A program made the translations under genes and the position numbers. A DNA stretch of 54,247 nucleotides, from positions 1 to 54,247 of the forward strand of contig JAFTJQ010000003.1 in NCBI GenBank assembly GCA_017456285.1, read 5' to 3'. This stretch comes from Lentisphaeria bacterium. Lineage in GTDB: Bacteria; Verrucomicrobiota; Lentisphaeria; Victivallales; Victivallaceae. The notes beneath the pieces were generated by a model, which ran no database searches, had not been told where the DNA came from, and worked only from the letters and a program-made list of their open reading frames with translations. Positions 1 through 54,247 of this stretch are shown piece by piece; position 1 is the stretch's first letter; each line of letters starts with the position of its first letter.

Positions 1-1
1 A

Positions 2-331
2 AAATTTTACGCTCAAGGACTTACTAATTTAGAAGAGATGAGAGAAGCTTACAAAGGAAAGACTATAGTTTTTGATTGCCGTAATCATGAGGAAGTATTG
101 GCATTTAAATTAATTTCGGCAAATATTAACTTTTTCGGAGTGAAAAAACTTATTGCACTCTATCACAATCATGCTTTTGATACTATTGGATTATTGCCTC
201 AATTTGCAGAAACTCTGAAGCGAAAGGTTTATTACAAAATTGAGGCGCTCCCGGCTGATGAATACGACTATAATGAGGAACATTATCCGTTGGGGGGTGA
301 AGCTATTGATGACCTATTTTTTAAGAAATAA
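2..331 (+). CDS. 3' end of an unidentified protein (partial, 5' end outside window)
   Basis: An open frame runs from the first bases of the window to a TAA at 329-331, giving about 109 residues that end in LFFKK. The first ATG inside the window (38) has no convincing ribosome-binding site. The frame stays open upstream of it, so I read this as the C-terminal part of a gene that starts outside the window. The sequence is mixed alpha/beta in character, with a hydrophobic strand around VKKLIALYHNHAF and an acidic C-terminus. There is no signal peptide or membrane segment in the visible part. I do not recognise the family. It is followed by a hairpin-rich non-coding patch and then tRNA-Cys on the other strand. 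Confidence 0.6.
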   Translation, partial: KFYAQGLTNLEEMREAYKGKTIVFDCRNHEEVLAFKLISANINFFGVKKLIALYHNHAFDTIGLLPQFAETLKRKVYYKIEALPADEYDYNEEHYPLGGEAIDDLFFKK

Positions 332-413
332 ACAGCCGTTATGTAAGCATGAATGCATGAACGCATGGAGTTGCAGTCGGCAGGTCGCGAGTGCGTTGGT
401 CGCTGCTGTAATT

Positions 414-518
414 CTGGATTCTTCGCTTCGCTCTGAATGACGAGTTTGGAATTGCTCTACCATCGCAGCAAAAATTACCTACCGTCATGCAGAGGAGCGA
501 AAGCGACGAAGCATCCAG
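414..518. repeat. REP-like inverted repeat pair
   Basis: Positions 414-442 (CTGGATTCTTCGCTTCGCTC, then TGAATGACG) recur as an imperfect reverse complement at 483-518 (CGTCATGCAGAGGAGCGAAA, then GCGACGAAGCATCCAG). Both arms carry the CTGGAT-CTTCG and TGA/CATGACG ends. No protein is credible here. The layout resembles small palindromic intergenic repeats (REP/BIME type). Whether it is multicopy in the genome cannot be seen from this window. Confidence 0.55.
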
Positions 519-549
519 TCTACGAGCCGTCAGGCTCGCACTTCGTCGC
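503..549. repeat. Two-step stem-loop
   Basis: An outer 9-bp stem GCGACGAAG (503-511) pairs with CTTCGTCGC (541-549). It encloses an inner stem CGAGCC (523-528) / GGCTCG (533-538) with a GTCA loop. The outer arm overlaps the right arm of the REP-like pair. There is no T-tract, so it is not an obvious intrinsic terminator. Confidence 0.5.
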
Positions 550-589
550 TCCAAAAGAGCGACACCTACAATAATTTATAATTCCCCTG

Positions 590-666
590 TCCTCCATAAC
601 TTTGGGTGACGGAGGATGCATTCTTAATTTTTTAACTGGGGAGTTTGAGGGTGCAGAACCCTCAAA
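590..666. repeat. Two further hairpins between the partial gene and tRNA-Cys
   Basis: TCCTCC (590-595) pairs with GGAGGA (611-616). TTTGAGGGT (644-652) pairs perfectly with ACCCTCAAA (658-666) across a 5-nt loop. On the minus strand, T-tracts lie between the tRNA 3' end and the second hairpin rather than after it, so a canonical terminator reading for the tRNA is poor. Together with the two preceding repeat entries these account for most of the 350-bp gene-free stretch 332-682. I see no coding signal in it. Confidence 0.45.
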
Positions 667-682
667 AAAAAGGCAAAAAAAA

Positions 683-756
683 TGGAGGCCTGGATCGGAG
701 TCGAACCGATTTTCGCGATTTTGCAGACCGCTGCCTAACCGTTTGGCTACCAAGCC
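683..756 (-). tRNA. tRNA-Cys (anticodon GCA)
   Basis: The reverse complement folds as a complete 74-nt cloverleaf. The acceptor GGCTTGG pairs with CCAGGCC, followed by discriminator U and an encoded CCA (positions 685-683). The anticodon loop CTGCAAA carries GCA. The T arm is ATCGG-TTCGACT-CCGAT. U73 together with a GCA anticodon is the identity set of tRNA-Cys. A promoter-like element lies 46-74 bp upstream. Confidence 0.95.
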
Positions 757-801
757 TCGTAGATAACACAAAAATTACGTTACGTTCTACAAGATTACTT
801 T

Positions 802-830
802 AATATATACCGTTTTTTAAAAATTTCCAG
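802..830 (-). promoter_or_regulatory. Candidate sigma-70 promoter for tRNA-Cys
   Basis: On the minus strand a weak -35 CTGGAA (830-825) is followed after 17 bp by -10 TATATT (807-802). The A/T-rich spacer ends in GGTA, as in the ribosomal operon promoter at 5301-5328 (A-run, then a GGTATATATT block). The tRNA 5' end is at 756. The -35 is weak, so confidence is moderate. Confidence 0.45.
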
Positions 831-903
831 TCGGGAATTGATTTTTTCTGCAAAAAAGTTGCTTTTTTACCAAAAAGTTAACTATTTTCAGAATTTACAG
901 CAA

Positions 904-930
904 GAGTCGTGCAAAAAAATCACACGACTC
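904..930 (-). terminator. Hairpin downstream of apgM
   Basis: On the minus strand GAGTCGTG and CACGAC/TC form an 8-bp stem (930-923 with 911-904). The loop contains GATTTTTTTG. There is no T-run after the stem; the T-run is in the loop. It sits 30 bp after the apgM stop, so it may end or protect that mRNA. The same loop style recurs at 30588 and 33903. Confidence 0.45.
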
Positions 931-959
931 CGCATAGATAATACCACTCACAAAATTAG

Positions 960-2159
960 TTAATTACCTAAAACCAATTTCATTAACTCGTCTTTTTTAA
1001 GCAATCCGCAAGCACCGCTTGCCGCATTTTTCTCGTTATAAGCCGGAGTTGAATCAACTTCAATTCCACACCCGCAAATGGCAAATGGAACCGGGGTGGT
1101 TGTATGTTGACGCAATTTAATCGGAACCGGATGATCAGGGAGAATCATAACTCTCGCATTACTCAAATCAACAGCACTTAAAACCTTGCCTACCAAGCGT
1201 TTATCAAAATCCTCAATCGCCTTTATTTTCAATTCCAAACTGCCCAAGTGAGAGACTTCATCTATCCCCTCAACATGGATATAGACGAAATCATGGCTTT
1301 TCAATGCCTCGATAGCGGCGGCAGCTTTGTTTTCATAATTTGTATCAATGTAACCTGTCGCCCCCTCGACTTCGATAACTGTCATATTTGAAGCAATTCC
1401 AATACCTTTGATCACATCCACCGCACTGATAATCGCTCCCTTTTTGCCATTATATTTTTCAACAAAAGGCGGCAAAGCAGGTTTATACCCCGGACTCCAG
1501 GGCCAAATGCGATTAGCAGGAAATTCTCGATTTTGATTCAATGGGTGATTAGTAAGAAATTCCGCCGCTTCTGCACAAAGTTTATTCAAAAAATCAACTG
1601 TATATTGCGCCTTTTCATTCAATGCAGTCAAAGGCAACTCTTTCTCATTAATTCCATGCGAAGAGTCCGGCTTGTAATAGTCAACATCTTTACTGAATTC
1701 TTCACCATGCAGAACCAATAAATTTCTGTAACTCACTCCGGGATAGAAAGTTACCTTATCTCCTCCGAACTTCGCCTGCAAATCGGCAATCAACTGCCGT
1801 GAGATTTCATTGTCAATATGACCTGCTGAATAATCAAGCATAACCCCGTCGGCATCAACAGTTACAATATTGCAACGCCAAGCAACATCATTTGCTTGCA
1901 AATCAATTTTTTGACTGATTGCTTCAATCGGACCGCGTCCGGGGTAGTTGTATTCCGGCATAAACCCGAGAACCGACATATTCGCAACATCACTTGAAGT
2001 AGGCAACCCGTCAGGGAGTGTCAAAAAACTTCCCATTGAACCATTTTGGGCAATACTGTCCATGTTAGGGGTGTTGGCATATTCAAGCGGAGTCATGCCG
2101 CCGAGTTCCGCCAATGGCTCATCCGCCATACCGTCGGCTAAAAAAATGATACTTTTCAT
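960..2159 (-). CDS. apgM: Cofactor-independent phosphoglycerate mutase, ApgM type
   Basis: Interconverts 3- and 2-phosphoglycerate in glycolysis without 2,3-bisphosphoglycerate; a cytosolic enzyme of the alkaline phosphatase superfamily. The 399 residues match the length of archaeal-type ApgM proteins. The N-terminal metal motif is FLADGMADEP (residues 6-15). The serine expected to carry the phosphate is in SSDVANM (55-61). The metal-binding segments HVEGIDEVSHLG (~295) and DHPVPIKLRQHTTTPVPF (~340) are also present. Start: ATG at 2159 with AGAAGGA upstream. Some relatives are annotated as homoserine kinase-type enzymes, but the sequence as read fits the mutase. It lies alone on the minus strand, downstream of the ribosomal operon and separated from it by a strong terminator. 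Confidence 0.88.
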   Translation of the reverse strand: MKSIIFLADGMADEPLAELGGMTPLEYANTPNMDSIAQNGSMGSFLTLPDGLPTSSDVANMSVLGFMPEYNYPGRGPIEAISQKIDLQANDVAWRCNIVTVDADGVMLDYSAGHIDNEISRQLIADLQAKFGGDKVTFYPGVSYRNLLVLHGEEFSKDVDYYKPDSSHGINEKELPLTALNEKAQYTVDFLNKLCAEAAEFLTNHPLNQNREFPANRIWPWSPGYKPALPPFVEKYNGKKGAIISAVDVIKGIGIASNMTVIEVEGATGYIDTNYENKAAAAIEALKSHDFVYIHVEGIDEVSHLGSLELKIKAIEDFDKRLVGKVLSAVDLSNARVMILPDHPVPIKLRQHTTTPVPFAICGCGIEVDSTPAYNEKNAASGACGLLKKDELMKLVLGN

Positions 2160-2229
2160 AATTATTCAATTCCTTCTATTAAATCTGTTTTCCATGAGAG
2201 AAGTCCTTGTTCGGCAAAAACTTTTCTCA

Positions 2230-2272
2230 TAAAAAAAGAAAAAACCCAAACTTGTGATAAGTTCAGGTTTTT
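2230..2272 (-). terminator. Intrinsic terminator of the rpmJ-rplQ operon
   Basis: On the minus strand AAAACCTGAACTT and AAGTTTGGGTTTT form a long stem with a short ATCAC loop. A T-rich run (TTTTTTCTTTTTTT) follows, about 100 nt after the rplQ stop. This is a classic rho-independent terminator. Confidence 0.85.
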
Positions 2273-2371
2273 CAAATTTTTCGTAATAGGGTTTCGGAAA
2301 ATTTTTCAGTGAGTCGATTTTATCTTGTTTTCACTTCACGCCCCACTGAAATTTTTCCTGTCCCGGGCAAC

Positions 2372-2737
2372 TTATTCTGCGTCTTTTTCAACTAATTGGA
2401 AAATACACATTTCAGCTGCATCGCCCTGACGGCGACCGGTTTTGATGATTCTAGTGTAACCGCCCTGACGTTTAGCGTAAGCAGGTGCGATTTCATCAAA
2501 AAGCTTCTTAACCATATCTTTATTGCGAAGTCTGGCAACTGCCAAACGACGATGGTGCAAAGTACCTGATTTACCCAAGGTAATAAGTCTTTCAGCAAAA
2601 ATTCTTGCTTCTTTAGCTTTTACCAAAGTGGTAGTAATTTCACCATGCTCAAACAAGCTGCTGACCATATTAGCCAACAAAGCACGGCGATGAGAACCGG
2701 TACGACCGATTTTAAATGTATGTACACGATGACGCAT
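2372..2737 (-). CDS. rplQ: 50S ribosomal protein L17
   Basis: Large-subunit ribosomal protein near the peptide exit tunnel. The 121 residues are normal for bacterial L17. The N-terminus MRHRVHTFKIGRTGSHRRAL and the internal ITTTLVKAKE match the family core; the C-terminal GGYTRIIKTGRRQGDAAEM block is also typical. Its ATG overlaps the rpoA stop by one base (TAATG), so translation is probably coupled. It is the last gene of the operon and is followed by an intrinsic terminator. Confidence 0.97.
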   Translation of the reverse strand: MRHRVHTFKIGRTGSHRRALLANMVSSLFEHGEITTTLVKAKEARIFAERLITLGKSGTLHHRRLAVARLRNKDMVKKLFDEIAPAYAKRQGGYTRIIKTGRRQGDAAEMCIFQLVEKDAE

Positions 2738-3759
2738 TATTTATTCTCCTCGTTATTGAGTCTGAGTCTTTCAGATTCTTTATCAAGAGCAATCATGATA
2801 TTTTCACTGAAAGTCATGCCGAGACCCAAACCGATTTTTTCGATTTTCTCTTTAATTTCATCCAATGATTTTTTACCGAAGTTGCGATACTTGAGCATGC
2901 GGCTTTCTGATTTGCTGCAAAGCTCACCGACAATGCGGATATCAGCACTATTCAAGCAGTTCATAGCACGGACAGACAAGTCAAGGACTTCGACATCCTG
3001 AGCGAGAACTTTGTAAAGTCTGAGTTCGTCTTCTTTCATCATTGAGATGACGTCTTTTTCTGCTACCTGACCGCCGACAAAAATCTGCAAGTGGTCACGC
3101 AAGATTGCTGCAGATGCTTCCAAAGCATCTTTGGGAGCGATACGACCGTCAGTCCAAATTTCCATTTCCAAGCTATCCATTTCAGTTTCTTCGCCTACGC
3201 GAGCAGAACCGACCTGATAGTTGACACGGGTTACCGGACTGAAGAGGCAGTCAACCGGAATAGTACCGATTGAGCGAGCAATTTTGCTTTTTTCAGCAGG
3301 AATATAACCTTTGCCGCGCATGATTTCGATTTCAGCACGGAAGGGGAAATTCTTGTCCAAAGTACAGATGACCTGGTCGGGATTCAAAACCTCTACTGAT
3401 CCGTCGCTAACAATATCAGCGGCAGTAACAGTACCTGCTTTGTCCTTTTTAATTTCAAGAATTTTTACGGTATCGCCGGTATAGTTCAAAGAAACTTTTT
3501 TCAAGTTCAGAACAATTTCGGTGATATCCTCTACCACATGCTCTAATGAATCAAATTCATGTTTTACACCGTCAATTCTTAACGCACAGACTGCGGCACC
3601 TTCCATAGATGAGAGCAAAACTCTGCGTAATGAGTTACCGAGAGTATGCCCGAATCCACTCTGAAGCGGGGCAGCTGTAAATTTGCAGTAAGTATTACTT
3701 GCAGTTTCTTCGTCAATTACAATTGACTTCGGCATTGGGAATCCGATAGTTGATGTCAT
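2737..3759 (-). CDS. rpoA: RNA polymerase alpha subunit
   Basis: Alpha subunit of RNA polymerase; the N-domain dimerises to nucleate assembly and the C-domain binds UP elements and activators. 340 residues. The N-terminal assembly signature is GFGHTLGNSLRRVLLSSMEG (residues ~35-54). The C-terminal domain has LDLSVRAMNCLNSADI and YRNFGKKSLDEIKEK, the HhH DNA-binding region. Start ATG at 3759 with GGAGGG at good spacing. rpsK lies upstream with no rpsD between, as in Chlamydiae and unlike the E. coli alpha operon. Confidence 0.97.
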   Translation of the reverse strand: MTSTIGFPMPKSIVIDEETASNTYCKFTAAPLQSGFGHTLGNSLRRVLLSSMEGAAVCALRIDGVKHEFDSLEHVVEDITEIVLNLKKVSLNYTGDTVKILEIKKDKAGTVTAADIVSDGSVEVLNPDQVICTLDKNFPFRAEIEIMRGKGYIPAEKSKIARSIGTIPVDCLFSPVTRVNYQVGSARVGEETEMDSLEMEIWTDGRIAPKDALEASAAILRDHLQIFVGGQVAEKDVISMMKEDELRLYKVLAQDVEVLDLSVRAMNCLNSADIRIVGELCSKSESRMLKYRNFGKKSLDEIKEKIEKIGLGLGMTFSENIMIALDKESERLRLNNEENK

Positions 3760-3823
3760 TTCATCCCTCCAACGTTATTAAAAACTTCAATTTAAAAATT
3801 GTAAAAATATACAATAAGGAGAA

Positions 3824-4258
3824 TCAGACACGACGTCTTTTCGGCGGACGGCAACCATTGTGCGGAACAGGAGTAGTATCTTTGATAGAAGTTACTTCAA
3901 TTCCGGCAGCTGCGATACCGCGAACAGCAGATTCACGACCTGCACCCGGGCCCTTGATTCTAACTTCAACTTCCTTCAAACCGAGGAGTTGAGCTTTTTT
4001 AGCAGCGTCGGTAGCGATAACCTGTGCTGCATAAGCGGTACTCTTGCGAGAACCTTTGAAACCGTTTTTACCACCGGTTGACCAGCTGATAACATTGCCG
4101 TGCAAGTCGGTGATAGTTACTTTAGTATTATTGAAGGTTGCTAACACGAAAGCGATACCGGACGGCACATGACGACCTGATTTGGTACGCTGAGCTTTTA
4201 CGACTTCGGCTTCAGGTGTTTCAGCAACTTCGTTCATTTTTTCGAGTTCTTCAGCCAT
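3824..4258 (-). CDS. rpsK: 30S ribosomal protein S11
   Basis: Small-subunit platform protein. 144 residues, with an extra ~25-residue acidic N-terminal tail ([20 protein letters not shown]) before the basic RTKSGRHVP segment; E. coli S11 is about 129 residues. The core shows [19 protein letters not shown] and [14 protein letters not shown]. The C-terminus ends in the family-typical [21 protein letters not shown]. Start ATG 4258 is the only good one. It is the third gene of the operon. Confidence 0.97.
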
Positions 4259-4351
4259 AATATAAATTTCCTAATAATGTTTATGCTTTAAAACTTAATT
4301 CTTAAAAATTGTTTGTATTAAACTGCAATTTTTTTGAATTCACATCTAAAA

Positions 4352-4750
4352 TTAGCCTTTTGCAGCCAAACGACGTTGAGTTTTATCGCGGATAGCACCG
4401 ACTGTCGTTTTCTTACCTTTTCTGGTACGTGCATTTGTTTTGGTTCTCTGACCGTGCACCGGCAGTCCTCTTTTGTGACGAATACCGCGATAGCAATTAA
4501 CCTGTTGCAAGCGGCGGATATCTGCAGAAATGGTACGACGTAAATCACCTTCGACCAAAATGTCGTTCTGGAGAATTACGGTAATTGCAGAAATGTATTC
4601 CGGAGTTAAATCCTTGGCTTTCAAGTCACGCGGAATCTGAACGCGTTCGATGATTTCCAAAGCTTTTGCCGGACCGATTCCGTAAATGTAACGCAAAGCA
4701 TATTCAATGCGTTTGTTTCCCGGAATATCAACACCAATGATACGTGGCAT
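4352..4750 (-). CDS. rpsM: 30S ribosomal protein S13
   Basis: Head protein of the 30S subunit, contacting the P-site tRNA and L5. 132 residues, slightly longer than the E. coli protein. The N-terminus MPRIIGVDIPGNKRIEYALR and the H2TH region YGIGPAKALEII are canonical. The tail contains the signature CYRGIRHKRGLPVHGQRT and a basic NARTRKGKK. RBS GGAAGGAT before ATG 4750. It is preceded by rpmJ, 21 bp away. Confidence 0.97.
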   Translation of the reverse strand: MPRIIGVDIPGNKRIEYALRYIYGIGPAKALEIIERVQIPRDLKAKDLTPEYISAITVILQNDILVEGDLRRTISADIRRLQQVNCYRGIRHKRGLPVHGQRTKTNARTRKGKKTTVGAIRDKTQRRLAAKG

Positions 4751-4771
4751 AATCTCTCTATCCTTCCAGTT

Positions 4772-4888
4772 TTAACCTTGTCTCTGTTTGTGACGGGCAT
4801 CGCGAGAGCAGATAACCCTGACCACACCATTACGCTTAACGATTTGACAATATTCGCATCTGCGTTTTACTGATGCTCTAACTTTCAT
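4772..4888 (-). CDS. rpmJ: 50S ribosomal protein L36 (zinc form)
   Basis: A 38-codon gene beginning [20 protein letters not shown] and ending HKQRQG. The zinc ligands are all present: the CEYC pair (residues 11 and 14), the later Cys in VICSRD, and the His in ARHKQ. This is therefore the C+ form and not the zinc-free paralogue. The ATG is preceded by AAGGGGA. It is the first gene of the operon, separated by a ~400-nt leader from the best promoter. In many bacteria infA lies just upstream; here infA is on the opposite strand 4 kb away. Confidence 0.95.
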
Positions 4889-5296
4889 AGGAATCCCCTT
4901 TCGGATCGCTATAGCTTGAATAATAAAAAGATACTGAAGGCTTTTGGCATTTCATCAATTATTTTCACACCGAGCCCGCTCGTTTCTTTTTTGTAATTCA
5001 AGTCGCCTGACCGCTGTTGCTATAAATTATTGATAGCATTAATTAACAGCTTCAGACTATTTGTTTCCTGTCTAATAAACCCCACCCGCAAAACGATGTA
5101 ATGCACTCAAGCAGTCGCCATTTTTTACCCTGACGCCCCACTTTCGGCAGTTCCGGCGGAAAACTTTCGGTTCCTTCCCCACTTTTTTCTGCCATCTTTT
5201 TTTGCACACACATTCGGGGTGATTAACGTTATATAGTTGATTGACGCACGAGCGGTGGAAATAGCGATATGCAGTCAATAAAATAACTATATTTCT
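4889..5296 (-). ncRNA. Candidate long structured leader of the rpmJ operon
   Basis: If transcription starts just after the promoter at 5301-5328, the mRNA has about 400 nt of untranslated leader before rpmJ. It contains several possible stems. TTGACTGC (5278-5271) pairs with GCGTCAA (5247-5241) with one bulge. A purine-rich block at 5130-5190 holds several CCGAAAG segments. ATCC-GAAAGG-GGAT lies at the rpmJ Shine-Dalgarno. I could not match it to RNase P RNA, tmRNA, 6S or SRP RNA. Autogenous control by a ribosomal protein is a possibility only. Nothing else is visible in the 619-bp gene-free stretch apart from the two promoters. Confidence 0.35.
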
Positions 5297-5300
5297 AATA

Positions 5301-5328
5301 AATATATACCATTTTTTCAAAAATGCAA
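5301..5328 (-). promoter_or_regulatory. Promoter of the rpmJ-rpsM-rpsK-rpoA-rplQ operon
   Basis: Minus strand: -35 TTGCAT (5328-5323), a 16-bp A-rich spacer, -10 TATATT (5306-5301), with a TGG just upstream of the TATATATT block that could act as an extended -10. A dense A/T tract (5329-5371) lies upstream and is shared with the divergent HU promoter. Confidence 0.65.
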
Positions 5329-5382
5329 GTGCAAAAAAAAATATTTTTCAAAAAAATTTTTCAAAAAAATTTGTTTAACATG

Positions 5383-5411
5383 TTGACTATATGGGATATG
5401 TGGGGTAAATT
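5383..5411 (+). promoter_or_regulatory. Promoter of the HU gene
   Basis: -35 TTGACT (5383-5388), 17-bp spacer, -10 TAAATT (5406-5411). Directly upstream the block TTTTTCAAAAAAA occurs twice (about 5344-5371); it may serve as a bendable UP element for both divergent promoters. The distance to the ATG is about 90 nt. Confidence 0.65.
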
Positions 5412-5507
5412 ATATAAATGCAAATTTTTTGATTTGCGAAGTTTATCAAAAAAACGAAAAAGAAAAATTAAGACTATGTCAGTTATAATTTAAGGAAGGA
5501 TTGAAAA

Positions 5508-5807
5508 ATGACAAAAAGAGATTTAGTTGTAAAAATCGCAGACGAAACAGGTTTTATTCAGAGCGATGTTGCAGAAGTTGTTCAGTGTACTTTGGATTTT
5601 ATCGCAGCAGACTTGATGGCCGGCAATACTATCGAACTTCGTAATTTCGGAGTTTTTGAGGTAAAAGTTCGCAAGAGCCGCAAAGGCCGCAACCCGAACA
5701 AACCTGCTAATGAAGTTGTTATCCCCGAGCGTGCAGTTGTTAAATTCCGCGCAGGCAAGGAACTTAAAGAAGCTGTTGAAAAGTTAAATCCGTCAAAAAT
5801 CAAGTAA
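5508..5807 (+). CDS. HU/IHF family DNA-binding protein
   Basis: Small histone-like protein that dimerises and bends DNA. 99 residues. The N-terminal helices MTKRDLVVKIADETGF are followed by the DNA-binding arm FEVKVRKSRKGRNPNKP (residues ~48-64), which has the RNP turn whose Pro intercalates into DNA. The C-terminal FRAGKELKEAVE is typical. RBS AAGGAAGG, 7 nt before the ATG. The sequence does not decide between HU and IHF; IHF usually has a partner gene elsewhere. It has its own promoter and a likely terminator after it, so it is probably monocistronic. Confidence 0.93.
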   Translation: MTKRDLVVKIADETGFIQSDVAEVVQCTLDFIAADLMAGNTIELRNFGVFEVKVRKSRKGRNPNKPANEVVIPERAVVKFRAGKELKEAVEKLNPSKIK

Positions 5808-5831
5808 TTTGAGACTTTAATTGACTTTCTG

Positions 5832-5876
5832 GTCATTGCAAAACGGCACTATCGGCTGTTGGGTAATGACTTTTTT
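5832..5876 (+). terminator. Likely terminator between HU and hisS
   Basis: GTCATT (5832-5837) pairs with AATGAC (5865-5870), with an inner AACGGC/GCTGTT stem, followed at once by TTTTTT (5871-5876). It could attenuate read-through into hisS. Confidence 0.6.
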
Positions 5877-5904
5877 CATAAAAGAGTTTGGAAAGAAGTA
5901 AAAA

Positions 5905-7152
5905 ATGGCAAAATTTTCACCGGTTCCCGGTACTGCGGATATTTTTCCCGAAGAGAGTGCCGGCTATAAAAGAATCGAAAATTGCGGAGCGGAAATTTTT
6001 TCCCGTTACGGATACGGGGAGTTGCGAACTCCGATATTTGAGTACACCGAAGTTTTTCAAAGAGGTCTCGGCGATCAAACTGAAGTTGTGCAAAAAGAGA
6101 TGTACACTTTTGAAGATAGAGGCGGTCGGAGTTTAACTCTGCGTCCTGAAGGAACTGCCGGAGTTATGCGTGCATTGCTCAATACCGATGTGATGAATGG
6201 GGTTGAGCAGAGAGTTTTCTACCACGGTCCGATGTTCAGAGGGGAGCGTCCCTCCGCCGGCAGAAGAAGACAATTCCACCAAATCGGAGTTGAAAATGTC
6301 GGCAAAATCGCTCCGGAACTTGATGCAGAGTGTATCGCCATGCTATCCCACTTCCTTGAGGAGATCGGCTTAACTGACGTTACAATCAAAATCAACACTC
6401 GCGGAATCATGAGCGACCGCGTCGAATCAGGTAATGCTTTGCGTAAATATTTCTCTGAACATATTGACGATATGTGCGACGATTGCAAAAATCGTTTGGA
6501 GAAAAACATCTGGCGTATTCTGGATTGCAAGCAGGATAATTGTCGCAAAATCATTGCCGATGCTCCCGATTATCTGCAATTTTTCAGCGACGAATCAAAA
6601 AAATATTTTGAGACTGTCTGCAAAACTTTGGATATGCTGAAAATTAAGTATGAAATTGATCCGCTTCTCGTCAGAGGTTTGGACTACTATGTGCATACGG
6701 TTTTTGAACTCTCTCACCACAGTTTGGGTGAGCAGATCGCCATTGCCGGCGGCGGCAGATATGAACTCTATCTCCCCGGTCAGAATCGACCGCTGCAGGG
6801 GGTAGGATTTGCGGCAGGAATTGAGCGATTGATGATGGTTCAGGAGATACTTGGCGTGCCAAAAGTTCAAGCCGATGCGGAAGATAAAATTTTCCTCGTC
6901 GGTCTCGGTGATGAGGCTCGAATTGCCAATATCGAACTTGCCGGAATTTTGCGTAAAAAAGGTCTTAAAGTCGCTTTGGAAGTCGAACCTAAATCCATGA
7001 AAGCACAAATGAGAAGTGCCAATAACTTCGGGGCGGCAAAGGTGATTATCAGAGGCCTCGATGAACTTAATGCAGGTACTGCCGCTGTCAAAAATATGGA
7101 GAACGGCGAACAGCAAGTTGTTTCTTATAATGATTTAATCAATAATTTATAA
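5905..7152 (+). CDS. hisS: Histidyl-tRNA synthetase
   Basis: Class II aminoacyl-tRNA synthetase that charges tRNA-His with histidine. 415 residues, normal length. Motif 1 region GTADIFPEES at the N-terminus. LRPEGTAGVMRA and MFRGERPSAGRRRQFHQIG give motif 2. The histidine-specific LVRGLDYYVHTVFE (~252) and AGGGRYELYL (~280) follow, then motif 3 GVGFAAGIERLMM (~300). The C-terminal anticodon-binding domain includes KAQMRSANNFGA. RBS GGAAAGAAG. It is followed 17 bp later by adk, and the two are likely co-transcribed. Confidence 0.97.
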   Translation: MAKFSPVPGTADIFPEESAGYKRIENCGAEIFSRYGYGELRTPIFEYTEVFQRGLGDQTEVVQKEMYTFEDRGGRSLTLRPEGTAGVMRALLNTDVMNGVEQRVFYHGPMFRGERPSAGRRRQFHQIGVENVGKIAPELDAECIAMLSHFLEEIGLTDVTIKINTRGIMSDRVESGNALRKYFSEHIDDMCDDCKNRLEKNIWRILDCKQDNCRKIIADAPDYLQFFSDESKKYFETVCKTLDMLKIKYEIDPLLVRGLDYYVHTVFELSHHSLGEQIAIAGGGRYELYLPGQNRPLQGVGFAAGIERLMMVQEILGVPKVQADAEDKIFLVGLGDEARIANIELAGILRKKGLKVALEVEPKSMKAQMRSANNFGAAKVIIRGLDELNAGTAAVKNMENGEQQVVSYNDLINNL

Positions 7153-7169
7153 AATTAAAAGGTGCAAAA

Positions 7170-7817
7170 ATGAAAAAGAAAAACTTAATTTTCGTAGGAG
7201 CTCCCGGTTCAGGTAAAGGAACTATTTCCGGAATGCTTCTCAAAGAGGTAACTCTCGCCCACATCTCAACCGGTGACATCCTCCGTGATGAAATCAAACG
7301 CGGTACTCCCTTGGGCGTGCAGGCAAGCGAAATTATGAAAAGCGGCGGCTTGGTATCTGATGATATTGTCGTCGGCATGGTTCGTGAACGCCTTGCTAAA
7401 GATGATTGCAAAAACGGTTTTATTTTGGACGGGTTCCCCCGTACAGTTAATCAGGCTGAATTGCTCGGCAAAGTTTTGGCAGATTTGGGAATGGAACTTG
7501 ATGCGGTAATTTTCTTCAACGTTCCCGATCAGGTGCTTTTGGAGCGTTTGACCTCTCGCTTGACCTGCAAAGCATGCGGTGCGGTCTTCAATAAACTCAG
7601 CATGAAACCTCAAGTTGAGGGAGTTTGCGACAAATGTCAGGGTGAACTTATCCAACGTGCAGACGATTCACTCGAAACTGCAACCAACCGCTTAAAGGTA
7701 TTCTATGCTCAAACCCAGGCAGTAATCGATTACTACCGTGCTTCAGGCAAAATGATTGAGCTTAATAATTTAACCAGCGAACAGTCTATGGACGTTCTGA
7801 AAAAAGAGTTGTTTTAG
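7170..7817 (+). CDS. adk: Adenylate kinase, zinc-type LID
   Basis: Balances ATP, ADP and AMP (ATP + AMP = 2 ADP). 215 residues. P-loop GAPGSGKGT (residues 9-17); the usual form is GPPGAGKGT, so the second residue is atypical. The AMP site has STGDILRDEI and GFPRTVNQAE. The LID carries CKAC ... CDKC, a four-cysteine zinc set typical of the long adenylate kinases of many Gram-positives and thermophiles. adk-map-infA is a conserved block usually placed after secY; here no secY is adjacent. Confidence 0.96.
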   Translation: MKKKNLIFVGAPGSGKGTISGMLLKEVTLAHISTGDILRDEIKRGTPLGVQASEIMKSGGLVSDDIVVGMVRERLAKDDCKNGFILDGFPRTVNQAELLGKVLADLGMELDAVIFFNVPDQVLLERLTSRLTCKACGAVFNKLSMKPQVEGVCDKCQGELIQRADDSLETATNRLKVFYAQTQAVIDYYRASGKMIELNNLTSEQSMDVLKKELF

Positions 7818-7819
7818 TT

Positions 7820-8593
7820 ATGGCAAAACCGTTTGTTATTCATACCCCGAAAGAGATTGAAAAAATCCGCTTGGCGGCACAGGCGACAGCTTATGTCAGA
7901 GATGAGCTTGTCCGCAGAGTTTGTGCGGGGATGAGTACGCTCGAAGTTGATCAGCTGGCAGCGGCTTTAATTGCGGAAACCGGCGGTCGCAGTGCATTTT
8001 TAGGCTACGGCGGATTCCCGGGACACATCTGCATTTCCGTAAATGAAGAGGTTGTCCACGGAATCGGCAGAGCTGATAGAATTTTAAGTTGCGATGACAT
8101 TGTAAGTATTGATGTCGGTGTGGCACTTGACGGCGGAATCGGCGACAGTGCATTTACTTTCGGCTTGAAAGAAGAACTGCCGATTGCGGTCGAAGAGCTT
8201 TTAAAATACACCCAAGAGTCGCTTATGGCAGGAATCGCCGCCGCAGTTTGCGGTAACTATATTGCCGACATCAGCAGAGCCATTCAAACTGTCGCTCAAA
8301 ATCATAATTTCGGTATCGTGCGTGACCTCGTAGGACACGGTTGCGGAACTAAACTCCATGAACCGCCGGAAGTACCGAATTATGTCAGAGGCAGCAGAGG
8401 AATAAAATTGCAACCGGGAATGGTTTTAGCAATTGAACCCATGCTGAATTTGGGAACTGATAAGGTCGTAATTGACCGTTTTGATAAATGGACAGTCAGA
8501 ACTCGCGACAAGAGTCTCTCTGCTCACTTCGAACATACGGTATTAATAACAGATAATCAACCGGAGATTTTAACATGGCAAAAGACGATGTAA
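7820..8593 (+). CDS. map: Methionine aminopeptidase, type I
   Basis: Removes the initiator methionine from nascent proteins. 257 residues, no N-terminal extension. The pita-bread fold metal ligands are visible: Asp in [10 protein letters not shown] (~93), Asp in [10 protein letters not shown] (~104), His in [14 protein letters not shown] (~168), Glu in [10 protein letters not shown] (~201) and Glu in [10 protein letters not shown] (~233). The substrate His is in [14 protein letters not shown] (~76). The ATG lies 2 nt after the adk stop and the 3' end overlaps infA by 19 nt, indicating tight coupling. Confidence 0.96.
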
Positions 8594-8793
8594 TCAAAGT
8601 GGACGGCGTTGTTAAGGAGTTGCTTCCGAATACAATGTTCAAGGTGGAATTGCCTACCGGACACACGGTAAATGCTCACATCAGCGGAAAAATGCGTTTG
8701 AATTTCATTCGCATTCTCCCCGGAGATGAGGTTACTTTGGAGATGTCCCCCTATGATTTGACCAAAGCCCGCATTATTTTCAGAAAAAAATAG
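8575..8793 (+). CDS. infA: Translation initiation factor IF-1
   Basis: Small OB-fold protein that occupies the 30S A-site during initiation. 72 residues, the usual length. [20 protein letters not shown] and [20 protein letters not shown] are near-consensus, and the C-terminus [12 protein letters not shown] is typical. The start lies inside the end of map, with GGAG at correct spacing. rpmJ, its common downstream partner, is instead on the opposite strand 4 kb away. Confidence 0.97.
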
Positions 8794-8891
8794 TTGCTGC
8801 GGAGAGCGGAAATACGGCAAGGCCGGCAAAAGTGCAAGATCGTGATGAATTTTCTTTGCAATTTGTCGCCCTTGCTTGATTGGTTTATATA

Positions 8892-8943
8892 TTCTGCAAC
8901 TCCGCCAAGTCTTTAAGCTGTTGATATTAAAGACTTTGCAGAA
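8892..8943 (+). other. Long hairpin between infA and pheT
   Basis: AAGTCTTTAA (8907-8916) pairs perfectly with TTAAAGACTT (8927-8936). This is flanked by TTCTGCA (8892-8898) and TGCAGAA (8937-8943), with an 8-nt bulge on the 5' side. There is no U-tract after it. A second small stem CCGTCA/TGACGG follows at about 8962-8981, just before the pheT ribosome-binding site. It could be an attenuator or processing site; no T-box consensus is present. Confidence 0.5.
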
Positions 8944-9003
8944 TTGAAGAATAAAAAAACACCCGTCATCATGAACTGACGGCAAAAAATAAAGAGGAAA
9001 AAA

Positions 9004-11403
9004 ATGAAAGTATCAAAAAATTTTTTAAGTGACTATATCGAATTAAATTGTGACGTCGATGAGTTGTGCGCTAAACTCACTTGCGCCGGAATCGAAGTCG
9101 AAGAAGTTGAAAAAACCGAGATTGTCCCCAAAGGGGTAATCGTCGGCAAAATTATCTCTCGCGAGAAACATCCTAATGCCGACACCCTCTCCGTCTGCAA
9201 AGTTTTTAACGGCACAGAAGAACTCCAAATTGTCTGCGGGGCACCGAATTGCGATGCAGGTAAAACCATTCCTTTGGCAACTATCGGCACAGTTTTTAAG
9301 GACGGCGACAAGGATTTCGTCATCAAAAAAAGCAAACTTCGCGGTATTGAATCCTGTGGAATGATGTGCAGCAGTGCAGAATTGGGAATTAATGATGACC
9401 ATTCAGGCTTGTGGGAACTCGATGACAGCTTGAAAGCAGGAACTCCGCTCAATGAAGTTTTAGGTGCAGACACCTGCATTACCGTCGAAGTTACTCCGAA
9501 CAGACCCGACTGGTTATCTCATTACGGAATCGCCCGTGATGTGGCATGTATTATTAACAGCGAGGCAAAACTTCCCGAAGTAACATTGCCTGAAGCTCAA
9601 GTTACCGATGATTTTTCAAATTTGGTTACCGTTATGGATCAGGAACTTTGCCCCCGTTACAGTGCCAGAGTCATCAAAAATGTTAAAGTTGCCGAATCTC
9701 CGCAGTGGTTAAAAGATCGCTTAACTGCTGTCGGGTTGCGTCCGATTAATAACATTGTGGACATCAGCAATTTCGTTCTCTTGGAACTCGGTCAACCGCT
9801 GCATGTCTTTGATATGGATAAACTTGCAGAGAAAAGAGTTGTCGTCAGACGTGCAGTTGACGGCGAGAAACTTGAACTCCTTAACGGCGAAACAGTTGAA
9901 CTCAAAAATCGTCATTTAGTTATCGCCGATGCGGAAAAACCTGTTGTTTTGGCAGGTATTATGGGCGGTGAAGATTCAGGTGTAACCGAAAAAACCACCA
10001 ACGTTTTAATCGAATGTGCGGTTTTCTTCTCCTCAAATATCCGCAGCAGCAGCCGTGAATTAGGTATTACCAGCGATTCAAGTTACCGCTATGAGCGTGG
10101 AGTTGACTTCGATATGGTCAAACTCGCAAGCGACAGAACTGCTCAATTGATTTTGGAACTTGCAGGCGGCACCTTGGCAAGTGATTTCATTGATGTCAGT
10201 GTTGAACGCCCGGCGGAGAAGGTCATTCCCTGCCGTTTTGAGAAAATTAAAAAGTTGCTCGGTATCGAAATCAGCAATGAGCGAATTGTGGAAATTTTCC
10301 GCAAACTTCAGCTCAAAGTTGCCGATGTCAATGCAAATTCCTGCGTAGTTACCGCACCCTTGTTCCGTTTGGATTTGGCAAATGAAGCCGATTTGGCAGA
10401 GGAAGTTGCCCGAATCAACGGACTTGACAATGTTCCCGTAATCCCGGTTACCGGCAAAATGTGTGCATCAATTCGCAAAGACAGTTACGCCGCCATCCAG
10501 AAACTCCGTGAGGATTTGATCAGCCTCGGACTTTTTGAGTGCTACCATTACAGCACCGTCAGCGATAAATCAGCTTTGCTTGACAGCCGCTTTACTGCCG
10601 ATGATCTTTTGAAGGTAAAAAATCCGCTTTCACCTGAAATTGCGGCACTTCGTCCGTCGCTTTTCGGAGAGATGCTCAATACCGTTGAACGTAATATTTC
10701 ACGTCGCAACTTGGATTTACAGCTTTTTGAAACGGGCAAAGTTTTCTGTGCCAATCCGAAACTTTACCCCGAAGAACGCATGGAAATCTGCATTATGCTG
10801 ACAGGTGCGAAATATCCTGAACGCTTCTCGGCAGAACTGAAAGAAATCCATGACTTTTACGATCTTAAAGGGTGCGTAACTTCATTGATGAAACTTCGCA
10901 AAATTGCTAATTACAAGTTTGTCAAAGCCGAAGATCGCCGTTTCGCAGCAGGGGCTTGTGCCGAATTGATTATCAATGGCAAAAGTGCCGGATTCATCGG
11001 TGAACTCAATAAAGATTTGGTCAAAGGCTTCAAAACTTCTCGCAGCATTTACAGTGCCGTACTTGACGTACAGGCGATTTTGAATGGTACTCGTCCGAAA
11101 CTTGAGTACAAACACTTCAGCATGTTCCCTGCGACCAGCCGTGACGTAGCATTCAGCTGTGACGTAACTCTCGAAAATGCAGCGGTTCTCGACTTCATCC
11201 GCAAGTGTAAACTTGATAATTTGGACAAGGTCGAACTTTTTGACATCTTCGTTGATGACAAATTGGGTGCAGGCAAAAAGAGTATGGCTTACAAACTCAC
11301 TTTCCGTAATGCCGACCGTACCTTGACTGATGATGAAGTAAATAAGACATTTGACAAACTCAGAGCTAAATTGGCTGCTGATTTGAAAGTTGAATTGCGT
11401 TAA
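9004..11403 (+). CDS. pheT: Phenylalanyl-tRNA synthetase beta subunit
   Basis: Forms the alpha2-beta2 PheRS with PheS (not in this window) and charges tRNA-Phe. 799 residues, full length. The N-terminal tRNA-binding OB domain contains VGKIISREKHPNADTLSVCK (~40-60). The B3/B4 editing region includes TPNRPDWLSHYGIARD (~165). The B5 and catalytic-like core follow with EEVARINGLDNVPVIP (~465). A C-terminal FDX-ACB domain (~705-799) begins at FSMFPATSRDVAF and contains DEVNKTFDKLRAKL. RBS AGAGGAA. pheS is usually adjacent; its absence means the subunits are encoded at separate loci here. Confidence 0.96.
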   Translation: MKVSKNFLSDYIELNCDVDELCAKLTCAGIEVEEVEKTEIVPKGVIVGKIISREKHPNADTLSVCKVFNGTEELQIVCGAPNCDAGKTIPLATIGTVFKDGDKDFVIKKSKLRGIESCGMMCSSAELGINDDHSGLWELDDSLKAGTPLNEVLGADTCITVEVTPNRPDWLSHYGIARDVACIINSEAKLPEVTLPEAQVTDDFSNLVTVMDQELCPRYSARVIKNVKVAESPQWLKDRLTAVGLRPINNIVDISNFVLLELGQPLHVFDMDKLAEKRVVVRRAVDGEKLELLNGETVELKNRHLVIADAEKPVVLAGIMGGEDSGVTEKTTNVLIECAVFFSSNIRSSSRELGITSDSSYRYERGVDFDMVKLASDRTAQLILELAGGTLASDFIDVSVERPAEKVIPCRFEKIKKLLGIEISNERIVEIFRKLQLKVADVNANSCVVTAPLFRLDLANEADLAEEVARINGLDNVPVIPVTGKMCASIRKDSYAAIQKLREDLISLGLFECYHYSTVSDKSALLDSRFTADDLLKVKNPLSPEIAALRPSLFGEMLNTVERNISRRNLDLQLFETGKVFCANPKLYPEERMEICIMLTGAKYPERFSAELKEIHDFYDLKGCVTSLMKLRKIANYKFVKAEDRRFAAGACAELIINGKSAGFIGELNKDLVKGFKTSRSIYSAVLDVQAILNGTRPKLEYKHFSMFPATSRDVAFSCDVTLENAAVLDFIRKCKLDNLDKVELFDIFVDDKLGAGKKSMAYKLTFRNADRTLTDDEVNKTFDKLRAKLAADLKVELR

Positions 11404-11430
11404 TCAATAAAAAATCGGAGGATTCTTTTT

Positions 11431-12348
11431 ATGACACAAGAAGAATTAATCAAGCGGATTAATGAACTCAAAAGAGCAAAAAATGCAATCATTCTCGCTC
11501 ATAATTACGAACTGGGCGAAATTCAGGATATTGCAGATTTTTGCGGCGACTCTCTGGAGTTGTCAATCAAAGCCGCCAATACGGATAATGATTTAATTGT
11601 CTTCTGCGGAGTCCGATTTATGGCGGAAACCGCCAAAATGCTCTCGCCTGACAAAAAGGTCATTCTTCCCGTAGCTCACGCAACATGCGAAATGGCAGAA
11701 ATGATTGACGGAGAACAACTTAGAGCTATCAAAAAAGAATATCCCAATTCAATTACAGTTGCTTATGTCAATAGTACGGCAGAGACTAAAGCAGAGTGTG
11801 ATTTGTGCGTGACAAGTTCAAATGCGTTGAAAATTATTGCGTCATTGCCCAAAGACAAGCATGTGATTTTTGTTCCAGACCGCAATTTGGGTTCTTATTG
11901 CAAAGAGCAGACAAATCACAGCAATATGTACCTCTATGACGGCTTCTGTCCGGTGCATGACCGACTTACGGTGGAAGTTCTTAAGAAACGCAAAGCCGAA
12001 TTTCCGAATGCGGAAGTGCTTATCCACCCAGAGTCACGCAAGGAATTAGTTGAACTTGCCGACCATGCTTTGAGTACGGGAAAAATTCTTACTTACGTCA
12101 GAGAATCCGACAAAAAAGAGTTTATCATCGTCACTGAAATCGGCATTCTTCATCGCTTGGAGAAAGAAAACCCGGATAAAAAGTTTATCCCGATTTCCTG
12201 CGAAGCAGTTTGCCCGCACATGAAACTCATCCGCCTCGAAAATGTTCTCGAAGCACTTGAAAAAGAGGAAAATGAGATTATTTTAGATAAGGAAATAATG
12301 GAAAAAGCCGCAAAGCCGATTCGGGCAATGCTGGATTTAAGTAAATAA
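11431..12348 (+). CDS. nadA: Quinolinate synthase A
   Basis: Condenses iminoaspartate with dihydroxyacetone phosphate to quinolinate in de novo NAD synthesis. It carries an oxygen-sensitive [4Fe-4S] cluster. 305 residues, the compact form. Substrate-binding AHNYELGEIQDIADFCGDS lies near the N-terminus. Cluster cysteines fit CDLCVTSSNAL (~113), DGFCPVHDR (~172) and EAVCPHMKL (~257). RBS GGAGG before ATG 11431. nadB and nadC are not in the window. It lies between pheT and ribH in a same-strand run. Confidence 0.95.
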   Translation: MTQEELIKRINELKRAKNAIILAHNYELGEIQDIADFCGDSLELSIKAANTDNDLIVFCGVRFMAETAKMLSPDKKVILPVAHATCEMAEMIDGEQLRAIKKEYPNSITVAYVNSTAETKAECDLCVTSSNALKIIASLPKDKHVIFVPDRNLGSYCKEQTNHSNMYLYDGFCPVHDRLTVEVLKKRKAEFPNAEVLIHPESRKELVELADHALSTGKILTYVRESDKKEFIIVTEIGILHRLEKENPDKKFIPISCEAVCPHMKLIRLENVLEALEKEENEIILDKEIMEKAAKPIRAMLDLSK

Positions 12349-12352
12349 ACCA

Positions 12353-12371
12353 TGCTGTGAATTAGACAGCA
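12353..12371 (+). other. Small hairpin before ribH
   Basis: TGCTGT (12353-12358) pairs with ACAGCA (12366-12371) across a 7-nt loop, between the nadA stop and the ribH ribosome-binding site. There is no T-tract. I looked for an FMN riboswitch here and the 47-bp gap is far too short. Confidence 0.35.
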
Positions 12372-12395
12372 CAATTAACGATAGGAGACTACAAA

Positions 12396-12875
12396 ATGGA
12401 AAAAAGTAATGTTGTTGTTTTAGAGGGAAATTTCAAGGCTGACGGCTTGAAAATCGGTGCAGTTTGTGCCAGATTCAATGATTTCTTTGTAAATCGTTTG
12501 CTGGAGGGTGCTAAAGATACTTTTGTCCGTCACGGCGGTAAGTTGGAAGATATTACAGTTGCCTATGTCCCCGGTTCTTACGAGATCCCCTTTGCGGTCA
12601 AAAAACTCCTCCAAACCGGCAAATTCGATGCCGTCATCGCTCTCGGCGTAGTAATTCAAGGAGCTACTCCGCATGCAGGATACATCAATAGCGAAGTAGC
12701 TAAATCACTCTGCCAGCTCGGTTTGGAATCAGGTACCCCCGTAACTTACGGCATGATCACCGCCGAAGACATCGAACAGGCTATCGAACGCAGTGGTACC
12801 AAAGCAGGCAACAAGGGTGTGGATGCAATGAATGCCGCAATTGAAATGGCTAACTTAAGTAAGGTTATCAAGTAA
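12396..12875 (+). CDS. ribH: 6,7-dimethyl-8-ribityllumazine synthase
   Basis: Penultimate step of riboflavin synthesis: joins the ribityl pyrimidine to 3,4-dihydroxy-2-butanone 4-phosphate; usually a 60-mer shell. 159 residues. Conserved blocks: ARFNDFFVNRLLEGAKDTF, VPGSYEIPFAVKKL, ALGVVIQGATPHAGYIN (catalytic His) and GMITAEDIEQAIERSGTKAG. RBS AGGAGA. It is followed by nusB after 1 nt, a widely conserved ribH-nusB pairing, with ribD three genes downstream. Confidence 0.97.
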   Translation: MEKSNVVVLEGNFKADGLKIGAVCARFNDFFVNRLLEGAKDTFVRHGGKLEDITVAYVPGSYEIPFAVKKLLQTGKFDAVIALGVVIQGATPHAGYINSEVAKSLCQLGLESGTPVTYGMITAEDIEQAIERSGTKAGNKGVDAMNAAIEMANLSKVIK

Positions 12876-12876
12876 A

Positions 12877-13380
12877 ATGTTTGAAGAATCAGATTTGGAA
12901 GTAAAAAATACTAAACTGCACAGCAAAAGATTAGCTCGTGAATTAGCGATGCAATATCTTTTCAGCTGCGATATTGCTTCAGAGCTGCCCGATGTCGGTA
13001 AGTTTGAAGAGTTTTACGAGGAATCGCTCAAAAATGAACACAATTTAAGCGATAACCGTTACTCAAGAAAAAGCAAGGAAGCCGCAGAGGAACTCATTGT
13101 AAATGTCGCCCTCAATGCCGACGTAATTGATGATAAAATTCGTGAATTTGCCGCTAATTGGCAGTGGGATAGAATTTCAGTAGTTGAGAGAAATATCCTC
13201 CGAATTGCAGTTTATGAGATGCTTTTTGCCCTCGATGTACCGCCGATTGTCAGTATCAATGAGGCTGTATCGATCGCCAGAGATTACTCTAATGAGCGTT
13301 CATGCAACTTCATTAACGGCATTTTGAATAGTATCAAAGACACTCTTGACCGTGACGGTCGTACCGGTGCAAAAAAATAA
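12877..13380 (+). CDS. nusB: Transcription antitermination protein NusB
   Basis: With NusE/S10 it binds boxA RNA in rRNA operon antitermination. 167 residues, all-alpha fold, somewhat longer than the E. coli protein (139) because of an N-terminal lead and an inserted acidic segment (~40-65). Family features: LARELAMQYLF, WDRISVVERNILRIAVYEML and PPIVSINEAVSIARDYS. The ATG is one base after the ribH stop with no distinct Shine-Dalgarno, suggesting coupled translation. Confidence 0.95.
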   Translation: MFEESDLEVKNTKLHSKRLARELAMQYLFSCDIASELPDVGKFEEFYEESLKNEHNLSDNRYSRKSKEAAEELIVNVALNADVIDDKIREFAANWQWDRISVVERNILRIAVYEMLFALDVPPIVSINEAVSIARDYSNERSCNFINGILNSIKDTLDRDGRTGAKK

Positions 13381-13397
13381 TAGGACCTTGAATAATT

Positions 13398-14327
13398 ATG
13401 GCTTCTATTTTTTCAATTTTTAAGCGTGGACTGGAGAAAAGTTCTACCAAAATCGGCAGAACTGTCGGAATGCTTTTCGGGCGTGGCGAGGAGTATTGGA
13501 ATAGTGATACATTTCAGGAGCTTGAGGATACTCTCATATCCTACGACTTCGGAGTTGCCGCCAGTACCAAAATAATTGCCGATATTCGTGACCGTTATGA
13601 GCGTGGCAAAATAAAAAGTTCAGAGGATGTTTATCAAGTTGCCCGTGACACCGTATCAGGAATTTTGAGCAAAAATCAACGCCCCGTAAATGTCGCCGAA
13701 GCAGGCAAGCCGACGGTAATTCTCTTTGTCGGCGTCAATGGTTCAGGCAAAACAACTACCATCGGCAAATTAGCAAATCTGCTTCAAAAAAGCGGAAAAA
13801 AGGTTATTTTAGGCTCTTGCGACACCTTCCGTGCGGCGGCTTGCGAGCAGCTTTTGTTGTGGAGTGAGCGGAGCAAGGTCGATATCGTTTCATCTCAAGC
13901 AGGTGCAGACCCTGCAAGTGTGGCATTTGATGCAACTCAAGCCGCATTAAGCCGCAACGCAGATTATCTATTGATCGACACCGCCGGACGCCAGCATAAT
14001 CAGAAAAATCTGATGGACGAACTGGCTAAAATTAAACGTACAATTCAGAAGGTCTATCCCGATGCTCCGCATGAAGTCTGGTTAACTGTCGATGCAAGTA
14101 TCGGCTCAAATGTCTTGAATCAGGCAAAAAATTTCTCTGCCTGCTGCGAATTAACCGGTATCGTTTTGACCAAACTTGATGGATCAGGACGAGGCGGTAT
14201 GGCTGTTGCTTTGAAGCAGGAGTTTGACCTCCCCTGTTTCTATGCAGGTTTAGGCGAACAGCCGGAAGATTTGCAGGAATTTAACGCTGATTTTTATGCA
14301 CAAGCACTTTTTGACAGCAAGGGATAA
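13398..14327 (+). CDS. ftsY: Signal recognition particle receptor FtsY
   Basis: Membrane-associated SRP GTPase that docks with Ffh to deliver nascent membrane proteins. 309 residues, so just the NG domains; the acidic A domain of E. coli FtsY is absent. Motifs: P-loop GVNGSGKTT (G1, ~112), DTFRAAACEQL (G2), DTAGRQHNQ (G3, ~195), TKLDGSGRGG (G4, ~258), and C-terminal GLGEQPEDLQEF. The basic amphipathic N-terminus (MASIFSIFKRGLEKSSTKIG) could act as the membrane anchor. Its partner gene ffh is at 49997. Confidence 0.97.
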   Translation: MASIFSIFKRGLEKSSTKIGRTVGMLFGRGEEYWNSDTFQELEDTLISYDFGVAASTKIIADIRDRYERGKIKSSEDVYQVARDTVSGILSKNQRPVNVAEAGKPTVILFVGVNGSGKTTTIGKLANLLQKSGKKVILGSCDTFRAAACEQLLLWSERSKVDIVSSQAGADPASVAFDATQAALSRNADYLLIDTAGRQHNQKNLMDELAKIKRTIQKVYPDAPHEVWLTVDASIGSNVLNQAKNFSACCELTGIVLTKLDGSGRGGMAVALKQEFDLPCFYAGLGEQPEDLQEFNADFYAQALFDSKG

Positions 14328-14341
14328 GCACGAGTAGTTTC

Positions 14342-15382
14342 ATGGACGAAGATTTACAATTTATGCAGCTGGCATTGGACAATGCCGTCAATGGAATGGG
14401 CTTCACCGCCCCGAATCCGATGGTCGGTGCCGTCGTGGTAAAAAATGAACAGGTGATCGGAGTTGGTTATCACCAGAAATACGGCGAAGCCCACGCCGAA
14501 GTAAATGCGATTAATGATGCAGGTATTGAGAATTGCAAGGGTGCAACCATCTATGTGACACTCGAACCATGCTCAACTTACGGAAAAACTCCGCCCTGTA
14601 CCGACTTGATCCTCAAAAGCGGTATCATCCGTGTTGTAATCGGCTGTTTAGACCCCAATCCCGTGCATGCAGGACGAGCAGTTAAAATCCTTGAGGACAA
14701 TGATATTATTGTCAAAGTCGGAGTGCTTGAAAAACAGTGTATCGAACTTAACGAAGGATTTTTCAAATATATCACCGACCGATTACCGTTGGTTACGCTC
14801 AAAATGGCAATGACTTTGGATGGCAAAATTGCTTGCCATAACGGCGAATCAAAGTGGATTACCTCCGAAAATGCCAGAGCGAGAGTACAATATCTTCGCC
14901 GAAGCAGTCAAGCAATTTTGGTCGGGGCAAATACCATTCGCCAAGATAGACCGAGCCTCTTTGCGAGAAATGACGACGGAACTCCGTTTTCGGGAGTGCC
15001 GCTCAAGCGTTACGTCGCATCTAACTCATTAGGTGAAAAGGAGTTAGCAGAAATTTACCCATTTGACACCCCGAAAATCGTCCGATTAAATAGTGCAGAC
15101 GACTGGGAAGATTTCTTGTATCAGCTTGCGGATGAACGGGTTATGTCACTTTTAATCGAGGGCGGCGGAGAACTTGCTGCTTCTGCATTAAAAAATCAGG
15201 CAGTAGATATTGTCGAATTCCATATTGCACCTAAAATTCTCGGCGGGCGTGACAGCCGTCCGGTGATCGGAGGTGCAAATCCGATTTCACTTGATGAATC
15301 AATTTCGTTGGACGAGGTAGAAAACTTTTCGCTCGGCGATGACTTCGCCATCCGCGGCAAAGTCAAGTATAAACACGATTAA
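14342..15382 (+). CDS. ribD: Riboflavin biosynthesis deaminase/reductase RibD
   Basis: Bifunctional: deaminates the pyrimidine and then reduces its ribosyl side chain. 346 residues. The N-terminal cytidine-deaminase-like domain has zinc ligands in HAEVNAI (~51) and PCSTYGKTPPCTD (~78-90). The C-terminal NADPH reductase domain (~148-346) opens with LKMAMTLDGKIACHNGESKW and contains LLIEGGGELAASAL. It completes a ribH-nusB-ftsY-ribD run; ribE and ribBA must be elsewhere. A weak terminator follows. Confidence 0.96.
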   Translation: MDEDLQFMQLALDNAVNGMGFTAPNPMVGAVVVKNEQVIGVGYHQKYGEAHAEVNAINDAGIENCKGATIYVTLEPCSTYGKTPPCTDLILKSGIIRVVIGCLDPNPVHAGRAVKILEDNDIIVKVGVLEKQCIELNEGFFKYITDRLPLVTLKMAMTLDGKIACHNGESKWITSENARARVQYLRRSSQAILVGANTIRQDRPSLFARNDDGTPFSGVPLKRYVASNSLGEKELAEIYPFDTPKIVRLNSADDWEDFLYQLADERVMSLLIEGGGELAASALKNQAVDIVEFHIAPKILGGRDSRPVIGGANPISLDESISLDEVENFSLGDDFAIRGKVKYKHD

Positions 15383-15411
15383 CCCTCAAAAAGCCCGGCA
15401 AGTGCGAGAGT

Positions 15412-15442
15412 GTGTGATAAAATACCTCACGCATCTTTTTTT
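15412..15442 (+). terminator. Terminator after ribD
   Basis: GTGTGA (15412-15417) pairs with TCACGC (15427-15432) including a G-T pair, followed by ATC and seven Ts. The short stem gives moderate confidence. Confidence 0.5.
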
Positions 15443-15524
15443 GAGTTCAACTCACTTTACGTCTATCAAAGCAAAGATATTAAAATTTTCAAAATAAACC
15501 AAGTAATTCATAATTTTTATGGAT

Positions 15525-16109
15525 TTATTTATGGCTTTTTTTGACGGAAAATCCGAAAGAACCGATTTTTTCACCGAGATTATAGTAAGACCCGTGACAA
15601 TAAGCAAGCAAATTTTCTTTGTCCAAATCGAGTTTGTTATTTTCAGATATAAAATCCTCAGAAACTTGAATTGCGGTTATTTCCGCTAAAAACAGATCAT
15701 GTGACCCCAGCGGAATTACATCAAAAACTTGGCACTCAAGCGACAACGGACACTCCTCTACAATCGGAGATTTAATGCTATTACCGGCAAGAGCAGTAAG
15801 TCCGGTTTCCTTGAATTTATCGACCTTGCGACCTGAAACAACTCCGCAATAATCCACTTTCGCCGCCATAGCGGCAGTCGGCAGATTGCACGAAAACTCT
15901 TTGGTCTCCTTGATGATATTATAAGAATACCTCTCTCGCCTGATTGAAATTGACATCATCGGCTTATCGGAATTAATAATTCCTGCCCAAGCGACAGTGA
16001 TTAAATTATTTTTGTATCCGCATGAACCGCCGCAACCGATTAAAACTGCGGGGACGGGTGCTAATTGGGTACTTCCCTGCCAAACAACTTTTTTAACTTC
16101 CTTATCCAT
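15525..16109 (-). CDS. Flavin reductase-like domain protein
   Basis: 194 residues of the FMN-binding split-barrel flavin reductase-like family. The N-terminal half has PVPAVLIGCGGSCGYKNNLI, then ITVAWAGIINSDKPMMSISI. FSCNLPTAAMAAKVDYCGVV is the flavin-contacting region, and DVIPLGSHDLFLAEITAIQV is typical of the family. Anaerobes use such proteins as FMN flavoproteins of varied function, so the substrate is unknown. RBS AAGGAG before ATG 16109. It stands alone, downstream of the GntP permease with an 85-bp gap, possibly co-transcribed. Confidence 0.82.
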   Translation of the reverse strand: MDKEVKKVVWQGSTQLAPVPAVLIGCGGSCGYKNNLITVAWAGIINSDKPMMSISIRRERYSYNIIKETKEFSCNLPTAAMAAKVDYCGVVSGRKVDKFKETGLTALAGNSIKSPIVEECPLSLECQVFDVIPLGSHDLFLAEITAIQVSEDFISENNKLDLDKENLLAYCHGSYYNLGEKIGSFGFSVKKSHK

Positions 16110-16194
16110 AAACTACTCCTTTCAGTGCTTTTTTAATTACTCAATTAATATACACGAAAAACTGTTTTTTGCAAATGGGGTGTGGGGAATAAAT

Positions 16195-17526
16195 TCAACC
16201 GAAAAACAAGCCCAAGAGCAGAATTATAAGTGCAGCAGCACTTCCTGAAATCAATGTACCCAGACTTTGCAGCTTTAACCCCTGACGCACACTCATACCG
16301 GAAAACTTCGTTACTACCCAGAAATAACTGTCATTGGTATGCGAAAATATCATTCCGCCGCAACATACCGCACAGCAGGTTAATGACCGCATTACCGCCG
16401 AACTTAAATGCAAACTATCCAATAACGGCAGACTAATACTTGCCGCTGTCAAAATCGCCAAAGTCGAAGACCCTTGGGCAATCTTCAAAACTGCGGCAAA
16501 AATCAAGGGTATCAAAAGGGCGAAAACACCTAAATTCCCAATTTTATGAGGTAAAAAAGTGGTGAAATCAACATTTTTCAGAACTTCGCCGAATGCTCCT
16601 CCGCTTGCGGTTATAACCAGAATATTAGCCGCTTCGACAACTGATTTTCCCATCAAACCATCGACAGTTAACTCTCGGTGATTACTTTTACCGATAACGA
16701 AAATTGCTAAAACCGCTCCGATTGCGAGAGCGATTATCGGAGTTCCGAAAATACTGCTTAATTTGACCAATTCAGCAGGGAGCTTGTCCTTGCCGAAACT
16801 GACAATCGAATTAGCACCGATTAGAAAAAGCGGAATTATTATCGGCAAAAATGCAATGCTCCAATGGCGATTAAAAAACTGCTCATTTTGAGTGTCATTA
16901 CCGGAAATTTCCGTATCGTCAAGTTTTTCGTTCCGCCCGGCAACGCAAGCAAAAAAGTATCCTGCACATGTCGCCCCGATTGCAGCAATCATTCCGAAAA
17001 AAAGCACAAGTCCGAATTCTGCCTCCAATATCGACATCGCCGCCAGCGGGCCCGGTGTCGGCGGAATGAAGCAGTGCGAAGCAAATAAGCCCATGCTTAA
17101 AGCGGTTGCTCCGATTGCTAAAGGAATTTTTGCCAGTGTGCCGATTTTTTTCCATAACCCGATTAAAATAATGAAAGCCGAATCGCAAAAAATGCAAATC
17201 GAAACGACATAACCGATTAGTGCCATAGCGGCAGGAGTATTTTTTTGCCCGATGAGACCGATAATTTTTTCGGCAATTACCTTTAAGGCGCCACGCTGTT
17301 CCATAAAAACGCCGATAATTGTACCGAGGATGATGACAATGCCGATGCTTTTCATGGTATTTCCGAAACCGCTTGCAATCATATTCAGAGTTTCGGCGAC
17401 ACCATTATTGTTGCCGACTCCGAAAACGAATGCACCGCACAATAAAATCGGCAACGGATGAATTTTCCAAACGGCAGTGATAAAAATTATAGCGACAATA
17501 ACCGCTATCAGCAAAATTATTGACAT
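16195..17526 (-). CDS. GntP family transporter (gluconate:H+ symporter type)
   Basis: Inner-membrane permease of 443 residues with about 12 hydrophobic helices. I place the start at 17526 (MSIILLIAVIVAIIF), which follows AAGGAGGTTTCT. The longer frame upstream to 17631 begins without a ribosome-binding site. Family features: FVFGVGNNNGVAETLNMIASGFG near the N-terminus, FVMEQ-like FMEQRGALKVIAEKI, HCFIPPTPGPLAAMSI (~165) and a C-terminal MIFSHTNDSYFWVVTKF. GntP members carry gluconate, glycerate, fructuronate and similar sugar acids. There is no kinase or dehydratase next to it to fix the substrate. Confidence 0.88.
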   Translation of the reverse strand: MSIILLIAVIVAIIFITAVWKIHPLPILLCGAFVFGVGNNNGVAETLNMIASGFGNTMKSIGIVIILGTIIGVFMEQRGALKVIAEKIIGLIGQKNTPAAMALIGYVVSICIFCDSAFIILIGLWKKIGTLAKIPLAIGATALSMGLFASHCFIPPTPGPLAAMSILEAEFGLVLFFGMIAAIGATCAGYFFACVAGRNEKLDDTEISGNDTQNEQFFNRHWSIAFLPIIIPLFLIGANSIVSFGKDKLPAELVKLSSIFGTPIIALAIGAVLAIFVIGKSNHRELTVDGLMGKSVVEAANILVITASGGAFGEVLKNVDFTTFLPHKIGNLGVFALLIPLIFAAVLKIAQGSSTLAILTAASISLPLLDSLHLSSAVMRSLTCCAVCCGGMIFSHTNDSYFWVVTKFSGMSVRQGLKLQSLGTLISGSAAALIILLLGLFFG

Positions 17527-17609
17527 AGAAACCTCCTTTTCTATCACTTCTAATATAAATTCCCTACAGCCAAATGCAACTTCAAAACCGCAAAATCCCC
17601 CTAAATAAT

Positions 17610-17622
17610 AATGCTTATGGTT
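17610..17622 (+). repeat. Left copy of a 13-nt direct repeat flanking the lipoprotein operon
   Basis: AATGCTTATGGTT here recurs in the same orientation at 21892-21904, just past the last gene of the lipoprotein operon. Thirteen identical bases on either side of a 4.2-kb AT-rich gene block could be an attachment-site footprint or a coincidence. Confidence 0.35.
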
Positions 17623-17741
17623 TTTTCTCAATAAAAAAATTATAAAAAATATATTTTCTCTGCTTGCAAATACAATAATAACAATTATATTTAATTCCAG
17701 ATTCTTTTTTTATAATTAACCAAATAGATAAAAGGTGTTCT

Positions 17742-18902
17742 ATGAAAAAAATTATGGCATTTTTTGGCGTGGGAGTTTTAACGTTTCTGTACGGTTGCGT
17801 AGCTCCTGAAGTAACAACAAGCAATCAAATTTCTCCTGATGCAGATCCATTGCAAGGCGGTATATCCAGTGCAGATATTCGAAGCGTTGCATCGCAAATG
17901 GCCCCGTCAATTTTGGCTTTACCTGAAATTGCAGAGGCTTCAGATTTAACCAGAATTAAGATTGCAGATTTCAAAAACAACAGCAGGTTTTTTATTGATA
18001 GTAATCTTTTTATGAAACGATTGGTATTGGAATTAAATCGTCATGGCAAAGGGCAAGTAAGATTTTTAAATAATAATGAAAAAATTCAAAAAACTCGCAT
18101 CGCAGCTTTAAAAGATCGTCAAGCCGCACAACTCCAAGAAAATTTAAAAAATATTGCAGCCGATTTAGCAAAATCTCCGGTCGCAGCAACCCCGATAAAA
18201 GTTGCTGTTATTCCTGTATTAAATACAAATTTAGTTAATATGAATGCAGATAGTTTTACTGCAATGCTGCGGTCTGAAATTGTAAATTCCTCCGCCGGCA
18301 GAATTCAATTTTTAATGCCCGGTATTACCGAAGGTGCGGATTATTATTTAACCGGTCAATTTATACCTGAAACAATGAAAACTGAAGGTATAATTAATTT
18401 GGCAGAATACATTCAAGTTGTTGATAGTCGGGTAAAAAACGGACAATCAATGTATATTGTAAATGATATGGCAAATGGGAACGTGCCAAGTCAGATAACA
18501 ACAGTCCAACACGGAGAAAACATCTCAAGTACCACCATAACCCCGGCAACAAATAAAATTGCTATATATGAAACTCATTTAAAAAATATTTTAAACAATC
18601 CGGAGTTAAGAAACAATCCGGACGTAAATAAGCGTCTCAATATTATGCTGGTTGATGCTAAAACTAAAACTGCTGTTTTTGAAAAAATGATTTTGGTTGA
18701 TCGAAAAATTTCTGACAATAGCGGTTCTGCTGATTATATTATTTCAGGAGAAATTAATGGTATGCATCAACGTAAAAACGGAACAGGTACTGATTATTTA
18801 ATGGTTACTATTCAATTAGTGGAAATTGATTCCGGAGAAACAATCTGGGAAGATGCTTATGAAGTAAAACGTATAAGTTCAAGCGGCATAGTATATAAAT
18901 AA
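17742..18902 (+). CDS. LpoB-like outer-membrane lipoprotein
   Basis: 386 residues with a lipoprotein signal ending LTFLYGC (Cys19). SADIRSVASQMAPSIL, IKIADFKNNSRFFIDSN and the C-terminal YIISGEINGMHQRKNGTGTD ... SGETIWEDAYEVKR resemble the periplasmic domain of LpoB, the lipoprotein activator of penicillin-binding protein 1B. E. coli LpoB is about 213 residues. Here the two halves are separated by roughly 190 residues, which contain another similar stretch (IKVAVIPVLNTNLVNMNADS, ADYYLTGQFI), so the domain may be duplicated or nested. It heads a four-gene operon; a TATAAT (17711-17716) lies upstream. The LpoB relationship is my reading of motifs. Confidence 0.7.
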   Translation: MKKIMAFFGVGVLTFLYGCVAPEVTTSNQISPDADPLQGGISSADIRSVASQMAPSILALPEIAEASDLTRIKIADFKNNSRFFIDSNLFMKRLVLELNRHGKGQVRFLNNNEKIQKTRIAALKDRQAAQLQENLKNIAADLAKSPVAATPIKVAVIPVLNTNLVNMNADSFTAMLRSEIVNSSAGRIQFLMPGITEGADYYLTGQFIPETMKTEGIINLAEYIQVVDSRVKNGQSMYIVNDMANGNVPSQITTVQHGENISSTTITPATNKIAIYETHLKNILNNPELRNNPDVNKRLNIMLVDAKTKTAVFEKMILVDRKISDNSGSADYIISGEINGMHQRKNGTGTDYLMVTIQLVEIDSGETIWEDAYEVKRISSSGIVYK

Positions 18903-18920
18903 ACAATAAGGAATCAGAAA

Positions 18921-19391
18921 ATGTTGAAATATAGCTTAAATTTATTGGTTGGTATTTGTGTTGTTTTAATCTGCGGTTGTCAGGCAACTTATAATGTTAA
19001 TCGTGCTTCTCATGCAGATTTGGCAAGTGAAGGAACTGTTGTTTTTACCCGTCCTGCAAAATTTGCTCCGCTTTTCGGTTCATATTCTTTAAGCGAATTT
19101 GTAGAAATTGTATATGAACGCAGTTCAAAAAATGAGGCAGGGCAAATGGTTGTAGAGTTGGGGATTCGCAACAGAGGTCCTGTAAGTTGGACTAACTGGG
19201 ATAGAAAGGCTCCAGAACGCATCACCTTAAAAATTCGCAGTAATTTTTATCTTGAAAACAGCATAAATTCTCCGATAGTTTATTCCACCAATCAACAGGA
19301 AATTGTTATCAGCAGAGGCGAAACCTATGCGTACAAGGTTACTTGCCCGAATGTTAATGCTATGGGCTATCAAATTATCCTTGGAGATTAA
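18921..19391 (+). CDS. Small lipoprotein, YcfL-like
   Basis: 156 residues with a lipoprotein signal (VVLICGC, Cys20). The rest looks like a beta-sandwich: VVFTRPAKFAPLFGSYSLSE, MVVELGIRNRGPVSWTNWDR and a C-terminal GETYAYKVTCPNVNAMGYQI. The repeated strands and the N/R-rich middle recall the YcfL/DUF1425 lipoproteins, which sit next to lpoB in E. coli. The position just after an LpoB-like gene supports this. The starting ATG has AAGGAATC upstream. No enzymatic motif is seen; it is probably a structural or accessory envelope component. Confidence 0.55.
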   Translation: MLKYSLNLLVGICVVLICGCQATYNVNRASHADLASEGTVVFTRPAKFAPLFGSYSLSEFVEIVYERSSKNEAGQMVVELGIRNRGPVSWTNWDRKAPERITLKIRSNFYLENSINSPIVYSTNQQEIVISRGETYAYKVTCPNVNAMGYQIILGD

Positions 19392-19397
19392 TAAAAG

Positions 19398-20789
19398 ATG
19401 AAAAAATTCTTGCAGTGGTTTATTATTGCTTGCATGGCAGGAATTATTGGGGGCGGCTGCAATAGTTACGATAGTGATTTTGTTTATAAATCAGAAAAAG
19501 CCCTAAAAGCGATGGAAGACATGAGTGCAGTCGCACATGAAGAATTTTTACGAGGTTCATACAATGATGCGGAAGCTCGATTAAGATCATTGATTACTGA
19601 AAGGACAGTCAGTCGCCCCCTGTATCAACTTGAATTAATATCCGTACTTTTAATGAATGGCAAAAAAGAAGAAGCTCATGAGTTAATGATGCGTTTGCAT
19701 GAAGATTTAGAGCTTTTATTTGATGCGGAATCAGAGGAAAAAGCACAAAGCATTTGGCATGGTGAAATTAATAAAGTGTACAAAGGTGATTCTTATGAAC
19801 GAGCCACTTTTTATGCATTAATGGCATTATCTTTCATTCAGCAAGAAAATTATGAAGATGCTTTACGGGCAATTAAAAATGGGCTGCTCGCAGATGCAGA
19901 TTCCAATTCAGAAGATGCCATTAATGATTATGCATTATTGCATTATTTGGGATATTTTGCTGCTCAAAAATTAAATTATGAAGCAGAGGCTCAAGAATAT
20001 TTACAAGCAATGTTCGGAGCAATGGGCAATAGAAATTTCAATGGACATGAAAACAATTGCTTTTCTCAATTACAAAACAATAACGCCAACACTCTGCTTG
20101 TTGTATGGGTCGGAGAAGCACCTACAGTTGCTTGTACCGGAGAGTACGAGGAAAACAGAACTATCATTTGCGGTCGTTTGCCTTTTACTGCAATGAGCCT
20201 TGCAGTAAATGCTTCATCCGCCTTTATGGTTGCCAATAATTTAGGCGACTTAGATTATCAGGCTACCACCAGAGGCGGAAGATTAATGGATAATGTTTTA
20301 GCAAATAAGGCGGCAGTCAAAAAAGGCATGGAAGTTACAAGTAATATATTTTTTATCGCCGGAACCGGCTTAATTATTGCAGGGGGAGCCTGCATAAACT
20401 CCAGTCCCACGGTTGGAATATGCTTATTAGGAGCAGGCGGCTCATGTTATATCTGCGGACTGGGAATCTATTTCATAGGATACATGATGAACCCCGCAGC
20501 AGATGGTCGTTATTGGCGAAATATCCCCGGGCAATTATACATAATTCCATTGAATTTGCCTCAAGGAGAACACAAAATTGCTTTAACAGGCTATCATAAT
20601 TCAGATCGCGTTGCTTTATCAATATTCGATGTAAACATATCAGATGATACCAAAATGAATATTATTCACCTGCCGATGATGCAACAAAGTGCAGACATTT
20701 GGCAAGCGACTCAAGATAAGTTGCAAGAAGAGATTACTAATGCAGAGCAAAAGGCAGGCGTTTCTCGTTTTGATAAGGAATTAAAATAG
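19398..20789 (+). CDS. COG3014-like lipoprotein with TPR-type helices
   Basis: 463 residues. The signal ends IIGGGC (Cys21). Residues ~30-200 are helical and TPR-like (AVAHEEFLRGSYNDAEARL, ALSFIQQENYEDALRAI). LLVVWVGEAP at ~230 begins a beta-rich part. A glycine-rich hydrophobic stretch (GTGLIIAGGACINSSPTVGI, then further to ~355) could be membrane-inserted. The segment RNIPGQLYIIPLNLPQGEHK follows. The layout matches the COG3014 proteins found beside lpoB/ycfL genes in several gammaproteobacteria. Function unknown. It starts 6 bp after the previous stop and ends 19 bp before the Sel1 gene. Confidence 0.55.
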   Translation: MKKFLQWFIIACMAGIIGGGCNSYDSDFVYKSEKALKAMEDMSAVAHEEFLRGSYNDAEARLRSLITERTVSRPLYQLELISVLLMNGKKEEAHELMMRLHEDLELLFDAESEEKAQSIWHGEINKVYKGDSYERATFYALMALSFIQQENYEDALRAIKNGLLADADSNSEDAINDYALLHYLGYFAAQKLNYEAEAQEYLQAMFGAMGNRNFNGHENNCFSQLQNNNANTLLVVWVGEAPTVACTGEYEENRTIICGRLPFTAMSLAVNASSAFMVANNLGDLDYQATTRGGRLMDNVLANKAAVKKGMEVTSNIFFIAGTGLIIAGGACINSSPTVGICLLGAGGSCYICGLGIYFIGYMMNPAADGRYWRNIPGQLYIIPLNLPQGEHKIALTGYHNSDRVALSIFDVNISDDTKMNIIHLPMMQQSADIWQATQDKLQEEITNAEQKAGVSRFDKELK

Positions 20790-20808
20790 ATATGGGGGCA
20801 TCTTAATT

Positions 20809-21819
20809 ATGAGGAATATTGTATTGCTTTGTTTTTTTTGGTTATTTTTTGTTAGCGGCTGTATCTATGATACTTTTACTGCGATACCGATTTATCCTGA
20901 TAATAATAATGATTATGATTGTTCAACAATTATTGATATTTCTCCATTTGCTAATGAAGCAGTATTGGCAGAAGTAATCACCCATTTTAAACAAAATAAC
21001 TATAATAATATTTTATGTGGAAATTACTATCAAGATAAAGTTCCTGAAAATATTAAAATTTTTACAATTTTAAGTTTTTACAGTCAATTATTAAATTGTG
21101 AAAACGGTAAATATTTAGAAAATCGCATTATTGTTTTAGTTAGAGAACCCGGGGCAATTATCAATGGTAAACTTACCTATGAACAACCTCGCTATTTTCA
21201 AGCATTCAGCCAGGAATATATCGGCGAAAGAGAGATTACTCAGGAAGATATTCAAAACGCACTAACTATTGCAGTAAAAAATTTATTTAAAATTGATGAG
21301 TTCAGAAAATCTTTGGAACCCCCATTATCAACATCAAATTTATTACCGGAAATTGTTACTTTGGACGCAAATGGGTATTGGGAAATTTCCAAATATTACC
21401 AAAATAAAAAAGTTGCTGATTTTTATGAGGCTTTAAGATTTGCTTATTTTGCGGCAGAATCAGGAAATAAAGAGGCAATAAAATATTTAAGCATCAACTC
21501 TTTGAACGATAAATATATTCTCGGATTGCCTGAAAAATATTTTAATTTTATTCAAAATATGGCAAATTCAGGTAATGCCGAAGCCCAAAATAAATTGGGA
21601 GAAATGTTCGAAAATGGCGAATTTGTGTCGATGGATCAAGTTGCTGCTTATAATTGGTATCAAAAGTCCGCTGCTCAAGGATATGCTTATGCCCAATATA
21701 ATCTTGGCCGTTGTTATGAATACGGCTATGGAGTTGAACGTAATGAATATAATGCTGTTCATTGGTATCGTTTAGCGGCACAACAAGGATTACAAGACGC
21801 AATCTTTAAATTAAAATAA
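20809..21819 (+). CDS. Lipoprotein with C-terminal Sel1 repeats
   Basis: 336 residues. Signal with lipobox FVSGC (Cys18). The middle (~45-200) is a mixed-fold domain I do not recognise, containing KIFTILSFYSQLLNCENGKY and RIIVLVREPGAIINGKLTYE. The C-terminal ~80 residues hold two clear Sel1-like repeats: NAEAQNKLGEMFENGEFVSM and YAQYNLGRCYEYGYGVERNE. Sel1 repeats usually mediate protein-protein contacts. The gene is visibly more AT-rich than its housekeeping neighbours, with runs of AAT, TAT and AAA codons, so it may be acquired. It is the last gene of the four-lipoprotein operon. Confidence 0.75.
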   Translation: MRNIVLLCFFWLFFVSGCIYDTFTAIPIYPDNNNDYDCSTIIDISPFANEAVLAEVITHFKQNNYNNILCGNYYQDKVPENIKIFTILSFYSQLLNCENGKYLENRIIVLVREPGAIINGKLTYEQPRYFQAFSQEYIGEREITQEDIQNALTIAVKNLFKIDEFRKSLEPPLSTSNLLPEIVTLDANGYWEISKYYQNKKVADFYEALRFAYFAAESGNKEAIKYLSINSLNDKYILGLPEKYFNFIQNMANSGNAEAQNKLGEMFENGEFVSMDQVAAYNWYQKSAAQGYAYAQYNLGRCYEYGYGVERNEYNAVHWYRLAAQQGLQDAIFKLK

Positions 21820-21891
21820 CTTCCCACTCCCCGTCGAAAATACCAAGTGCATATTATTTTTATCGCATTTTTCACAAGGTTTTAAAATTGC

Positions 21892-21904
21892 AATGCTTAT
21901 GGTT
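21892..21904 (+). repeat. Right copy of the 13-nt direct repeat
   Basis: AATGCTTATGGTT, identical and co-oriented with 17610-17622. The TGCTTA inside it also pairs with TAAGCA shortly downstream (~21928), forming a weak stem in the convergent intergenic region between the Sel1 lipoprotein and the CYTH gene. Confidence 0.35.
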
Positions 21905-21956
21905 GTTGTTCGCTTTAGAACATTAAGCACGGACTATGCCGCCATACATCCATGCA

Positions 21957-22418
21957 TCAATTGCTTGCCAGATATTGATTGGTGTACTTCGGGTCATCGC
22001 TAACTTCCTCTCCGACCCAAGCAGGTAATTTTAGCAGAGTTTTTTCACTCGGCAACTCTACTTCAGCGATAATCAGAGGCTCATGCCGATCTGCAAAAAC
22101 ATCAATCTCCCAGAGAAAATTATTTTCTCGAAGATAATAGCGATTTTTTTTGACAGTCCGTTCCTTGCAAAACTTATTAAGCATAAATTCCCCGTCAGCA
22201 TAAGGAATTTCATACTCAAATTCATTACGAATTATGCCATTGTCTATTGCAACTCGACCTTTGATACAGAGAAATGCCTTTTGGTTTTTAAGACGTACCC
22301 GGATTGAGATACCTTTTTCACTTAAAAAATATCCCTGCTCAATGCGGTCAAAAGATTCGGCACGCTCGATTACCGACCGATCCTTGACCAAAAATTTTCG
22401 CTCAACCTCTAAATTCAT
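21957..22418 (-). CDS. CYTH domain protein (triphosphate tunnel metalloenzyme family)
   Basis: 153 residues with the ExExK motif at the N-terminus (LEVERKFLV), and then the typical eight-strand tunnel pattern: GYFLSEKGISIRVRLKNQKA, FLCIKGRVAIDNGIIRNEFE, RYYLRENNFLWEIDVFADRH and LIIAEVELPSE. Members hydrolyse tripolyphosphate or other triphosphates with Mg or Mn; many are annotated just as adenylate cyclase-like. The single short domain without CHAD suggests a stand-alone triphosphatase. It begins 2 bp after the preceding lipoprotein gene. Confidence 0.88.
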   Translation of the reverse strand: MNLEVERKFLVKDRSVIERAESFDRIEQGYFLSEKGISIRVRLKNQKAFLCIKGRVAIDNGIIRNEFEYEIPYADGEFMLNKFCKERTVKKNRYYLRENNFLWEIDVFADRHEPLIIAEVELPSEKTLLKLPAWVGEEVSDDPKYTNQYLASN

Positions 22419-22420
22419 TG

Positions 22421-22951
22421 TTAAAAACCACTCGGACTCGGATTTAATTCTCGATAATTGCGTTTGGCAAATTTTTCAATTCCGTTGGCGAAAACTTCAT
22501 TAAACGGTCCGATTAATGTAACCCATTCGCTGTCTTCGTCATGTCCGTCATCAGGAGTGAACATGCAATAGTAAGCATCGTCAATCAAAACTACATGTTT
22601 CGCGTGATTATCATAAGAGAGCTGAAGCCAAATTTTCATAGCGGTATGATTCAACTTCAATGAAATATCGTAACTGTGCGGATCGTCTTCTCTCTGCAAA
22701 GCAATTGCATCGACAATCATCGCAGAATTGATCAGCGGATGGCGGTTAATTACGATGTTTTTGCCGTCGACACTTGTTAAATTTTTCTCCAAATCCAGCC
22801 CTCTCGGGTACTTAATGTAATTGTGGATTGCGATGGTGAATTTTGGGTCATGTTTTCTGATATTTACGTTAAAAATATCTTCCATAGTCGAACATGAACT
22901 AAAAAACAGACATGCTGCAATGCCGACAAAAAACAAAAATAATTTTTTCAT
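22421..22951 (-). CDS. Hypothetical lipoprotein
   Basis: 176 residues. A lipoprotein signal ends LFFSSC (Cys20). The mature part is a mixed-fold soluble domain with SYDISLKLNHTAMKIWLQLS, AKHVVLIDDAYYCMFTPDDG and a C-terminal WVTLIGPFNEVFANGIEKFA. I do not recognise the family. It lies between the aldo/keto reductase (25 bp) and the CYTH gene (2 bp) and so is probably part of the operon. No catalytic signature is seen. Confidence 0.7.
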   Translation of the reverse strand: MKKLFLFFVGIAACLFFSSCSTMEDIFNVNIRKHDPKFTIAIHNYIKYPRGLDLEKNLTSVDGKNIVINRHPLINSAMIVDAIALQREDDPHSYDISLKLNHTAMKIWLQLSYDNHAKHVVLIDDAYYCMFTPDDGHDEDSEWVTLIGPFNEVFANGIEKFAKRNYRELNPSPSGF

Positions 22952-22976
22952 AATTTTAATTTAATCCTTTCTATTA

Positions 22977-23984
22977 TTATCTACTGTATTTGAACTTGCT
23001 GAAAATTACTGAATCAATTTCTTCGTATTCATCATCGGAGAAACTGCTTCGCTTGGCAGCTAAAGCAATCTCCTCAATCTGCTCACAACTGCTTGCTCCG
23101 AAAAGTGCAGAAGTAACCCCGTTTCTGCTTAAAACCCATGAAATTGCCATTTGCGACAGCGATTGATTACGTCTTTTGGCCAGCGCATTGAGTTTAGAAA
23201 TTTTCTCCAGCAAATCGGGGGTAATGCTGTCAATTTTCAAAAATTGATTACGACTTGCCCGTGAATTATCGGGAATACCTTTCAGGTATTTTGAACTTAA
23301 AAGTCCCTGTGCCAAAGGTGAGAAGCAGATCATTCCCTTGCCGAGTTTCTGCAACAATTCGAGCATACCTGAACTCTCCTGTTTGCGGTTAAGCATATTG
23401 AATGAACCCTGATAAATTACTCCCGGCGTTTTTAATTCATTAAGAATACTGAATGCCTGCAATGCTCCCTCTGTATCGTAATTTGAAATTCCGACATAGA
23501 GAGCTTTGCCGCTTCGTACAATTTGGTCAAGTGCCAACATCGACTCCTCAATCGGAGTTCCCGGATCGGGTCGGTGATGATAAAAAATATCAAAGTATTC
23601 AAGCTTGGTGCGTTTCAGACTTTGGTCACAGCTGGCAATCAAAGACTTCCGAGACCCCCAATCTCCGTACGGTCCGTCCCACATCGGATAACCTGCCTTG
23701 CTTGAAACGATAATTTCATCACGATATTTTTGCAAATTTTCGGAGTAAATTTTGCCGAAATTCTCCTCGGCACTGCCCGGACGAGGCCCGTAATTATTGG
23801 CAATATCAAAGTGGATAATCCCTAAATCAAATGCTCGCAAAATCATTGCTTGAGCATTATCAAAATTATCAATGCTGCCGAAATTATGCCACAACCCCAA
23901 TGAAACTTTAGGTAAAACCAAACCGCTTTTGCCACAGCGATTATATTCCATTGCCAAATATCGATTTTTATCCGCTTCGTACAT
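22977..23984 (-). CDS. Aldo/keto reductase, YghZ-like
   Basis: NAD(P)H-dependent TIM-barrel oxidoreductase. 335 residues. GIIHFDIANNYGPRPGSAEE carries the catalytic Asp and Tyr; the catalytic Lys is in VSSKAGYPMWDGPYG and the His in FDIFYHHRPDPGTP. The cofactor-binding C-terminus includes SALFGASSCEQIEE. The PGSAEENFG motif and the WDGPYGDWGS insert are close to YghZ (L-glyceraldehyde 3-phosphate reductase), but the substrate is uncertain. RBS GAGAGGG before ATG 23984. It follows the HAD phosphatase. Confidence 0.9.
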   Translation of the reverse strand: MYEADKNRYLAMEYNRCGKSGLVLPKVSLGLWHNFGSIDNFDNAQAMILRAFDLGIIHFDIANNYGPRPGSAEENFGKIYSENLQKYRDEIIVSSKAGYPMWDGPYGDWGSRKSLIASCDQSLKRTKLEYFDIFYHHRPDPGTPIEESMLALDQIVRSGKALYVGISNYDTEGALQAFSILNELKTPGVIYQGSFNMLNRKQESSGMLELLQKLGKGMICFSPLAQGLLSSKYLKGIPDNSRASRNQFLKIDSITPDLLEKISKLNALAKRRNQSLSQMAISWVLSRNGVTSALFGASSCEQIEEIALAAKRSSFSDDEYEEIDSVIFSKFKYSR

Positions 23985-24011
23985 AGTTACCCTCTCTTTT
24001 TTTTGTTTATA

Positions 24012-24680
24012 TTACTTAAATTCTAAAATTTCCCAATTGTTTTTTTCTGCTAATTCCCGCAATGCTGCCGAAGGATTAACCGCATAAGCTTTGCCGACCG
24101 CCTGCAAAATATTTGCATCATTGATACTGTCGCCATAGTAAGCCATATCGCTTAAAGCAACTCCTCGCTGTCGGCAAAATTCCTCTGCTTTCGTCACTTT
24201 TCCTGCTTGAGCGGCATATATTCCGTCAATTTTTCCGTCAAATTTGCCATTTTCGTCAATTTTTAATTCCGTCCCCCAAAGCCCGTCAACTCCGAAAAAT
24301 TCGGCGACACTTTCAGCAATAACAGTATTTGTTGAGGTCAAAATATAGACTTCACAGCCATTTTTTTTCAAATCCTGAATGCGTTTAATCGCAGAATTAT
24401 AAATTTTAGGTTTAACTATTTTCAAAAAGTGACGGCGACAAATTTCCGTCATTTCCTCATGGGTTTTGCCGATAAATTCATTGAGTTGAAAACGAATAAA
24501 TTCGTCAAAATCCAATTCTCCGCGATTATAATCATCAAAAAATTTATCAGCTAATTCCAAATCGGATTCGGGGGCGATTTTTTCTGCCACTAAAAATTCT
24601 TTCCAACTGACATCACAATCATTGTTTATCAATGTGTGATCCATATCAAAAAAGTGTATTTTTATTGATTTTTCGTCCAT
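24012..24680 (-). CDS. HAD-IB family phosphatase
   Basis: 222 residues. Motif I is FFDMDHTLIN (nucleophile Asp12 and acid Asp14). Motif II is YILTSTNT. Motif III/IV combines KVTKAEEFC with YYGDSINDANILQAVG. A helical cap (~30-95) places it in the SerB/CicA-like IB group, which dephosphorylates phosphoserine, phospholipids or sugar phosphates; IB members with this pattern are often listed just as hydrolases. It lies 12 bp after the phosphohexomutase, so a sugar phosphate substrate is an inference from context. Confidence 0.85.
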   Translation of the reverse strand: MDEKSIKIHFFDMDHTLINNDCDVSWKEFLVAEKIAPESDLELADKFFDDYNRGELDFDEFIRFQLNEFIGKTHEEMTEICRRHFLKIVKPKIYNSAIKRIQDLKKNGCEVYILTSTNTVIAESVAEFFGVDGLWGTELKIDENGKFDGKIDGIYAAQAGKVTKAEEFCRQRGVALSDMAYYGDSINDANILQAVGKAYAVNPSAALRELAEKNNWEILEFK

Positions 24681-24692
24681 TTTTACCTCGTT

Positions 24693-26072
24693 TCATTCAT
24701 TATCAATAATTTTATTTATCAGCATTTTAAGTTCTTCAAAAAGTTTTTGGGCTTCCTGTAAATCTACACTCTCAACTTGAAGCCGCAGAATTTGTTCCGT
24801 ATTAGATGGGCGAACCACAATCCAAGCGGTCGGAAATTCGATTTTTAAGCCGTCAAATCGGGAAATGTCGTAATTTTTGAAGTGCAGTGAGAGTTTCTCC
24901 ATTACCGTTTTTGCCATTGAGTGGTCGATATTAAATTTATCATTGAAGCCGTAATACTTCGGGAGTTGACCGACAATTTCCGCAATCGTTGCCCCCTGAT
25001 TAACGCTTAACATCTCCAAAATTAATGCCATTGCAGCAAAACTGTCACGACCGTAATGAATTTTGCCGTAAATTACTCCGCCGCAATTGCCTTCACCGCC
25101 GATTTCTGCATGTGATTTAAGCATGGCTTCCACGGAATTGATTTCGCCGACTTTGGCATAAACCACATTGCACCCGTAAGATTTAATAATGTCGCTCACC
25201 ATTTTGCCGGTTTGGAAATTAATTACCACATTGTCGCACTCACTCTGCTCAAGATAGTGTTCTACCGCCAAAGCTAAAGTGTAATGCGGCGATAAAATTC
25301 GCCCATTATTATCCACAATTGTCAGGCGGTCGCCGTCAGGGTCTTGGGCAAAACCGATGTCGCAAGAGAATTTTTTAACAGTTTCTGCCAACTCTCTCAA
25401 GCATTCGCCATTGGGTTCGGGAGTTCGTCTGAAATTGCCGTCGGCTTCACTGTTTATTGCAAAAACTTCGCATCCGAGTTCTCTTAAAAACTTTTCACTG
25501 TAAATTGCCCCGACGCCATTGCAGGGATCTAATGCCACTCGCAGTTTGCGATTTCTGATTGCCTCAATATCAATGTCGGAATTAAAAATTTTATCGGTAT
25601 GAATTTCAAATGCATTATCAAATTTTTCTACGCTTCTTAACAGCGATTCTTTAACAAAATTGAACTCGCCCTGACTGTAAATATCAAATAATTCCTCCGC
25701 CATAATTCGATCCAAAAAACAACCGCTGCCGTCGATGAATTTCAATGCATTAAACTCAATTCCATTGTGGCTCGCAGTAATCGCAATTCCGCCCTTGCCG
25801 CCCAAATGTGTAACCATTAATTGCAATGTCGGAGTCGGAACTATTCCTAAATTTACCACTTCACATCCGACCGCCAGCAAACCTGAACAGACTGCCATTT
25901 CAAACATTTCTCCGCTGCTTCTGGTATCCCGTCCGATAATTATTTTGCCGCCGCCCATGTAATCACCGAAAGCCGATGCCAAATTGCAAACCAATTTCGG
26001 GGTTAAACCTTGCCCCAGAATACCTCTGACGCCGCTCTCTGAAAATTTTAGGTTATGGATAAATTTTTTCAT
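24693..26072 (-). CDS. Phosphohexomutase (phosphoglucosamine/phosphomannomutase family)
   Basis: 459 residues of the alpha-D-phosphohexomutase superfamily, which moves phosphate between C1 and C6 of hexose phosphates. Four domains are recognisable. Active-site serine in AITASHNGIEFNALKF (~Ser104). Metal loop in FAQDPDGDRLTIVD (three Asp, ~235). Sugar loop GEGNCGGVIYGKIHYGRDS (~330). Phosphate-binding RPSNTEQILRLQVES (~425). The sequence does not decide between GlmM and ManB/PMM activity. The ATG overlaps the stop of the degenerate paralogue upstream by one base, and a HAD phosphatase follows. Confidence 0.88.
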   Translation of the reverse strand: MKKFIHNLKFSESGVRGILGQGLTPKLVCNLASAFGDYMGGGKIIIGRDTRSSGEMFEMAVCSGLLAVGCEVVNLGIVPTPTLQLMVTHLGGKGGIAITASHNGIEFNALKFIDGSGCFLDRIMAEELFDIYSQGEFNFVKESLLRSVEKFDNAFEIHTDKIFNSDIDIEAIRNRKLRVALDPCNGVGAIYSEKFLRELGCEVFAINSEADGNFRRTPEPNGECLRELAETVKKFSCDIGFAQDPDGDRLTIVDNNGRILSPHYTLALAVEHYLEQSECDNVVINFQTGKMVSDIIKSYGCNVVYAKVGEINSVEAMLKSHAEIGGEGNCGGVIYGKIHYGRDSFAAMALILEMLSVNQGATIAEIVGQLPKYYGFNDKFNIDHSMAKTVMEKLSLHFKNYDISRFDGLKIEFPTAWIVVRPSNTEQILRLQVESVDLQEAQKLFEELKMLINKIIDNE

Positions 26073-27442
26073 CAGAACTCCAATCTATTTTTGGCGAACC
26101 ACATTCGCTCTTCGGCAATTTTCTCGTCCGATGACTCTGAAATTAAGCGGATAATTTTGTCCGTACTTGAAAAACGGATACTTAAAAAACCGTCCTCAAA
26201 GTCAAATCTGATACCGTCTAATTCACTCACCTGACAGTTTTGAAATAAATTTTTGAAATTCCGCAACTTGGAGTAGCGATGTAATTTTTCGCTTCGAATT
26301 TCCATTTTTTTAATGAAAGTTTGCGGAAGTGCCGCGGCACTTTCGGATATTCGGCACTTCGTTTTTGCCAGTTTCTCCAAAAAGAAGCCGAGCATGTAAA
26401 AACCGTCAAATCCCGGAATCTCACGTCCGTAAGCAAATGACCCCGAACCGTCCCCACCTAAAAATGAGTTTAATAACGGCATTTTTTCGATAATATTGGC
26501 TTCGCCGACGGCAGTTTTTTCAATTTTCCGCTGATATTTTTCGGCGATTCGATCAATCATCGTACTGCTGCAAATATTGGTGCAAATGTATTCCGCGGAA
26601 GTGTCTTTGCTCAAAATATAATCCAACGCCAGCGGAAAGGTCATCTCCTCCGAAAGCGCATGCCCATTCTCGGTAACTATGGCAAGGCGGCTGACATCGC
26701 TATTAAAAACAATCCCGATATCCCCTGCAAGTTGTTCGATAACTGATGCAATAAACTTCCCGGTTTTTGCTGACGGTTCAGGATTTCGGGGGAGAATATC
26801 GCACTCACGCTCGGAATTAACCTTAATTACCTCTAAATTAAAAATTTCGCCGATCCTATCGACAAAGAAACTTCCGCAACCATTACAGCAATCAAAAATT
26901 ACCTTTAAATTAGCTTTCCGAATTGCCTCTGTATCGAAAAAATCACGCAGATAATCAAAATAAGAATCAATTTCAGACTGCTTAATCGGCGTGATTTTTT
27001 TGAGTTCATTTACGGAGACGTAATTAAAAATTTTGCTGTGATAAATATCGTAAAGCTCACGCCGTTCATTGCTGTTAAAATATTCACCGTCGCCATTAAA
27101 GGGGATGATTGAATTCCAGTTCGCATCCTGATGACCACCGGAAATTAAAAGTCCGCCTGCATAATTAAACTTTTTTATGATGAAGTGACAACACCCTGCA
27201 GGTAAAATTCCGCCGTCAACAATTTTTAACCCCATTGACAACAATGAGGAGATTACAGAATTATAGAGCATTTGAGATGATTTACGGTTGTCACGCCCAA
27301 GCAAAATCGGCTTGTCACAGGACTGAAAAAGCATTGCAAAGGCACAGGCGAAATCAGAAACGCTTGAAAGATCCAAGCCATTTCCGACCATTCCACGCAT
27401 TCCGGCAGTACCCAGCCGCAAAATTTTAGCAGATTTTTCCAT
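26072..27442 (-). CDS. Degenerate phosphohexomutase paralogue (probable pseudoenzyme)
   Basis: 456 residues, colinear with the neighbouring mutase along its whole length (GTAGMRGMVGNGLDLSSVSD at the start, RFSSTDKIIRLISES at the end). The catalytic loop TASHNG is here SGGHQD (within LLISGGHQDANWNSI), so the phosphoserine is replaced by Gly. The metal loop DPDGDR is here NSDVSR, losing two of three Asp ligands. The sugar loop reads GGDGSGSFAYGREIPG. The frame is intact, so this is not a recent pseudogene. It may be a regulatory or structural partner of the active enzyme. It overlaps that gene by one base and heads the operon. Confidence 0.85.
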   Translation of the reverse strand: MEKSAKILRLGTAGMRGMVGNGLDLSSVSDFACAFAMLFQSCDKPILLGRDNRKSSQMLYNSVISSLLSMGLKIVDGGILPAGCCHFIIKKFNYAGGLLISGGHQDANWNSIIPFNGDGEYFNSNERRELYDIYHSKIFNYVSVNELKKITPIKQSEIDSYFDYLRDFFDTEAIRKANLKVIFDCCNGCGSFFVDRIGEIFNLEVIKVNSERECDILPRNPEPSAKTGKFIASVIEQLAGDIGIVFNSDVSRLAIVTENGHALSEEMTFPLALDYILSKDTSAEYICTNICSSTMIDRIAEKYQRKIEKTAVGEANIIEKMPLLNSFLGGDGSGSFAYGREIPGFDGFYMLGFFLEKLAKTKCRISESAAALPQTFIKKMEIRSEKLHRYSKLRNFKNLFQNCQVSELDGIRFDFEDGFLSIRFSSTDKIIRLISESSDEKIAEERMWFAKNRLEF

Positions 27443-27478
27443 AAAACATTTTCCCCGATACTCTTTTAGTTCCTACAT

Positions 27479-27507
27479 AATGTAAATTCAAAATCGGTAA
27501 ATATCAA
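27479..27507 (-). promoter_or_regulatory. Promoter of the phosphohexomutase operon
   Basis: Minus strand: -35 TTGATA (27507-27502), 17-bp spacer, -10 TACATT (27484-27479), about 37 bp before the ATG at 27442. Five genes follow in the same direction with short gaps. Confidence 0.6.
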
Positions 27508-27531
27508 GCAAAAAAGCCTAAAAATTACTTT

Positions 27532-28356
27532 TTATTGCATAAATAATGCTTCAGTAAGTTTAATAAAATCATCAACCGTCAATTTGTCAGGACGAATTTC
27601 CAATGGCATATTGAGTTCGGCAAAGGCACTTTCGATTTTCTCTCTACCGTAAATTTTGCCCAAAACTTTGCCCATCTGCTTTCTGCGTTGTTCAAAGGCA
27701 TGCTTGACCAATTTGGATAAGTGCTTAATTAATTTGGGGCTCGGCAGTTCGCTTTTCAGCTCAAATGAGACAATCGCTGAATCAACTTTCGGCGGCGGAT
27801 AAAAAACTTCAGGCGGCACAATCCGCAAAATTTTAACATCGTAAAGCAGTTGGGTACGGACACTCAATGACCCGTAATTTTTTATCCCCGGTACTGCGGC
27901 AAGGCGTTGTCCCATCTCTTTTTGAAGCATGAAAACCATTCGCTTCGGAGGATTATTAACTTCGAGAAGCCGAGCGATAAAGACACTGCTTATGGCGTAC
28001 GGCAAATTAGCAACGGCGTAATAATCGCCGAATGATGCAGTCAATTCGTCCAAATCGACTTTGCAGGCATCGGATTCGATCAAATTGAAGTTATCACTAC
28101 CGAAGTTTTTTCGCAGATAATCCGCCAAGCGGTGATCGTATTCAATCGCAGTAACATCCGCCCCCTTTTCAAGCATAAGTTCCGTCAAAACCCCGAAACC
28201 CGGTCCGGTCTCCAAAATTTTGTCGCCCTCCTTTATCCCGGAACTTCTGACAATATATTCCAATAGATTATTATCCTGCAAAAAATTCTGCCCCAGCCCG
28301 CGTCCGGGACGCATGTCCATTGATTCTAAAGTTTTCAGTAATTTTTCTTTGTTCAT
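27532..28356 (-). CDS. rsmA: 16S rRNA dimethyladenosine transferase
   Basis: Methylates the two adjacent adenosines near the 3' end of 16S rRNA late in 30S assembly, using SAM. 274 residues from the ATG at 28356 (SD AGGA); a TTG two codons earlier is also possible. Motifs: GQNFLQDNNLLEYIV, SAM motif I LETGPGFGVLTELML, acidic loop AIEYDHRLADYL, and catalytic VANLPYAISSVFIARLLE (NLPY). C-terminal helical domain ends KLTVDDFIKLTEA. Also called ksgA. nfo lies 80 bp upstream on the same strand. Confidence 0.96.
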   Translation of the reverse strand: MNKEKLLKTLESMDMRPGRGLGQNFLQDNNLLEYIVRSSGIKEGDKILETGPGFGVLTELMLEKGADVTAIEYDHRLADYLRKNFGSDNFNLIESDACKVDLDELTASFGDYYAVANLPYAISSVFIARLLEVNNPPKRMVFMLQKEMGQRLAAVPGIKNYGSLSVRTQLLYDVKILRIVPPEVFYPPPKVDSAIVSFELKSELPSPKLIKHLSKLVKHAFEQRRKQMGKVLGKIYGREKIESAFAELNMPLEIRPDKLTVDDFIKLTEALFMQ

Positions 28357-28436
28357 AGTCAAATATTCCTAATCTTTTGCCTGATAATATAACACAGAAT
28401 TTGAGTTTTTCAATCTATTTTGCAGTTGATTAAAAA

Positions 28437-29279
28437 CTATTTTTGATAGGAATAAAGAAGTTTTATCTCTTCCGCCCACTTGGATTCATCAATCGTTTCC
28501 AAAATCAGTGGAATATTATCAAACCGTTCATCCTGCATGATTCGCTCAAAAACTTGAAATCCTAATTCTCCCTCGCCGATTGAGTGGTGGCGATCCAAAT
28601 GCTTGCCAAGCGTGCCTTTTGAATCATTTAAGTGCATGCCTTTCAAGTATTTAATGCCGATTAAACGCTCAAACTCCCTGAAGGTCCAATCGTAATTTTC
28701 AGGGGTTTTCAAATCATAACCTGCCGCATAGGCGTGGCAAGTATCAATGCAGATTCCAACCCTATCGGTATCGCCGATGTATTCTAAAAGTCGAGCCAAA
28801 TGCTCAAAAGAGTAACCGACATTGCTTCCCTGACCTGCGGTATTCTCGATGACCAATGTGACATCAGGTACTTCGGCAAGGGCGACTTTAACCCCGTCGG
28901 CAATGAGTTTCAAGCAGTCGTTTTCACTGATTAATTTCAGGTGGCTGCCGGGGTGGAAATTCAGGAGTTTAATTCCCAGTTGCTGACAACGTTTTGCCTC
29001 ACCGATAAAAGAATCCAGTGATTGCTTACGCTTGGTGTCATCGGCATTGCCGAGGTTAATCAAATAACTGTCATGTGCTAAAATTTTATCACCTGAATAA
29101 TTCAAGTCGGCACAATTTTTTTTAAATTCTGTAATATTTTTTTCCGTCAGTTCCGAAGCAAACCATTGCCGTTGATTTTTAGTAAAAAGAGCAAAAGCCT
29201 TTGCCCCAATCGCCGCTGCATTTAACGGAGCATTCTCGACTCCTCCCGAAGCACTTACATGTGCGCCGACAAATTTCAT
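28437..29279 (-). CDS. nfo: Endonuclease IV (AP endonuclease)
   Basis: Zinc-dependent endonuclease that cleaves 5' to abasic sites in base excision repair. 280 residues, the usual length. MKFVGAHVSASGGVENAPLN holds the first His. Further metal ligands fall in LNFHPGSHL (~109), VIENTAGQGSNVGY (Glu ~144), GICIDTCHAYAAGYD (~180), HLNDSKGTLGKHLDRHHSIG (~215-235) and LILETIDE (~262). Translation start ATG 29279 follows GAGAGGTG. It diverges from serC. Confidence 0.96.
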   Translation of the reverse strand: MKFVGAHVSASGGVENAPLNAAAIGAKAFALFTKNQRQWFASELTEKNITEFKKNCADLNYSGDKILAHDSYLINLGNADDTKRKQSLDSFIGEAKRCQQLGIKLLNFHPGSHLKLISENDCLKLIADGVKVALAEVPDVTLVIENTAGQGSNVGYSFEHLARLLEYIGDTDRVGICIDTCHAYAAGYDLKTPENYDWTFREFERLIGIKYLKGMHLNDSKGTLGKHLDRHHSIGEGELGFQVFERIMQDERFDNIPLILETIDESKWAEEIKLLYSYQK

Positions 29280-29418
29280 ATATCACCTCTCTCGTTTGTC
29301 AATAAATTAATCATACAGTAATTTAACAACAATTATGTTAAAATACAAGTTGAAATTGAAAAAAAGCGGCAAAGTTGTATTTTTTTGTGAATTTAGATAT
29401 TTTTTTATCGAATTAAGA

Positions 29419-29446
29419 TTGAAATTTTCAATTTTTGTGATAAATT
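29419..29446 (+). promoter_or_regulatory. Promoter of serC
   Basis: -35 TTGAAA (29419-29424), 16-bp spacer, -10 TAAATT (29441-29446), 48 bp before the serC ATG. The -35 lies in a TTGAAATTTTCAA palindrome, which may or may not be functional. Confidence 0.55.
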
Positions 29447-29493
29447 ATAGTAGCTGTATTATTTTTTTTAATTTAACAACAGGAGATTTGAAT

Positions 29494-30564
29494 ATGGCAG
29501 TTTATAATTTCAGTGCAGGTCCGGCTGTACTTCCCAAAAAAGTAATGGAGAGAGCTCAGGCTGAATTTTGTAATTACAAGGATTCAGGTTGCGGAGTTAT
29601 GGAGTTATCTCACCGCGGTAAACTTTATGAGCCGATCATTCAACGTGCAGAAGCAAATGTTCGTGAACTTATGAATATCAGTGATGACTATGCAGTGCTT
29701 TTCGTTCAGGGCGGTGCCAGCATGCAGTTTGCAATGCTCGCAATGAACTTGCTCAACGGCGGAACTGCAAACTATGCAGATACCGGTGTTTGGGGTGCTA
29801 AAGCCGCTAAAGAGGCTAAACTTTTCGGTAACGTAAATATCTGCTGCTCAAGCAAAGAGTCAAAATATGACCACATTCCTGCTTTCGATACTTGGAATTT
29901 AGTTGACAATGCGGCATATTTGCACATCACCAGCAACAATACAGTTGCAGGTACTCAGTATCGTACTTTCCCGAAAACTGACGCTCCCTTGATTTCTGAT
30001 ATGTCAAGTGACATTATGTCAAGAGTTATCAACGTAAATGATTTCGGTATGATCTACGCAGGCGCACAGAAGAATTTGGGCCCGAGCGGTGTTGCTTTGG
30101 TAATTATCCGCAAGGATTTAATGGAGAGAGTTCAACCTAATGTTCCGACCATGCTCCGTTACACCACCTACTTCGAAAATGGTTCAATGTTCAATACACC
30201 TCCGACCTATTCAGTTTACATGCTTGCACTTGTAACTGATTACTTCAAGGAACTCGGCGGTATTGCTGCTATCGAAAAAATCAATGAGAAAAAAGCCGCT
30301 ATGCTTTATGACTACTTGGATAGCACCAGTTTCTACAATACTCCGGTACAGAAAGATAGCCGCAGTTTGATGAACGTTGTTTTCCGTACTCCGAGTGATG
30401 AACTCGATGCTAAATTTGTTGCCGAAGCTCGTGCAAACGGCTTGACTGACTTAAAAGGACACCGTTTGGTAGGCGGCTGCCGTGCAAGTATCTACAATGC
30501 AATGCCGGTTGAAGGCGTTGAAGCTCTTATCAAGTTCATGAAAGAATTTGAAGCTGCTAACTAA
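29494..30564 (+). CDS. serC: Phosphoserine aminotransferase
   Basis: PLP enzyme converting 3-phosphohydroxypyruvate and glutamate to phosphoserine in serine synthesis (also used in pyridoxine synthesis in some bacteria). 356 residues from ATG 29494, which follows CAGGAGA; the longer frame beginning at 29335 has no ribosome-binding site. Motifs: YNFSAGPAVLPKKVMERAQA, GVMELSHRGKLYEPI, FVQGGASMQFAM, SDMSSDIMSR (PLP Asp) and YAGAQKNLGPSGVALVI, where the AQKN lysine forms the Schiff base. A strong terminator follows. Confidence 0.97.
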   Translation: MAVYNFSAGPAVLPKKVMERAQAEFCNYKDSGCGVMELSHRGKLYEPIIQRAEANVRELMNISDDYAVLFVQGGASMQFAMLAMNLLNGGTANYADTGVWGAKAAKEAKLFGNVNICCSSKESKYDHIPAFDTWNLVDNAAYLHITSNNTVAGTQYRTFPKTDAPLISDMSSDIMSRVINVNDFGMIYAGAQKNLGPSGVALVIIRKDLMERVQPNVPTMLRYTTYFENGSMFNTPPTYSVYMLALVTDYFKELGGIAAIEKINEKKAAMLYDYLDSTSFYNTPVQKDSRSLMNVVFRTPSDELDAKFVAEARANGLTDLKGHRLVGGCRASIYNAMPVEGVEALIKFMKEFEAAN

Positions 30565-30587
30565 TTAATCAGCAATAATTTAGAAAT

Positions 30588-30623
30588 GGCTGTTGCGATT
30601 TTTTCGCAATAGCCGTTTTTTTT
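30588..30623 (+). terminator. Terminator of serC
   Basis: GGCT-TTGCG pairs with CGCAA-AGCC around an ATTTTTT loop, followed by eight Ts. This is a strong rho-independent signal, and its loop is also U-rich. Confidence 0.85.
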
Positions 30624-30675
30624 GCTTTCATTCAAAAAATAGAATTTAAGCGGACACGCAAAGCTGCTTAAAAGT

Positions 30676-30713
30676 GTGCCAAATTGTCGCACTTTTTGTG
30701 TCAATTTGTCGCA
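30676..30713 (+). promoter_or_regulatory. Two 17-bp direct repeats upstream of clpB
   Basis: GTGCCAAATTGTCGCAC and GTGTCAATTTGTCGCAG differ at only three positions and repeat with a 22-bp period (two helical turns), 35-70 bp upstream of the clpB -35. This arrangement is usual for a dimeric regulator binding twice on one DNA face. It is not CIRCE and not a sigma-32 element. Confidence 0.45.
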
Positions 30714-30747
30714 GTAGAAATTACTATTTTCAATTTCTCTTTTCGAT

Positions 30748-30775
30748 TTGCATTTTTTTGAGGGAAGACTATCTT
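30748..30775 (+). promoter_or_regulatory. Candidate clpB promoter
   Basis: -35 TTGCAT (30748-30753), 16-bp spacer, -10 TATCTT (30770-30775), leaving about a 70-nt leader before the ATG at 30851. The -10 is weak (four of six matches). Confidence 0.4.
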
Positions 30776-30850
30776 ATATTAAGATTTTGGAATGATAGTT
30801 GCTTACTTAAAAATAAAAAACAACTTATCACTGAAAAAGGAGAGCAAACT

Positions 30851-33442
30851 ATGAACATTGAAAAATTTACCAACAAAAGCAAAGAAGCGTTGCTCGCTTC
30901 TCAAACAATTGCACAGGAATATCAAAACTCTGAATTGCTTAATTTGCATTTGCTTGCTGCATTGCTTAAACAAACAGACGGGTTAACACCCTCGATCATC
31001 GAGAAACTTGGCTTAAGCACCCAACTTTTTGAGAAAAAAGTAACCGATGAACTCGCAAAACTCCCGAAAGTCAGCGGGGCGGCGGAGCTTTATCAGTCAA
31101 AAGAATTTGCAAATCTTTTGCAAACTGCAATGAAAGAAGCCGCCGCCATGCACGACGAATATGTCAGTGTCGAGCATTTACTGCTTGCCATGCTTAATGG
31201 CGGAAGTTCTTCCGAAAAAGTTTTTGCAGAATATGCGGTTAATAAAGATAAAATGCTGCAAGCCTTGCAGAGCGTCAGAGGTAATCAAAGGGTTACATCA
31301 GCCGACCCGGAGGGAACATTTGAGGCATTGAAAAAGTATGCCAAAGATTTAACTCTTTTGGCAATGCAGGACAAAATTGACCCCGTTATCGGCAGAGATG
31401 AGGAGATTCGCAGAGTAACTCAAATTCTCTCTCGCCGAACTAAAAATAATCCCGTTTTAATCGGTGAACCCGGAGTAGGCAAAACTGCCATTGTCGAGGG
31501 GCTTGCCCGTCGTATTGTCCGCGGAGATGTCCCGGAGAGTTTGAAAAATCGTCGGCTTTTGGCATTGGACATGGGGGCATTGATTGCCGGAGCGAAGTAT
31601 CGCGGTGAATTTGAGGAGCGTCTGAAAGCGGTTTTAAAAGAGGTAACAAGTGCAGAGGGGCAGATAATTTTGTTCATTGACGAACTTCACACCGTTGTCG
31701 GGGCGGGGGCAAGCGAGGGGTCTATGGATGCAGGAAATCTCCTTAAGCCGATGTTGGCAAGAGGGGAATTACACTGTGTCGGAGCAACCACGCTGGATGA
31801 ATATCGCAAATACATTGAAAAAGATGCGGCTTTGGAACGCAGATTTCAGAGTGTTTTAGTCAATCCTCCCTCAATTGAAGATACAATTTCTATTTTGCGA
31901 GGGCTTAAGGAGCGTTATGAAATTCACCATGGCGTAAAGTTGCGTGACAGTGCTTTGATTGCGGCGGCGGTGCTTTCTGACAAATACATTGCGGATAGAT
32001 TTCTCCCTGACAAAGCAATTGACCTGGTCGATGAAGCCGCAGCAGTTCTGCGTACGGAAATTGAGAGTTCTCCGATCGAACTTGACGAGAATGAGCGTCG
32101 GGTAATGCAGCTCGAAATCGAGATTGCCGGACTCAAAAAAGAGAAAGATGAAGCCTCTAAAAAAAGACGGCAAACTCTGGAAAATGAGGCCGCTCAACTC
32201 AAAGAAGAGGGCAAAGTCCTGCGTGCAAAATATGAAAATGAGAAAAAAGCAATTGCCGACTTGAGAAATTTGAGAGAAAACTTGGATAATGCCAAAACTC
32301 AATTGGAAAAAGCTGAAAGAGATTACAACTTGGAGCGTTCAGCCGAACTTAAGCACGGAATTATTCCGAAATTGGAGCAGGATATTGCCGCGGCTGAGGA
32401 GGCTTTGAAAAATTCAGGAGATAATAAATTACTCAAAGAAGAGGTAAGCGAGGAGGATATTGCCGCAATTGTCAGCCGCTGGACTCACATTCCTGTCAAT
32501 AAACTTATTCAAAGTGAAAAAATTAAACTGCTTGCCTTGGCAGATCATTTGCATGAGCGTTTAATCGGACAGGACGAGGCGGTGCAAGCTGTTTCCGATG
32601 CTGTTTTGCGGGCAAGAGCAGGGCTAAAAGACCCTAATCGCCCGATTGCTTCATTCATCTTTCTCGGGCCGACCGGAGTGGGAAAAACTGAACTTGCAAA
32701 GGCTTTAGCGGAGAATCTTTTTGATGACGAGAGGTCAATGGTCAGAATCGATATGTCAGAATACATGGAGAAATTCAGTGTATCAAGACTGGTCGGTGCG
32801 CCTCCGGGATATGTCGGGTACGAGGAGGGCGGTCAATTAACTGAAGCAGTCAGACGGCGTCCCTATACGGTGGTGCTTTTCGACGAAATCGAGAAAGCTC
32901 ACAGCGATGTTTTCAATATTCTGCTTCAGATTTTGGAGGACGGAATTGTTACCGATTCGCAGGGACGGACGGTCAGTTTCAAAAACACCATTATCATTAT
33001 GACCAGCAATATCGGCAGTAATTACATTCTGGAACAGCAGGGAAAAAAGAGCGATGAGGAGATAAAAGAAGTCTTGACTAACGAATTGCACAAGTATTTC
33101 CGCCCGGAATTTTTGAATCGTGTCGATGAGATATTGAACTTCCATGCATTAAGTCAAAATGATATTGTCAGAATTGTCGATATTCAACTCAAAAAATTCG
33201 CCGATAAACTGCGTGATAATAATATTGAATTGCAAATTGATGATGAGGCAAAACTCTATTTGGCAGAGCAAGGTTACGATATTGCATTCGGGGCGAGACC
33301 GCTCAAGCGGACGATTATTAAATTACTGGAGACACCGGTATCACGCATGCTTATTGCCGGAGATTTGATTAGCGGCGATAAACTCCATATTTCCTTAAAT
33401 GATAATGACTTAAAATTTCAGGCAGAGAAAGGAAATAATTAA
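30851..33442 (+). CDS. clpB: ClpB protein disaggregase
   Basis: Hexameric AAA+ chaperone that works with DnaK to extract proteins from aggregates. 863 residues from ATG 30851 (AAGGAGAG upstream); the frame upstream to 30674 is non-coding leader. Order: N-domain ([18 protein letters not shown]...), NBD1 with Walker [10 protein letters not shown] (~203) and [15 protein letters not shown], the M-domain coiled coil (~410-520, rich in KEKDEA and ENEAAQ segments), and NBD2 with GPTGVGKTE (~605) and [11 protein letters not shown]. The full M-domain separates it from ClpA/ClpC. Confidence 0.97.
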
Positions 33443-33460
33443 AAAATATGAACATAAAAC

Positions 33461-33488
33461 TTGACTTTTTAAAAAAATGTGATATATT
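33461..33488 (+). promoter_or_regulatory. Promoter of the CBM48 gene
   Basis: -35 TTGACT (33461-33466), 16-bp spacer, -10 TATATT (33483-33488), 35 bp before the ATG. It is one of the best sigma-70 matches in the window and begins 18 bp after the clpB stop. Confidence 0.7.
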
Positions 33489-33522
33489 AAAAGACACTTT
33501 TTATAAAAATAAGGAGGTTATT

Positions 33523-33834
33523 ATGGCTAAGGCGAAGGCCTGTTGTGCCGCAACTAAAAAAAGCGGAGCAACAAAAAAGCGGGTTGTTTTCAAATTAAAT
33601 ACTGAAGCAGGCAAAATTGTCAGTGTTGCCGGGTCATTCAATGATTGGGATGACAAAGCAAAGTACTTAGTTGACAAAAATAATACCGGCGAATATGTTG
33701 GAATTTTGATGTTGGCGCCCGGTGTTTATGAGTACAAGTTTGTTATCGATGGTGTCTGGCATTTAGACGAGAATAACTCAAATTTCTCTCCCAATGATTT
33801 TGGTACTTTGAATAGCGTAATCGAAGTTAAATAA
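33523..33834 (+). CDS. Stand-alone glycogen-binding (CBM48/isoamylase-N-like) domain protein
   Basis: 103 residues from ATG 33523, placed after AAGGAGG; the longer frame from 33448 covers the promoter and is discarded. A short Lys/Ala/Cys-rich lead (MAKAKACCAATKKSGATKKR) precedes one domain with VVFKLNTEAGKIVSVAGSFN, DWDDKAKYL, PGVYEYKFVIDGVWHLDENN and a final LNSVIEVK. These are the signatures of the AMPK-beta type glycogen-binding fold. There is no catalytic domain. It has a strong promoter and its own terminator, so it is probably well expressed. It may tether to glycogen or act in envelope or storage regulation; the role is unknown. Confidence 0.85.
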   Translation: MAKAKACCAATKKSGATKKRVVFKLNTEAGKIVSVAGSFNDWDDKAKYLVDKNNTGEYVGILMLAPGVYEYKFVIDGVWHLDENNSNFSPNDFGTLNSVIEVK

Positions 33835-33847
33835 TTATTGGATGCAG

Positions 33848-33890
33848 CAAAGCTCAAAGCTGATTAAATCGGTTTTGAGCTTTTTTATTT
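33848..33890 (+). terminator. Terminator of the CBM48 gene
   Basis: AAGCTCAAA (33850-33858) pairs with TTTTGAGCTT (33873-33882) and is followed by a T-run (33881-33890). Confidence 0.8.
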
Positions 33891-33902
33891 ATCAAAAACA
33901 CC

Positions 33903-33934
33903 AAAAAAGCTGTGCAAAAAAATCTCTGCACAGC
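33903..33934 (-). terminator. Terminator of the sialidase-like gene
   Basis: Minus strand: GCTGTGCA (33934-33927) pairs with TGCACAGC (33916-33909), with a GAGATTTTTTT loop region, then TTTTTT. It faces the CBM48 terminator, so both convergent genes have their own stop signals. Confidence 0.8.
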
Positions 33935-33950
33935 CTAATTTTAATCAATT

Positions 33951-35642
33951 TTATCTATAATTAAAGCCCAAATATGAGAGGTCAACTGCTCCGTGAACTT
34001 GATTTGAGCCGTCGCCGATTTGCAATCTATTGGTGATTTCGCCATTTTGTTCAACCATTTTGCCACGGTAAACTTCTTTGCCGTTGACCAAAGCGGTGAA
34101 ACTTTTGGTTTTAGCGTCGGTTATTAATTTGTAACTATTGAAGCCGTCGCCGATTTTGCAGGGGATTTTTTTCTGTTTGCCATCTTCAAAAACAAAGATT
34201 GCATCTTTTCCGCAACCGACATAGGTCAGCAAAGAATTTTTCTCAAGTTGAACCAAAGCCCGAAATTGCGGAGTATCCAAACTCATATCGCTTACTCGAA
34301 GTTCCCAGCCGACTTCCATGCCGTTAATATCCTCGGCAATATCTTTGGCGTAATGAGAGAATCTGAATGGCGGTTCTTCTCCCTTGAATTCCAGGTGCAG
34401 CACCGGATACGGACGCTCCGCAATCTCAATAATTTCATACCATGTATTTTTAGTTTTAGTTACTGATTTATCAAATACGCAGTAAGGCATAAACAAATTG
34501 TGATAGTCCAAAGAATATTTGCACTCGGGAGAATAGAAAAACTTATAATTTTTTGCTTCGGGGTGAGTGATTTTTTCAGTTTTAAGCGCATCGTCTTTGA
34601 CGACATCATAGGTAACTGCCATAATTCTGCTGAAGCGAGAGCCGTTTCTCCAACTTCCGAAATCGCTTTCATCATAAATTACCATAATTTTATTCGGTTC
34701 AAGTTCCAAAACTGAAGCGTATGAACTGCCGGAACCTTTCCAAACAGTATATTTCTGATAATTTTTACCCGTTCCGGTAAAGTCGATATAGAGATAGAGA
34801 TTCGGACGACCGCTAATCAAAACCAAAGTGCCGTTTTTAAGCAATCTTGCCGCAGGATTAACTCCGCCTTTATCAACCTCGGTCATATCGCCCCAAGTTT
34901 TACCGCCGTCTTTGCTGCGGAATTGTACCAACGGAGTGAGGTGCCCTCCGGTACGGACATAGGCTAAAATATCGCCGTTTGCCAATTCAACCATGGCTGT
35001 TTCATTCGGGCCCTCCGGATATTTATTGGTCGTATCCTCCATAATAGTTGCGAGGTAAGTCCAAGTTTTTCCGTCATCTTTTGACTCAATTACAAAAGCG
35101 GTCAATTTAGCGGCATTTTCCTTTCGCAAGTAGCCATTAAGCAACAATCTGCCGTCACCGGTGCGTAAAACTTCGCGGTGCAGTCTGAATGTGCTTCTGA
35201 AAGGCAACTTAATTGTGCTGTAATGATCGCTGAATTTGCCTTGATTGTTATGCAACATACGCAAATGAATTTGGTGGGTATCAGAAATATTATCATCCCA
35301 GCATCCGATTTGACACTTTTCGCCTTTTTTATTAACGAAAGTATTGAATCCGCCGAATGGGAATGGAGTTTTCTCCCAAGTTTTGCCACCATCAAGCGAG
35401 CGTCGAATCACACCGTATTCAGTAACCGTATGGATACCCTCGGAGTGGTTCATGTAAATAGTTCCGTCGGGGAAGTTATTGGCAAAGCAAAAATTCATGT
35501 GTTCATTAGTCGAACCGACTAAAACCAAGTTGCGGGGGATAATTTTACCGCCGTCCATAATCTCTGTCCCGAATGGGTCAGCTGCGAAAACATTTGCCGT
35601 AATCAAAACTGCAAATGCCCGAATCAAGCATTTTAAATTCAT
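33951..35642 (-). CDS. Secreted sialidase-like protein with Asp boxes and C-terminal LamG-like domain
   Basis: 563 residues from ATG 35642 (AGAAAGGAAAAG upstream). The longer frame adds nine residues without a ribosome-binding site. Signal peptide MNLKCLIRAFAVLITANVFA, cleaved before DPFG. At least three Asp boxes mark a beta-propeller: SLDGGKTWEK, SKDDGKTWTY and SKDGGKTWGD. The last ~150 residues (HLEFKGEEPPFRFSHYAKD ... AVDLSYLGFN) resemble a LamG/concanavalin-like sandwich. Exported, probably periplasmic or surface. The FRIP-type arginine motif of true sialidases is not obvious, so it may be a different glycan hydrolase or a binding protein. Divergent from the small secreted protein at 35898. 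Confidence 0.78.
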   Translation of the reverse strand: MNLKCLIRAFAVLITANVFAADPFGTEIMDGGKIIPRNLVLVGSTNEHMNFCFANNFPDGTIYMNHSEGIHTVTEYGVIRRSLDGGKTWEKTPFPFGGFNTFVNKKGEKCQIGCWDDNISDTHQIHLRMLHNNQGKFSDHYSTIKLPFRSTFRLHREVLRTGDGRLLLNGYLRKENAAKLTAFVIESKDDGKTWTYLATIMEDTTNKYPEGPNETAMVELANGDILAYVRTGGHLTPLVQFRSKDGGKTWGDMTEVDKGGVNPAARLLKNGTLVLISGRPNLYLYIDFTGTGKNYQKYTVWKGSGSSYASVLELEPNKIMVIYDESDFGSWRNGSRFSRIMAVTYDVVKDDALKTEKITHPEAKNYKFFYSPECKYSLDYHNLFMPYCVFDKSVTKTKNTWYEIIEIAERPYPVLHLEFKGEEPPFRFSHYAKDIAEDINGMEVGWELRVSDMSLDTPQFRALVQLEKNSLLTYVGCGKDAIFVFEDGKQKKIPCKIGDGFNSYKLITDAKTKSFTALVNGKEVYRGKMVEQNGEITNRLQIGDGSNQVHGAVDLSYLGFNYR

Positions 35643-35786
35643 ACTTTTCCTTTCTGTTAAATTGTTCAATATTATTATTATAGCATATTTTTTGCTTTTG
35701 TCAATCCCCTAATCCCAAAAAAAGAGTGTCGCAATTTTTATCGTTGGTATTGGCAGTATTTTGCTTCAAATTATATTTTTTTTAGA

Positions 35787-35812
35787 AAAATTCAAACACT
35801 TGTTTGAATTTT
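35787..35812. promoter_or_regulatory. 26-bp perfect palindrome (candidate operator)
   Basis: AAAATTCAAACA (35787-35798), a CT spacer, and TGTTTGAATTTT (35801-35812): perfect 12-bp arms. It lies in the intergenic region between the divergent sialidase-like gene and the His/Pro-rich protein gene. Symmetric AT-rich sites of this shape are commonly bound by dimeric repressors such as TetR-type proteins. No regulator gene is adjacent. Confidence 0.6.
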
Positions 35813-35897
35813 GTAAAATAATTTTATTTTTTGTTCGTTATATAGGGCAAAAGAAGCAAAGATTTTCCATTAACCATTAACAAACAGGAGGTACAAA

Positions 35898-36236
35898 ATG
35901 AATAAAAAGTGGAAAATGATGATGATGGCGGCGGTATTTTGCGTCGGGACTTGTGCTTTTGCTAATCCGCATCACAAACACAATCGTAATCGCTATTACG
36001 ATAATGACGGATTAAATTTAGCGGCAGGAATTGTTGATTTGGTTTGTCGGGTTATTGCTCCGCAACCGGTAATTGTTACTCCCGTCGAGCATACAATTAT
36101 TCGGCATGAAGAGATAATTACACCGCCTCCGCCGGTGATTATCGAAACCCACCGACCGATTATCCACACTCAGCGGCACCATAAAATCGCACCGCCGCCC
36201 AAAAAACCCGTACCGCATCGCGGACATCGGCGTTAA
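35898..36236 (+). CDS. Small secreted His/Pro-rich protein
   Basis: 112 residues. Signal peptide MNKKWKMMMMAAVFCVGTCA with likely cleavage after FA. The mature part starts with His and Asn (HHKHNRNRYYDNDG), has a short hydrophobic helix (LAAGIVDLVCRVIAP) and then a Pro-, His- and Ile-rich tail (EEIITPPPPVIIETHRPIIH, THRPIIHTQRHHK). RBS CAGGAGG. The His clusters could bind metal, but no known domain is recognised. It is divergent from the sialidase-like gene and followed by a terminator. Confidence 0.7.
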   Translation: MNKKWKMMMMAAVFCVGTCAFANPHHKHNRNRYYDNDGLNLAAGIVDLVCRVIAPQPVIVTPVEHTIIRHEEIITPPPPVIIETHRPIIHTQRHHKIAPPPKKPVPHRGHRR

Positions 36237-36261
36237 ACTCGTTAAAACTCTAACAAGCAAT

Positions 36262-36302
36262 ATTGCCGCAGAAGTTAAAAATTCTGCGGCAATTATTTTT
36301 TA
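36262..36302 (+). terminator. Terminator after the His/Pro-rich gene (possibly bidirectional)
   Basis: TTGCCGCAGAA (36263-36273) pairs perfectly with TTCTGCGGCAA (36282-36292), then ATTATTTTTT. It may also mark the end of the recA-to-transglutaminase run on the opposite strand, although that side lacks a T-tract. Confidence 0.75.
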
Positions 36303-36311
36303 TAGGGTAAA

Positions 36312-37133
36312 TTAATCTTTTTTACCGTATGGATAGGGCAGAAAACTTAAACCTTTGGCACTATCGGATTTGAGAATATCTCCGGTAATGAAAATATAAC
36401 GAAACTCATCATCAGCAACCGCATTGGCAAAAATAATTGACAAAAGGTACTTTATCAAGCGGAATTTATCGAACTTTTCAGGCACTCCCTGCTTACTGTC
36501 AAATGCCAAAATTTGCCAATTTTCATTCGGAGAGATCATCAATTGCCGCTCTTTATCAAAAAGGTAAAAACTTTTCTCAAATTTCAGCACTTGAATATGA
36601 TTTATCCCATAAAGCTCCAATATCCCCAACAGCAAAGTACACCAAAAGCTACTGCACCCATAGTGACTGTCAATTACCGTTCCTAACAAAAAAAGTTCAG
36701 CATCTGCGATATTTTCGGCAATGGAAACTGCCTTTTTTTCCCGCATGAAATTTGCAGAAGCGTGGAAAATATCATCGGATCCTCTCGGAAAATCCCGCAT
36801 AAATTCCCTGCTTGTCTCCTTAAGTTCCAACAGCGAATCTTTGTCAAACCACAGCAAATGCAAATAGATGAGGGCTTCCAAAATTTTTAACTCTTTATCC
36901 TCGTGCTTATGGATGAAGTTATGCAATAGCAACCGACGCTCACGCAGAGTTAAAAATGATTGTAATTGGTGACTTCGCCTGCGGATAATCTCATTCGGAC
37001 TCTCCTGCAATTCAGCGGCAATTGTTTTTACTTGCGTTGGATATTTTTTTAATATTTCCACCATCACCGCTCTGGCAATATTATCGTTGCTGTCGGCTAA
37101 TAGTTTCAGTAAATCATTTAAGTAGTTATCCAT
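36312..37133 (-). CDS. Transglutaminase-like/SirB1-type protein with N-terminal helical repeats
   Basis: 273 residues from ATG 37133; a frame from 37187 begins with TTG inside the upstream gene, and neither start has a strong Shine-Dalgarno. The N-terminal ~100 residues are helical and HEAT-like (NDLLKLLADSNDNIARAVMV). The C-terminal part carries SHYGCSSFWCTLLLGILELY, which fits the cysteine helix of transglutaminase-like folds, followed by strands around HIQVLKFEKSFYLFDKERQL. A catalytic His/Asp pair is not certain. It is the last gene of the recA run, 7 bp after the exonuclease. The fold assignment is tentative. Confidence 0.5.
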   Translation of the reverse strand: MDNYLNDLLKLLADSNDNIARAVMVEILKKYPTQVKTIAAELQESPNEIIRRRSHQLQSFLTLRERRLLLHNFIHKHEDKELKILEALIYLHLLWFDKDSLLELKETSREFMRDFPRGSDDIFHASANFMREKKAVSIAENIADAELFLLGTVIDSHYGCSSFWCTLLLGILELYGINHIQVLKFEKSFYLFDKERQLMISPNENWQILAFDSKQGVPEKFDKFRLIKYLLSIIFANAVADDEFRYIFITGDILKSDSAKGLSFLPYPYGKKD

Positions 37134-37140
37134 GAGCGAA

Positions 37141-37926
37141 TTATTTTTTGCGTTCCGGAAAAACTCCGCTGAGGGCGTTTTGGGCAATTTTTTTCACATC
37201 TTCGGGAAAATCAGAGCGGATTATCCAGCGTAAAAAACTCGGATCTTTCTCGGCAACATCTTTCAAGGTTCTTCCCATATTTTTTCCGAAATTGACAATT
37301 ACTTCATTGTCCTGCCACTTAAACCTGCGGCTTTTGTCCACCGCATCAGGGTCGCTATTGTTGCAGAAATCATGCAGTTCGTCAAGCGATCTCGGAATCT
37401 CCGCATGCTTCGCCAATTGACCGAGAAAAACCTCAAATGTCGCCTCGGTATCGGCACTGGCACTATGGGCATCCTCCAATTTTTTGCCGCAGAAAAACTC
37501 ATAAGCCGCCGATAAATTGCGGGGATAGAGACGGCAGAAAATATTGAAAACATCCACAACTCGGCGATTTTCAGCAGAAAATTCCACCCCGACTCGAGCA
37601 AACTCCGCTTCAAGGAGCGGAATATCGTATTTTTGAATATTGTAGCCTGCCAAATCCGCATCGCCGATGTAATTTTTTAAGTTTACTGCGATGTCACGGA
37701 AAGTCGGTGCATCTGCGACATCGGCATCATAGATACCGTGAATTTGGCTTGCGCTTTCGGGGATATGCATTTCAGGATTCACCCGACGAGTATTAATTTT
37801 GCGAGTGCCGTCGGGGAAAACTTTCATAACCGAAATTTCCACAATTCTATCTCGCTGAACAGATGTTCCCGTAGCCTCCAGGTCAAAAAAAACTAATGGT
37901 TTTTCTAATTTAATATCTCCGATCAT
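37141..37926 (-). CDS. DnaQ-like DEDDh 3'-5' exonuclease with C-terminal DUF3820-like domain
   Basis: 261 residues. ExoI motif FFDLEATGTS, ExoII AGYNIQKYDIPLLE and ExoIII HSASADTEATFEVF supply the DEDDh acidic residues and the catalytic His. After ~180 residues a short extra domain, FGKNMGRTLKDVAEKDPSFL, matches the DUF3820-type motif seen on some exonucleases. Such proteins are often named epsilon subunit-like but act in repair or RNA turnover rather than as the replicative proofreader. RBS GGAAGTG. PP2C gene 20 bp upstream. Confidence 0.88.
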   Translation of the reverse strand: MIGDIKLEKPLVFFDLEATGTSVQRDRIVEISVMKVFPDGTRKINTRRVNPEMHIPESASQIHGIYDADVADAPTFRDIAVNLKNYIGDADLAGYNIQKYDIPLLEAEFARVGVEFSAENRRVVDVFNIFCRLYPRNLSAAYEFFCGKKLEDAHSASADTEATFEVFLGQLAKHAEIPRSLDELHDFCNNSDPDAVDKSRRFKWQDNEVIVNFGKNMGRTLKDVAEKDPSFLRWIIRSDFPEDVKKIAQNALSGVFPERKK

Positions 37927-37946
37927 TTTTCACTTCCTTTACTTTT

Positions 37947-38699
37947 TTACCATAGAACTATTGTTAAATTATCTTCAGCTCCGGCGATATAGGTTGCCAA
38001 AATCAATTTATTTAATGCTGCTTCCATATTAGCTGATTCTTTTAAGATATTGCAAATAAGTTCATCTTTTAACTGGTGAGAGAGTCCGTCCGAACAAATT
38101 AAGTAATTGCTTTTAGAATTTCTTTTGAAGTTCTGCACCAAAGAGGAATCAGAACTAATCTCTTTTCTGACCCCGACAGCCTTGGTCAAAATATGCTCAT
38201 ACTCGGTTTCGGGGATATTCGGTAAATCCAATTTTCCGAATTTTTTGAATCTGGTCATAAGCGTATGATCTTCAGTTCGCTGAATTAACTCCTGTTTGTT
38301 GGTAAATTCATAAAATCGACTGTCCCCGACATGGATGGAAACAAGATATTTCTCCATAATCGCCACTGCAACCAAAGTCGTTCCGATATGACATGAACTA
38401 AATTCACGCTCATTAAGTTCAAAAAGTTCCGCATTTACCTTTTTCAGAGCATCGACCATGAAACTCTCCATGGCTGAAACCGATTTTATATCATTTGCCT
38501 TTTGCTCAATAAATTCCCGATAGAATTTTTCGCAAACAAATCTGCTTGCCCAATCGCCATGCTTACAACTGCCGATACCGTCAGCAATTATGGCGATTTG
38601 ATTTCTTGAGTGAGGGTCTTTGGAGAAAATAAAAGAATCTTCATTCCTTTTTCTAACTTTCCCCAATAAAGAAACTCCTACCGGTGCAAACTTTTTCAT
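37947..38699 (-). CDS. PP2C-family protein phosphatase
   Basis: 250 residues with the metal-binding motifs of PPM phosphatases: RNEDSFIF (~18), IADGIGSCKHGDWAS (~38), HIGTTLVAVAI (~105), SIHVGDSRFYEF (~122), LICSDGLSHQL (~202) and GAEDNLTIVLW (~240). It would remove phosphate from Ser/Thr of proteins, usually countering an Hanks-type kinase; no such kinase is in the window. No membrane segment. It lies 13 bp after pyrD and 20 bp before the exonuclease. Confidence 0.9.
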   Translation of the reverse strand: MKKFAPVGVSLLGKVRKRNEDSFIFSKDPHSRNQIAIIADGIGSCKHGDWASRFVCEKFYREFIEQKANDIKSVSAMESFMVDALKKVNAELFELNEREFSSCHIGTTLVAVAIMEKYLVSIHVGDSRFYEFTNKQELIQRTEDHTLMTRFKKFGKLDLPNIPETEYEHILTKAVGVRKEISSDSSLVQNFKRNSKSNYLICSDGLSHQLKDELICNILKESANMEAALNKLILATYIAGAEDNLTIVLW

Positions 38700-38712
38700 A
38701 ATCTTCTGCTTT

Positions 38713-39633
38713 TTATAATCTTACGCTATTGATAATTTCACTTACGCTCTTAATATTGTGGCGGTCTAAATACTCATTAATTCCGTCAATAATCTCTATC
38801 GTTGCCATGGGATTAATAAAATTCGCCGTTCCGACCGCTATTGCCGAAGCCCCTGCAATCAAAAATTCAATCGCATCCGCGGCATTCATAATTCCTCCCA
38901 TTCCGATAATCGGCACTTTCACTCTTTTGGCAACATCATAAACCATTTTTATTGCCACCGGCTTCACGCATGCGCCGCTCAAACCGCCGCACACGTTGGC
39001 GATTTTCGGGCGTCTTGTCTCAATGTCAATCGCCATTGCGCCAAGTGTATTGATCAAAGACACCATGTCGCTTCCGGCATCAACTGCCGCACAGGCAAAA
39101 TCGCCGATATTAGTTACATTCGGGCTTAATTTGGTAATAATCGGGAGTTTGGTATTTTTGCGAACCATTGCGACGACACTCTGTGCCAATTTAATATCTG
39201 TACCGAAAGCGGCTCCGCCCTCTTTCACATTCGGGCAGGAGATATTAATTTCCAAAGCACTTATCCCGTCACTCTCGCTATCCATGGCGGCGGCGACTTC
39301 GCCGTATTCCTCCAGCGATTTACCCCAGATATTCACAATCGTAGTCGCCCCGACTTTGCGTAAAAAGGGCATGTAATGCTCATCATGGAGAAATTTATCC
39401 ACTCCCGGCCCCTGCAAACCGATTGCATTAATCATGCCGCCTGTAACCTCGGCAACTCTCGGAGTGGGATTACCGTCAGAGACCTCCATTCTGATACCTT
39501 TGACCACCACTGCCCCCAAACGGGATATATCAAAAAAGTTGTGATACTCCATACCGTAACCGAAAGTTCCGCTGGCAGTCATCACGGGATTTTTTAAAAT
39601 CAAATTTCCTAATTTTACAGTTAAATCAGCCAT
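38713..39633 (-). CDS. pyrD: Dihydroorotate dehydrogenase, class 1B catalytic subunit
   Basis: FMN TIM-barrel enzyme oxidising dihydroorotate to orotate in pyrimidine synthesis. 306 residues. MADLTVKLGNLILKNPVMTA start, EINISCPNVKEGG with the substrate-binding loop, LSPNVTNIGDFACAAVDAGS and IGMGGIMNAADAIEFLIAGA. The catalytic Cys (ISCPN region) and the PyrK partner next door place it in class 1B, which passes electrons to NAD. ATG starts 2 bp after pyrK. Confidence 0.96.
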   Translation of the reverse strand: MADLTVKLGNLILKNPVMTASGTFGYGMEYHNFFDISRLGAVVVKGIRMEVSDGNPTPRVAEVTGGMINAIGLQGPGVDKFLHDEHYMPFLRKVGATTIVNIWGKSLEEYGEVAAAMDSESDGISALEINISCPNVKEGGAAFGTDIKLAQSVVAMVRKNTKLPIITKLSPNVTNIGDFACAAVDAGSDMVSLINTLGAMAIDIETRRPKIANVCGGLSGACVKPVAIKMVYDVAKRVKVPIIGMGGIMNAADAIEFLIAGASAIAVGTANFINPMATIEIIDGINEYLDRHNIKSVSEIINSVRL

Positions 39634-39635
39634 AA

Positions 39636-40421
39636 TTAATCTCCAATATAAACTTCTTTTACATTAAAAACGGGCCCCTCGGAGCAGGAGCGGGCGTAAC
39701 GCCATTTCTGCTCATTGTCGGCATTAACCTTGACCACGCAGGCAAAGCATGCCCCGATTCCGCAGCACATGACATGATCCAAACTAATTTCCCCGTCTAA
39801 ATTCTGCTGCATGAGAATTTTGGTTAATGCAATCAGCATCGGGTGCGGCCCGCAGGCAAAAAATTTGAATTTTTTACCGGGATTTTCCTCAATTACTTTA
39901 GCAATTAAATCCGTTACCAATCCCTGATGCCCGACTGAACCGTCATTGGTGGCAATTTTTACATCCCAGTTAAGTGCTTGATACTTTTCAGTCAAAATTA
40001 CATCCCTCTCACCTCTGGCTCCGAAAAGGAAACTTCCTTTGACCGGAGAATTTTTTGCCAGAATGTAGGTCGCCGCCGCACCGTAACCGCCGTCAATAAT
40101 TATCGGATACTCATCGGGAGCAACATCACTGTAAGAATTTCCGAGTGCAGATAGCAAGTCACAACATTCTCCGACCTTTTTACCGGATAATCTTTTGGTA
40201 CCGTCGCCGACAACTTTGTAGACCACTGTCACAGTGCCTTTTTCAATATCGGTGTCGTGGATACTGAACGGACGGCGGAGCATGCGGCTTGAAATTTCAT
40301 CAATTTGCACATGCACAAACTGTCCTGCCCGAGCGGCGGCGGCAATTTCGGGGTGATAAAAGACGATCTCATAGTAATCGCTTTTAAAATTTTCATTTTT
40401 CAAAATTGTTCCGAATTTCAT
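39636..40421 (-). CDS. pyrK: Dihydroorotate dehydrogenase electron transfer subunit
   Basis: FAD and [2Fe-2S] protein coupling PyrD to NAD+. 261 residues from ATG 40421, preceded by GAGGG; a TTG five codons earlier is less likely. FAD-binding RMLRRPFSIHDTD, NAD-binding segment YPIIIDGGYGAAATYILAKN, and cluster-binding CCGIGACFACVV with a further Cys in YARSCSEGPVF. pyrK-pyrD adjacency is the standard class 1B arrangement. It lies 24 bp after holB. Confidence 0.95.
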   Translation of the reverse strand: MKFGTILKNENFKSDYYEIVFYHPEIAAAARAGQFVHVQIDEISSRMLRRPFSIHDTDIEKGTVTVVYKVVGDGTKRLSGKKVGECCDLLSALGNSYSDVAPDEYPIIIDGGYGAAATYILAKNSPVKGSFLFGARGERDVILTEKYQALNWDVKIATNDGSVGHQGLVTDLIAKVIEENPGKKFKFFACGPHPMLIALTKILMQQNLDGEISLDHVMCCGIGACFACVVKVNADNEQKWRYARSCSEGPVFNVKEVYIGD

Positions 40422-40445
40422 ACGTTTTTCCCTCAAATAAACTAT

Positions 40446-41492
40446 CTAAATATTAAATATAAAACTTCTTATCGCCAATGGCTCATTTACAAAAAAGTTA
40501 AATGAGTAGATCATACTCTCTGCTAATTTAACCGCATTTAAGGCTTTTTCAAGCGGAATTTCTGATTTTTTCACCTCTAAAGAATCAAAAACTTCACTAT
40601 TCGGCAAATTATCAAAATCCGCCCCTTCCGCCAACAAAGCAAGTTGAGCAAAAAAACAATAAATCGCACTCAAAAACTGCATTCTCTCTCCGATATAACA
40701 ACCAACTGCATTATCGCTCATTAATTGCGTCAACCTTTTAACCAACTTATCGTCAAACTCCTTTGCCTGTTCGATTTTCGGCATAAATTCGGCTTCGATT
40801 TTATCATTCGCTTCGGCTTTCAGACTCTCGGCAATACCAATAATCGTCTCCGCAGATTCCTCCAATTGCAACAAATCACCATCGGCATTAAATGCAGAGA
40901 ACAAGGCACTGAAAAGTTCCTTTTGTTTAGCGAAAGTAAAGTTCAATTTTTTGTCCGTCAAAGTAATCAAGTGACATCTGGAAACGGTTGTCGGGAGCAA
41001 TGACTTCGGCTTAGCCGTTGCGAGGATAATTAAACTCTCTCTGGGCGGTTCCTCCAAAGTTTTAAGCAGAGCATTCTGTGCTTCACTATTCATTCTATCC
41101 GCCTCATAGATAATTCCGACCTTGCGTTCGGCACTGCTTATTTTGCTGAAGTAAAAACTATCGGTGAAGTTGCGAAGCGTATTCGGCAATGGATTACCGA
41201 CATCGCCGACTTTAATTTGAAATGCCTTGCCCTCCGGGGTAAGTTTGGTCATATCCGCATAGTTATCATTGTCTATAGCTCGGCAAATATTGCAAACTTG
41301 GCAGGGTTCTCCATTCTCCGCACGATTCGGACAGCACCCGATTTGAGCCAAAGCGAGGGCGAATTTATTTCTCGACTCCGCCATGGCGCCCTGAATTATA
41401 AACGCATGTGCCAATCGATGCGACTTGGCGGCATTGCACAAACCCTCAATCAAGAGGGGATATTTTCCCTTGATATTATCAAAATTGCTCAT
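40446..41492 (-). CDS. holB: DNA polymerase III delta' subunit
   Basis: AAA+ clamp-loader subunit. 348 residues. HAFIIQGAMAESRNKFA occupies the Walker A position, where the P-loop is degenerate as usual for delta'. The zinc cysteines are CC-N8-C-x2-C-x2-C (CCPNRAENGEPCQVCNIC). NSEAQNALLKTLEEPPRESL and ILATAKPKSLLPTTVSRCH give the SRC motif. It overlaps the end of tmk by 14 bp; tmk-holB is a widely conserved pair. Confidence 0.93.
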   Translation of the reverse strand: MSNFDNIKGKYPLLIEGLCNAAKSHRLAHAFIIQGAMAESRNKFALALAQIGCCPNRAENGEPCQVCNICRAIDNDNYADMTKLTPEGKAFQIKVGDVGNPLPNTLRNFTDSFYFSKISSAERKVGIIYEADRMNSEAQNALLKTLEEPPRESLIILATAKPKSLLPTTVSRCHLITLTDKKLNFTFAKQKELFSALFSAFNADGDLLQLEESAETIIGIAESLKAEANDKIEAEFMPKIEQAKEFDDKLVKRLTQLMSDNAVGCYIGERMQFLSAIYCFFAQLALLAEGADFDNLPNSEVFDSLEVKKSEIPLEKALNAVKLAESMIYSFNFFVNEPLAIRSFIFNI

Positions 41493-42117
41493 TTACCAAC
41501 CTGCAAATTTGTTGATGAACCTCCTCGATAGAGAGTGAGGCATCAATAAGTTTTACTCTTTCATTATTATTTCGGACAATATCTTTGAACCCCTGTTCAA
41601 TTCTGCGATAGAAATCAATTTTTTGTGATTCAAAGCGGTCAAAAACTTCCTTGTCCGCATAGCGTTTGCGGGTCCGTTCAAACCCCTGCTCCAACGGCAA
41701 ATCAAAATAAATCGTCAAATCAGGCACAGTTTCACCGACTGCAAAGGCATTTAATTGACGGATAAAATCCAAATCCATCTTTCGCCCATAGCCCTGATAG
41801 GCGGTTGTTGAATCATAGAAACGGTCGCAAATAACCCATTTGCCGTCATTTAATGCAACTTCTATTACATTCTGAACATGCTGGATTCGAGCTGCCTCCA
41901 TAAGCAGTAACTCCGTTTTGTCAGAAACAATCTCCGACCCCTGAAAGTGTTTGATTATCTCCCGAAGTTTTTCCGCTAAAGGAGTGCCGCCTGGTTCACG
42001 GGTGGTGATAACTTCGATATTTCGGGCAGATAGAAACTCTTTTAAAAGATTTATTTGGGTAGTTTTTCCTGCTCCCTCTGACCCCTCAAAGGTGATAAAT
42101 TTGCCTCTTTTTTTCAT
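41479..42117 (-). CDS. tmk: Thymidylate kinase
   Basis: Phosphorylates dTMP to dTDP. 212 residues from ATG 42117 (GGAG upstream; a GTG two codons earlier is also possible). P-loop FITFEGSEGAGKTTQI, DRX region TTREPGGTPLAEKLREI, WVICDRFYDSTTAYQGYGR and PDLTIYFDLPLEQGFERTRK. No Cys or extension out of the ordinary. It sits between a zinc-ribbon membrane protein and holB. Confidence 0.96.
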   Translation of the reverse strand: MKKRGKFITFEGSEGAGKTTQINLLKEFLSARNIEVITTREPGGTPLAEKLREIIKHFQGSEIVSDKTELLLMEAARIQHVQNVIEVALNDGKWVICDRFYDSTTAYQGYGRKMDLDFIRQLNAFAVGETVPDLTIYFDLPLEQGFERTRKRYADKEVFDRFESQKIDFYRRIEQGFKDIVRNNNERVKLIDASLSIEEVHQQICRLVNEQF

Positions 42118-42132
42118 ATTCACTCCAATTTT

Positions 42133-42375
42133 TTACAACCACCTGCGTGTCTTATTAATGCAAATTGCATTGCATTCGGGGCAGCGAGTTAAATTTGTTC
42201 CGTCCTTTACCAAAAAAGAGTGGTGGCAGTTGTCACAATGAAACAGTCTGCCGTTACTCAATGACCAACTATGCTTCTTTATCCGCAGGAGTTCCCGAAT
42301 CCAGAGGACAACAATCACCGCAATCCACAACAGAAAATAGATTAAAAGTAATGCAGTTGTATTGACTTCTATCAT
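42133..42375 (-). CDS. Small membrane protein with zinc ribbon
   Basis: 80 residues: one N-terminal transmembrane helix (LLLIYFLLWIAVIVVLWI, ~9-26), a basic turn, and then a CxxC-14-CxxC zinc-ribbon (Cys47, Cys50, Cys65, Cys68; HCDNC ... RCPEC). The topology is probably a cytosolic ribbon anchored in the inner membrane. The ATG overlaps the stop of the TonB-like gene by four bases (ATGA), so translation is coupled and the protein may belong functionally to the ExbBD-TonB-like set. No family name recognised. Confidence 0.75.
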   Translation of the reverse strand: MIEVNTTALLLIYFLLWIAVIVVLWIRELLRIKKHSWSLSNGRLFHCDNCHHSFLVKDGTNLTRCPECNAICINKTRRWL

Positions 42376-43109
42376 GGCATATCCTCCCGATAATAGACAG
42401 TATAAAACGCCGTATTCACCCTCTGTGCCCCCTGTAATTTACGATAAAGCAATCGGTAACTGAGCAAATCCAAGTTTCTTTGTCCGGAACTCTGCATGAT
42501 ATTTAATTTCAATATTCCGTCTGTTGTATAATTAACTCTGATTATGGTATTTCCCGGTTTGTAACGCTCAAGTAATTTGTTTTCTGCCTGCGAAAAAACA
42601 AGCGGAATACAGCTGCCGTCATCCCCGATTGCAATTGGGTATTTTATTTGCGAGAGATTACTATTTTTTACCGCATCTAATTCAGTTAAATTATCTATCA
42701 AAATATCATGCTTGCTTGTTTCAATTTTTATATCGCTTGTTAAATGCCATTTCTCGTAAGAGCTGATGTGTTTTGTCGTCTCCTTACCGGAATTTACCTG
42801 ACTATTCTCAAAAGCAATTTTATGCTGTTTTTTCCAAATGCCGCTATACCCGTGCGGATTATGCGAACTGCTGAACATAGCAGGATTATTGAAGTTCAGA
42901 AAATTTTTAAAATCAGCAAATTGCTCTTTCGTCATCTTACCGACATTCAAAAGTGTTACTCCGCTATTTTTTTGACTTGCCATCGCCTCCTGCGAGCTTG
43001 CCGGAGTAAATAACACCAGCAAAATCCCATGCAACAAAATCGTCATAAAAAGTGCTTCTATGACGATGATTTTTTTGTATTTAATCGGATTTGACAGTTG
43101 ATTTTTCAT
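42372..43109 (-). CDS. TonB-like energy transducer
   Basis: 245 residues from ATG 43109, four bases after the exbD stop. The longer frame into exbD is discarded. One N-terminal membrane helix (IIVIEALFMTILLHGILLVL, ~17-36) anchors a periplasmic part. The C-terminal ~75 residues carry TIIRVNYTTDGILKLNIMQS and SSGQRNLDLLSYRLLYRKLQ, the DG ... SSG ... LD pattern of the TonB C-terminal domain. The middle lacks the Pro/Lys-rich TonB spacer. It would couple the ExbB/ExbD proton motor to an outer-membrane or cell-envelope partner. The TonB assignment rests on motif and position. Confidence 0.65.
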   Translation of the reverse strand: MKNQLSNPIKYKKIIVIEALFMTILLHGILLVLFTPASSQEAMASQKNSGVTLLNVGKMTKEQFADFKNFLNFNNPAMFSSSHNPHGYSGIWKKQHKIAFENSQVNSGKETTKHISSYEKWHLTSDIKIETSKHDILIDNLTELDAVKNSNLSQIKYPIAIGDDGSCIPLVFSQAENKLLERYKPGNTIIRVNYTTDGILKLNIMQSSGQRNLDLLSYRLLYRKLQGAQRVNTAFYTVYYREDMP

Positions 43110-43113
43110 TTTA

Positions 43114-43560
43114 CTAATTTTCAAATAATATCTCTTTTTGTTCCATATCATCGGAAACAGCGAGGAATGCAGAGAGGTTTGCTTTCTCCACAATCACCAT
43201 AACCTGTGCCAACGTATCGACCGAAGTATTTCTGTCTGCACAAATAATCACCATTCCGGCACGACCTCTTAATTCCTCGCCCAAATTACCTTTCGTAACC
43301 TCTGCATCATTAAAATAGATTCTGTCGCCGTATTCATTATGAGTGATGGAAATAACCTGCTTCTGTACACTGGTGGAACTTGCCTGTTCGGTTTGGGGCA
43401 ACTCCACTTTCACGCCGTAAAGTTTTACAAAAGAACTGCTGACACAGAAGAAAATTAAACTCAAAAAAAGCACATCTATCAACGGTGTCAAATCAGGCCG
43501 TCCGCAATACATCGGCAATTTGGAGCGATAACGCCTTTTGTCAAAATTTCTTACCGCCAT
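43114..43560 (-). CDS. ExbD/TolR family protein
   Basis: 148 residues. A basic N-terminus (AVRNFDKRRYRSKLP) is followed by one membrane helix, LIDVLFLSLIFFCVSSSFVK, whose Asp (residue ~27 in PLIDV) is the conserved proton-carrying residue. The periplasmic domain includes SITHNEYGDRIYFNDAEVT and VIICADRNTSVDTLAQVMVI, standard for ExbD/TolR. It partners with the ExbB-like protein encoded 2 bp upstream. Confidence 0.93.
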   Translation of the reverse strand: MAVRNFDKRRYRSKLPMYCGRPDLTPLIDVLFLSLIFFCVSSSFVKLYGVKVELPQTEQASSTSVQKQVISITHNEYGDRIYFNDAEVTKGNLGEELRGRAGMVIICADRNTSVDTLAQVMVIVEKANLSAFLAVSDDMEQKEILFEN

Positions 43561-43562
43561 AA

Positions 43563-44213
43563 TTATTCACCGTCTTGAAGTTTTTCCTGTTTAGACAATT
43601 GAGCAAAGAAACTGAGAATCTCCGAAGCCGCTTTCTCCATGTCAAGTGCCATTGCATTGACTCTGGCAAGGAGATAATTATACGCAACATAGCAGGGGAT
43701 TGCTACGCACAAGCCCCCCGCAGTGGTAATTAATGCCATGCGAATTGAACCTGCAAGTTGCGAAGCAGAGAGCGACAAACTATTAGTTGAACCGATGTCC
43801 TGAAATGTATTCATCATCCCCAAAACCGTACCGAGCAAACCTAATAACGGGGCAATGAAACCGATTGTCCCCAAAATATCCAAACCGCTCTCAAGTTTAG
43901 GCATCTCCTCCAAACAAGCATCATCAATTGCCTGCTGAATATCATCATCTTTTCGCTCATAGGCGAGAATTGCCGATGACAAAACTCGTGCCACCGGGCC
44001 GGGGGTGTTGTCGCACAGTGAAATTGCTTCGACGTAACCATTACGCTTAAGAACATTCTCCAAACCGCGGAGCAACTCCCTCACATTCACCTCTTCCCGA
44101 TGAAATTGAAAAGTTTTTTTGAAGAAAATAAACATCCCAACTATACTGCAAAACATAATTACCCACAGAACCACACCACCGTCTGTCATTAATTTCCAAA
44201 AAGCCGAATTCAT
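43563..44213 (-). CDS. ExbB/TolQ/MotA-family proton channel protein
   Basis: 216 residues with three hydrophobic segments: VVLWVIMFCSIVGMFIFFKK near the N-terminus, LGTIGFIAPLLGLLGTVLGM (~126-145) and a third at ~165-190 (ALITTAGGLCVAIPCYVAYN). The GxxxPLLGLLGTVxGM pore motif defines the family. It forms the inner-membrane motor with ExbD. Start ATG 44213 with AAGGAGA. A 32-bp gap separates it from the TPR gene. Confidence 0.94.
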   Translation of the reverse strand: MNSAFWKLMTDGGVVLWVIMFCSIVGMFIFFKKTFQFHREEVNVRELLRGLENVLKRNGYVEAISLCDNTPGPVARVLSSAILAYERKDDDIQQAIDDACLEEMPKLESGLDILGTIGFIAPLLGLLGTVLGMMNTFQDIGSTNSLSLSASQLAGSIRMALITTAGGLCVAIPCYVAYNYLLARVNAMALDMEKAASEILSFFAQLSKQEKLQDGE

Positions 44214-44245
44214 TTCATATCTCCTTAAACTATTTTTTTATTAAA

Positions 44246-46753
44246 CTATTTCAAAAGTTCCTCAAATTCCCGCAATTCAGCAGGGATAGTTTGATTTAAC
44301 TCTTTTAATCTCTCCAAAATTATTTTTGCATTATTTTTAGCGTTTCTGCCGCCATGATTCAAATTCAATTTAATCGCATTTGCCCCGCACTTATTGAGCC
44401 AAATCGGCGGAATGGTTTTGCCGTTGCGGTCAAGTACGCTCAAAGCTTCATAAATAGCATTATTGTAGGCATTGAGAGCCTCCTGATATTCCCCTGCCGC
44501 CTCCAGTGAACGTCCGAGTTTGTAATAACTCTGGGTACGGACAAAAAAGTCATTATCACGATTTTCTGCAAGTTCCTCATAGAGTTTGATTCCGGCTTCC
44601 AAATACTCTTTTTCGTTCCGCTTGGAGTAGAGAATAAAGTAATTATCTGCCATTTTGCCTTTGCAAACGGTGATAAAAAGCGGCTTATTATTTTTTTCAC
44701 TTGCCTTTTGAAAAGCCTCCAATGATTGCAAATTCTCTCCGATCTCTGAATAAATTACCCCCATGAGGAAATAACAATCCGATAACATTGAACTTTGCGG
44801 ATATTTTTCGATTAAGGAATTTAACTCCTCCAATGCTTTCGAGTAACGTTTATTCTCGTTGTAAATTACCGCTCGATTGTAAGCAATCATTGCTTTGGTA
44901 TTCAAATCGTCCTGATGAAGCAACAGCTCAAGTTCCGCCAGAGTCTCCGCTGCTTTTTCAAATTCGTTACTGATTCGATAGTGATCGGCGAGGTGAAAAA
45001 GTGCCTTAATCGTGTATGGTGACTTTGGATATTTTTCACTCATAAGTTTAACCGCCTGAATGGTTTCTTCGATTTTTTCCGCCAAATAATAGGCGTAAAC
45101 TGCCCGATAAAGTGCTTTATCCGCATTGGCATCATCGGGATAATTTTTTGCAAAATTCAGGAATTGCTCTGCCGCCTTATCGTATGAATTGGCACCGAAA
45201 TAAATTTCACCCAAATTCAAAATCGCTTCGGGGACATAAAGACAATCCTCTTGATTGAGAATAACCAATTCCTCATAAAGCTTGATTGCTTCCGATTTTT
45301 TCTCGTTTTTTTCATACATTTCCGCAGTGAAAAATTTTACGGTATTCAATTCGGTAACAGTTACATTTTTATCCGACTTGAATGCAGAGTGGAAATTCTC
45401 TATTGCTTTTTCCAAATCTTTATAGTTTTCCAATTTGAAATAACATTGAATTGTCATCAGCAAAGCATTTTTGAAGTAACTGCTTGATTTTCCGATTTTA
45501 GTCAGGTAATTTGCGGCAAGATAGAAGTTATTGCTTTGGAAGTAATATTGACCGATCAATAAATTAACTTTGGCAGTCTCTTCATCTGAACTGCTGTTTT
45601 TGAGCATGAAATCATACAGGCTCAAGGCGTGTTCGCTGTCGTTATTCTGCAAATACAATTCCGCCGCGAGTTCCGCCGCCGCCATACGGTCAGATATTGC
45701 GAGCTGCTCATTATTGATAATCGCTTCAAAGGTCGCTAAAATATTTTTTGAATCATTATTTTTGCGATATACGGCAATTTTTTTATTCATCAAAGGCACA
45801 TATTCGTTGGCATCTGGATATTTTGCGGTAAAAAGTTCAATATTTTTCAGGGCATTACCGTCTTTGCCGTTGTCGAGTTCAAAATCAATTAACTTAATGA
45901 GCGAATTTTTGTACTCAATTGCCTGAGATTCGTCGATTGACGATACCGCAAATTTCAGTGCTTGATACAATTCGTCACTTTTTGGAGCATTTTCCGTCAA
46001 ATTTTCCGCCATCTTGAGGTCAGCTTGATGAATTATAGAATTTTGACGGATAATTGACGGACGATTTTTCAAGTAAAATTCAATGTTTTTGCGATACGAA
46101 TTGAGCAGTAAAGAAAAATCCTGCTTCAAGTTTTCAGAGTCAGCAATTGTCGCAAATGAAAAGTTTTGAATCAACTTCTCTGCTTCGTCAAATTGCCCGT
46201 CAAAAATCAATAACTTGCAGTATTCCAACGTCAAATTATCATAGTTTTCGTCAAGTTCCGTCAAATTCAAATCTCTAATCAACTTCAAAGCCGTCTTGTA
46301 ATCTGCTTCTTGCGATAAAAGCGGAACCGTAAAATTGACAATGAGTAATCTGGAATCTTGAGATAATTCGGATTCATTCTCAAAAATTTTAATAATTTTA
46401 TCAATTGCAGATCGTTTTTCCGATTCCGCTGTATTGGCAGTAACGAGATTTTTCAATATCTCAAAATGCAATTTATTGGCAGCGGAAGTATCTACTAAAG
46501 AGCGAATTGCAAGCAGTTCCTTTGCCGCCGCCGCAAAATCTCCTGATCCGATAAGCGACTCAACTATTTCAAAGGTATAGTTCTGATATTCAAGCGAGTT
46601 CGCAGCGAAGTTTGACCGCTCCTTGTTGAGTAATCGTACCGCTTCAAAGTAGTCATGACGTCTTTTTGCCGCCAAACCGGGAGTAACGGCATTGACGGCA
46701 AGTACGGACAGTAGAATTGCACTTAAAATGATTGTTTTTCCGAAATTGAACAT
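44246..46753 (-). CDS. Large periplasmic TPR-repeat protein
   Basis: 835 residues: N-terminal signal (MFNFGKTIILSAILLSVLAV, cleavage near VNA/GLA), then repeated helical pairs to the C-terminus. Clear TPR units include AEQFLNFAKNYPDDANADKA, AVKLMSEKYPKSPYTIKALF, YSKALEELNSLIEKYPQSSM and YLEAGIKLYEELAENRDND. Such proteins scaffold complexes, and here it sits directly upstream of ExbB/ExbD/TonB-like genes, recalling the CpoB/YbgF link to Tol in other bacteria. Its ATG lies 10 bp after recA. The partner is unknown. Confidence 0.82.
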   Translation of the reverse strand: MFNFGKTIILSAILLSVLAVNAVTPGLAAKRRHDYFEAVRLLNKERSNFAANSLEYQNYTFEIVESLIGSGDFAAAAKELLAIRSLVDTSAANKLHFEILKNLVTANTAESEKRSAIDKIIKIFENESELSQDSRLLIVNFTVPLLSQEADYKTALKLIRDLNLTELDENYDNLTLEYCKLLIFDGQFDEAEKLIQNFSFATIADSENLKQDFSLLLNSYRKNIEFYLKNRPSIIRQNSIIHQADLKMAENLTENAPKSDELYQALKFAVSSIDESQAIEYKNSLIKLIDFELDNGKDGNALKNIELFTAKYPDANEYVPLMNKKIAVYRKNNDSKNILATFEAIINNEQLAISDRMAAAELAAELYLQNNDSEHALSLYDFMLKNSSSDEETAKVNLLIGQYYFQSNNFYLAANYLTKIGKSSSYFKNALLMTIQCYFKLENYKDLEKAIENFHSAFKSDKNVTVTELNTVKFFTAEMYEKNEKKSEAIKLYEELVILNQEDCLYVPEAILNLGEIYFGANSYDKAAEQFLNFAKNYPDDANADKALYRAVYAYYLAEKIEETIQAVKLMSEKYPKSPYTIKALFHLADHYRISNEFEKAAETLAELELLLHQDDLNTKAMIAYNRAVIYNENKRYSKALEELNSLIEKYPQSSMLSDCYFLMGVIYSEIGENLQSLEAFQKASEKNNKPLFITVCKGKMADNYFILYSKRNEKEYLEAGIKLYEELAENRDNDFFVRTQSYYKLGRSLEAAGEYQEALNAYNNAIYEALSVLDRNGKTIPPIWLNKCGANAIKLNLNHGGRNAKNNAKIILERLKELNQTIPAELREFEELLK

Positions 46754-46763
46754 GATTTGGAAA

Positions 46764-47828
46764 CTATTCTCCTGCAGGGACTTCCACTCCGCAGGTTAAT
46801 GAAATACCTTTTTCTGCGACTGCTTCACGAATCTTGTTCAAAAGACGCTGCTGTAATTCCGGGGTCTTCTCAAGCATTGCTTTGGTCTGGTCTCGCCCTT
46901 GAGCCAACTGCTCACCGTCAAAACTGAACCATGATCCGCGTTTCTCCAAAATTCCCAAGTCAGCAGCTACATCGAGAATTGAACCGACTTTTGAAATACC
47001 CTCGGCATAATTGATTTCAAATTCAGCAATACGGAAAGGCGGAGCCATTTTGTTTTTAACAACCTTAACTCTGACTTTGTTTCCTGATACATTGCCGATA
47101 GCATCTTTGAGGGCGGTAACTTTGCGAATATCCATGCGGATAGAAGCGTAAAATTTGAGGGCATTACCACCGGTTGTGGTTTCGGGATTACCGAACATAA
47201 CGCCGATTTTTTCACGAATCTGATTGGTGAAAATGATGCAGGTGCGGCTTTTGCTGGCGGCACCCGTGAGTTTGCGAAGAGCCTGTGACATCAAGCGAGC
47301 CTGTAAGCCCATGTGCGAATCGCCCATGCTCCCCTCAATTTCGGCACGAGGCACCAAAGCTGCAACCGAGTCAATAACCAACACGTCAATCGCATTGCTT
47401 CTAACGAGTGAATCAGCAATGTTGAGAGCATCTTCCCCGCAGTCGGGCTGAGAAATTAATAGGTCATCAATATTTACGCCGATTTTTTGAGCGTAAGCAG
47501 GGTCAACGGCATGTTCGGCATCAATAATCGCACAGCGTCCGCCCTGTTTCTGGGCATTAGCAATAATGTGTAAACAGACGGTAGTTTTTCCGCTGGATTC
47601 GGGTCCGAAAATTTCGACAATTCTGCCGGCAGGCACACCACCGATACCCAAAGCCAAATCGAGAGCCAAAGCGCCGGTGCTGATTACGGGGACGTCGCCT
47701 AAAAGCGAAGATCGAGAGCCCAAACGCATAATAGAACCTTTACCGAATTCTTTTTCGATTTGCGATATAGTAATTTCCAAATTTTTTGCCTTGTCAGCAT
47801 TGATAGTTGTTTTATCTTTTTCCGCCAT
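46764..47828 (-). CDS. recA: RecA recombinase
   Basis: Strand exchange and SOS coprotease. 354 residues. Walker [10 protein letters not shown] (~74), Walker [13 protein letters not shown] (~145), [20 protein letters not shown] (L1 region), and [20 protein letters not shown] with the L2 loop. Start ATG 47828; AGGTG upstream. The C-terminal tail is less acidic than in E. coli. I saw no E. coli or B. subtilis type LexA box before it. It heads the 13-gene minus-strand run. Confidence 0.97.
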
Positions 47829-47878
47829 GTTTCACCTCTAAAATTACCTGATTATAAAATATAAAATACCACGATAGA

Positions 47879-47907
47879 AATTTAACACCGAAAGCGTAAT
47901 TTTTCAA
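47879..47907 (-). promoter_or_regulatory. Promoter of recA
   Basis: Minus strand: -35 TTGAAA (47907-47902), 17-bp spacer, -10 TAAATT (47884-47879), about 50 bp before the recA ATG. No terminator is seen within the following run until past 36312. Confidence 0.6.
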
Positions 47908-48084
47908 GGTGAAAGCAAAAAAAAATGAACTTTTTTTCAAAATTTCCGGAAAATGAAGAGTGAATACAAAAATTATCCGCATTTCCCGATACTTTAAATA
48001 GTAAAAATCGACAACTAAATGTTGCCGCAAATAACACCATCCTTTTTTTTCGAGATAGATAAGATATGTGATTTATGAAATTAA

Positions 48085-48122
48085 AATAAAAAAAGTCCCG
48101 ATTTCGGAAAGGAAATCGGGAC
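48085..48122 (-). terminator. Terminator of ilvD
   Basis: Minus strand GTCCCGATTT (48122-48113) pairs perfectly with AAATCGGGAC (48104-48095), then TTTTTTTAT. It lies 18 bp after the ilvD stop. Confidence 0.88.
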
Positions 48123-48140
48123 GGTAAGCAATTTAGATAT

Positions 48141-49823
48141 TTACTTGATTTTTAATACTCCGCCGGTATCCGCACTCGTTGCAAGTGCCGCGTACTTTGC
48201 CAGATAACCACTGGTGAACTTCGGCGGTTTCGGTACAAACTTGGCTCTTCTTTCCGCAATCACTTCGTCGCTTACTTCAAGTTCAAGTTTGCGATTCGGA
48301 ATGTCAATCGAAATTATATCGCCAGCTTCAATCAGACCAATCAAGCCGCCTGCCGCCGCTTCAGGACTGATATGTCCGATACAAGCACCATGGGTGCCGC
48401 CTGAAAAACGACCGTCGGTGATAAGTGCTACGCTTTCGCCCAAACCTCTTCCCATAATATATGAGGTAGGTGCAAGCATTTCCTGCATACCCGGCCCGCC
48501 TTTCGGCCCCTCATAACGGATAACAACGACATCTCCTGCTTTGACCTTGCCGTCCAAAATGCCGTCACAAGCTTCTTCCTGACTTTCAAAGATAACAGCG
48601 GGACCGCGGTGTACAAGCATTTTTTCTGCCACACCTGCGGCTTTGACTACTGCCCCGTTTTCAGCCAAGTTGCCGAAAAGAATTGCAAGTCCGCCCTTTT
48701 GGCTGTAAGCATTTTCAAGTGAACGGATTACTGTGCCGTCCACATCTTTAGCATCCGCAAACTCTTCACCGAGTGTTTTTCCTGAAACGGTAGGTGCATT
48801 AGGATCGATAAGTCCCGGAATTTTGGCGATTTCTTTAAGAATGGTCATAATTCCACCTGCCGGGTGAACATCCTCGACCATGTGGTAAATGCTTGACGGT
48901 GAAACCTTGGAAATATTCGGTGTTTTAGCTGAAATTTCATCAAGTTTTTTGAGGTCAAGTTTAGTACCTGCTTCAGTTGCGACAGCGAGGGTATGGAGTA
49001 CGGTATTTGAACTTCCGCCCATTGCCATATCAAGTGCCAAAGCATTATGGAAAGCAGTCGGAGTTGCAAAATCTTTAGCAGTCGGAGCATTTTCCATTTT
49101 TGCCAATTCAACGGCACGGCGTGCTGAACGCTTCCAAAATTCAATACGCTCCTCGGTCTCTGCTCCGATGGTGCCGTTACCGGGGAGAGCGATTCCGAGT
49201 GCTTCGCAGAGGCAGTTCATACTGTTTGCAGTAAACATCCCTGAACAAGAACCTGCTCCCGGACAAGCAGAGCATTCAAGTTCCGCAAGTTCTGCATCGT
49301 CCATTTTGCCGATACGATTAGCCGCAACTCCCTCAAAAATAGTAATCAAGTCGGTTGCCTTGCCTGATTTTTTATCAACCCCAGCCTTCATCGGACCGCC
49401 TGAAGCGAAAATGGTCGGGATATTGAGTCGCATTGCACCCATAAGCATACCCGGAACAATTTTGTCGCAATTTGGAATGCAGATCATTGCATCAAACGGG
49501 TGTGCACTGCCCATTGTCTCAACGCTGTCGGCAATAATTTCACGGCTGGGGAGAGAGAACTTCATCCCCTTGTGGCCCATGGCGATACCGTCACAGACGG
49601 CGATGGTATTAAATTCGTAAGGAACACCGCCTGCTTTGCGAATCTCTTCACAGATGATTTGTCCGACTTTCTGCAAATGACAATGGCCGGGGACGATGTT
49701 GGTATAAGAGTTACAAACTCCGATAAAAGGCTTATTGATGTCTTCGGCTTTGATACCGCTTGCCATCATCAAACCACGGTGCGGGGCGCGTTCTTTGCCC
49801 TTTTTCATAATATCACTTCTCAT
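48141..49823 (-). CDS. ilvD: Dihydroxy-acid dehydratase
   Basis: Iron-sulfur enzyme that dehydrates dihydroxy acids in valine, leucine and isoleucine synthesis. 560 residues. N-terminus [20 protein letters not shown]; cluster cysteines in [11 protein letters not shown] (~123) and [18 protein letters not shown] (~195); Mg-binding and catalytic C-terminal [20 protein letters not shown] (~465-485). RBS AAAGGA. It stands alone, divergent from ffh, with its own terminator. No other ilv genes nearby. Confidence 0.96.
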
Positions 49824-49879
49824 GATAAAATCCTTTGGTTTATATTAAAAAAATTAAAAATATAATTGTTCAATATTAT

Positions 49880-49908
49880 AATATAAACGCTTTTTTAAAG
49901 AAAATCAA
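49880..49908 (-). promoter_or_regulatory. Promoter of ilvD
   Basis: Minus strand: -35 TTGATT (49908-49903), 17-bp spacer, -10 TATATT (49885-49880), about 57 bp before the ATG. Its -35 is one base from the -35 of ffh on the other strand. Confidence 0.6.
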
Positions 49909-49909
49909 C

Positions 49910-49937
49910 TTGAAAATGTAAATATTATAGATATATT
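49910..49937 (+). promoter_or_regulatory. Promoter of ffh
   Basis: -35 TTGAAA (49910-49915), 16-bp spacer, -10 TATATT (49932-49937), 60 bp before the ATG at 49997. It is back-to-back with the ilvD promoter. Confidence 0.6.
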
Positions 49938-49996
49938 ATAGACATGTAAATGTAAAATGTATAAAAAAAGGATTAAATTAAGGAACAAAAAGGATT

Positions 49997-51454
49997 ATGT
50001 TTGACAATTTAAGTGACAAATTCCATGATGTTTTCAGAAAACTCAGGGGACACAGCACTTTGACGGAAAGCAACATCAATGAAGCACTGCAGGAAATTCG
50101 CCGTGCCTTGCTGGAAGCCGATGTGAATATCGATGTCGTCAGAGATTTTATTGAAGAGATTAAAAGTGAATGTATCGGAGAAGCGGTATTAAAAAGTATC
50201 ACCCCCGGGCAGATGGTTATCAAAATTATTAATGATAAACTCATTTCGCTTTTAGGTGACGGCGTTGCCGAACTTGATGTGGCAAAAAAACCATCGGTCG
50301 TAATGCTTGTCGGTCTCCACGGTTCAGGTAAAACCACTACTTGTGCCAAATTGGCAATGTATCTCAAAAATCAGATGAAAAAATCTGTCCTCATGGTGGC
50401 GGCAGACGTCTATCGTCCTGCGGCGATTGACCAATTAAAAATTTTGGGAGAGCAGATCAAAGTTCCCGTCTATGCGGAGAGAACCAGTGTGAATTTGCCG
50501 GCAATCGTACACAATGCGGTTGAGCAGGCGAAAACGGAAAATATCGATACAGTTTTGATTGATACTGCGGGGCGTTTACAAATTGATGATTTTATGATTC
50601 AAGAGCTGGTGCGGCTCCAGCAAGTTGTTTACGCTAATGAAGTTCTGTTGGTTGCGGACTCTGCTTTGGGACAGGAAGCGGTTGCAGTTGCAGATACATT
50701 CAATAAAGCGATCAGTTTGACCGGTTTTATTCTGACTAAACTTGACGGTGATGCTCGTGCAGGTGCGGCATTGTCAATTAAAAAAGTTACCAATTGCCCG
50801 ATTAAATTTATCGGTAACGGTGAGAAACTTGAAGATTTCGAAGTCTTTAACCCCGAAAGACTTGCCTCTCGAATCCTCGGCATGGGCGATGTAGTTTCAC
50901 TCGTAGAGAGAGCCGCCCAGGAAGTTAATGAGGAAGAGGCAAAAAGACTTCACGAAAACTTGAAAAAACATCGTTTTGACTACAATGACTTCCTTTCACA
51001 GCTCCGCCAGCTCAATCGCTTGGGCGGTCTTGAGGGCGTGCTTAAATTCCTCCCCGGCGGCAGACAATTATCTAAAGCAATGAGTGCCGCAAATACCAAA
51101 GAATTTGTCTACATGGAGGCAATGATTCAATCAATGACCCCCAAAGAACGTGAAAATCCCGACTTAATCGACTTCTCTCGCAAAAAACGTATCGCACGAG
51201 GCAGCGGTGTCAGTCAGGAAAAAGTCAGCAACATGATTAATCAATTTAATACCATGCGTAAGATGTTGAAAAACAACACGTTAGTTAATCGCATGCTCTC
51301 AAGCGGTACTATGCCCGATTTTGACAGCATGCCGAATCCGACTCTGGCGATGATGAATACCCCCGGGCAGATCAGCAAAAAAGAGCAGGAAAAACGTAAA
51401 CGCTTGAATAAGTTAAAGAAAAAAGCTCAACAGAAGCAGAGAAGAAAAAAATAA
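49997..51454 (+). CDS. ffh: Signal recognition particle protein Ffh
   Basis: GTPase of the SRP. 485 residues. N-domain (FDNLSDKFHDVFRKLRGHST), G-domain with GLHGSGKTTTCAKLAM (~105), DVYRPAAIDQLKIL, DTAGRLQIDDFM (~190) and TKLDGDARAGAALS (~248). The C-terminal M-domain is Met-rich (AMSAANTKEFVYMEAMIQSM; FNTMRKMLKN) and binds 4.5S RNA and signal peptides. RBS AAAAGGA. Its receptor ftsY is at 13398. Followed 19 bp later by a membrane protein. Confidence 0.97.
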   Translation: MFDNLSDKFHDVFRKLRGHSTLTESNINEALQEIRRALLEADVNIDVVRDFIEEIKSECIGEAVLKSITPGQMVIKIINDKLISLLGDGVAELDVAKKPSVVMLVGLHGSGKTTTCAKLAMYLKNQMKKSVLMVAADVYRPAAIDQLKILGEQIKVPVYAERTSVNLPAIVHNAVEQAKTENIDTVLIDTAGRLQIDDFMIQELVRLQQVVYANEVLLVADSALGQEAVAVADTFNKAISLTGFILTKLDGDARAGAALSIKKVTNCPIKFIGNGEKLEDFEVFNPERLASRILGMGDVVSLVERAAQEVNEEEAKRLHENLKKHRFDYNDFLSQLRQLNRLGGLEGVLKFLPGGRQLSKAMSAANTKEFVYMEAMIQSMTPKERENPDLIDFSRKKRIARGSGVSQEKVSNMINQFNTMRKMLKNNTLVNRMLSSGTMPDFDSMPNPTLAMMNTPGQISKKEQEKRKRLNKLKKKAQQKQRRKK

Positions 51455-51473
51455 TAGAGAGGAGTAACAAAAA

Positions 51474-52271
51474 ATGTTAACAATGATTATTGCTGTATCA
51501 CTTGGAATTATGACCTTTTACAGCACACAAGAGGAATGGGGCAATACTTGGGCGATTATTTCAGGTATCGTCGTAGTAATGCTTGCTCAATTGGCAATCG
51601 GTCTTTTTATTCGCAGTAGAATCAATAAAATTACCGGTGACATTCAGGACATTATGGTGCAAACCCAGAATAAAATTAATCGCCAAATCAATATCATGCA
51701 GTATCGTCAGCTCGGAAATCCCAAAAGTGCACAGCAGCTTTTGACCAAAGAGCAGAACAATGCATTGCGTAAATGCTTGGAAATCACCGAACGTGCCAAT
51801 AAATATTTCATCTGGAATGTCCTGCTGAAAAAACAGATTATTTCAATGCGGATGATGCTTTACTTTCAGATGAAAGAATTCAAAAAAGTCGATGAACTTA
51901 TGCCCAAAGCATTGATTTTTGACGCCAGAAGCGTCGCTGTCAAAGGCGTTAGAATGTACAAAAACAAGGATGAGAAAGTTGTTGATTACTTAACCAAAAA
52001 AGCTGCGAAATTCAAAAACGACGACGCAGTGCTTATCTACTCTCTCCTCGCTTGGATTTTAGTTAAACAAAATAAAGCCGCCGATGCCGCTAAATTGCTC
52101 GCAGAGGCAAAAAATAAGGTCGATAATCAGGTAATTAACGACAATTATGAGCGTTTGGCAAACGGCAAGGAAAAACACTTCTCTAATGCTCAACTCGGCG
52201 ATATTTGGTACTCTCTCTATCTGGAAGAACCAAAAATCAAACAGCAGAAAATGCAGCAGCGGGGATTCTGA
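51474..52271 (+). CDS. Two-helix membrane protein with helical cytosolic part
   Basis: 265 residues. Two membrane helices (LTMIIAVSLGIMTFYST at ~2-18 and TWAIISGIVVVMLAQLAIGL at ~24-43), then a charged helix rich in Gln/Asn (DIQDIMVQTQNKINRQINIM) and a TPR-like helical region containing YLTKKAAKFKNDDAVLIYSL and KNKVDNQVINDNYERLA. I do not recognise the family. It lies between ffh and mlaE, with a 6-bp gap to the latter, and so may act with the Mla-type transporter or just share its transcript. RBS GAGAGGAG. Confidence 0.7.
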   Translation: MLTMIIAVSLGIMTFYSTQEEWGNTWAIISGIVVVMLAQLAIGLFIRSRINKITGDIQDIMVQTQNKINRQINIMQYRQLGNPKSAQQLLTKEQNNALRKCLEITERANKYFIWNVLLKKQIISMRMMLYFQMKEFKKVDELMPKALIFDARSVAVKGVRMYKNKDEKVVDYLTKKAAKFKNDDAVLIYSLLAWILVKQNKAADAAKLLAEAKNKVDNQVINDNYERLANGKEKHFSNAQLGDIWYSLYLEEPKIKQQKMQQRGF

Positions 52272-52277
52272 TAAAAT

Positions 52278-53066
52278 ATGGCATTGCCTGACAAAATTGA
52301 AAAAATCACTCGAGAAAAATGTTATGAACTTTTTCAGTTTTTAAGTTTTTTGGGAGAGGTGGTTATTGCTTTTGTCGAGGCATTGAGAAATCCTTTCAAA
52401 ATTCGTTGGCGGGAAACCTTTTACTATCTGGAGCAATGCGGAGTTAAATCTCTGCCGATTGTTTTGGTAATTTGCTTTCTTTTGGGGGTGATTCTCGCTT
52501 TTCAGGGGGCGTTGCAATTAGCACAATTCGGAACGCAGATTTTTATTGTTGACTTGGTCGGGTGGTCGGTGCTCATGGAACTTGGGCCATTTATGGTCGC
52601 CATTATCGCCACAGGGAGAGCAGGGTCAGCATTTGCAGCGGAAATCGGCACGATGATTGCCGATGAAGAAGTCAATGCACTTAAGACCATGGGAATTTCT
52701 GTTGCCAGATTTTTGGTTATTCCTAAACTCCTTGCATTAGCAATAGCGATGCCGCTATTAACTTGTTTCGGCAATATTGCGGCGTTGCTCGGCGGGCTTT
52801 TTATCGGAGTAACCGTCGGCGATGTACCGCTTGCAGCTTACGTCAGCAGGACTTTAACAGTTTTAACCCCGAATGCCTTTATGTTCGGAGTCGGGAAATC
52901 TATCGTTTTTGCCGTCATAATCGCCCTGGTCGGGTGCTTCAGAGGTTTGCAATCAACCATGGATGCTCAAGGAGTCGGCAGAAGTGCTACCAATGCGGTT
53001 GTAAGCAGTATTTTCGCAGTAGTTATCAGTGATGCAATCATCACGCTTTTGGATTCTCTATCATAA
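52278..53066 (+). CDS. MlaE-family ABC transporter permease
   Basis: 262 residues with about five membrane helices. The MlaE signature is clear: LVICFLLGVILAFQGALQLA, LGPFMVAIIATGRAGSAFAA, EIGTMIADEEVNALKTMGIS and VIPKLLALAIAMPLLTCFGN. MlaE works with the ATPase MlaF and an MCE-domain MlaD to move phospholipids between membranes. The gene starts 6 bp after the previous stop and ends 14 bp before mlaF. An MCE-domain gene is not seen in the remaining 1.2 kb. Confidence 0.92.
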   Translation: MALPDKIEKITREKCYELFQFLSFLGEVVIAFVEALRNPFKIRWRETFYYLEQCGVKSLPIVLVICFLLGVILAFQGALQLAQFGTQIFIVDLVGWSVLMELGPFMVAIIATGRAGSAFAAEIGTMIADEEVNALKTMGISVARFLVIPKLLALAIAMPLLTCFGNIAALLGGLFIGVTVGDVPLAAYVSRTLTVLTPNAFMFGVGKSIVFAVIIALVGCFRGLQSTMDAQGVGRSATNAVVSSIFAVVISDAIITLLDSLS

Positions 53067-53080
53067 GGATTTTTTTTGAT

Positions 53081-53839
53081 ATGGCAGAGGATATTATTTT
53101 AAGTCTTAAAGATGTGGAAATCGGTTACGGCGGAAAAACCGTAATGAAAAATATTAATTTCGATGTCGCACGAGGTGAAATTGTCGCAATTCTCGGACAG
53201 TCAGGGTGCGGCAAAAGTACCTTATTGAAAAATATCATCGGACTCTATCAGCCCATTAAAGGCGAAATAAATATTTTCGGGAAAAATTTGGTCGCTCTTA
53301 ACGAACTTGAGCAGCAGGATTTAATGAAAAAAATCGGTATTACTTACCAGTCAGGGGCTTTGCTCGGCTCGCTCTCTATCGGCGAAAATGTCGCACTGCC
53401 TTTGGAGGAACACACCGATAAAACTCCGGAAGAGATAAAAGAGATTGTTCGAGAAAAACTGTCCCTCGTCGGCTTGGAAAAATACATTGATTTCATGCCG
53501 TCAGAAATTTCAGGAGGCATGAAAAAACGTGCCGGACTGGCAAGAGCATTGGCATTGAACCCGGAATTACTGTTTTTTGACGAACCGTCAGCAGGGTTAG
53601 ACCCGATAAGTTCCGCCGAATTGGATATGCTGATAAAGGAGTTACAGCAAAAACTTAACTCAACCGTGGTCATGGTTACCCATGAACTTGATAGTATTTT
53701 CTCAATCAGCACCAAAGTTTTGGTACTGGATAGAGAGATAAAAACCATTGCAGATTACGGTAATGCTTACGAACTTAAGGAACATTCAAAAAGCGAATTT
53801 GTCCGTAATTTCCTCAATCGCAAAGTCGTTTCCGAATAA
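53081..53839 (+). CDS. MlaF-type ABC transporter ATP-binding protein
   Basis: 252 residues. Walker A ILGQSGCGKSTLLKNIIG (~39), Q-loop ITYQSGALLGSLSIGENVAL, signature EISGGMKKRAGLARALAL (~140), Walker B ELLFFDEPSAGLDP (~160) and switch His in MVTHELDS. The SGGMKKRAGLARA signature is the form usual in MlaF. It pairs with the adjacent permease. No clear terminator follows; the next 400 bp are a hairpin-rich non-coding stretch. Confidence 0.93.
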   Translation: MAEDIILSLKDVEIGYGGKTVMKNINFDVARGEIVAILGQSGCGKSTLLKNIIGLYQPIKGEINIFGKNLVALNELEQQDLMKKIGITYQSGALLGSLSIGENVALPLEEHTDKTPEEIKEIVREKLSLVGLEKYIDFMPSEISGGMKKRAGLARALALNPELLFFDEPSAGLDPISSAELDMLIKELQQKLNSTVVMVTHELDSIFSISTKVLVLDREIKTIADYGNAYELKEHSKSEFVRNFLNRKVVSE

Positions 53840-53911
53840 AATATCTTTCCCATAAACTGCTACCGATTTACCATAATAATGGAAGCATGGTGGTTAACGT
53901 TTTGTTTTTTT

Positions 53912-53999
53912 GTGGGGACTAACGCCGTCCCCACACCCCTACGCAAGGTCAGCGACCTTGACCAATAAGAGATGCGAAAATTAAAAATTTTCACATCTC
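53912..53999. repeat. Three consecutive hairpins after mlaF
   Basis: GTGGGGAC (53912-53919) with GTCCCCAC (53927-53934). CAAGGTC (53944-53950) with GACCTTG (53954-53960). GAGATG plus GAAAATT (53969-53982) with AATTTTC plus CATCTC (53986-53999). All stems are near perfect and back to back. None has a T-tract suitable for mlaF termination. No coding signal. Confidence 0.55.
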
Positions 54000-54023
54000 A
54001 AAATTTTTCCTCACATCCGTGAG

Positions 54024-54088
54024 CGAAGGCAACAACTTTTTTTAGTTTTGGCTCGTTTCACTTCGCCTAAAAAAGTTTTTGCCTTTCG
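54024..54088. repeat. Imperfect 22-bp inverted repeat
   Basis: 54024-54045 (CGAAGGCAACAAC, then TTTTTTTAG) pairs with 54067-54088 (CTAAAAAAGTTTTTGCC, then TTTCG) with few mismatches. The 21-nt loop contains a further GGC/GCC-type stem. It resembles a small palindromic element. Confidence 0.5.
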
Positions 54089-54113
54089 AAACCTAATTTC
54101 AAAAAATCCGTTA

Positions 54114-54237
54114 ACAGGACAAAAGTACGAATGTCCTGTCAGCGGTAAGGAAGAGGGGGAATACAAAGGGGGAGAGTAACTTGGAGCGATTTAGTGACAA
54201 GTGGCAATCTCCCCCGTTGTGTGGCAACTCGTGGCAA
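54114..54237. repeat. Two hairpins and three GTGGCAA repeats at the window end
   Basis: ACAGGACA (54114-54121) with TGTCCTGT (54132-54139). GGGGGAGA (54168-54175) with TCTCCCCC (54208-54215), loop 32 nt. GTGGCAA occurs at 54201-54207, 54221-54227 and 54231-54237, offsets of 20 and 10 bp. Composition is unlike the nearby genes. The stretch runs to the window end without a credible frame. Confidence 0.5.
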
Positions 54238-54247
54238 AAGATTTAAG

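Follow-up and report, generated by a model that had tools for sequence, protein, structure and literature searches.

A catalytically dead phosphohexomutase paralogue conserved beside its intact sister gene in Verrucomicrobiota and Armatimonadota, and its probable role as a partner subunit

Phosphohexomutases, which are regarded as self-sufficient enzymes, supply the synthesis of the cell wall, of glycogen and of polysaccharides. A locus in which an intact member of this family directly follows a copy stripped of its catalytic residues raises the question of what the dead copy is kept for. The locus lies in a member of the Victivallaceae (Lentisphaeria bacterium, assembly GCA_017456285.1), and the window, that is, the whole stretch of DNA analysed, comprises 54,247 nt of contig JAFTJQ010000003.1. 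The relevant features are as follows, and residue numbering throughout is that of gene B.

27442..26072, minus strand: gene A, a phosphohexomutase paralogue (456 aa) that is catalytically dead, transcriptionally upstream of B, open reading frame intact
27142..27125, minus strand: SGGHQD of A, at the site of the phosphoserine loop (TASHN; TASHNG in B), with Ser replaced by Gly and His kept
26704..26687, minus strand: NSDVSR of A, where B has the metal loop DPDGDR, with the outer two Asp lost and the middle Asp and Arg kept
26070..26074, minus strand: TGATG, stop codon of A and start codon of B with one common base (26072), from the sequence
26072..24693, minus strand: gene B, intact phosphohexomutase, 459 aa, downstream of A, open reading frame intact
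25764..25778, minus strand: TASHN of B, phosphoserine loop intact, from sequence and alignment
25326..25343, minus strand: DPDGDR of B, metal loop intact, from sequence and alignment
24012..24680, minus strand: 222-aa hydrolase of the HAD-IB family, lying 12 bp past B (132.6 bits with NCBIfam TIGR01490, whose cut-off is 98.3)

Both open reading frames were confirmed on the minus strand, in agreement with the original prediction of colinear proteins of 459 and 456 residues whose genes have one base in common. In a pairwise alignment, A and B are colinear, with 29% identity over 448 residues (2e-59). Pfam cut-offs were exceeded for PGM_PMM domains I to III in A and I to IV in B; domain IV of A gave no Pfam PGM_PMM_IV match at 0.001, yet its alignment to 1wqa, a Pyrococcus horikoshii mutase, extends through residue 447. 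The best structure match of both proteins is 1wqa, which was matched over the full length (7e-52 for A with phmmer, 1.1e-82 for B), and their best NCBIfam model is TIGR03990 (archaeal-type GlmM / phosphoglucosamine mutase), although A, which is without catalytic residues, falls below its cut-off of 439 (301.1 bits) while B lies above it (459.3 bits).

The roles of the general-base lysine and of the active-site loops are known for the family as a whole. In A of the window, the alignment shows Ser101 replaced by Gly, Asp244 by Asn and Asp248 by Ser, with Asp246 retained; the expected loss of the phosphoserine and of two metal ligands within an intact frame was therefore borne out, and TASHN and DPDGDR were both present in B, as had been claimed. 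A has also lost the lysine that serves as general base (Lys111 of B), which was overlooked at first. His102, Arg249 and the phosphate loop are retained, the R-x-S-x-T-E pattern of the latter being found in A as RFSSTDK, with Asp replacing Glu. A misalignment that masked the serine or the Asp triad was considered and rejected, as aligning the two proteins restores none of these residues in A, and the pseudoenzyme claim survives.

Among 137 genomes of the window's order, A was found in 57, B in 57 and both in 56; in one genome (G022) A is a fragment cut off by the end of a contig, and another (G014) carries B without A. The losses in A are beyond chance, being fixed across the family. The position of Ser101 is occupied by Gly in 55 of the 57 A proteins, by Thr in one and by a gap in one, so that none of the 56 readable proteins has Ser. 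Asp248 and Lys111 were lost in 57/57 and Asp244 in 56/57 (G008 keeps it), while the middle Asp246 was present in all 57. Also retained in the A proteins of the order are H102 and R249, as well as three residues of the phosphate loop (R421, T425 and R430). The B proteins possess Ser and all three Asp in 57/57 and Lys in 56/57. A partial departure was observed in B of three genomes (G033-G035; loci L056, L052 and L057), where TASQH stands for TASHN and DPDGDS for DPDGDR.

Selection on the two genes was estimated from orthologue comparisons with the Nei-Gojobori method, using our own script. Of 21 close comparisons for A, dS was unsaturated in 20, and in these dN/dS was 0.028-0.143, indicating purifying selection and as low as that of B (0.036-0.219 in 21 close comparisons); in the G033-G035 and G056-G058 sets, A was more constrained than B. 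Relatives without A, or with an A decayed by stops, had been named as the mark of a recent degenerate duplicate; this check did not overturn the prediction, and no decayed A was seen. In two genomes of the same genus as the window's (G078 and G079, 87% and 84% complete), neither A nor B was detected at the reach of that search, so that joint loss of the two genes may occur even inside one genus.

Linkage of the two genes is frequent. In 46 of the 56 two-gene genomes of the order, the pair is adjacent with A first, and 33 of these 46 pairs overlap (32 of the 45 besides the window pair), 29 of them by 4 bp; start codons were picked by script close to where they were expected. Contig ends separate the genes in two genomes (G013 and G058), and in eight (G075, G126, G128, G129 and G131-G134), including Victivallis vadensis, they lie apart and are both kept. 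A scan of genome contigs with a single protein as query gave 0 matches and one with an alignment gave 64 loci. Across the phylum, where related genomes make the counts non-independent, the A profile matched 70 of 387 genomes, or 66 after exclusion of four (G002, G014, G195 and G139) that hold only a B or another mutase; the B profile matched 68 of 387. Both genes were found in 65 genomes, B only in three and A only in one, where the locus is cut by a contig end. Outside the order but within the phylum, the Ser position of A is Gly in 17 and Ala in two (19/19), B is intact in 18/18, and Kiritimatiellales and Kiritimatiellae records are among the named matches with a Ser-less A. An A that retains Ser and has lost two Asp was found in G317 (L208). 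As in prozyme-type systems, the dead paralogue is thus conserved together with its active sister.

The pair is not confined to one phylum. In Armatimonadota, a strong match was obtained in 55 of the 251 genomes searched, with A and B in tandem as in Verrucomicrobiota. Thirty-one of the 55 were analysed in detail; A is present in 29 of them, at 30 loci, and all 30 either are without Ser (20) or have Ser with Asp244 replaced by Asn (10). In the 20 Ser-less proteins Ser is replaced by Gly, and 19 of these represent a type I, in which Lys is kept and all three Asp are present in 15/19. A type II (L257-L260, L262, L158 and L216) keeps both Ser and Lys, with NxDGDR as the metal loop, and may be an evolutionary intermediate. 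Of B in the 27 pairs read, 25 are intact and two are Ser-less (G462 and the first pair of G486), and at least one Ser is present per pair in 27/27. In these two Ser-less cases, the downstream gene carries GGSQP (L261, G462) or SGHQP (L263, G486) and the upstream A has Ser, as if the catalytic role had switched genes; G486 also harbors a second pair (L264). Fifteen Armatimonadota genomes, three of which overlap the detailed set of 31, gave a single match, which is an intact solo B in 13 and a pair cut by a contig end in G534. The fifteenth, G548 (L273), carries a type I protein that is the one apparent A without B: the 2.3 kb downstream contain no B, and the rest of the genome yielded none either. 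In Omnitrophota, matches were obtained in 5 of 193 genomes searched, all of them an intact solo B. As B stands alone in many genomes (13/15 in Armatimonadota, five in Omnitrophota), neither the folding nor the chemistry of B generally requires A. The claim of a conserved pseudoenzyme beside an active sister is strongly supported, by tens of genomes in two phyla and by purifying selection.

The antiquity of the pair was examined with phylogenetic trees. In a tree of 119 proteins, the upstream genes form one clade (SH-aLRT 98), and the A subtrees largely mirror those of B; in a tree of 56 rows, the A clade has a support of 96. The branch leading to the window's own A is long (1.01). With all columns, independent duplication was rejected for Verrucomicrobiota (AU p 1.5e-62), for type I Armatimonadota (0.006) and for type II (3e-5). 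After removal of the active-site columns it was still rejected for Verrucomicrobiota (0.0023) but not for type I (0.065), and a single A clade tied with the best tree (0.12 log units, p 0.445), so that one origin of all A genes is, without these columns, neither rejected nor demonstrated. Independent duplications in each group are thus ruled out for the Verrucomicrobiota pairs and, by the all-column test alone, for type II Armatimonadota, and a common origin of the type I genes with the other A genes is likely, though not certain. These tests indicate that the duplication predates the split between the type II Armatimonadota and Verrucomicrobiota pairs, or that both genes were transferred together from one to the other.

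The genes around the pair are of limited help. The HAD-IB hydrolase, which is histidinol-phosphatase-like, adjoins B at 29 loci in 17 genomes, only within the window's family, and also follows B in three genomes where A is elsewhere (G126, G131 and G132). It is the only widely recurring neighbour; the others vary and include SecDF, FliM/FliN, TatC, a glycosyltransferase and a GHMP kinase, and comparison of loci across families revealed no common neighbour of the pair outside one family from which a function could be read. A cluster of 490-residue neighbours proved to be an antisense shadow ORF. Two more mutases are encoded on other contigs of the window's genome: a GlmM of the bacterial type, with 580.7 bits for a cut-off of 447.55, and a protein resembling phosphomannomutase that stays below its cut-offs, and the pair is therefore not the cell's sole candidate for mutase activities.

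Taken together, these results make it probable that A is an ancient, functional, non-catalytic and ligand-binding partner subunit of a hetero-oligomeric mutase formed with B, in the manner of a prozyme or of GMPPA. The catalytic losses and their fixation, the purifying selection, the linkage and overlap, the co-occurrence and the antiquity are observed; the physical complex, the binding of a ligand by A and the sign of any regulation are what we infer. An archaeal-type phosphohexomutase ancestor would have duplicated in tandem, after which the B copy would have remained an active, phosphoserine-dependent mutase and the A copy would have lost phosphorylation and catalytic-metal binding and kept its fold and phosphate-binding loop. 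The two proteins may be co-produced through translational coupling and may assemble into a hetero-oligomer modelled on the domain-1 homodimers of the family, with turnover by B only, and A may stabilise or tune B by binding a sugar phosphate or bisphosphate. A functional link between A and B is suggested by their near-obligate co-occurrence, by the overlap and by the retention of both where they are unlinked. Against this reading, gene overlap is common for bacterial neighbours of any kind, the genes are unlinked in eight genomes, and G548 has an A with no detectable B.

Complex formation was also addressed by AF2 predictions on single chains, at loci where B follows the stop of A in frame and the two can be read through. 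For the Armatimonadota locus L251, whose linker is 37 residues by sequence, the model had a pLDDT of 86.8 and a pTM of 0.79, with the linker disordered. From the pTM formula we estimate that undocked halves would give about 0.52 and that 0.79 needs a mean error of about 7 A between the halves. This model matched the structures 9du5, 1wqa and 2f7l. For L046, in the window's order, where the linker is just 4 residues, the pLDDT was 90.9 and the pTM 0.56, with no docking. Docking of the paralogues is plausible given that the family homodimerises through domains 1, as described for the M-shaped GlmM homodimer in the cited sections of PMC8573169, and the docked pair may echo that homodimer. The predictions lend weak support to A-B docking in Armatimonadota and none in the window's order. 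The pseudoenzyme part of the original prediction stood, and its heteromeric or regulatory part is suggested by the near-obligate co-occurrence, the gene overlap and one of the two fold predictions.

An alternative hypothesis, which we consider unlikely but worth weighing, is that A has taken on a changed function of its own, as an enzyme (for instance of a metal-independent reaction) or as a binding protein (for instance a sugar-phosphate sensor acting on another target), and stays near B only by operon inheritance. In the alignment of the order, from which three truncated A rows and two truncated B rows were omitted, 50 positions are strongly conserved in both proteins, 43 with the same residue and seven with different ones, including S101G, and a further 21 show conservation in A alone; together with the replacement of R342 of B by F, Y, A, H, N or Q in A, and with the eight unlinked genomes, this would fit a function of its own. 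However, A is nearly always accompanied by B (65/66 in the phylum sample, the remaining one being contig-cut), while the surroundings of the pair otherwise vary across families. It is less probable still that A moonlights by regulating some third protein, B being the metabolic source: a family member, GlmM, inhibits the cyclase CdaA by direct binding, according to the cited part of PMC8573169, but no third gene recurs beside the pair except the HAD hydrolase in one family. We give little credence to A as a low or conditional mutase that works without its own phosphoserine, for example with a sugar bisphosphate as phosphate donor; such a role would suit the type I Armatimonadota proteins, where Lys and mostly the Asp triad survive the loss of Ser, but the A proteins of the window's order have lost Lys and two Asp as well. 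A decaying, functionless duplicate, as the missing catalytic residues and the long branch of the window's A might suggest, is scarcely credible and is refuted at the family level by intact frames, dN/dS of about 0.03-0.14, a loss that is itself conserved (Gly in 55/56) and an age exceeding one phylum, although the copy of any one genome could still decay.

The favoured reading, A as a partner subunit, has counterparts in other enzymes. The AdoMetDC prozyme of Trypanosoma brucei is likewise a dead paralogue kept with an active partner; the cited part of PMC5201418 reports an active heterodimer, but this is a different enzyme in a eukaryote, where complex and activation were demonstrated and not, as for A and B, inferred. 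GMPPA, paralogous to the active sugar-phosphate enzyme GMPPB, is itself dead but retains ligand binding and acts as an inhibitor of GMPPB, although the family differs from the phosphohexomutases (PMC11228364, in the section cited). Within the superfamily of A, phosphoglucomutase 5 (aciculin) is inactive and has kept substrate binding; the passages of PMC7761743 cited here, which discuss the TASH motif, metal loop, general-base lysine and phosphate loop of PGM1 and PGM5, present it as a vertebrate structural muscle protein with a conserved metal loop and describe no pairing with an active paralogue, whereas A has lost Ser, Lys and Asp and has an active partner gene. The GlmM-CdaA pair is a regulatory complex of the same superfamily, but there, by the cited account (PMC8573169), GlmM is an intact enzyme whose partner is a cyclase, and here the partner is a dead paralogue. 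A search of open-licence PMC literature, by titles and abstract openings, found no description of a dead bacterial phosphohexomutase partner, consistent with the initial impression that the arrangement was undescribed for this family. A dead paralogue acting as partner is thus known elsewhere and would be new in the phosphohexomutase family, for which that search found no bacterial case in print.

These findings bear on annotation, as A can be labelled a mutase by homology. They also provide a natural gradation, from proteins that have lost only Ser or only Asp to those that have lost both, for studying how an enzyme becomes a regulator, and the pair is open to experiment, since its carriers include two complete Lentisphaerota genomes (zth2 and WC36) and the cultured type strain Victivallis vadensis. 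More tentatively, and with more doubt than confidence, half-dead heteromeric phosphohexomutases may be widespread, with a pair older than the divergence of the Armatimonadota and Verrucomicrobiota pairs, one subunit catalytic and one ligand-sensing, a catalytic role that may have switched genes in G462 and G486, and allosteric control of hexose phosphate flux in both phyla by a subunit of a kind not known from this family. If true, a conserved dead partner would mean that these two phyla have a level of control that has so far gone unrecognised.
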